From NCBI GenBank assembly GCA_023511585.1, contig JAIMBF010000030.1, forward strand, positions 1-32,369: DNA of 32,369 nucleotides. The letters run 5' to 3'. The translations under genes were made by a program, and so were the position numbers. The notes below the pieces were generated by a model. That model saw only the letters and a list, made by a program, of their open reading frames with translations, did not search any database and was not told where the DNA came from. The DNA is from Terriglobia bacterium (GTDB taxonomy: Bacteria > Pseudomonadota > Alphaproteobacteria > Acetobacterales > Acetobacteraceae). This document shows, one piece after another, positions 1-32,369 of the stretch. The number at the start of each line of letters is the position of its first letter. The first letter of the stretch is position 1.

Positions 1-69
1 CCCAATCCCCTCTGGCATGTCGCCAAGCGTGCCTTTGAGTGGCGCTACTTGCAGCACTATCGCGGATGA
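1..69 (+). CDS. 3' end of an unidentified protein gene (partial)
   Basis: Frame 1 is open from the first base to a TGA at 67-69 and encodes 22 residues, starting PNPLWHVAKRAFEW and ending in HYRG. The aromatic, basic, protein-like composition and the clean stop suggest the true C-terminus of a gene that begins outside the window. I do not recognise the family. A candidate promoter for the next gene begins about 40 bases after the stop, so the two are probably separate transcription units. Confidence 0.35.
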   Translation, partial: PNPLWHVAKRAFEWRYLQHYRG

Positions 70-105
70 GGGTGCGGTGCGGAAGAGGGATAACGGCTAA
101 CGCCG

Positions 106-134
106 TGGAAGAAACGAGTGGCTTGTGCTATACT
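106..134 (+). promoter_or_regulatory. Candidate extended -10 promoter for the DUF3800-type gene
   Basis: An extended -10 element, TGCTATACT, lies at 126-134. A weak -35-like TGGAAG lies at 106-111, 17 bp upstream of the hexamer. Transcription would start near 141 and give a leader of about 85 nt. That leader contains a hairpin with 6-bp arms (GCCTCT at 148-153, AGAGGC at 159-164). The assignment rests on motif match and position only. Confidence 0.4.
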
Positions 135-225
135 CCGCCTGCGGCGCGCCTCTCGCTAAGAGGCCATAAAGCACGCGTGACGCGGAAACCTTTTTCCGAT
201 CCAGCAGGGCATAGGGAGCAACGAG

Positions 226-963
226 ATAGTTACGGAATATCACCTTTATTCGGATGAACGCAAGGACACGCCTAAAAGTTCTCTCATCCTTGGCGGACTT
301 GTCTGCCCGGAACGATGCAGCGCACAACTTTATTCTGCTTTGAAGCAAGTCCGCGCCTCGAACAAATTGGATGGAGAAGTCCGTTGGGGAAAAATTTCTG
401 CCAGATACCTTTCCGCCTATAAGGAATGGATCGATACATTCTTTGATACACCCGATGTGCGTTACTCAATGCTTATTGTTGATCGTTCCAGTGCCGCCTG
501 GCAAAAGTTCCGCTCTTGCAAACGGCGTAGCCCGAATCATGATGAGTTGCTCGCGTCGGTTTATTATCAATTCCTCCGCGTTACTTTTGGCCGCCTATCC
601 GATTCGAAGAGATGGTGGGTTTTTCCCGACGCAGGTTACTTTTCACGAGACCGCGTTATGAATCGTGTGGAATTTCTCTTCAACCGAACATTCAAGAAAG
701 CGTTCGGCTCAAAGTCGAGCCGCATTATCCGGAAGATACGTTCTCTCGATTCCAAGCAAGATGATCTCATCCAAATGGCAGACATCCTGTTGGCTTGCGC
801 TACCAACGCGCGCTTTGGCCTCGAGCCCCAGTCCCCCGCCAAAAGTTCCCTTCTAGAACACTATAAGAGACGCCAGAGTTCTATTTCCGTTACGCGGAAT
901 AAGTTGCCAAAGATCGATATTCACGAATGGGTCCCGCCGGAACAGTTTAAGTATCCTCGTTGA
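226..963 (+). CDS. DUF3800-type protein with apparent ATA start
   Basis: The reading frame is open from 181 to the TGA at 961-963. From 226 it encodes 245 residues, close to the usual DUF3800 size. Near the N-terminus is YHLYSDE, resembling the acidic YxDES opening of the family. Near the C-terminus is DSKQDDLIQMADILL, resembling the DSK...QxADLL signature. Function is unknown; the family is often found among mobile and defence genes. The only ATG/GTG/TTG-type start in the conserved part is TTG at 340, which would delete the N-terminal motif. AGGGAG at 213-218 lies 8 nt upstream of an ATA at 226, exactly where an ATG would be expected. The gene may therefore use a rare AUA start or have lost its start by mutation. 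Family assignment is fairly firm, activity uncertain. Confidence 0.6.
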   Translation: MVTEYHLYSDERKDTPKSSLILGGLVCPERCSAQLYSALKQVRASNKLDGEVRWGKISARYLSAYKEWIDTFFDTPDVRYSMLIVDRSSAAWQKFRSCKRRSPNHDELLASVYYQFLRVTFGRLSDSKRWWVFPDAGYFSRDRVMNRVEFLFNRTFKKAFGSKSSRIIRKIRSLDSKQDDLIQMADILLACATNARFGLEPQSPAKSSLLEHYKRRQSSISVTRNKLPKIDIHEWVPPEQFKYPR

Positions 964-1282
964 TATCACGGCTTCGTCGGCATGCCCCTGCCGCAGCGTG
1001 CGCGTTGTGCGCGGCACGGCATTGGGATAGCGCATGATTCTTGGCTAAAAGGGCGTCAGGGTTGACTGCCGTTGTTAAAAAACTGGAGCGGGTGGCCTTC
1101 GCTGCTGGCGCCCGGCGAGACGAGCAGCCACAACTCGCCCGCGTTGCCTCGCCTCATTCAAGCCCAAACCGCCGGCCCATCGCTCCCGAGGAAAGTTGAT
1201 CAGAAACCGCACTTCAGCGGCGGGCTGATAAGGATCTTGCCGGCCCGCGCGCGCTCTTTTTGTTGCAAGAGCTGAAACGCGC
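964..1282. other. Convergent intergenic region, no gene seen
   Basis: This stretch lies between the stops of the DUF3800-type gene (plus) and the PQQ protein (minus). I see no open frame with protein-like content and no RNA gene. The only structure worth noting is a hairpin at 1253-1272, listed separately as a weak terminator. Confidence 0.5.
1253..1272 (-). terminator. Possible terminator hairpin of the PQQ protein gene
   Basis: Arms GCTCTT (1253-1258) and AAGAGC (1267-1272) enclose an 8-nt loop, 11 bases beyond the stop of the minus-strand PQQ gene. No clear U-tract follows, so this may be only a mRNA 3' stabilising hairpin. Confidence 0.3.
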
Positions 1283-3058
1283 TTATTGCCGTTCCGTTTC
1301 CGGCAGCGCGAAGACCCAGAGGGTCGATCCGCGGGCCGGCACCGGGATTTCCGACGTCAGGCTCGACGTGACGCGATTGCCGATCAAGCTATAGCCTGCA
1401 GGTATGGCGAGAAACTGCTTGCCGCCGGCGAGGTAAGTCATCGGAAAGCCACCAGGCTGATTACTCAACGCGAGCTCCCAAAGGACCCTGCCGCTTCGCG
1501 CCTCCAGTGCCACGACATGGCGATTTGCATCACCCCCGATTACCAGACCGCCCGCCGTAACCAACAAAGAACTCGACCAAAACGGACGCCGCTCATGAAT
1601 CCATAAGGTTTTGCGGCTGGATATGTCGATAGCTTCCACCCTACCAACCTTGCCGTTGCTACCCGGAGCAAAGCGGAACTGCATGCGGCCACGCCCATAA
1701 TCCTCACCCGGCAGCTCCTCTTGGGCCACAGCCTTATAATCCATACAGAGGTTGTTAAGAGGCAAGAAATGGGCTTTGGCTACCGGGTCAAAGGCGCTCG
1801 CCATCCAGAGTTTGCCACCGTACATCGACGGACAAACGAAAACCGTCTGGTCTAATTGTTGCGGGATCAGTGTTTGATTAACGCTGATGTCTCCGCTCAC
1901 AGGATTGACACGCTCGACATTCTCATAGGTCGTCTCACGCGCCCATAAAAAGGCACCGTTGCGCCGGTCAAGCGCCCAAAGTATTCCGGGTTTGCCGATG
2001 GCGAGGAGAGCCTCTCGAGCTCTCCCCTCGATCGAAACATCCGCAAGAACCTGCTCGAACGTATGATCCAAGTTCCAGTTATCGTCGGGGAGAAATTGAT
2101 GGTACCATTTTATTTGTCCGGTATCGGCATCCATCGCCAAGGTGGACTCGGTATACAGCACCGCACCGTTTCCCGTGCCACGCGCCACTTGAGAGTGCGG
2201 GGTTGGCCCATCGACGCCCCAAAACAGGAGATTTGACGCTGGATCATAGCTTCCGGTATTCCATGCCGATCCGCCATTGCGCCGCGCGAGCGGTACGCCG
2301 TTCCATGTCGCGTCACCCGCCGATCCGGGCTGAGCAATTGTGTGCGTCCGCCAAAGCTCCCGTCCGTTATGCGCGTCAAGTGCAACAATAAAACACCCAC
2401 CATGGGTTGTCGGCATGGTACAGCCTGACATCCCCGCAATGACTTTGCCTTTGACAACGATCGGCCCGCCGGTGAAGGTATAGCCTTGGCGGTAGTCCGC
2501 AACGACGGTGTCCCACACCACCTTCCCGGTTTTGCTGTCCAGCGCAATCACATGCGCATCCGCGGTCGTCAAAAACACTTTGTCTTCATAAAGTGCGATA
2601 CTGGCGCGCTGACGATCGAAAAGGTCTTGGTGATAGCGTCCCTCTACGGGCGGCAGTTCGCGCCGATATTGCCACAGCAGCTCTCCCGTGCGGCCGTCCA
2701 ACGCTTGCACAACATTACGTGGATTGCCGAGGAACACAACGCCGTCATGGGCTAAAGGCGCCTCCTGCTGGTATCCCGGCTCCATCGTCCAGGCCCAGGC
2801 AAGCCGAAGCCGGGCGACATTGTCCGCGCGGATTTGGTCGAGTTTGCTGTATCCCCAACCGGCGTAATTTCCCCGGCGCATCAACCAGTCCCCGGGCGCA
2901 GGGTGCTCGAGTGCAGAGTCGCTGACCGGCGAGATATGGGCAAGCGGGCCCGGCTGCGCCTGCTCCGCTTTTCCGTCCGCGAGCATGAGCGGCACCGTCA
3001 ACGCCAGGAAACTCACGCCACGCAGCGCTCTAACACCAAGACAAGAGAAAAACGTCAT
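1283..3058 (-). CDS. PQQ-binding beta-propeller quinoprotein, alcohol dehydrogenase-like, divergent active site
   Basis: The 591-residue product resembles stand-alone periplasmic PQQ alcohol dehydrogenases. A Sec signal peptide covers about residues 1-30. The body has repeated propeller-blade motifs (ALDGRTGELLW near 119-129, ALDSKTGKVVW near 172-182, ALDAHNGRELW near 226-236) and the N-terminal YSKLDQIRADNVARL segment. There is no CxxCH haem domain and no cytochrome gene beside it. By comparison with MxaF methanol dehydrogenase, the catalytic Asp of the W-D-x-A/D motif is replaced: residues 328-331 read WNLD. The metal-ligand Glu and Asn positions appear as Thr in SGCTMP (211-216) and Gly in VDGPTPH (282-288), and the vicinal Cys pair is absent. 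A GAGG motif lies a few bases before the ATG. It may be a divergent dehydrogenase or a non-enzymatic propeller protein. Confidence 0.75.
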   Translation of the reverse strand: MTFFSCLGVRALRGVSFLALTVPLMLADGKAEQAQPGPLAHISPVSDSALEHPAPGDWLMRRGNYAGWGYSKLDQIRADNVARLRLAWAWTMEPGYQQEAPLAHDGVVFLGNPRNVVQALDGRTGELLWQYRRELPPVEGRYHQDLFDRQRASIALYEDKVFLTTADAHVIALDSKTGKVVWDTVVADYRQGYTFTGGPIVVKGKVIAGMSGCTMPTTHGGCFIVALDAHNGRELWRTHTIAQPGSAGDATWNGVPLARRNGGSAWNTGSYDPASNLLFWGVDGPTPHSQVARGTGNGAVLYTESTLAMDADTGQIKWYHQFLPDDNWNLDHTFEQVLADVSIEGRAREALLAIGKPGILWALDRRNGAFLWARETTYENVERVNPVSGDISVNQTLIPQQLDQTVFVCPSMYGGKLWMASAFDPVAKAHFLPLNNLCMDYKAVAQEELPGEDYGRGRMQFRFAPGSNGKVGRVEAIDISSRKTLWIHERRPFWSSSLLVTAGGLVIGGDANRHVVALEARSGRVLWELALSNQPGGFPMTYLAGGKQFLAIPAGYSLIGNRVTSSLTSEIPVPARGSTLWVFALPETERQ

Positions 3059-3500
3059 GACCTCACACCCTCGCGCAAATGCCGAAAAAACCGGGAGGAA
3101 CCGGGTTGCCGGAATACGCTTCGGGTTTAGCGACTCAGCTTTTCAGTATGATGATGCGCGCAAGACATTTCGATGACGCTAACAACGGCCGCTCTTACGG
3201 TTGATGTTTGGTCGTGTCTTTGCAGTTGTACGTCGGAGAGGCGTGCACAGTATCGCTTGTGTCCCTTTCCGTAAATCTCAAAACGTATCGGTATGCGCTT
3301 TGACTCTCTCTATTCCTGGCGATGGATTGGGGGGGCGAAGATACCAGGACACCGAGCGGCGCGGATCGCGTTGAGCGACGGCAACCGAACCGAGCCCGGA
3401 CGGCCGCTTCCGGCGGCTCATCTCCGGTGGCTGGCGGGCAAATCCATACGTTTGCCCGAGAAGCCGCCCTTGCGGATCGCCGGGAAGAAGTGGCCGCCTT
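3059..3500. other. Gene-poor stretch upstream of the PQQ gene
   Basis: I see no convincing gene here. AACCGGG occurs twice with a 10-bp period (3089-3095 and 3099-3105) in the presumed 5' leader of the minus-strand PQQ gene. The part nearest 3500 may be a further decayed portion of the helicase remnant that follows, but I could not align it. Confidence 0.4.
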
Positions 3501-3857
3501 GCCGGCGAGGTGCGAGAGAAGCCGATCACGCTCAACGACATCGTCATTACCACGCCCTACAACGCCCAGATCTTCGAGATCCAGCATCCGCCGGGCGCAC
3601 GTGTAGGCACCGATGACAAATTCTAGGGCTGGGAAGCATCGATCGCCATCTATTCGACCGCGACGTCACGTGACGCGGATGCACCACGCGGAACAAAGTT
3701 TCTCTACAGCCTAAACCAGCGCAGTGTCGCGACCTCGCGCGCGAAGTGCATTTCGATCCTCGTGGGTTCGCCGCAGCATCTCGAAGCGGAATATCGGACG
3801 CCAGGGCAGATTTAATTTTAATTGGCGAACGCCTTCTGCCGCTACCTTGAACTGCCA
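3501..3857 (+). pseudogene. Decayed C-terminal fragment of an SF1 (Upf1/Dna2-like) helicase
   Basis: One continuous frame reads like the C-terminal RecA-like domain of AAA_12-type SF1 helicases. Recognisable pieces are ITLNDIVITTPYNAQI (motif IV region), PGARVGTDDKFQGWEA (motif V, normally VGTVDKFQGQEA), FLYSLNQRSVATSRAK (motif VI, normally NRLNVATSRAR), and LANAFCRYLEL at the end. The frame is broken by TAG at 3624-3626, exactly at the expected Gln of KFQG, and by TAA at 3813-3815 and 3819-3821. Homology continues through all three stops with no frameshift. The N-terminal part, including Walker motifs, is missing or unrecognisable. These enzymes are often fused to a RecB-like nuclease. The remnant is therefore a dead gene close to the Gabija operon. 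Confidence 0.7.
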
Positions 3858-3963
3858 AAATGTATTTCGTTGAATTGAAGATTATCGATCACCGTAAAGT
3901 GCGTTTGATGGAGATCGTTCTGCCCGTCATGCTCCGATGTGTCCGAGATTAGGTCATCCCACC

Positions 3964-5874
3964 TCACGCATCTGTCTGCGGCTGACAGAACCCCATCTCG
4001 ACGAGGAACCGTGAAGGCTTTTTCCTCCAACCACGGTAGCTCTCTGCACGACTAAGGATGAGCGATTCCTTGGCTCGCGTGATGGCAACGAAGCAGTTGC
4101 GCCGTTCCTCTTCCATCTCCGGGCTACCGTCACCTTTCTTACAGCTTTGAAATGACGGCAGCACGTCTTCGGCCAGCCCGATCAGATAAACGAAATCAAA
4201 CTCACGGCCCTTCGCCCCATGCACCGTCATAAGGGTAACGGTGTCAGGCTGCGGCGATGGTGCCTTCGATCGCAACTGAAGCTGCTGTAGGAACGCATCC
4301 AGCGAAATGTTGCGTCCAAAGTGCTTGCGGATATCGTTGGAAATCTCATTCCATGCCGCAAGGTCTTCGGCGAGGTCCGAGTCATTTCCAGTGGCCTGGC
4401 TTGCAAACTCTTTGAGAATTTCGTCTGCGATCTTCATCGCTGACGCCGGTTCGAGGCGACTGGCGGCTTCGATTAGCTTCAGCCGCGCCGACCCGTCTCC
4501 CACCTCTCGCTTAGCCGCTTCGACCCATGCTCTGAGATAGGCGACGCCGCTTGCTTCTGCGTCCGACAGGACCTGATCTACCGACGCTTGAATCTCGGCA
4601 AACCTATTGAAGGCGTCCACTAGGACGGCTAAGTTTCGGCGGTCCAACGGCCGCACGATCTCGACTAAACAAGCGACCAGCCACCGGATTTCGGCGGAAA
4701 GAAAATTGTCCTGACGTTGTGCGATGACGGCGGGCACCTGCTGAACCTGAAGCGCCTTTTGCATCCGCTCCAGCAGGGCGCGGGTTCGCGCAAGGACCGT
4801 GGTCTGCCCCCACTGGCTCTTTCCACGCGCTGCAATCTCCTTTGCGATCTCCTCCGCTTCCATCTGGTCGGAATCAAAATTGCGAAGCTGGATATGTTCA
4901 TGTTCGGGAAGCTTGAGTTCCTTCTTGCCAGCGATAAGAGGCTTCTTCGCCTCTGTCCGCTGGACATTATAGGATACGAGCCTATTGGCCGCAGCCACTA
5001 TGGCAGGCGGACAACGGTAGTTCGTCGGCAACTGAATCAATTGTGGAGTGAAGTCAGCACGGAAACGCTGAATCTGTCGGAAGCTAGCACCATTCCATTG
5101 GTAGATAATCTGGTCGTCGTCCGCTACGGCGAAGACATTCTTGAAGTCTTGACCCGCCATCGCGCAAAGAAGGCGATATTGGGCTTCATTGGTATCCTGA
5201 AACTCGTCGAGCAGCCAATAAGGATAGAAGCGGCGGTACCAGCCCGCGATCGCAGGGAAATTTGAAAACAGCCTATGCGCCTCGAATATCAAGGAATTGA
5301 AATCCAAAACATTGAGGCGGCGCAATTGATCTTCGTAAGCCAGATAGGCTTGGGAGAACTCGTAGGCGTCGGTGGTTCCCGCTAGACATGACACCGCGTC
5401 CTTCGGTTCGATCAACCAGGTCTTCATTCGGTCGATCAAACTGAGATACCGGACGGCCTGCGTGTCCATGCCTGCGCGTTTCAGCGCGTCTTTCAGAACG
5501 GCTTTACGATCATCGTCCTGTGAGTAGATGGCGAAGTCCGGCTTGATGCCGAGGTGGGTGCCATGTTGGCGCAGAACTTGTCCGCAGAAGCTGTGGAACG
5601 TGCCGATGTTCGCGCGTTCCTCAAGGCCGGGGACAAAATTAGCAACGCGCTCCTTCATCTCGTCAGCGGCCTTGTTCGTGAACGTCAGCGCGAGAACGCG
5701 GAAGGACTTGTTGCGGCCCTCGTCAAGCAAGCGGGCGATTCGACACGTGAGCACCAGCGTCTTCCCCGAGCCAGGACCGGCGAGGACCAGCATAGCACCA
5801 TCGTTCCACGCTACTGCTTCGCGCTGGATGTCCGTCAGTTTGGTGAGGGCCTGCTCAAGCGGATTGTCGGTCAT
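3964..5874 (-). CDS. gajB: GajB, UvrD/PcrA-like SF1A helicase of a Gabija defence system
   Basis: The 636-residue product has the full UvrD-type motif set: Q-motif region (LTDIQREAV), Walker A GPGSGKT at 33-39, DEFQD Walker B at 223-227, motif III ADDDQIIYQWNGA at 251-263, motif IV NYRCP at 285-289, motif V TVHGAKGREFD near 550-560, and motif VI VAITRAKE near 596-603. In Gabija, GajB partners the GajA nuclease; it is thought to sense or process DNA ends and activate DNA cleavage. Its ATG overlaps the gajA stop in an ATGA junction, which implies translational coupling. It is longer than the roughly 490-residue Bacillus cereus GajB. An ordinary UvrD paralogue is less likely because of the tight coupling to an OLD-TOPRIM gene. 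Confidence 0.88.
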   Translation of the reverse strand: MTDNPLEQALTKLTDIQREAVAWNDGAMLVLAGPGSGKTLVLTCRIARLLDEGRNKSFRVLALTFTNKAADEMKERVANFVPGLEERANIGTFHSFCGQVLRQHGTHLGIKPDFAIYSQDDDRKAVLKDALKRAGMDTQAVRYLSLIDRMKTWLIEPKDAVSCLAGTTDAYEFSQAYLAYEDQLRRLNVLDFNSLIFEAHRLFSNFPAIAGWYRRFYPYWLLDEFQDTNEAQYRLLCAMAGQDFKNVFAVADDDQIIYQWNGASFRQIQRFRADFTPQLIQLPTNYRCPPAIVAAANRLVSYNVQRTEAKKPLIAGKKELKLPEHEHIQLRNFDSDQMEAEEIAKEIAARGKSQWGQTTVLARTRALLERMQKALQVQQVPAVIAQRQDNFLSAEIRWLVACLVEIVRPLDRRNLAVLVDAFNRFAEIQASVDQVLSDAEASGVAYLRAWVEAAKREVGDGSARLKLIEAASRLEPASAMKIADEILKEFASQATGNDSDLAEDLAAWNEISNDIRKHFGRNISLDAFLQQLQLRSKAPSPQPDTVTLMTVHGAKGREFDFVYLIGLAEDVLPSFQSCKKGDGSPEMEEERRNCFVAITRAKESLILSRAESYRGWRKKPSRFLVEMGFCQPQTDA

Positions 5875-7784
5875 GCCAGCCCCGGAAGGTCTGCAATCGC
5901 ATCACGAAATGCCTGGGGCATCCTTTCTGCGAGCGCCGCGTTTCCGCGCATCATGGTTGCTAGCTCCGCCGCGTAGGCGGTCTTGTGGCCTCGCAAATAA
6001 TCTAGCAATGCAGCCTGGTCGGCTGTCGCAGCGTCAGAGATGCCGATGTTGGTCAGTGCGGTTTTGAGTTCCAGCTCAAGGCCGTCGGCGACCAATTGTG
6101 CTTCAAGGTCCCTGGCGGTGAGCGTCCGGCACCGGGTCGCGACGAACGCTGGCGCGAAGCCGCGCTTCTCGATGCTTTGGCAATAGCCACGCCCTGTGTC
6201 ATCACCGTCGAACACTGCAAGCCACGGTATGGCGAGCGCCCGTGCGAGGGCGGCGAAGATGCCGGGGTTGCCATTGTTCTGGGCGTCGATCACTGCGACG
6301 CCGTGCTCGTCTAGGTCGTATTCAAGCTCGCGCGCCATCGCGTGAACGAGCAGGTATTCGGCCTGCCCCTCCACGATAAACCAACGGCGCGCAAAGAAGA
6401 TTTCACCCCGAATCCGCCGCGCGAAGGTTTCCAACGCCCTCAATTCGTTATCGCCGATAAAGAGCAGCGAGCGGTCACGCAGGCCCTGCAGGTCATCGTG
6501 GATCGCGGCCCTGTCGGCGTGCGTCCCGTAGCAGGTCAGCAGATCCCGATAACACTGCTTATCCAGCTTACCGTGAACGGTCAGCGTCTCTGCCGCGCGA
6601 TCGTATTCGAGCAACCTGCCACTTCCAGCAACAACGTCATCGAGCTTCGCCACGTGCGGGATACGTGCGGAGAAGTTCGCGGGCAACGAATAGACCTCCG
6701 TCCCCTTTTCGGTGAGGCGAACCACGCGCAGGTCGCGAAATGGGACGTGCTGCACAAAATAGGGGGAGTGCGTGGTGATGATCTTCTGACCGGGCAGATC
6801 TTTGATATGCGTCCACAGCGTTCGTGCGGCTTGTGGATGCAGATGCGTTTCTGGTTCTTCAAGCGCTAGCACAGGCGCGCTGTCCGCCTCGTAGAGCTCA
6901 GTGAGTAGGTGTTCAACGAAGGCCTTGAACAGGAAGATGATGGAAAGACTCTGCACGCCCTGGCCATGACGTTGCAGCGGAAGCCACGGCCAGTCCGGCT
7001 CATCACGAAGGATGATCTCGGCTCTGGAAAGCAGGTCCCATGATTTGAGGGGAACGAGCCGTAAATCGACCCTGCCGTCGCGGTCGCGGGCCGCCACTCG
7101 CGTCGTGCCGGAGAGAGTCTCCGCGATCTTTGCAAGCCGAGGATCGGCTTGCGCCAACTTCTTGTTCAGAAGATCGAGGACGCGTTGGACTTTGAATTCC
7201 AACGCGGGCGGAATCTCCATGGCCTTGAGCAACCGGCCCCAAAATTGAGAGCGCGGCGAAAACTCGTCGTCCACGTCGCGCAACGCGCCGAGATAGAAGA
7301 ACGGGAGATACTGCCAAAAGCGTTCGAGATTGATGCGCCGGACCGAGCCGCCAACAAACGGGTCACGTCCTGCGTTGAGGAATGTCCACGACGGCTCAAA
7401 ACTTTGGGTGGCTTCATTCCAGGCGCAGCTTGCACGGAGAATGATGGAGGTCTTTTCTGTAGCCGGATCGATCTGGATGATCTCGCCGAGATCCTGCTTA
7501 AGGGTCACGGGCCATTCTCCCGCTTTTTGCTCTTCGACCCGAATCTCTATTGAGACACCGGGAGACGCTTTCGGGTCAGCGTGCTCGTCGGCAAGGTGGA
7601 CGTCGTACTCGGTAAAGCCTGTGCCACGCTGTCCCCAGCGGCGTGTGAGGACAAATCTTATAGCGTCGAGGATGGCTGTTTTCCCGGCATTGTTCGGGCC
7701 TATCAAGACAGTCGTGTCATTCAGTTCGAGGTCGAGGGACTTGATCGAACGAAAGTTTGAGATACTGAGACGGGTGATACGCAT
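5871..7784 (-). CDS. gajA: GajA, OLD-family ATPase-TOPRIM endonuclease of a Gabija defence system
   Basis: The 637-residue product starts MRITRLSISNFRSI, the usual opening of OLD/RecF-type ATPases. Walker A GPNNAGKT is at 29-36, an ABC signature-like GQGVQSLS near 274-281, Walker B VLALEEPE near 305-312, and the H-loop TTHS at 337-340. The C-terminal TOPRIM domain shows WFIVEGQAE (Glu 472), VID (Asp 500) and VFDGDD (Asp 526 and 528), the acidic metal-binding set. In Gabija, GajA forms the nuclease core that cuts DNA when nucleotides are depleted during phage infection. An in-frame ATG at 7826 would add 14 residues of low-complexity sequence; I chose 7784 because it directly precedes the conserved N-terminus and overlaps the upstream stop (TAATG). 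Confidence 0.9.
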   Translation of the reverse strand: MRITRLSISNFRSIKSLDLELNDTTVLIGPNNAGKTAILDAIRFVLTRRWGQRGTGFTEYDVHLADEHADPKASPGVSIEIRVEEQKAGEWPVTLKQDLGEIIQIDPATEKTSIILRASCAWNEATQSFEPSWTFLNAGRDPFVGGSVRRINLERFWQYLPFFYLGALRDVDDEFSPRSQFWGRLLKAMEIPPALEFKVQRVLDLLNKKLAQADPRLAKIAETLSGTTRVAARDRDGRVDLRLVPLKSWDLLSRAEIILRDEPDWPWLPLQRHGQGVQSLSIIFLFKAFVEHLLTELYEADSAPVLALEEPETHLHPQAARTLWTHIKDLPGQKIITTHSPYFVQHVPFRDLRVVRLTEKGTEVYSLPANFSARIPHVAKLDDVVAGSGRLLEYDRAAETLTVHGKLDKQCYRDLLTCYGTHADRAAIHDDLQGLRDRSLLFIGDNELRALETFARRIRGEIFFARRWFIVEGQAEYLLVHAMARELEYDLDEHGVAVIDAQNNGNPGIFAALARALAIPWLAVFDGDDTGRGYCQSIEKRGFAPAFVATRCRTLTARDLEAQLVADGLELELKTALTNIGISDAATADQAALLDYLRGHKTAYAAELATMMRGNAALAERMPQAFRDAIADLPGLA

Positions 7785-7987
7785 TAGGCGTCGCCCTCCC
7801 GATCGGCCGCTGCCGAGGGCGGACACCTGCCAGAAGGTTCGACCGACGGGCCATGGTGCTCAACGTAATCGCGTATGAATTCCCGAAAAACCTGGGCAGC
7901 GGGCTTGCCCTGTGTTCGACACACCTCAAGGAATTTGTCGCGAAGACCGCGCTGCACTCTGATGCGGAGCCTCGAATCCTTCATCAT
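7784..7987 (-). CDS. Small ribbon-helix-helix (CopG/Arc-like) protein, putative Gabija operon regulator
   Basis: The 67-residue product has the pattern of an RHH DNA-binding domain: a basic strand SRLRIRVQ (5-12), helix A about 14-26 (LRDKFLEVCRTQG), and helix B about 29-44 (PAAQVFREFIRDYVEH). A short Pro/Ala-rich polar tail follows. Its stop overlaps the gajA start in TAATG, so the three genes form one operon with this protein first. That is the usual place for an autorepressor, but the role is inferred. A GTG at 8035 would add 16 residues that overlap the promoter elements, so I prefer ATG 7987. A second ATG follows at 7984. No Shine-Dalgarno precedes it, consistent with the leaderless promoter described separately. 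An antitoxin-like accessory role is also possible. Confidence 0.75.
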   Translation of the reverse strand: MMKDSRLRIRVQRGLRDKFLEVCRTQGKPAAQVFREFIRDYVEHHGPSVEPSGRCPPSAAADREGDA

Positions 7988-7993
7988 GCCAAT

Positions 7994-8022
7994 AGTGTAG
8001 TCAATGGATACACGCCGGCCAA
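7994..8022 (-). promoter_or_regulatory. Candidate promoter of the RHH-gajA-gajB operon giving leaderless mRNA
   Basis: On the minus strand, TTGGCC (8017-8022, 4 of 6 to the -35 consensus) and TACACT (7994-7999, 4 of 6 to the -10 consensus) are separated by exactly 17 bp. Six bases separate the -10 hexamer from the A of ATG 7987. The predicted +1 therefore falls on the start codon itself. There is no ribosome binding site before that ATG, which fits leaderless translation. Confidence 0.45.
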
Positions 8023-8030
8023 CAGAATCA

Positions 8031-8052
8031 TTCACGGTACATTAACGGTGCA
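8031..8052. repeat. Two adjacent 11-bp direct repeats, candidate RHH operator
   Basis: TTCACGGTACA (8031-8041) is followed at once by TTAACGGTGCA (8042-8052), identical at 9 of 11 positions. The repeats sit 8 bp upstream of the candidate -35 of the Gabija operon. RHH proteins typically bind tandem short repeats as paired dimers, so this is a plausible binding site for the product of the first gene. Confidence 0.4.
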
Positions 8053-8460
8053 CTGAGTCGGTCAGACTTGGTTGTAGGCCGCTGCGGTCGACGGTGCCTC
8101 GTCCTCATCGGCGGAACCAAGCAACCCCATACGAACTATTGCAATTGGATCGGAAGGGCGGAGCAGCGAGCGCGGAAATCGTCGCTGACCGCTTGAACCA
8201 TGCCGGTTTCAGTGGACAGGCATCCAAATTTGGACGACGCGCGTGATCCCGCGAGACGGGCACGCCGGCGATGCCACCCTTCTCCCGGCCCCCACTTCCT
8301 TGCCACCGCTTTCAAATAGGGCTCGGGTCCGCGCGCGTTCCCACCCATCCGGAAGCCGCGTTGCAAATCTTGGGCAGGGTGGCAAAACACGAGGCGAACC
8401 GCGTTCGCTTTGCACGCTCCTGCTGAGGCCCCAGGCCAAACCTGATCGGAGGAACACCAG
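8053..8460. other. Divergent intergenic region between the Gabija operon and dctP
   Basis: I see no gene with protein-like content on either strand and no RNA gene. The right end holds a good Shine-Dalgarno, GGAGG near 8449, serving dctP. Promoter elements for dctP are not clear. The segment probably marks the edge between the accessory region and the TRAP transporter locus. Confidence 0.45.
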
Positions 8461-9480
8461 ATGACGCCCCTCACCCGCCGTCGCGCGATACCCTTGACCC
8501 TCGGGACCGCGCTCGCATTACCCGGAATTCTCAAATATTCCCGCGCTCATGCTGCCGAATTCGCGCTGAAATACGCCAACAACCTTCCCCAGACGCATCC
8601 GATGAGCGTTCGCATGATGGCGGCCGCGGAGGCGATCCGCGCGGAAACCGGCGGCAAGGTCGATGTCAAAGTGTTCCCGAACAACCAGCTCGGCGGCGAT
8701 ACCGATATGCTGAACCAGCTGCGCATGGGCGCCATCGACTTCTTCACCCTCTCGCCGCTCATTCTCTCCACCCTGGTGCCGAAGGTCGCCATCAGCGGCA
8801 TCGGCTTCGCCTGGTCCGGCTACGACAAGGTCTGGCCAGCGCTCGATGGCGAACTCGGTGCCTCTATGCGGGCGGAGATTCAAAAGGCCGGTCTCTATGC
8901 GTTCCCCAAAATCTTCGACAACGGCTTCCGCCAGATCACCACGTCGACGAAGCCGATCAGGGATCCCAACGACCTCGTGGGCCTCAAGATCCGTGTGCCG
9001 CCGGGGCAACTCTGGACCTCGATGTTCAAGGCGTTCGGCTCCTCGCCGATGACCATCAACTTCGCCGAGGTCTATACCGCGCTGCAAACCAAGATCGCCG
9101 ATGCGCAAGAGAACCCGCTCGCGGTCATCGATACGGCGAAGCTCTATGAAGTCCAGAAATACCTCTCGAAAACCAACCACATGTGGGACGGCTTCTGGCT
9201 GCTCGCCAGCGGAAAGATCTGGCCGAAGCTGCCGGCGGATGTGAAGGCGGTGCTGCAGAAGCATTTCACGGAAGCGGCGCTGCGCGAACGCGATGACGTC
9301 TTTAAGCTCAACGCGACACTCGAGCAGGGATTAAAGGCGAAGGGCATGATGTTCAACGACGTCGATACGCACCTGTTCCAGGCGAAGCTGCAGTCGGCCG
9401 GTTTTTATACGGAGTGGAAGGCGAAGTTCGGCGCGGACCTTTGGAAGTTGCTGGAGAAGAGCAGCGGTGCGTCGCTTTAG
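8461..9480 (+). CDS. dctP: TRAP transporter substrate-binding protein, DctP family
   Basis: This 339-residue periplasmic solute receptor captures an organic acid-type ligand and delivers it to the DctQM permease encoded next. The N-terminus TRRRAIPLTLGTALALPG resembles a twin-arginine signal, with likely cleavage after AHA near residue 31. The mature part starts FALKYANNLPQTHP, the usual first strand and helix of DctP proteins. The ligand-contact segment GLKIRVPPG, with the Arg that usually binds the ligand carboxylate, is present, as is the later NFAEVYTALQTKIADAQENP stretch. Start ATG is preceded by GGAGG with good spacing. The substrate cannot be told from sequence. The gap to the permease gene is 93 bp, consistent with one operon. 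Confidence 0.9.
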   Translation: MTPLTRRRAIPLTLGTALALPGILKYSRAHAAEFALKYANNLPQTHPMSVRMMAAAEAIRAETGGKVDVKVFPNNQLGGDTDMLNQLRMGAIDFFTLSPLILSTLVPKVAISGIGFAWSGYDKVWPALDGELGASMRAEIQKAGLYAFPKIFDNGFRQITTSTKPIRDPNDLVGLKIRVPPGQLWTSMFKAFGSSPMTINFAEVYTALQTKIADAQENPLAVIDTAKLYEVQKYLSKTNHMWDGFWLLASGKIWPKLPADVKAVLQKHFTEAALRERDDVFKLNATLEQGLKAKGMMFNDVDTHLFQAKLQSAGFYTEWKAKFGADLWKLLEKSSGASL

Positions 9481-9573
9481 GCGGAGGACGGCGGGGCGCG
9501 CCGCGCGAGGGGGCTCCGTCGCCGCGGCAAAGATCAAAGCCCCTGCCCCGGCGATCCCTACCGGGCTGGGGCG

Positions 9574-11460
9574 ATGAAAATTTGGCGTAGCATGGGCATG
9601 GCAAATCTTCCTTCCCTTCCTTCCCACTCCGCAACTTCCAATGCCCCTCTCCCTGCGCGGGACTGGGGCATGATCGCCGATGCCGCTCTGGGGCTCGCGC
9701 TCGAAATCCCGGCTGCGATCCTGATGGTTGTGGAGATTGTCGTGCTGTTCGCGGGTGTGGTGAGCCGGTACGTGTTCCATACGCCGCTGGTGTGGTCGGA
9801 CGAATTGGCCGAGACCCTGTTCCTGTGGCTCGCCATGTTGGGGGCGGGGGTGGCGTTCCGGCGCCGCGAGCACATGCGGATGACGGCAGCGGTCAACGCA
9901 CTGGCCGAGCGCCCGCAGATGTTCTTCAGCACCGTCGCGACCGTGACTTCTTTGGCGTGCCTGGTGTTCTTTCTGGAGCCGGCCTACGCATTCGTCGCCG
10001 ACGAGCTGGTCATCACAACGCCGGCTCTGCAGATCTCGGCCGCTTGGCGTGCGGCGGCGCTGCCGGTCGGCTTCGCCATAATGGCGGGCATAGCGCTCCT
10101 GCAACTCTGGAGGGTTGGAAGCTTCCGGCAGGTCGTCGGCGCAATCGCCCTTGTCGGCGGGCTCGTCGGCGCCATGGTGCTCCTGCAACCGTTGCTCGCG
10201 AATCTCGGATACATCAATTTGCTGATCTTTTTCGTGGGCTGCGTCGCGGTGATGGTATTCGCCGGCGTGCCGATCGCGTTCTCCTTTGCGCTCGCCGCGT
10301 TCGGCTACCTGGTGCTGACCACGGAAACGCCGGCCGAGATCATCATCAGCCGCATGGACGAAGGCATGAGCGCGTTGATCCTGCTTGCGGTGCCGATGTT
10401 CGTCTTTCTCGGCCTGCTGATCGAAATGACCGGCATGGCGCGCGCGATGGTGGAGTTCTTGGCCAGCCTGTTCGGCCACGTGCGCGGCGGCCTGCACTAT
10501 GTGCTGATCGGCGCCATGTATCTGGTTTCCGGCATCTCGGGCGCGAAAGCCGCGGATATGGCCGCGGTGGCACCGATCCTGTTTCCGGAGATGCGTGCCC
10601 GCGGGGCGGAGCCCGGCGACCTGCTGGCGCTGCTCGCCGCGACCGGCGCGCAGACCGAGACCATTCCGCCGAGCCTTGTGCTGATTACCATCGGCTCGGT
10701 TACCGGCGTATCCATCGCGGCACTGTTCAACGGCGGCCTGCTGCCGGGGGCGCTGCTCGGCCTTACCCTCTGCCTTCATGTCTGGTGGCGCTTCCGCAAG
10801 GTGGACATGTCGCATGTAAAGCGGGCGAGCATCCGTGACATCGGCCGAACCTTCATCATCGCCGTCCCCGGGCTGCTCCTGCCGTTTCTCATTCGCGCCT
10901 CGGTCATGGAGGGGTTAGCAACGGCGACCGAGGTTTCAACCATCGGCGTCGTCTATTCGCTCGTCGTCGGGCTGCTGATCTACCGCAGGTTCGACTGGGG
11001 ACGGATCATTCCGATGTTGGTAGAGACCGCGTCGCTTTCGGGCGCCATCCTGCTCATCATCGGCGCCGCCACCGCGATGGCCTGGGCGCTGACGCAGTCG
11101 GGCTTCTCGGCCATGCTTGCGCACGCGATGGCCGGCCTACCCGGCGGCAGGCTGACTTTTTTCGCCGTCTCCATCGTCGCCTTCATCATCTTGGGGAGCG
11201 TGCTTGAGGGTATCCCGGCGATGGTGCTGTTCGGGCCGCTTATGTTCCCGATCGCGCGGCAGATCGGCATCGATGAGGTCCATTACGCGATGGTCACCAT
11301 TCTCGCGATGGGGATCGGGCTGTTCTCGCCGCCCTTCGGGGTCGGATACTACACCGCCTGCGCGATCAGCCGCATTCACCCCGATGAAGGCATGCGCCAC
11401 ATCGCCGCGTACATGGCCGTGCTGCTGATCGGCACCATCATCGTGGCACTTCTTCCTTAG
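9574..11460 (+). CDS. dctQM: TRAP transporter fused permease, DctQ-DctM
   Basis: The 628-residue inner-membrane protein joins a small DctQ domain and a large DctM domain in one chain. About residues 30-190 form the four-helix DctQ part, with VVSRYVFHTPLVWSDELAE as its conserved signature. From about 210 on is the DctM domain with roughly a dozen hydrophobic helices, including FAGVPIAFSFALAAFGYL, LLAATGAQTETIPPSLVL and FSPPFGVGYYTACAI. It moves the ligand brought by DctP, driven by an ion gradient. The first 30 residues before the first helix are polar and poorly conserved in character, so a later ATG (for example 9592 or 9598) is possible. Confidence 0.9.
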   Translation: MKIWRSMGMANLPSLPSHSATSNAPLPARDWGMIADAALGLALEIPAAILMVVEIVVLFAGVVSRYVFHTPLVWSDELAETLFLWLAMLGAGVAFRRREHMRMTAAVNALAERPQMFFSTVATVTSLACLVFFLEPAYAFVADELVITTPALQISAAWRAAALPVGFAIMAGIALLQLWRVGSFRQVVGAIALVGGLVGAMVLLQPLLANLGYINLLIFFVGCVAVMVFAGVPIAFSFALAAFGYLVLTTETPAEIIISRMDEGMSALILLAVPMFVFLGLLIEMTGMARAMVEFLASLFGHVRGGLHYVLIGAMYLVSGISGAKAADMAAVAPILFPEMRARGAEPGDLLALLAATGAQTETIPPSLVLITIGSVTGVSIAALFNGGLLPGALLGLTLCLHVWWRFRKVDMSHVKRASIRDIGRTFIIAVPGLLLPFLIRASVMEGLATATEVSTIGVVYSLVVGLLIYRRFDWGRIIPMLVETASLSGAILLIIGAATAMAWALTQSGFSAMLAHAMAGLPGGRLTFFAVSIVAFIILGSVLEGIPAMVLFGPLMFPIARQIGIDEVHYAMVTILAMGIGLFSPPFGVGYYTACAISRIHPDEGMRHIAAYMAVLLIGTIIVALLP

Positions 11461-11481
11461 CCGTGCGCTCCGCTTCCGCCC

Positions 11482-11500
11482 CCGCGCATAAGAGGCGCGG
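11482..11500 (+). terminator. Possible terminator hairpin after dctQM
   Basis: Perfect 6-bp arms CCGCGC (11482-11487) and GCGCGG (11495-11500) enclose a 7-nt loop, about 20 bases after the dctQM stop. No T-run follows, so termination would have to be Rho-dependent or weak. Confidence 0.3.
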
Positions 11501-11540
11501 ACGCAAGCGCGCCGAATTTAAGCCTGCCGATGAAGAACCT

Positions 11541-11615
11541 TGGAGCGGGCGGCGGGATTCGAACCCGTGACCCCAACCTTGGCAAGGTTGTGCTCTACCC
11601 CTGAGCTACGCCCGC
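11541..11615 (-). tRNA. tRNA-Gly (GCC)
   Basis: Read on the minus strand, the 75-nt sequence folds as a full cloverleaf. The acceptor arms are GCGGGCG and CGCCCGC, the D-arm is GCTCAGGGGTAGAGC, the anticodon loop is CTTGCCAAG with GCC, and the T-arm is GGGTTCGAATCCC. The discriminator base is T and CCA is encoded at 11541-11543. It reads GGC and GGT glycine codons and lies alone between two convergent protein genes. Confidence 0.97.
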
Positions 11616-11630
11616 GATTTCTCGCTCACA

Positions 11631-11648
11631 CCCCTTGCTCTTAAGGGG
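11631..11648 (-). terminator. Hairpin between FAD oxidase and tRNA-Gly genes
   Basis: Arms CCCCTT (11631-11636) and AAGGGG (11643-11648) with a 6-nt loop lie about 40 bases after the stop of the minus-strand FAD oxidase and just upstream of tRNA-Gly. It has no T-tract. It could end the oxidase transcript or act as a processing structure ahead of the tRNA. Confidence 0.3.
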
Positions 11649-11689
11649 CTCACGGCAAAAACGCAAGCCGCATGCAGGCCCCTCTGTGA

Positions 11690-13288
11690 TTATGGGTCGA
11701 TCAGCACCCCGGGGTTGAGCACCCCTGCCGGGTCCAGCGCCTGCTTCGCCGCCCGCAAGGCGGAGGCAAAAAGCTCCGGCCGCTCTTGGTCATACCAGGG
11801 CCGATGGTCGCGCCCGACGGCATGATGGTGCGTAATGGTGCCCCCGGCCGCGATCAACGCATCGCTCGCCGCCCGTTTGATCGCTTGCCACTGCTCCAAA
11901 AGCGCCCCGTGCCGGCCCAAAGCATGGAACGTGAAATAGGGCGCCGGGCCGTCCGGGTAGGCGTGGGTGAATCGGCAAGTCACCTGCCCTGCCCGTCCGG
12001 TGACTTCGCGAATGGCCGCCTCGGTGGCCGCCTTGACATGGGCGTGGAAGGATTCGAACCGATCCCAGGTGATGGCGGTTTCGAACGTGTCGGTAATGAC
12101 GCCCCAGCGAATGGTGTGCTCGCGCAGATACGGCATGCGGATAAACGCCTCGCGCCAACGCCCGGCCGCGCCGGCCAAATGCCCTTCGGCAAGTTCGGTC
12201 ACCTCGGGCGTTCCGTGAAAATCGGCGCAACATTCCAGCGCGCGGCGCATGGCGGCCTCCACCGGATGATCGGCCGATTCGAAGGCCAGCACCATCACCG
12301 CCGTCTTTCCCTCCGCTGCTCCCGTGTTGGCTGCCTCTTGCGGATCCAGAATCCGGCAATTCGCCGGATAAAGCCCCGCTTGCAAGATCGCCCGCACCGC
12401 CAAGGCCGCTGCGTAGAAATCCGGGAAATGCACCGCGCTCCCTGCGCGGAAGCGGGGGCGGTGATGCACGCGCATCCATGCCTTGGTGATGACCCCCAAA
12501 ATCCCCTCGCTGCCGATGAACAGCCGGTCCGGGTTCGGCCCCGCCCCGGAAGCGGGAAGCCGTCGGGTTTCTATGATCCCCTTCGGAGTCACCAGGCGGA
12601 GGCTCTCCACGAGCTCGTCGATATGGGTAAACAGCGTGGCAAAATGCCCCCCGGAGCGGGTGGCAATCCACCCGCCGAGGGTGGAATAGGCAAAGCTCTG
12701 CGGGAAATGGCGCAAGCTGAGCCCGTGCGGGCGGAGCTCCGCTTCCAGGGCGGGGCCGTAGATGCCGGCCTGGATGCAGGCGGCGCGCGAGGTTCGGTCG
12801 ATCGCCTCGATCCGATTGAAATGGCACATATCCAGCGAAACAGCGCCCTTGTAGCGGGTATGATCGATTCTGGGCTCAACCCCGCCGACCACCGAACTCC
12901 CCCCACCGAAGGGGATCAGCGCCACGTCGGCAGACCCGGCCCAGTCCATGAGCGCGGAAATATCCGCCTCGGTCTTGGGATAGGCCACAAAGTCCGGCGC
13001 GGAAGCATAATCGCCGAGCAAGCCGCGCACGGTTTCGCCGAAAGACTTGCCGTAGGTATGGGCGGCGCGGTCGTAGAGAGCAGCAGTGCAAAAGCCGGAA
13101 AGCGATGCCGGTATCGTCACGCGCGGCGGCGGCAAGCTGAGCGCTTCCAGCGGCGGCGGGGCCTGCTCGGGAAAATGATCCAGGCCGAACAATTGCCCAT
13201 AAAGTTTGCGTGCGGCGGAAATCTCGGCCTCGGTTGCCCCCTCGCCTTCCCGTCCCCAACCGAAATGCTTCAGGCGATTTCCCGACAT
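11690..13288 (-). CDS. FAD-binding oxidase, alkylglycerone-phosphate synthase-like
   Basis: The 532-residue flavoprotein has the p-cresol methylhydroxylase/vanillyl-alcohol oxidase fold. The FAD-binding domain includes VALIPFGGGSSVVGGV, SFAYSTLGGWIATRSGG and FIGSEGILGVITKAWM. The C-terminal substrate domain includes GTITHHHAVGRDHRPW, matching the His-rich stretch of alkyl-dihydroxyacetone-phosphate synthase (AGPS), and ends DPAGVLNPGVLIDP. AGPS swaps the acyl group of acyl-DHAP for a fatty alcohol in ether-lipid synthesis. Bacterial relatives also include D-lactate and glycolate oxidases, but the motifs are closer to AGPS. Start ATG 13288 follows a strong GGGAGGGGAG site. The frame remains open well upstream, but that extension crosses the rpsB promoter region and is not protein-like. 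It is divergent from rpsB. Confidence 0.8.
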   Translation of the reverse strand: MSGNRLKHFGWGREGEGATEAEISAARKLYGQLFGLDHFPEQAPPPLEALSLPPPRVTIPASLSGFCTAALYDRAAHTYGKSFGETVRGLLGDYASAPDFVAYPKTEADISALMDWAGSADVALIPFGGGSSVVGGVEPRIDHTRYKGAVSLDMCHFNRIEAIDRTSRAACIQAGIYGPALEAELRPHGLSLRHFPQSFAYSTLGGWIATRSGGHFATLFTHIDELVESLRLVTPKGIIETRRLPASGAGPNPDRLFIGSEGILGVITKAWMRVHHRPRFRAGSAVHFPDFYAAALAVRAILQAGLYPANCRILDPQEAANTGAAEGKTAVMVLAFESADHPVEAAMRRALECCADFHGTPEVTELAEGHLAGAAGRWREAFIRMPYLREHTIRWGVITDTFETAITWDRFESFHAHVKAATEAAIREVTGRAGQVTCRFTHAYPDGPAPYFTFHALGRHGALLEQWQAIKRAASDALIAAGGTITHHHAVGRDHRPWYDQERPELFASALRAAKQALDPAGVLNPGVLIDP

Positions 13289-13579
13289 GCTCCCCTCCCG
13301 GTTTCGTTCCCACGTGACACGTTGCATTCCACAGGCATATCCGAGGCCGAGATCTGACGCCGCCATGGCATCCAGGTCAAGCCAAACCCCTATGCGCGGA
13401 AAGGCTTGCGTTCCTCGCCGGGCTCGGCCATATCCCCCGCTCGGCGGGCGGGAGTTTTCTCGCCGGCTGAAAATTCGCACGCGGGGGACCTTTCCCGGAA
13501 TTGCTGTTCCGGATCCGGTGCCGGAGGTTCTGGCCCACCCCGCGGAGGTGAAACCGGAAGATCGGAAAGGATGACTGCC
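13289..13579. other. Divergent intergenic region carrying the rpsB leader
   Basis: These 291 bases separate the FAD oxidase from rpsB. A perfect 6-bp inverted repeat, CCGGAA (13495-13500) and TTCCGG (13507-13512), is followed by more GGCCGG-rich pairing potential. It would lie in the rpsB 5' leader and could be part of an autoregulatory S2-binding structure. This is inference from position. Promoter elements are not clear. Confidence 0.4.
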
Positions 13580-14365
13580 ATGGCAATGCCGGAAGTAACG
13601 TTGCGCCAACTGCTGGAAGCGGGAGTGCATTTTGGCCACCACACGCGGCGATGGAACCCGCGTATGGCGCCATACCTCTTTGGCGTACGCAATCAGGTGC
13701 ACATTATCGATTTGGAACAAACGCTGCCGCTTTTGGAACGCGCGCTGCGCGCCATTCGCGACATCGTGGCGGCAGGGGGCCGCGTGCTGTTCGTGGGCAC
13801 CAAACGCGCCGCCGCGGATATCGTTGCCGAAGCGGCGCGGCGATGCGGCCAATATTATATCAACCACCGCTGGCTCGGCGGCACGCTGACCAACTGGAAG
13901 ACCATCACGGCAAGCATCAAAAAGCTCCGCGAGATCGAAGAGCGGCTGGCGGGCGAGACCCAGGGCCTGACGAAAAAAGAAATTCTGCAGCTCACGCGGC
14001 GGAAGGAAAAATTGGAGCGGGCGCTCGGCGGTATCAAAGAAATGGGGGGCCTGCCAGATATTTTGTTTGTGATCGACACGAATAAGGAAAAGCTTGCCGT
14101 GGCGGAGGCCGTGAAGCTTGGCATCCCGGTTGCGGCGGTGCTAGACAGCAATTCGGATCCTGAAGGCATTACCTACCCCATTCCCGGCAACGACGACGCC
14201 ATTCGTGCCATTACCCTTTATTGTGATTTGGTAGCGGCCGCTGCGCTGGAAGGCATCAGCGCCGAGCTGGCGGCCTCGGGGCGGGATATCGGTGCGGCGG
14301 AGGAGCTTCCGCCGGGCGCACTGCCGGAGGCCGAGCCCGTCGTGTCCGAGGGGCCGGCTGCGTAA
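13580..14365 (+). CDS. rpsB: 30S ribosomal protein S2
   Basis: The 261-residue protein belongs to the small ribosomal subunit and helps recruit S1. It shows the S2 signatures [19 protein letters not shown] near the start, FVGTKRAA, and [12 protein letters not shown] in the middle, then [13 protein letters not shown]-terminal acidic, Ala/Pro-rich tail of about 30 residues goes beyond the compact E. coli protein. ATG 13580 is preceded by GGAAAGG with 9-nt spacing; the in-frame ATG at 13571 abuts that site and is less likely. It opens the long housekeeping operon and is followed 47 bp later by tsf, the classical pair. Confidence 0.97.
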
Positions 14366-14412
14366 AGGGCAGTTCTCACGAAGCGGCAGAAAAAACGGTT
14401 GGAGATTTCTGA

Positions 14413-15330
14413 ATGGCTGAGATTACGGCAGCATTGGTGAAGACCCTGCGCGAGAAAACCGGTGCGGGCATGATGGATTGCAAGCGCGCGCTGGCGGAAA
14501 CCGGCGGGGAGTTGGAGGCCGCGGTCGACTGGTTGCGCAAAAAGGGGCTTGCGGCGGCTGCCAAGCGCTCCGGGCGCGTGGCTGCGGAAGGCTTGATCGG
14601 CATTGCTACCGCCCCGGGCAAGGCGGCCGTGGTGGAGGTGAACTCCGAGACGGATTTTGTCGCCCGCAACGCCACTTTCCAGGATTTCGTGGCAGCCGCG
14701 GCAGAGGCGGCGCTGCGCGCAGGCGAGGATTTGGAGGCGCTGAAAGCCGCGCCCTATCCCGGAGCGGGGCGCACCATCGGCGAGCAGATCACGCATCTGA
14801 TCGCCACCATCGGCGAAAACATCACCCTGCGCCGCGCCGCCACTCTGGAAGCTGCGGACGGGGTGGTGGCAAGCTACGTCCATGCCGCGCTGCGTCCAGG
14901 CTTGGGCAAGATCGGCGTGCTGGTGGCTCTGAAAGGCAAAGGCGAGCGGGAAGCTTTGGAGGCGTTGGGCCGGCAGCTCGCCATGCATATTGCCGCGGCG
15001 AAGCCGGAAGTGACGGATATTGCCTCGGTCGAGCCGGCAAAACTTGAGCGCGAACGCGCCGTGCTGATCGAACAGGCGCGCGCATCCGGTAAACCCGAGG
15101 CCGTTATCGAAAAGATGGTTGAGGGCCGGCTTCGTAAATATTACGAGGACGTGGTCTTGGTCGAACAGATTTGGGTGCACGACTCGGAAAGCCGCGTGAA
15201 AGAGGTGTTGCGAAAGGCAGGCGCGGAAGTGTTGGGCTTTGTCCGCTTCCAGCTGGGCGAAGGCATTGAAAAAAGCCCCGAGCTCGACTTTGCCGCCGAA
15301 GTTGCCCAAGCTGCGGGGCTGAACGCTTGA
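14413..15330 (+). CDS. tsf: Elongation factor Ts
   Basis: The 305-residue guanine-nucleotide exchange factor recycles EF-Tu-GDP to the GTP form. The N-terminal UBA-like domain has [16 protein letters not shown] and the core has [13 protein letters not shown], both hallmark EF-Ts sequences. Length matches alphaproteobacterial EF-Ts. ATG 14413 has GGAG about ten bases upstream. It is co-oriented with rpsB upstream and pyrH downstream, the conserved order. Confidence 0.97.
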
Positions 15331-15375
15331 GCACGCCGTCACCCCACCGATTGCTCCATTGTCGAGATTTCCAGC

Positions 15376-16101
15376 ATGACCCCTTCGCCCATCTTTAAGC
15401 GTGTGCTGTTGAAAGTCTCCGGCGAAGCGCTGATGGGCGAGCAAGAGTATGGACTCGACGGACCGACGCTGCAGCGGATCGCCGCCGATATTCGTGACGT
15501 GGTCATGATGGGAGTGCAAGTCTGTTCGGTAATCGGCGGAGGCAATATCTTTCGCGGGGTTGCCGCCGCGGCGGCAGGGATGGACCGGGCGCAGGCCGAT
15601 TACATCGGCATGCTGGCGACGGTGATGAATGCGCTGGCCTTGCAAAGCGCCCTGGAAAGATTTTCCGTGCCGACCCGGGTGCAATCGGCCATCCCCATGT
15701 CCAGCGTCTGCGAACCCTATATTCGCCGCCGGGCGGAGCGGCACATGGAAAAAGGCCGGGTGGTCTTGTTCGCCGCCGGCACGGGCAATCCGTTTTTCAC
15801 CACCGACACCGCTGCCGCCTTGCGCGCGGCGGAGATGAAGTGCGACGCCTTGCTGAAAGGCACACAGGTCGATGGGGTTTATTCGGCCGATCCGCGCAAG
15901 GTCGCGGGCGCCGAACGCTATCAGGAACTCACTTATCTCGAGGTTCTTTCCCGCGAACTTGCCGTAATGGACGCCGCCGCGGTGAGCCTTGCACGCGAGA
16001 ACGGGTTGCCGATCTATGTGTTCAACATACACTCGCCCGGTGCTTTCGCCCAAGTCGTTCAGGGCAAGGGACGATTCACCCGTATTGCAGAACAAATCTG
16101 A
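15376..16101 (+). CDS. pyrH: UMP kinase
   Basis: The 241-residue hexameric kinase of the amino acid kinase fold converts UMP to UDP in pyrimidine synthesis. Visible signatures are the phosphate-binding [14 protein letters not shown] at the N-terminus, [27 protein letters not shown], and [10 protein letters not shown]. Length is normal. It lies between tsf and frr with a 45-bp gap on the left and a 19-bp gap on the right, consistent with one transcript. Confidence 0.97.
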
Positions 16102-16120
16102 ACCGGGAGGGAGATGAACC

Positions 16121-16687
16121 GTGGTGGCTGACTTCAACAAGCTGAAGCAAGATTTGACGCACAGGATGGATGGCGCGCTGGAAACGCTGCGCCGGGAGTT
16201 TGCCGGCCTGCGCACGGGGCGGGCTTCGGCGGCGTTGCTGGAGCCGGTTCGCGTACATGCCTACGGCACCGAAATGCCGCTTTCGCAAGTCGGCACGGTG
16301 AACGTGCCCGAGCCGCGTATGATTACCGTTCAGGTTTGGGACCGGGCGCTGGTGGGTGCGGTCGAAAAAGCCATCCGCGATGCCGGGCTCGGGCTCAACC
16401 CTTCGGCCGATGGCCAGCTGGTGCGCGTGCCGATCCCGCAGCTGACGGAAGAACGCCGCATCGAGCTTGCCAAGGCCGCGGGCCGCTACGCCGAAGGGGC
16501 GCGGGTGGCGGTGCGGGCGGTGCGCCGCGACGGCATGGAACAGATCAAAGCATTAGAGAAAAAACACGAGATCAGCGAAGACAATGCCAAGCACTGGGCT
16601 GAAGAAATTCAAAAGCTTACCGACCAGCACATCAAACGCATCGATGAGATGCTTGCGGAGAAAGAACGCGATATTCGCCACGTATAG
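16121..16687 (+). CDS. frr: Ribosome recycling factor
   Basis: The 188-residue factor splits post-termination ribosomes together with EF-G. It has the RRF signature [20 protein letters not shown] near residues 28-47 and the long C-terminal helix ending in the expected basic/acidic heptads ([14 protein letters not shown]). GTG 16121 is taken as start, with AGGGAG ending 7 nt upstream; a second GTG follows at 16124. An out-of-frame ATG at 16114 lies inside this initiation region and opens a five-codon frame that stops across the frr start. Confidence 0.95.
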
Positions 16688-16723
16688 GATCAGAAAGTAT
16701 TGGATCAGAGCCGAGTTCGCGGC

Positions 16724-17491
16724 ATGTCGGTTGTAACGGCCAGCCCACCCGAGTCTTCGGCGGTGAACAAAGCCGGCTCGCGCTATGCGGTACTGCCGCG
16801 GCATGTGGCCATTATCATGGATGGCAACGGCCGTTGGGCGGCTGCGCGCGGGCTGCCGCGCATTGCCGGGCATCGCGCCGGGGCGGAAGCGGTGCGGCGC
16901 ACGATCGAAGCCGCCTTGCAGGCAGGGGTGCCGTGGCTGACGCTCTTTGCTTTCAGCAGCGAGAATTGGCGTCGGCCGGAAGAGGAAGTCAGCAATCTGA
17001 CCGGCTTGCTCAGGCAGTATTTGAAAAACGAAATGGCGCAATTGCGGGAAGCGGGCGTGTGCCTGCGCATTATCGGCGATCGCTCTCGCTTCGCCCCCGA
17101 TATTTGTGCGGCACTTGCCGAGGCGGAACATAGCACGGCTCGGAACTCTCGGCTGCGGCTGACGGTTGCCCTTTCCTACGGCGGGCGGGATGAAATCGTG
17201 GCGGCAGCGCGCGCGGCGGCGGAGGCGGTCTGCCGCGGCGAGTTCAAGCCCGAGGCGCTGGATGAAGAGCGGTTTGCGCGGCTGTTGTTTACCGCCGAAA
17301 TGCCGGACCCGGATTTGATACTCCGCACCAGCGGCGAGCGTCGGCTTTCGAATTTCTTGCTCTGGCAAGCCGCCTATGCGGAATTGGTGTTTTTTGACGT
17401 GCTTTGGCCGGATTTCGATGCCCAACATTTTGCCGAAGCGCTTGCCGAGTATGCACGTCGGGAGCGGCGATTTGGCGCCCGACCCCTCTGA
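16724..17491 (+). CDS. uppS: Isoprenyl transferase (undecaprenyl diphosphate synthase)
   Basis: This cis-prenyltransferase makes the C55 lipid carrier for peptidoglycan and other envelope glycans. Conserved elements are HVAIIMDGNGRWA with the catalytic Asp near residue 33, FAFSSENWRRPEEEV, and LILRTSGERRLSNFLLWQ followed by FFDVLWPDF. From ATG 16724 the protein has 255 residues. A TTG at 16700 would add eight residues; neither start has a strong ribosome site. The 3' end overlaps the start of cdsA by about 40 bases, which indicates coupling. Confidence 0.95.
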   Translation: MSVVTASPPESSAVNKAGSRYAVLPRHVAIIMDGNGRWAAARGLPRIAGHRAGAEAVRRTIEAALQAGVPWLTLFAFSSENWRRPEEEVSNLTGLLRQYLKNEMAQLREAGVCLRIIGDRSRFAPDICAALAEAEHSTARNSRLRLTVALSYGGRDEIVAAARAAAEAVCRGEFKPEALDEERFARLLFTAEMPDPDLILRTSGERRLSNFLLWQAAYAELVFFDVLWPDFDAQHFAEALAEYARRERRFGARPL

Positions 17492-18344
17492 ATCGGCCGC
17501 CCGCAGAAGAAACTGGCGCGATCTGCGGCCGCGGCTGGCTTCTGCTGCCGTGCTCGGACCCATAGCCCTTTGGTGCATCTGGCAGGGGGGACTTGCCTGG
17601 CTTGTTCTGATCGGCGTGGGTTTTGCTGGCTTGGCGATGGAGTGGGCGCATCTTGCAGAGCACAGGCTGGCGGAATGGCCGAGCCTTGCGATGCTCGTGG
17701 GAATTCTTGCCGCGGGCGGCGCCGCCGGGTTGCAGCATCCGGTGCTTGCGGTTGTTCTGCTGCTTTTTACAGGTCTTTTGGTTTGGGCGCTTGCCTTTCC
17801 GAATGCGCATGCACGCTGGCTTGCTTTCGGGGTGCTCTATCTCGGCGTGGCGGAAGTGGCCCTCATCTGGCTCAGGGCGGATGCTGCCGACGAAACCGGG
17901 GTCATTGGCCGCGCCAACGTCTTGTTTTTGGTTCTGCTGGTATGGGCGAGCGATACAGGGGCCTATGTCTTCGGCCGCTTGCTCGGCGGCCCGAAGCTTG
18001 CGCCGCGCCTCTCGCCCGGCAAAACATGGTCGGGGGCTGTGGGCGGGTTGGTGACGGCTCTGGCGATCGGGCTACAATTCGCTTTCGTGGGTGATACGCT
18101 GATGCAGCGCGGCAGCATGCATTTCTTTCGCACGGGCGCGGTCGCGGGGGGATTGGCGATCGTTTCCCAATTGGGGGACTTGTTTGAAAGCGGCCTGAAG
18201 CGCCATTTCGGAGCGAAAGATTCCAGCAACCTTATTCCCGGTCACGGCGGCTTGTTGGACCGAATGGATGCTCTTTTGGCGGCGGCACCTTTCGCGGCGC
18301 TGCTGCTCTTGAGCAAAGGACGAGGAGCGCTGCTGTGGGGGTGA
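17451..18344 (+). CDS. cdsA: Phosphatidate cytidylyltransferase
   Basis: This integral membrane enzyme makes CDP-diacylglycerol from CTP and phosphatidic acid, the branch point of phospholipid synthesis. It has several hydrophobic helices and the family signature at the C-terminus: SQLGDLFESGLKRHFGAKDSS, then LIPGHGGLLDRMDALL, which holds the conserved metal-binding acidic residues. WASDTGAYVFGRLLGG precedes it. The start is uncertain: ATG 17451 gives 297 residues, but TTG 17472 has a better-spaced GGGAG. Either start lies inside uppS. The 3' end overlaps dxr by 10 bases. Confidence 0.93.
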   Translation: MHVGSGDLAPDPSESAARRRNWRDLRPRLASAAVLGPIALWCIWQGGLAWLVLIGVGFAGLAMEWAHLAEHRLAEWPSLAMLVGILAAGGAAGLQHPVLAVVLLLFTGLLVWALAFPNAHARWLAFGVLYLGVAEVALIWLRADAADETGVIGRANVLFLVLLVWASDTGAYVFGRLLGGPKLAPRLSPGKTWSGAVGGLVTALAIGLQFAFVGDTLMQRGSMHFFRTGAVAGGLAIVSQLGDLFESGLKRHFGAKDSSNLIPGHGGLLDRMDALLAAAPFAALLLLSKGRGALLWG

Positions 18345-19492
18345 GATGGGTGACGGTTTTGGGCTCCACGGGGAGTATCGGCACCCAAACCGTGTCGCTT
18401 TTGGGTGATCGGGAGCGCTTTCGCGTCCGCGCCTTGGTCGGCGGGCGCAATGTGCGCCTGTTGGCGGAACAGGCCAAGGAGTTGCAAGCGGAGCTTGCGG
18501 TCATCTCCGAGCCGAGCGCGTATGGCGAACTCAAGCAAGCTCTTGCCGGCAGCGGCATTCTTTGCGCCGCGGGGCCGGAAGCGGTGATGGAAGCCGCGGC
18601 CCAGCCAGCGGATTGGACCATGGCGGCAATCACGGGCGCAGCAGGCCTGCCGGCAACCCTTGCCGCCATTCGTCGCGGCCAAGTGGTTGCGTTGGCCAAT
18701 AAGGAAGCGCTGGTCTCAGCCGGCGAGGTCATGTTGCGCGCGATCGAGGAAGCCGGCGCCTGCTTGCTGCCGGTGGATTCCGAGCACAATGCCATTTTTC
18801 AAGGGTTGGCCGACGGTAATCGGGAGAACGTGGAACGCATCGTCATCACCGCCTCCGGCGGCCCGTTTCGCACCGCGTCTTTGGAAGAAATGGCAAAAGC
18901 AACCCCCGAAGCCGCACTGCGGCACCCGACTTGGTCCATGGGGGCAAAAATCACCATTGATTCCGCAACCCTGATGAACAAGGGCCTGGAACTGATCGAG
19001 GCAGCGCGCCTGTTCCGCCTGCCACACTCGCAAATTGAAGTCTACGTGCATCCGCAATCGGTGGTTCACGGCCTGGTTTGTTACAATGACGGAAGTGTGA
19101 TTGCCACGCTTGGCGCGCCGGATATGCGCGTTCCCATTGCGCATACGCTGGCCTGGCCGAAGCGCATGCAGACCGAAGCGCGGCGGCTGAATTTGCTGGA
19201 GTTTGGCAAGCTCGAATTCTTTGCGCCCGATCTTGAGCGGTTTCCTGCCTTGCGTCTTGCGCGCGAGGCGCTCTCGGCCGGAGGGGGTGCGCCCACCATA
19301 TTAAATGCCGCCAACGAAGTGGCGGTGGACGCGTTTTTAAAGCGGCGTATCGGGTTTCTTGAGATCGCCGCGACGGTGGCACGCGTTCTGGATATGATGG
19401 GAACGCCGCGGGCCGATGCGTTGGAGGCGGTTTTGGAGTTGGATCAGGCCGCAAGACGCGCCGCCGAGCAAATCGTTGAGCGCGCGGCCTGA
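18335..19492 (+). CDS. dxr: 1-deoxy-D-xylulose 5-phosphate reductoisomerase
   Basis: The 385-residue enzyme is the second step of the MEP isoprenoid pathway, turning DXP to MEP with NADPH. GSTGSIG (10-16) binds NADPH. LANKEALVSAGE (about 120-131), PVDSEHNAIFQ with metal ligands Asp 148 and Glu 150, TASGGPFR, and TIDSATLMNKGLELIEA are all present and intact. GTG 18335 is chosen because GAGGAG lies 7 nt upstream, within the cdsA end. Its isoprenoid product feeds UppS, encoded two genes upstream. Confidence 0.97.
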   Translation: MGVRWVTVLGSTGSIGTQTVSLLGDRERFRVRALVGGRNVRLLAEQAKELQAELAVISEPSAYGELKQALAGSGILCAAGPEAVMEAAAQPADWTMAAITGAAGLPATLAAIRRGQVVALANKEALVSAGEVMLRAIEEAGACLLPVDSEHNAIFQGLADGNRENVERIVITASGGPFRTASLEEMAKATPEAALRHPTWSMGAKITIDSATLMNKGLELIEAARLFRLPHSQIEVYVHPQSVVHGLVCYNDGSVIATLGAPDMRVPIAHTLAWPKRMQTEARRLNLLEFGKLEFFAPDLERFPALRLAREALSAGGGAPTILNAANEVAVDAFLKRRIGFLEIAATVARVLDMMGTPRADALEAVLELDQAARRAAEQIVERAA

Positions 19493-19516
19493 GCGCTTTT
19501 GAGAGGATTGACGGCG

Positions 19517-20629
19517 ATGTCGCCACAACTGCTGGATGCCATCCGCACGATTGTCGCTTTTGCGGTGGTTCTGGGCGTTTTGGTATTCGTTCACGAACTT
19601 GGCCACTATCTGGCGGCACGCTGGCGGGGCGTGCGCGTGGAAGCGTTTTCCATCGGCTTCGGGGGCCCGATTGCTGCCTGGACCGATCGCAACGGCACCA
19701 AATGGAAGCTCGGGTGGTTGCCGCTCGGTGGCTTCGTAAAACTGCACGGCCAGCAAGCACCCGGGCGGGCCGGGGAGGATACCGAGGGCGCGTTGTTTCC
19801 CGGACAGACGTTTTTTGACAAGCCCCTGCTTTCGCGGGCCATTATCGTCGGGGCCGGGCCGGTTGCGAATTTCGTGCTCGCCATCTTGTTGTTTTCCATC
19901 TTGTTTGCTTTCATCGGCCGCCCTTACGTGCTGCCCGAGGTGGCGCAGGTGATACCCAATTCGGCGGCCGCGCATGCCGGATTACAGGCGGGCGATCGGA
20001 TTGTTTCGATTGCTGAAACAAAAATTGTCCAATTTCGGGATATTCAGCGAATCGTGCTGACACATCCCGATGCGGACATCCCCGTCGTTATCGAACGGGG
20101 CAACCGGCAAATGCAGCTTATGGTGCACCTCGGCAGCCGCGAAGAGCACGGCACGCGGGTTGGCGTGCTAGGCATCGCCGGGGGAGCAACGGCGTTGCAA
20201 CATCTTTCCCCTGCTCAGGCGATCGGGGCCGGATTCGCGGAAACCTGGCAGGTTTCGCGCGACACGATTGCGGCGCTTTGGCAGATGTTGGTCGGGGAAC
20301 GCGGCACCGAGGATCTCGGCGGTCCTTTACGGATTGCCCAACTGTCCGGCCAAGTTGCAAAACTCGGCTTGGTCAACTTGGTGTCGTTTATCGCGGTGCT
20401 CTCGGTTAATCTTGGATTGATCAATTTGCTGCCCGTTCCGGTACTGGACGGGGGATATTTGCTGTTCTATCTGGCAGAGGCAGTGTTGCGCCGCCCGATT
20501 CCTCCGCGTGCGCTGGAATTCGGGCTACGTGCTGGATTGGCCGTGCTGGTAGGTTTATTCGTGTTCGCAACATGGAACGATCTTGCCCATTTGGGTCTGT
20601 TTCGGTGGATTGCGCATCTGATCGGCTAG
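19517..20629 (+). CDS. rseP: Site-2 intramembrane metalloprotease RseP
   Basis: The 370-residue inner-membrane protease cleaves membrane-anchored anti-sigma factors and leftover signal peptides. The zinc motif HELGH is at residues 26-30 in the first membrane helix, and the second active-site motif PVPVLDGGYLL is near residues 305-315. A PDZ domain lies between them, with PNSAAAHAGLQAGDRIVSI as its carboxylate-binding part. I see one clear PDZ, as in many alphaproteobacteria, where E. coli has two. ATG 19517 follows GAGAGGA with 9-nt spacing. It sits directly before bamA, the usual envelope-stress arrangement. Confidence 0.95.
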   Translation: MSPQLLDAIRTIVAFAVVLGVLVFVHELGHYLAARWRGVRVEAFSIGFGGPIAAWTDRNGTKWKLGWLPLGGFVKLHGQQAPGRAGEDTEGALFPGQTFFDKPLLSRAIIVGAGPVANFVLAILLFSILFAFIGRPYVLPEVAQVIPNSAAAHAGLQAGDRIVSIAETKIVQFRDIQRIVLTHPDADIPVVIERGNRQMQLMVHLGSREEHGTRVGVLGIAGGATALQHLSPAQAIGAGFAETWQVSRDTIAALWQMLVGERGTEDLGGPLRIAQLSGQVAKLGLVNLVSFIAVLSVNLGLINLLPVPVLDGGYLLFYLAEAVLRRPIPPRALEFGLRAGLAVLVGLFVFATWNDLAHLGLFRWIAHLIG

Positions 20630-20750
20630 CCGGTCTTGAGCTAAACAATTAGCACGGCGCGCGGTGGGATGGCAGGTTGGGAGAAGCGAGTTGCCGCACA
20701 TCCGCGACAACCGCGTGTCGCAGGACGATACCGAGGGAGGAGGCTTGTTT

Positions 20751-23225
20751 TTGGCTCGTCTTCGCTGGCCCGTAATTTCCGGTTCGTTGAGCTTTCTGTT
20801 TGCACTTTCGGCTTTCGGCCAGGTTGCCGGGCCGGAATTGCCCGGGCCCCCTCCGCCTGCCACGGCTCCGCAAGGCAACCCGCAGACGCCTCCCGCTGCA
20901 ACCCCGACGCCGGCAGCAGGCAAAAAAGCCAAACCGCCGGCGGTGGAAGAAATCGAACGCGCAGAGCCGCGTAGACCCGTCAATCCTGCGGATATCATTC
21001 AAGCGATTCGCGTTGTCGGCAATCGGCGCATCGAGGCCGGAACAATCGAGTCCTATATGCTGCTGCGGTCGGGGGAGCCTTTCGATGAAGAACTTATGGA
21101 TCGGAGCCTTAAAGCCCTGTTTGCGACCGGGCTTTTCTCCGACGTGCGGCTTCGGCGAGACGGCCAGACCTTGGTTGTTGAAGTAAAAGAAAATCCCTTG
21201 GTCAATCGCGTGGCGTTTGAAGGTAACAAGGAACTTACAGACGATAACTTAAGCAAAGAGGTGCAGTTGCGCCAGCGCGCGGTTTATACGGAAGCCGCCG
21301 TTGAAGCCGACCGGCAGCGTCTTCTGGAAGCTTACGCAAAAAACGGAATGTTTGCGGCGGAGGTTACCCCCAAGATCATCCGCCTGCCCGACAACCACGT
21401 GGATGTGATATTCGATATCAAGGAGGGACCGAAGACATACATCAGTCGGATCACTTTCGTCGGCAATCATGCGTTTAGCCAGTATACATTGCGGCAGGTT
21501 ATTACCAGCCGTCAGCAAGTCTGGTGGAATTTTCTTACGTCGGCAGATACTTATGATCCGAAACGGATCAATTACGATAAGGAAGAGCTGCGGCGTTTCT
21601 ATCTCCGCAACGGCTACGTCGATTTTAAGGTGATCTCGGCGAATGCCGAGCTTTCTCCCGACCGTAAGTCATTTTTTCTTACTTTTACAGTGCATGAAGG
21701 CGAGCGTTACAAAGTCGGCGATATTTCCATCGAATCGCGTATCCGCAAATTGGAAGGCAGCTCGTTGATGGGCGCGGTTGAGCTTGCGAAGGGCGATTAT
21801 TATGACGGGGATAAGGTCGAGAACTCGGTCGATGCCATCAAGAAAGCGGCAAAAGAACAGGGTATTCAATTTGTCGACGTAAAACCGGAGATCAAACGCG
21901 ACCCGAAAAAGCATATTGTGGATCTCAGATTCCTTGTGACGCAAGGACCCAGAGTTTACGTTGAACGCATTGATATTACGGGCAACACGCGGACGCAGGA
22001 TTATGTCATTCGGCGCCAATTTACGCTTGCGGAGGGCGATCCGCTCGATCAAGAAGCGCTTAAGAATACCCGCCAAGCCCTGCAAGATTTAAATTACTTT
22101 GATAACGTCAATATCACGACTTCGCCCGGCTCTTCTCCGGATCGAGCAATTGTGAATACGCAAGTTGCCGACAAGGCAACCGGCCAATTCTCTTTCGGCG
22201 GCGGCTATTCTACGGATATCGGTCCTCTGTTGAATCTTGGATTAACGCAGAAGAATATTCTGGGCAGCGGCAACGATTTCGGTATTTCCGGCGTGATTGC
22301 ACTTTATGAAACCGCGGCAGATCTGAATTTCACCGATCCCTACCTCTTCGATAGGAATCTGGTTTCAAGCTCCGATATTTTCTACTCAAATCTGAACAAC
22401 TACTATATTGCGGCTTTCCAGGAACGGCGCGAGGGGTTCAGCGAAACTATAGGCTATCAAATTTCCGATCATTTGCGGCAAGCCCTGACCTACCAGTTTG
22501 CCGACCGACAGATCTACGGCGTACCCAGCTATGCCAGCTTTTATATTCAAAGCCAGCAATTTGTCTCGACACTTTCGCAAATCGGCCAGATTCTCACGCT
22601 TGATTATCGCGATAGCGCGCTGAACCCGCATTCCGGCTACGTCATTCGCGTAGGTACGGATTATGCAGGGCTCGGCGGGAATGCGAACTTTAATCGTTTC
22701 ACTCTCGATGGCCAATATTTTATTCCCCTTGATTATTTTACGGGCAACAAAGATTGGGGTATTTCCTTTCTCGGCAGCGGCGGGTATTTGCTGCCCTACG
22801 GAAGGCCTGGGCCCGGTCTGCCTTATGGAACATCCTACATCATCGATCGGTTTTTCCTCGGCGGCTACAATTTGCGCGGCTTTCTGGACGGCGGTGTCGG
22901 ACCGCATGACCCCAGGACCGGGGATAGCTTGGGTGGAAATTTGATGTGGACGGAATCGACGGAGTTGCACTTTCCGTTGCCGGTGCCGAAAGATCTCGGA
23001 ATCTTCGGCCGCTTGTTCGTCGATATCGGCAGCCTGCAAGGCTTAACCGAGGTTCCCGGCCACCCGCTTTATGCCAATGACGGCTCGATCCGCGTCGGCG
23101 TTGGCGTCGGCGTGACGTGGAATAGCCCGTTTGGGCTCATCAATCTGGACATCGGCGATCCGATCGTGCGAAAGCAGTTTGACCAAACGGAAATCTTCCG
23201 CATCGGTTTTGGCACGAGGTTCTAA
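20751..23225 (+). CDS. bamA: Outer-membrane protein assembly factor BamA
   Basis: This outer-membrane protein inserts beta-barrel proteins. From the chosen start it has 824 residues: a signal peptide (about 1-25), a Pro/Ala-rich linker to about 75, five POTRA repeats (first IIQAIRVVGNRRIEAGTIES, last VERIDITGNTRTQDYVI), and a C-terminal 16-strand barrel. The loop-6 signature appears as FFLGGYNLRGF, and the chain ends in Phe, the usual barrel signal. I chose TTG 20751 because AGGAGG ends 7 nt upstream and the product begins with a proper signal sequence; the frame is open to GTG 20664 without such features. It is followed with no gap by the skp-like gene. Confidence 0.95.
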   Translation: MARLRWPVISGSLSFLFALSAFGQVAGPELPGPPPPATAPQGNPQTPPAATPTPAAGKKAKPPAVEEIERAEPRRPVNPADIIQAIRVVGNRRIEAGTIESYMLLRSGEPFDEELMDRSLKALFATGLFSDVRLRRDGQTLVVEVKENPLVNRVAFEGNKELTDDNLSKEVQLRQRAVYTEAAVEADRQRLLEAYAKNGMFAAEVTPKIIRLPDNHVDVIFDIKEGPKTYISRITFVGNHAFSQYTLRQVITSRQQVWWNFLTSADTYDPKRINYDKEELRRFYLRNGYVDFKVISANAELSPDRKSFFLTFTVHEGERYKVGDISIESRIRKLEGSSLMGAVELAKGDYYDGDKVENSVDAIKKAAKEQGIQFVDVKPEIKRDPKKHIVDLRFLVTQGPRVYVERIDITGNTRTQDYVIRRQFTLAEGDPLDQEALKNTRQALQDLNYFDNVNITTSPGSSPDRAIVNTQVADKATGQFSFGGGYSTDIGPLLNLGLTQKNILGSGNDFGISGVIALYETAADLNFTDPYLFDRNLVSSSDIFYSNLNNYYIAAFQERREGFSETIGYQISDHLRQALTYQFADRQIYGVPSYASFYIQSQQFVSTLSQIGQILTLDYRDSALNPHSGYVIRVGTDYAGLGGNANFNRFTLDGQYFIPLDYFTGNKDWGISFLGSGGYLLPYGRPGPGLPYGTSYIIDRFFLGGYNLRGFLDGGVGPHDPRTGDSLGGNLMWTESTELHFPLPVPKDLGIFGRLFVDIGSLQGLTEVPGHPLYANDGSIRVGVGVGVTWNSPFGLINLDIGDPIVRKQFDQTEIFRIGFGTRF

Positions 23226-24161
23226 GTGTATACTTTTCAGTTCACGCGTTTTGTGATCGGCGCGATCTTTGCAATTTCCGTCATCGCAGCAGACGCGTTT
23301 TCACAGGCGCTGGCACAGGCCCAAAATCCGGATTGGTTTATTCCTCCCCAGGCGCAGCCGCAGGGTCAACCGCACCCATCCAAACCAGCGACGCATCGCC
23401 CCACGGCAGCCGAGCCTTCCCCGCTCGTGACTTCGCCCGCAGGGCAAAACCCCGCGCCGCAAGCTGCTGCCGGAGCGCCGGCCCCTGCTCCGCAGGTGCC
23501 GCTCCCGCCCGCGCCCACTCTGCCGCCGCTGCCGAAAGGGGCAGCTCCGCCCGCCGCAGTCATCGGCGTGCTTTCGGTGCCTGACGTGATGCGCAATTCT
23601 ACGGCGGCGCAAGAGGTCGAGCGGGTAATCCGCGAGCGGCGCGATAAGCTGAACGCGGAGGCGCAAAAAGAACAGGCAACCTGGCGAAGCATGCAGGAAG
23701 CCATGGTCAACGATCGCGCGAAGCTAAGCCCCGAGCAGATACGTGCGCGCGAGCGCCAATTGCAGGAGCGTATCACGAACGCGCAACGAAGCTTCCGCGA
23801 GCGCGGCAAGATTATTCAGGATGCCGCCCAATATTCACTCGCGCAGATCGAGCGGACGCTGATTATGATTATTCGCCAAGTCGCGGAAAGCCGCGGCATG
23901 AATTTGGTCTTGCATCGCGCGCAAGTGGCATTGAATGTCAATGAGTTCGACATCACCCAGGAAGTTACCGATCAGCTCAACAAAGTGCTACCCGCCGTAG
24001 TTATTCCCCCCGATGGTCAGGAACCTTCGGCCGCCTTGGCAAAGCAGGCGCCAACGCCGAAAACTCCGGCAACCCCGGCCGCGGCGCGAGCGGCGGCGGA
24101 TGCAACAGCGCCACAAGGGGCAGCGCCGCAGAACGCGTCCAAACCAGCTCCGAAGCAGTAA
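23226..24161 (+). CDS. skp: Skp/OmpH-like periplasmic chaperone with long proline/alanine-rich flanks
   Basis: The 311-residue product starts at a GTG that abuts the bamA stop (TAAGTG), with GAGGT 5 nt upstream. A signal peptide covers about residues 1-32. Residues about 33-110 are rich in Pro, Ala and Gln. The OmpH domain follows, starting IGVLSVPDVMRNSTAAQEVERVI and running through a charged helical hairpin to about residue 260. A second Ala/Pro/Gln-rich tail ends the protein. The helical arms of Skp trimers hold unfolded outer-membrane proteins for BamA. Standard Skp has about 160 residues, so the flanks nearly double its size. Confidence 0.85.
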   Translation: MYTFQFTRFVIGAIFAISVIAADAFSQALAQAQNPDWFIPPQAQPQGQPHPSKPATHRPTAAEPSPLVTSPAGQNPAPQAAAGAPAPAPQVPLPPAPTLPPLPKGAAPPAAVIGVLSVPDVMRNSTAAQEVERVIRERRDKLNAEAQKEQATWRSMQEAMVNDRAKLSPEQIRARERQLQERITNAQRSFRERGKIIQDAAQYSLAQIERTLIMIIRQVAESRGMNLVLHRAQVALNVNEFDITQEVTDQLNKVLPAVVIPPDGQEPSAALAKQAPTPKTPATPAAARAAADATAPQGAAPQNASKPAPKQ

Positions 24162-24169
24162 TCGCCGTG

Positions 24170-25270
24170 ATGATTGCGGAAGAGGTCGGCGATCCGCGCT
24201 TTTTTGCCCGCAGCGGGCCGTTTCCGCTGAAGCGGGTTGCGGAGGCCGCTATGCTCAACCTTACGGACGCTGCCGCCGTGGATCGGCTTTTCTCGGGCGT
24301 TGCGCCTTTGCAAACCGCCGGTCCGCAAGAGATTAGTTTTCTGGACAATCGACGTTATTCCTCTCTCTTGAAATCCACCCAAGCAGGGGCGGTGATTATC
24401 CGCCCCGAGCTTGCCGACCGATTGCCGCCCGATACGGTGGGCCTGCTTACTCCAGAGCCCTATGCCGCCTGGGCGCGTGTCGCCGCGTTGTTTTATCCGC
24501 CGGAGCCCCTCAATCCGGGCATTCATCCCACCGCCGTCGTCGATGCCAGCGCGCGAATTGCCGATTCGGCGGAAATCGGCCCGCTTGCGGTGATCGGGGC
24601 CAAAGCCGAGATCGGAGAACGCTGCCGTGTCGGACCCGGCGCGGTCATCGGGCGGGGTGTTCGGCTGGGCCCGGACTGCCGGATTGGCGCCCATGCGAGC
24701 ATTTCCCATGCTTATCTGGGCGCAAGGGTTTATGTTTACCCTGGCGCACGGATTGGCCAAGAGGGCTTCGGCTTTGCAACGACCCCGCAAGGCTTCCTCA
24801 GCGTTCCCCAATTAGGGCGCGTGATTGTGGAAGACGATGTGGAGATCGGCGCAAACTGCACGATCGATCGGGGCTCTGCCCACGATACCGTGATCGGCTC
24901 CGGATCCCGGCTCGACAATCTGGTCCAGATCGGACACAATGTTAAACTTGGTCGTTGTTGCGTGATCGTGGCACAGGCCGGCATTTCGGGATCGACCGTG
25001 CTGGAAGATTTTGTCATGCTGGGCGGCCAAGCGGGTTTGACAGGCCACTTGCGGATTGGGCAAAAAGCCCGGATCGGCGCACAAGCAGGTGTGATGTCGG
25101 ACGTTGCCGCCGGGGCGGAAGTGGTGGGCAGCCCCGCCCAGCCGGTTCGTGATTTTTTTCGTCAGGTGGCTTTCATTCGCCGGCTGATGCGCCAAAATGC
25201 ACCGATGGGAGGCACTCGCGAGCGTGCGGAGTCCAACCCCGCGCGCACCCAAAATGAAGATGCGGATTAA
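24170..25270 (+). CDS. lpxD: UDP-3-O-(3-hydroxyacyl)glucosamine N-acyltransferase
   Basis: The 366-residue enzyme carries out the third step of lipid A synthesis, adding the N-linked 3-hydroxyacyl chain from acyl-ACP. After the N-terminal uridine-binding domain, hexapeptide repeats begin near residue 120 (GIHPTAVVDASARIADSAEIG) and form a left-handed beta-helix. The catalytic His is in VQIGHNVKLG (His 256). The C-terminal helix ends DFFRQVAFIRRLMRQ. A GTG three bases upstream is an alternative start. Only a few bases separate it from skp upstream and fabZ downstream. Confidence 0.96.
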   Translation: MIAEEVGDPRFFARSGPFPLKRVAEAAMLNLTDAAAVDRLFSGVAPLQTAGPQEISFLDNRRYSSLLKSTQAGAVIIRPELADRLPPDTVGLLTPEPYAAWARVAALFYPPEPLNPGIHPTAVVDASARIADSAEIGPLAVIGAKAEIGERCRVGPGAVIGRGVRLGPDCRIGAHASISHAYLGARVYVYPGARIGQEGFGFATTPQGFLSVPQLGRVIVEDDVEIGANCTIDRGSAHDTVIGSGSRLDNLVQIGHNVKLGRCCVIVAQAGISGSTVLEDFVMLGGQAGLTGHLRIGQKARIGAQAGVMSDVAAGAEVVGSPAQPVRDFFRQVAFIRRLMRQNAPMGGTRERAESNPARTQNEDAD

Positions 25271-25276
25271 GATTGG

Positions 25277-25819
25277 ATGGAGAATACAACAACGGCGGGT
25301 CCCCGCGCCCTTCAACCAGAGGCTTTGCCGCCAACACCGGAACCGAAAACGGTGAGCCATTCTGAAGAAACCACAACCCGAGGAGTGGTGGATATTGCCC
25401 GCATTATGCAGGCAATTCCGCACCGCTATCCGTTTTTGATGATCGACCGCGTGGTGGATGTGGTCCCCAATGTCTCCGCGGTGGGCGTAAAGAACGTCAC
25501 CATTAACGAATTTTTCTTTCAAGGGCACTTTCCGCACCACCCGGTGATGCCGGGAGTGCTGATTATCGAGGCCATGGCACAGACTGCCGCGGTTTTGGTG
25601 GTGGAAACACTTGGCCCGGAATCCGCAGGGAAGGTTGTGTATTTCATGTCGGTGGAAGCCGCCAAGTTTCGTCGCCCCGTAATTCCGGGCGATCAACTGC
25701 GCATCCACGTCCAAAAGGAGCGTAACCGCGGGAATGTGTGGAAATTCCATGCGGTGGCACGGGTGGACGAGGTCGCGGTTGCCGAGGCAACCTACGCTGC
25801 CATGATTATGGATAAATAA
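25277..25819 (+). CDS. fabZ: 3-hydroxyacyl-ACP dehydratase FabZ
   Basis: This hot-dog-fold dehydratase makes trans-2-enoyl-ACP in fatty acid synthesis and competes with LpxA for 3-hydroxyacyl-ACP. The active site is intact: GHFPHHPVMPG with His 84 and IIEAMAQTAAVL with Glu 98. PHRYPFLMIDRV marks the domain start. The first roughly 37 residues form a Pro/Thr/Glu-rich extension beyond ordinary FabZ (about 145 residues). It may be real or reflect a later start, for example GTG at 25350. Six bases separate it from lpxD. Confidence 0.95.
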   Translation: MENTTTAGPRALQPEALPPTPEPKTVSHSEETTTRGVVDIARIMQAIPHRYPFLMIDRVVDVVPNVSAVGVKNVTINEFFFQGHFPHHPVMPGVLIIEAMAQTAAVLVVETLGPESAGKVVYFMSVEAAKFRRPVIPGDQLRIHVQKERNRGNVWKFHAVARVDEVAVAEATYAAMIMDK

Positions 25820-25823
25820 CGCG

Positions 25824-26648
25824 GTGCCCGAGATTCATCCGTCGGCGATCGTTGCCCCGGGCGCGACGATCGAAGAAGACGTGCGGATTGGCCCGTGGTG
25901 CCAGGTGGGACCCAACGTGGTACTGGAGCGGGGGGTTGAGCTCGTCTCGCACGTGGTGGTCGACGGCCATACCATTATCCGCGCCGGCGCGAAGCTTTGG
26001 CCGTTTTGCAGCGTCGGGTTAGCGCCGCAGGATTTGAAATATCGCGGCGAACCGACACGAACGGAAATCGGACCCGGCACGCAAGTGCGCGAACATTGTA
26101 CCATCCATCGCGGCACCGTCACGGGCAGCGGCATTACGCGCATCGGGGCAAATTGTCTGCTGATGGCGGTTGTTCATATCGCGCATGATTGCCAGATCGG
26201 TGACGGCGTCATCTTCGCAAACAACGTGGTGTTGGGCGGGCATGTGGAAATCGGCGATTATGCCGTCATCGGCGGGGCATCGGCGCTGCACCAATTCGTC
26301 CGCATCGGCAAAGGCGCAATGGTGGGCGGCATGTCGGGGGTGGAGGCGGATGTCATCCCCTTCGGCAGCGTGCTCGGCAACCGGGCCCGGCTGGTGGGGC
26401 TTAATCTCATCGGTTTGAAGCGACGCGGCTATGAGCGTGCCGAACTGCATCGGCTGCGCAAGGCGTTCCGCATCTTGTTTCGTGAAAACAACGACGTATT
26501 TGCCGAGCGGCTTGCGCGCGTGCGCGATACTTACGGCAACGACCGGCTGGTTGCCGAAATTCTCGCCTTCATCGACGCGCCAAGCCAGCGCGGCCTCATA
26601 CGCCCGGCCATCACCGATGATGACGATGATGAGCGCGAGAGTTCTTAA
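25824..26648 (+). CDS. lpxA: UDP-N-acetylglucosamine O-acyltransferase
   Basis: The 274-residue trimeric enzyme starts lipid A synthesis by moving a 3-hydroxyacyl chain to UDP-GlcNAc. Hexapeptide repeats run from the N-terminus (IHPSAIVAPGATIEEDVRIG). The catalytic His is in VVHIAHDCQIG (His 121), and GGASALHQFVRIG and GNRARLVGLNLIGLKRRG follow. The C-terminal helical domain is complete. It uses a GTG start five bases after the fabZ stop, with no strong ribosome site, suggesting coupled translation. Confidence 0.96.
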   Translation: MPEIHPSAIVAPGATIEEDVRIGPWCQVGPNVVLERGVELVSHVVVDGHTIIRAGAKLWPFCSVGLAPQDLKYRGEPTRTEIGPGTQVREHCTIHRGTVTGSGITRIGANCLLMAVVHIAHDCQIGDGVIFANNVVLGGHVEIGDYAVIGGASALHQFVRIGKGAMVGGMSGVEADVIPFGSVLGNRARLVGLNLIGLKRRGYERAELHRLRKAFRILFRENNDVFAERLARVRDTYGNDRLVAEILAFIDAPSQRGLIRPAITDDDDDERESS

Positions 26649-26678
26649 ATCTTACCTCCGTGAGGACGGGTGCAGGGA

Positions 26679-27557
26679 ATGACCGAGGCTGCTCGGCCCG
26701 GCGATGCTCCGCGCGGCGTTTTGGGGATTCTGGCCGGTGGCGGCCCGCTGCCGGGCCGAGTTGCGGCAGCGGCTCAGGCGGTCGGGCGGGCGGTATTTAT
26801 CGTGGCGCTGGAAGGTTATGCCGAGCCGAGCGTGATTTCGGCTTTTCCCCATGCCTATGCGCGCCTGGGCGCGGCCGGGCGTATCATCCAGCTCTTGCGC
26901 GAGAATGCGTGCACCGAGCTGGTTTTGGTGGGCCCTGTGCGACGGCCGTCTTTGCTGGATCTCCGTCCCGATGCGGAAGGGGCACGCATTCTTGCGCGCA
27001 TCGGTCGCGCCGCCTTTGCGGGCGATGACGGGCTGCTTGCAGCAATCGTGAAAGTGCTGGCTGAGGAAGGTTTCCGCGTGATCGGCGCGCATGAAGTGCT
27101 GACCGAGGCGCTCGCTCCGCCCGGCTTGCTGACGCGCCAGGCGCCGGACGCCCAAGCCCTTGCCGATATCGAGCGCGGCATTGCCGTGGTGCGCGCGCTG
27201 GGCGCGGTGGATGTGGGCCAAGCCTGCGTGGTGCAGCAGGGCATTGTCTTGGCGGTGGAAGCCGTTGAGGGCACCGACGCAATGCTCGCGCGATGCGCCG
27301 CATTGGCGCGCGCCGGCCCCGGCGGGGTTCTGGTCAAATTGGTCAAACCGGGGCAAGATTGGCGCGCCGACTTGCCCACGCTTGGGCCGGGCACCGTAGA
27401 CCACGCCCATGCCGCCGGCTTACGAGGAATTGCCTTCGAGGCAAAAGGCACGCTGATCACCGATCGTGCGGGAATGATCGCGAAGGCCGAGCAAGCCGGG
27501 TTGTTTTTGATGGGGTTGGCAGACGAATTGTTACCGAAACAGGGGGCCTTGCCATGA
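26679..27557 (+). CDS. lpxI: UDP-2,3-diacylglucosamine pyrophosphatase LpxI
   Basis: The 292-residue protein belongs to the LpxI (former DUF1009) family, which in alphaproteobacteria replaces LpxH to form lipid X. The N-terminal part has [15 protein letters not shown]. The C-terminal catalytic part has [21 protein letters not shown] and [20 protein letters not shown], the stretches most typical of the family. ATG 26679 is chosen; GTG 26670 is an alternative. The stop overlaps the ATG of the glyoxalase gene (ATGA). In many relatives the next gene is lpxB, which is not in this window. Confidence 0.93.
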
Positions 27558-27955
27558 ATACCGCCAATTTTCGCTACCTGCATACCATGCTACGCGTGAA
27601 GAACTTGGAAAAAAGTGTTGATTTTTATACGCGTTTGCTGGGCATGAGAGAATTGCGCCGCCGCGAGGTGCCGGAGGGAAAATACACGCTTTCCTTCGTC
27701 GGCTACGGCCCGGAAGAAACGCATACGGTTCTGGAGCTGACCTATAACTGGGGCAAGGACGACGGCTATGAGCTCGGCACGGCATTCGGCCATTTAGCGA
27801 TCGGCGTGCCGGATGTCGCAGCGACATGCGAGGCCTTGCGCAAGGAAGGGGTCAAAATCGTGCGTGAGCCGGGACCGGTAAAATTCGGCACAACCATTAT
27901 TGCGTTTATCGAAGATCCGGATGGTTACAAGATTGAGCTGATTCAGCGGTCCTGA
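27554..27955 (+). CDS. gloA: Lactoylglutathione lyase (glyoxalase I)
   Basis: The 133-residue enzyme converts the methylglyoxal-glutathione hemithioacetal to S-lactoylglutathione. All four metal ligands can be placed: His 10 (YLHTMLRV), Glu 61 (VLELTYNWG), His 80 (AFGHLAIGV) and Glu 128 ([11 protein letters not shown]). [15 protein letters not shown] is the family opening. Length and spacing match the small Ni-dependent bacterial type. The start overlaps the lpxI stop in ATGA, so it is translated with the lipid A genes, an unusual partner. Confidence 0.95.
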
Positions 27956-28017
27956 TTTTTGCCGCAAGCCTTTGTTCTTTTTCCTTAAGGGTGTCGTCCT
28001 TTTACTCAGGAGATTCG

Positions 28018-28716
28018 ATGACTGCTCCCTATCCGCTCCAGGCGTTTGCGCCGGAACGATCCGCCCCGTTAATTCTTGCCTTGCCAAAGGGGAGGATCTT
28101 GGCCGAATGCGGCGAGCTTTTGGAACGGGCCGGAATTCGGCCGGCCCCCGACTACGCCGATGAAGCCAGCCGGCGCCTGCGCTTTCCGACCGATCATGCC
28201 GAGCTTGACGTGATTCGCGTGCGTTCCTTCGACGTGGCCACATTTGTTGCTTTCGGCGCGGCCCAGCTTGGCATTTGCGGGGCGGATGTCTTGATGGAGT
28301 TCGATTACTCGGAAATTTACGCGCCGCTGGATCTCGGCATCGGCCATTGCCGCCTTTCGGTTGCGGAGAAAAAAGAAACGGCGGGCTCGGATGATCCGAA
28401 CCGTTGGTCGCAAGTGCGTGTTGCCACCAAATACCCGAATATCGCACGCCGTTATTATGCCGCGCGCGGCATTCAGGCCGAGGTGGTCACTCTGAACGGC
28501 TCCATGGAACTTGCGCCGAGCCTCGGACTTGCGCGCGTGATCGTGGATCTGGTGGCCACCGGCAACACGCTGAAAGCAAACGGGTTGGTGGAAACCGCGG
28601 TGATTGCGCCGATTACCAGCCGGTTGATCGTCAATCGTACGGCGCTGAAAACCGAGCCCGAATTGATCGGCGCCTGGATAGCCCGCTTTCGCGCCGCATT
28701 GGGTGAAACGGGATGA
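28018..28716 (+). CDS. hisG: ATP phosphoribosyltransferase catalytic subunit, short form
   Basis: The 232-residue enzyme starts histidine synthesis by joining ATP and PRPP. LILALPKGRILAEC is the N-terminal signature, LGICGADVLME lies in the middle, and VDLVATGNTLKANGL is the PRPP-binding loop. It ends soon after, lacking the C-terminal ACT-like regulatory domain of the long form. By family rule the short form works as a complex with HisZ, which is not encoded here. ATG 28018 is preceded by CAGGAGA. The stop overlaps hisD (ATGA). Confidence 0.95.
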   Translation: MTAPYPLQAFAPERSAPLILALPKGRILAECGELLERAGIRPAPDYADEASRRLRFPTDHAELDVIRVRSFDVATFVAFGAAQLGICGADVLMEFDYSEIYAPLDLGIGHCRLSVAEKKETAGSDDPNRWSQVRVATKYPNIARRYYAARGIQAEVVTLNGSMELAPSLGLARVIVDLVATGNTLKANGLVETAVIAPITSRLIVNRTALKTEPELIGAWIARFRAALGETG

Positions 28717-30041
28717 TGCGCGAGTTCGATACGGCAGACGCAGGCTTTGCGGAAAACTTCGCCGCCCTGCTGGCAGCCCAGCGCGCTGTAACGGTGCGTG
28801 TCGGTGGCGTGGTTGCCGAAATCCTTGCCGAGGTGAAAGCCCGGGGGGATGATGCGCTCCTGGAGTTCACACGCCGGTTTGATCGGCTTTCCCTGAGCGA
28901 ACCCGCAGGACTTCACATCAGTGAAGATGAGATTGAAAAAGCCGTTGACTCGCTCGATCCTCGGCTGCTTCAGGCCCTAGATCTTGCCGCGAGCCGTATT
29001 GAAGCGTTTCACCGGGCGCAACTTCCCGCCGATTTGGCCCTTCATGATAGCGCCGGCATGACGCTCGGTTTACGCTGGACTCCTCTGGATGCCGTGGGGC
29101 TTTACGTGCCCGGCGGCAAGGCCGCCTATCCCTCTTCGGTGTTGATGAATGCGCTGCCCGCCCGCATCGCCGGAGTGAAGCGCATTGCCATGTGCGTTCC
29201 CACGCCGGACGGCTTGCTGAACCCGCTCGTGCTGGCAGCGGCCAAGCGCGCCGGAGTGGGCGAAATTTATCGTGTCGGCGGGGCGCAGGCGATTGCGGCG
29301 TTGGCGTTCGGCACAAACACCATTGCTCCGGTGGACCGGATCGTCGGCCCCGGCAATGCTTATGTGGCCGAAGCCAAACGGCAGGTGTTCGGCCATGTCG
29401 GGATCGATTCCATTGCCGGGCCCTCGGAAGTGGTGGTCTTGGCCGACGGAGCCAGCGACCCGCACTGGGTTGCGCTCGACCTTCTGGCGCAGGCCGAGCA
29501 CGACGAATCGGCACAAGCCATTTTGATAACGAAAGACCGAGATTTCGCCCGGGCGGTAATCGGCGCCATTGCGGCGGAGTTGGAAAGCCTGCCGCGGGCG
29601 GAGATCGCACGGGCGAGCCTGCAAGCGAACGGGGCGATTATTTTGGTGCGGGATTGGGAGGAGGCCGCCGAGCTGGTCAATCGGCTGGCTCCCGAACATG
29701 TGGAAATTATGCTGCCTGAGGCCGATGCCGTTTTTGCCCGCATCCGCCATGCCGGAGCCGCATTTCTCGGCCCCCTGGCGCCGGAAGCGGTGGGCGATTA
29801 CGTGGCCGGTCCCAACCATGTGTTGCCCACCGGGCGCAGTTCGCGCTTTGCCTCGGGCCTTTCCGTGTTCGATTTTCTCAAGCGAACCACCTGGGTTGCG
29901 GGCGATCAAAATGCCTTGGCCGAAATCGGCCAGGCTGCCGTGCTGCTTGCCGAAGCCGAGGGGCTGGAGGCCCACGCGCGGAGCGTAGCGGTGCGGTTGC
30001 AAGCCCTGGACAAAAAACAAACCAGGGCTGCTGCAACTTGA
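28713..30041 (+). CDS. hisD: Histidinol dehydrogenase
   Basis: The 442-residue zinc enzyme makes the last two oxidations of histidine synthesis. The catalytic pair Glu 328/His 329 is in LAPEHVEI. Zinc ligands fit Gln 260 and His 263 (LLAQAEHDE), Asp 362 (VGDYVAGPNH) and His 421 (GLEAHARSV). YVPGGKAAYPSSVLMN and GEIYRVGGAQAIAALAFGT belong to the NAD-binding part. ATG 28713 overlaps the hisG stop, and a second ATG follows at once. The C-terminus runs a few residues beyond the last conserved helix. Confidence 0.97.
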   Translation: MMREFDTADAGFAENFAALLAAQRAVTVRVGGVVAEILAEVKARGDDALLEFTRRFDRLSLSEPAGLHISEDEIEKAVDSLDPRLLQALDLAASRIEAFHRAQLPADLALHDSAGMTLGLRWTPLDAVGLYVPGGKAAYPSSVLMNALPARIAGVKRIAMCVPTPDGLLNPLVLAAAKRAGVGEIYRVGGAQAIAALAFGTNTIAPVDRIVGPGNAYVAEAKRQVFGHVGIDSIAGPSEVVVLADGASDPHWVALDLLAQAEHDESAQAILITKDRDFARAVIGAIAAELESLPRAEIARASLQANGAIILVRDWEEAAELVNRLAPEHVEIMLPEADAVFARIRHAGAAFLGPLAPEAVGDYVAGPNHVLPTGRSSRFASGLSVFDFLKRTTWVAGDQNALAEIGQAAVLLAEAEGLEAHARSVAVRLQALDKKQTRAAAT

Positions 30042-30066
30042 CCAAAGCCAAGGCCGAGCGCATATC
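30038..30066 (+). promoter_or_regulatory. Candidate promoter of infA
   Basis: TTGACC (30038-30043, 5 of 6 to the -35 consensus) overlaps the hisD stop. CATATC (30061-30066) lies exactly 17 bp on and is a weak -10. Transcription would begin near 30073, 24 bases before the infA ATG. This would give infA its own expression separate from the his genes. Confidence 0.4.
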
Positions 30067-30096
30067 CCAGCTGTGTCTGACAATCTATGAGGGCAG

Positions 30097-30315
30097 ATGT
30101 CTAAGGAAGATATGATTGAGTTTTCCGGCACGGTCACCGAACTGTTGCCGAACGCGATGTTTCGCGTAAAGCTCGATAACGACCACGTGATCCTGGCCCA
30201 TACCAGCGGCAAAATGCGCAAGAATCGCATCCGCGTGCTGGCGGGAGACCGGGTGAACGTGGAGATGACTCCCTACGACCTGACCAAAGGTCGCATCACC
30301 TTCCGTTATAAGTGA
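30097..30315 (+). CDS. infA: Translation initiation factor IF-1
   Basis: The 72-residue S1/OB-fold protein binds the ribosomal A site during initiation. The sequence is canonical: [19 protein letters not shown] at the start, [20 protein letters not shown] in the middle, and [11 protein letters not shown] at the end. GAGGGC precedes the ATG. The stop overlaps the GTG start of maf (GTGA). Confidence 0.98.
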
Positions 30316-30926
30316 GCGGCGAGCCGCCTGAACCGAGCCGATCAGGCGCGCGCCCGAAATTGGTATTGGCTTCGGCGAGCGCACGCCGTCTGGCGCTGCT
30401 GGCCCAGATCGGCGTGACGCCGGATGCCGTCTTTTCTCCCGAGCTTGATGAAACCCCAAAGCGCGGCGAGCTGCCGCGGGCGCTTGCACTTCGGCTCGCG
30501 CGAGCCAAGGCCGCGGCCGTTTCAGAGGCTTTTCCGGATGCCTTGATTTTGGCCGCCGATACGGTGGTGGCATGCGGGCGAAGGATTTTGCCGAAAGCGG
30601 AAAGCGCCGCGGAGGCCAAGGCCGCGCTGGATCTGCTCTCCGGCCGGCGGCATCGCGTCTATACGGGGGTGGTGGTGCGCGCCCCGGATAGAAAAACCGC
30701 CGAGCGGTTGGTGACCTCCATCGTCGCCTTTGCCAGGCTTACCGAGCAAGACAAAGCCCGCTACCTGGAAAGCGGCGAGTGGCAAGGCAAAGCCGGCGGC
30801 TACGCCATCCAGGGACGGGCGGAACGCTTTGTTCGCTTTCTTTCCGGAAGCTATAGCAACGTGGTGGGCCTGCCTTTGTTTGAAACAGCCCAGCTTCTGC
30901 GCGGGTTCGGCTACCCCCTGCCGTAG
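30312..30926 (+). CDS. maf: Maf-family nucleoside triphosphate pyrophosphatase
   Basis: The 204-residue enzyme hydrolyses non-canonical or excess nucleoside triphosphates. Signatures are [16 protein letters not shown] (residues 19-34), LAADTVV with the catalytic Asp 83, and [10 protein letters not shown] near the C-terminus. Which subtype (dTTP/UTP or m7GTP) cannot be told. Start is GTG within the infA stop. The TAG stop is followed at once by the ATG of the RNase gene. The order infA-maf-rng-yacG is conserved in alphaproteobacteria. Confidence 0.94.
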
Positions 30927-32045
30927 ATGCGCATTCTGGCGGAAACGAGCCCCGGTGAAGTGCGGATCGCTGTGGTGGACGGCACCGGTATGCTTGTCGA
31001 TTTTGCGATTTGGCGCCCCGGCAGGCCGGATGGCGTGGGAGATCTGCATCGCGGGCGGGTGATTGCGCGCGTGCCGGCGCTTGGCGGCGCGTTCGTTGCC
31101 TTGGCCGATGCCGAGGGATTTCTGCCGGATCGGGAAGGAGGCAGCGGGCTTCTGACCGGGACGATGGTGGCCGTACGCATTACGCGCGCGGCGCAAGGCG
31201 GCAAAGGGCCGCGGCTTTCGGCGAAACTGACCGAGAACGAGAAAACGCTCGCGGCAGCCGCTTCCGGCCCCCCTGCCCTGCTTGCCCGTGGCCCCAACCC
31301 GCTGGAGAGATTTGCCGCCCGCTATCCCGGGGCGGAAGTCTGGGTGGATAGCGCCGGCCTGCTTGCCGCCCTCCGCCCGCTGCTCGGCCCGCGCCTTGGC
31401 CTACGCGCGCCCGTGTTCGATGACGCGCTGGCTTCGGAGATTGAAGCCTTGGACAGCCCCTCCTTGGCGTTGCCGGGGGGCATGCGCGCGCATATTTATC
31501 CCACACCGGCATTGACCGCGATCGATGTGGATACGGCAAGCGCATCCGACGCGCGGGGCGAAAAAGGATTCGCGCAGGAAATGCTGAATGCGCAGGCGAT
31601 TCCGGAACTTGCGCGGCAGATCCGGCTGCGCAATCTCGGCGGGCCGATTGTGATCGATTTCGCGGGAATGGCGACGAAGCGGCGCATGCGCTTGGGCCCG
31701 GCACTGGCTGCGGCCTTGGCGTCGGATCCGATGCGGCCGCGGTTTTTGGGCTTCAGTGCCCTGGGGCTTGCCGAGATTGTGCGCCCGCGCACACATCCGC
31801 CGCTGCATGAGCTCTTGGCGGGGCCGCATGCCACCGGGCTTGCGGCGCTGCGCGAAGCGATCGCGGGAAGCCGCGGTGCCGGCTATGGCGCGATAACGCT
31901 CTACGCCGCGCCGGCGGTGGTTTCAGCCCTGGAATCCGACCCGGTGGCGCTTACAGAATTTGCGGCGCGCGGGGGCGGCCGGCTGGTATTGGTATCCGAT
32001 CCTTCGCTTGCGCCGGAGGGCTGGAGACTTCAGGAAAATGCATAA
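30927..32045 (+). CDS. rng: Short RNase E/G family ribonuclease
   Basis: The 372-residue product is a reduced RNase E/G. It has an N-terminal S1-like RNA-binding part ([28 protein letters not shown]), then a linker and the DNase I-like catalytic domain. The two catalytic Asp residues are present: Asp 200 in [10 protein letters not shown] (RNase E AIDINSG) and Asp 244 in IVIDFAGM (RNase E VIDFIDM). The CPxCxG zinc-link and the scaffold region are absent, so it is shorter than E. coli RNase G (about 490). It probably processes rRNA or mRNA. It overlaps yacG by 8 bases. Confidence 0.88.
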
Positions 32046-32241
32046 GCACATGCATCAGCAGAACCAAAAGCAAGCGACATGCCCGATTTGCGGCAAACCG
32101 AGCGAGCCGCGCTATCGGCCGTTTTGCAGTGCCCGGTGCGCGGATATCGATCTTGGGCGTTGGCTTGCCGGGATTTATCGCTTGCCGGGATCTCAGGAGG
32201 CGGAGAACAAAGAGCTTCCGGAGGCCAAAGAGGCGGGTTGA
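32038..32241 (+). CDS. yacG: DNA gyrase inhibitor YacG, zinc-binding
   Basis: The 67-residue protein binds one zinc through CPICGK and FCSARC and inhibits gyrase by binding Gyr[18 protein letters not shown] is the typical follow-on, and the C-terminal tail is acidic. ATG 32038 lies within the end of the RNase gene, just after AGGA; the M-H repeats nearby leave ATG 32050 as an alternative. It is the last gene of the infA-maf-rng-yacG group. Confidence 0.93.
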
Positions 32242-32291
32242 TCGCAGAGGCCGGTTTGGGCTATGCCCCCTCACGGCTGCCGTTGACCGAG

Positions 32292-32367
<76 letters not shown>

Positions 32368-32369
32368 TT

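Follow-up and report, generated by a model that had tools for sequence, protein, structure and literature searches.

The closest known analogue of the locus described here is RptR (RMS-proximal transcriptional regulator) of enteropathogenic E. coli, an autorepressor that acts through short promoter sites at the -10 element and whose family is associated with restriction-modification (R-M) systems, Type I in 54/117 (Zhang et al. 2025, PMC12255303). The likeness lies in a first gene of a defence operon that encodes an autorepressor acting at the -10, autorepression being a prediction for our locus. RptR is, however, all-helical, recognises repeats of the palindrome TAGCTA within one major groove and accompanies mostly Type I R-M, whereas for the protein described here a ribbon-helix-helix (RHH) fold is predicted, the putative half-site is GTGTATCC, and the client operons are many, Gabija included. 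Reading of the 120 bp upstream of its gene showed no TAGCTA, and with its different predicted fold the protein falls outside the RptR family. Type II R-M operons, too, encode small autoregulators, the C proteins (PMC12707154), but these carry an HTH and usually activate at low dose, whereas the RHH protein has its predicted site where a repressor would bind. BrxR and CapW, the WYL-domain regulators of BREX and CBASS, are similar in that they accompany many unrelated defence systems (PMC9122589, PMC9122588, PMC9122601); these proteins combine a winged HTH with WYL, are several times longer and have a possible ligand site, whereas the RHH protein is a DNA-binding core only. Together with the C proteins, they represent alternative answers to one regulatory problem. 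Finally, RHH antitoxins (ParD, VapB, CopA(SO) type) and PF19839 (RHH_9) share the fold, the overlap with the next gene and an expected autoregulation; our protein differs in having no toxin-binding C-terminal extension and in being followed by a defence enzyme gene instead of a toxin gene. A search of the open-access literature found no paper on RHH proteins with Gabija, on RHH controllers of R-M or on this RHH family and its site; subscription papers lay outside the search, so that this absence is not proof. From sequence comparison, we rate the short RHH protein as a member of a putative new RHH-based family of defence-operon controllers, with the Gabija operon as one client.

The window, the whole stretch of 32,369 nucleotides analysed, encodes on its minus strand an RHH gene, gajA and gajB, in this order according to the ORF reading (Table 1). 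As in GajAB of Bacillus cereus VD045 (PMC10781630), an OLD-type ATPase with a TOPRIM domain (Glu, DxD) and a UvrD-like helicase are encoded in one operon; the window proteins are longer than the solved chains of about 578 and 494 aa, and the operon has the RHH gene as an extra head. The RHH gene starts with an ATG at 7987, and its stop codon TAA (7786-7784) has one base in common with the gajA ATG at 7784 (TAATG), while gajB, directly 3' of gajA, starts at 5874 within the gajA end (ATGA). PADLOC returned full-length Gabija matches for GajA (residues 1-635) and GajB (residues 7-630), with the next-ranked models far behind, and Pfam identified AAA_15 and an OLD-like TOPRIM in the former and UvrD N/C in the latter. 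All motifs inspected were intact: GPNNAGKT (Walker A) at 29, LEEPE (Walker B) at 308, VEG at 471 (E472) and DGDD at 526 (D526/D528) in GajA, and Walker A at 32 and DEFQDTN at 223 in GajB. E472 and D526/D528 correspond to the active-site residues E379 and D432/D434 of B. cereus GajA (PMC10781630). ORFs, PADLOC matches and motifs thus bear out the preliminary description, which had reported a GajA/GajB pair behind a 67-residue RHH protein with TAATG and ATGA overlaps. The predicted structure of GajA was poor (pLDDT 43, four sequences) and was left out of the analysis.

Table 1. Positions of the operon genes and predicted control elements in the window
Feature	Position	Strand	Details
Short RHH protein gene, operon gene 1	7784..7987	-	67 aa
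gajA, OLD-family ATPase + TOPRIM nuclease	5871..7784	-	637 aa; PADLOC PDLC00062, 868 bits, and motifs
gajB, UvrD/PcrA-type helicase	3964..5874	-	636 aa; PADLOC PDLC00114, 803 bits, and motifs
Predicted -35, TTGGCC	8017..8022	-	17 bp from TACACT; conserved position
Predicted RHH operator, GTGTATCCATTGACTACAC	7995..8013	-	7/9 palindromic pairs; half-site family-wide
Predicted -10, TACACT, overlapping the operator	7994..7999	-	conserved in three RHH-Gabija loci

The operon is flanked by a PQQ-dependent dehydrogenase on one side and a TRAP transporter on the other. DNA similarity with the related Novosphingobium locus is confined to 3989-8025; operator, RHH gene and gajAB therefore appear to travel as one block. 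All dN/dS values were below 1 (RHH 0.29, gajA 0.10, gajB 0.10). Downstream of gajB, an in-frame stop interrupts a decayed reading frame (3529-3816, plus strand) that by eye resembles the terminal part of a superfamily I helicase; a Pfam search of the piece after the stop gave no match.

In Pfam, the small protein scored 19.4 bits against PF19839 (RHH_9), under the cut-off of 23.4, and direct sequence comparison of it with solved structures gave no match. Its relatives in Novosphingobium, genome G116 and Sphingobium exceed the PF19839 cut-off. The AlphaFold model contains helices at 13-26 and 30-45 (block pLDDT 91-95), and its best Foldseek matches were RHH proteins, among them CopA(SO), VapB, Arc, CopG and AmrZ, none of them with E<0.3, as is expected for 40 residues. 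Because three close relatives pass the cut-off and the top structural matches of the model are RHH proteins, the identification holds: the protein fits the RHH pattern of a beta-strand and two helices in about 45 residues, the window copy alone being below the Pfam cut-off. Past residue 46, the tail is short, disordered in the model and the least conserved part, so that the toxin-binding extension and adjacent toxin gene of a type II antitoxin are both missing, with gajA coming next. Across the short RHH family, R8 never varies and R10 hardly does, while relatives of the toxin-antitoxin (TA) type mostly have T or N, then R or K. Judging from a hand alignment to Arc, residues 6, 8 and 10 presumably contact bases.

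Upstream of the RHH gene, a promoter is predicted only from conservation and spacing. Its hexamers are weak, and a generic sigma-70 scan scored no promoter, -35 included; TTGGCT in Novosphingobium and TTGGTC in Methylocystis occupy the place of the -35. The start codon begins 7 nt past the -10, and a leaderless transcript is therefore predicted. The putative operator covers the spacer and the -10. The pattern GTGTATCCN{2,7}NNNTACAC has a single match in the 3.14-Mb genome, at the Gabija operon, and the RHH gene is likewise single-copy in it. Palindromic pairing in the window operator reaches only 7/9 (shuffle p ~0.05), and the argument for it is therefore drawn from the family and not from this site alone.

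How far the RHH gene goes with Gabija was examined at seven gajA loci, the window and six further loci of the same GajA group. The short RHH was intact at two, frameshifted at one and absent from four, and R-M genes took its place at 3/7. In Novosphingobium (gajA 87%, RHH 79%), an integrase gene is followed by RHH, gajA, gajB and a BPTD_3080 nuclease gene; the same RHH/gajA overlap is kept, which argues that the arrangement is not due to chance. Methylocystis bryophila (84%; two plasmid records) has promoter, operator and RHH in common with the window. We take its strains S285 and DSM 21852 to be the same type strain, hence one isolate sequenced twice, and it was counted once. Both records (L008:7799-8000 and L009:2799-3000) carry a one-base deletion in the RHH gene, with gajAB intact. 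As gajAB was kept behind a frameshifted RHH gene, it can persist without an intact one. A Hyphomicrobiales MAG (82%) has an MmeI-type methyltransferase, a DEAD helicase and a GIY-YIG-like gene that ends TAATG into gajA; genome G946 (45%) has a BsuBI/PstI R-M pair upstream, and nothing was recognised beside gajA in G346 (58%). Nitratireductor (71%) encodes a different RHH (RHH_1, 21.1 bits against a cut-off of 20.5) with the inverted repeat CACCTTG-ATG-CAAGGTG upstream of its gene. This RHH_1 gene heads a C5 methyltransferase, a NotI-like nuclease, gajA and gajB (L004:1133-5373, Nitratireductor sp. XY-223), and the operon is a second, independent RHH-headed operon containing Gabija. In the gajA tree, the three loci bearing the short RHH group together with modest support (0.77-0.81), the window copy being on a long branch; judging from these sequences, either a single acquisition of the RHH gene by this Gabija lineage or its loss from the others would account for the distribution.

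Absence of the RHH gene from most related gajAB loci led us to reject it as a core gene, or obligatory third gene, of Gabija. When related loci were checked for an RHH gene, as had been proposed earlier, the outcome was mixed: the overlapping arrangement recurred intact in Novosphingobium, the RHH gene was frameshifted in Methylocystis, and four loci had no short RHH, including Nitratireductor with its different RHH and longer operon. At three loci, gajAB lies directly behind R-M genes of the MmeI, BsuBI/PstI and NotI types (L003:338-9821, L029:4820-11597 and L004:1242-7298). On these sequences, it is as if Gabija in this group were an add-on to R-M operons.

The RHH gene could be a passenger, a head gene remaining from an earlier R-M operon that received gajAB, and now useless to Gabija. 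The position of gajAB directly behind R-M genes at 3/7 loci of the group would fit, as would the comparison of RHH-gajAB-BPTD_3080 in Novosphingobium with RHH-BPTD_3080 in G116, the frameshift in Methylocystis and the dN/dS of the window RHH gene, above that of gajAB. We nevertheless regard a passenger as unlikely: operator, RHH frame and TAATG junction are kept in both the window and Novosphingobium, and the dN/dS of the RHH gene is still 0.29.

Short RHH relatives were collected by protein similarity only, and 21 sequence clusters were counted by a simple identity rule; the counts come from three collections and are no census, several clusters being lone metagenomic viral contigs. An exact GTGTATCC was found within 100 bp upstream of the RHH gene in 32/34 loci and 19/21 clusters (chance ~0.0035 per locus), and it was the commonest upstream 8-mer without prior choice. 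It was found at none of 35 TA-type RHH loci, where the top 8-mer was GTATATAC. The half-site mostly lies 26±3 bp before the RHH start codon, its own start being mostly at 25-29 bp, over the predicted -10, and the window has the same combination of GTGTATCC near -26 over the promoter with an overlapping or abutting defence gene downstream. Of the two loci without the exact half-site, L067 has a one-base variant and L071 a perfect palindrome of related sequence, ATGTAACCATTGGTTACAT. Scanning viral contigs with the operator pattern gave seven matches, four of them on contigs also found independently by protein profile, so the half-site statistics are not circular. On the other three (L051-L053), no ORF encoded an RHH, and we regarded these matches as due to chance.

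Two operator architectures were observed. The first is a convergent near-palindrome, GTGTATCC-AWT-GGYTACAC, at the Gabija, BPTD_3080, hsdR, DUF1156-like and HKD-Snf2 operons; the second, GGATACAC-N3/4-GTGTATCC, adds an upstream half-site near -38 at C5 and XamI-type R-M operons. An activator, or a dual activator/repressor that delays expression as Type II C proteins do, would draw support from the second architecture, in which the site near -38 could separate activation from repression, and from the many relatives heading R-M operons, where controller proteins commonly act in this way (PMC12707154). The Gabija-type operator, however, lacks an upstream site and lies over the spacer and -10, where repressors usually bind; moreover, with methyltransferase and restriction endonuclease in one operon behind the RHH gene, activation would not delay the endonuclease relative to the methyltransferase. 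Activation is accordingly an improbable role for this protein, and we favour binding of the half-site leading to repression.

Short RHH genes were found as the first gene of defence operons on plasmids, in one phage record, on viral contigs and on chromosomes, in most cases with a 4-base overlap into the next gene. This next gene was a defence gene in 20/21 clusters, the exception having IS26 in the client position, and most relatives head R-M operons. Clients of Type I were hsdR-hsdM (Sphingobium) and hsdM (L071); those of Type II paired a C5 methyltransferase with a NotI-family nuclease (many plasmids and Pseudomonas phage vB_Pae_U8) or an NgoMIV-family nuclease, an N6 methyltransferase with XamI, and a D12 methyltransferase with SacI. 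Further clients were the BPTD_3080 nuclease in G116, a DUF1156-like methyltransferase, a MAD2-like methyltransferase, an HKD-Snf2 protein and Gabija. More distant RHH relatives, with an extension of 30-50 residues, pair with ParE, PemK/MazF or Fic genes. From this distribution, the short RHH seems to be a portable switch of defence-gene expression and not a third Gabija component. It is not specific to Gabija.

The same distribution bears on the proposal that the RHH protein is an antitoxin-like guard, which would bind GajA or GajB and keep the nuclease inactive, autoregulation being secondary. Its DNA-binding core is like that of ParE, PemK/MazF and Fic antitoxins, and the genes of toxin-antitoxin pairs typically overlap, as RHH and gajA do. 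Set against this, no tail is conserved past residue 46, where the model is disordered, and the first genes behind short RHH genes (C5 and N6 methyltransferases, HsdR, HsdM) are unrelated, which leaves no single protein partner; Methylocystis has also kept gajAB with a broken RHH gene. On these three grounds, we rejected a guard as the main reading and consider it very improbable. Of the two roles suggested in the preliminary description, transcriptional control gains from a family-wide operator over the predicted RHH promoter, while the antitoxin-like guard loses to the missing extension, the methyltransferase-led relatives and the frameshifted locus.

As is established for Arc, CopG and ParD, an RHH protein whose site covers the -10 normally acts as a repressor, and a predicted RHH site in this usual position makes autorepression likely. 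We therefore consider it quite probable, on sequence grounds, that the operon is a Gabija system under a portable RHH autorepressor. In the mechanism that we infer, the RHH protein would dimerise and its beta-ribbon would read GTGTATCC, the dimer occupying the near-palindrome at 7995-8013. The bound protein would block RNA polymerase, so that RHH, gajA and gajB would stay low in a cell already carrying the operon. Upon entry into a new cell, where there would be no repressor, expression from the leaderless start would rise in a burst and fall as RHH built up, and any signal removing RHH would free the operon again. Translation of gajA and gajB would be coupled to that of RHH via the overlaps. 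An independent study of PA14 found less Gabija activity with the native 250 bp upstream of gajAB, and toxicity of Gabija in some recBCD mutants (PMC12407980); restraint of gajAB thus has a plausible reason, and these findings support autorepression indirectly. Counting against it, several other gajAB loci do without a short RHH.

Little is known about how defence systems are controlled between infections and as they settle in a new host. Should the RHH protein act as a repressor, one short protein and a 19-bp site would govern Gabija and various restriction systems on plasmids, in phages and on the chromosomes of Alpha-, Beta- and Gammaproteobacteria. New defence operons could then be found by their control head, from the signature GTGTATCC before a KDxGLRIRV protein, and cross-regulation among co-resident defence systems would become directly testable. 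More tentatively, and with the balance tilting somewhat against it, the members of one RHH family, with nearly one operator, may be exchangeable control heads of numerous mobile defence systems that are otherwise unrelated (Gabija, restriction of Type I, Type II and III-like kinds, DUF1156-like and HKD-Snf2) and that would cross-repress in a shared cell, their target being shared. A resident RHH would in that case silence an incoming defence operon until the newcomer had its own RHH and methylation in place, and a phage antirepressor might release all RHH-controlled operons simultaneously.

Some further observations concern individual loci. In the window, RHH residue 6 (7970-7972), a predicted base-contact position, is Arg, where aligned relatives have Gly. 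The right half-site of the operator reads GAC at 8000-8002, and GGC or GGT in relatives (GACTACAC compared with GGCTACAC or GGTTACAC). The two differences might be a matched protein-DNA change or drift; R6, together with a dN/dS about 3x that of gajA, might mean that the window copy is drifting. On Enterobacter roggenkampii pN260-3 (L048), an intact short RHH gene and full operator are followed by IS26, leaving an orphan controller on a resistance plasmid. Two viral contigs (L058:4004-8135 and L059:488-3874) carry candidate defence operons headed by a short RHH; one viral-contig operon encodes a 968-aa N6 methyltransferase and then a 322-aa open frame without a Pfam match, and another a DUF1156-like methyltransferase and then an unknown 339-aa protein. 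In genome G492 (L070, 1501-3177), a short RHH gene with its operator precedes an HKD-Snf2 protein that matches the PADLOC candidate C3a139 with 186 bits.
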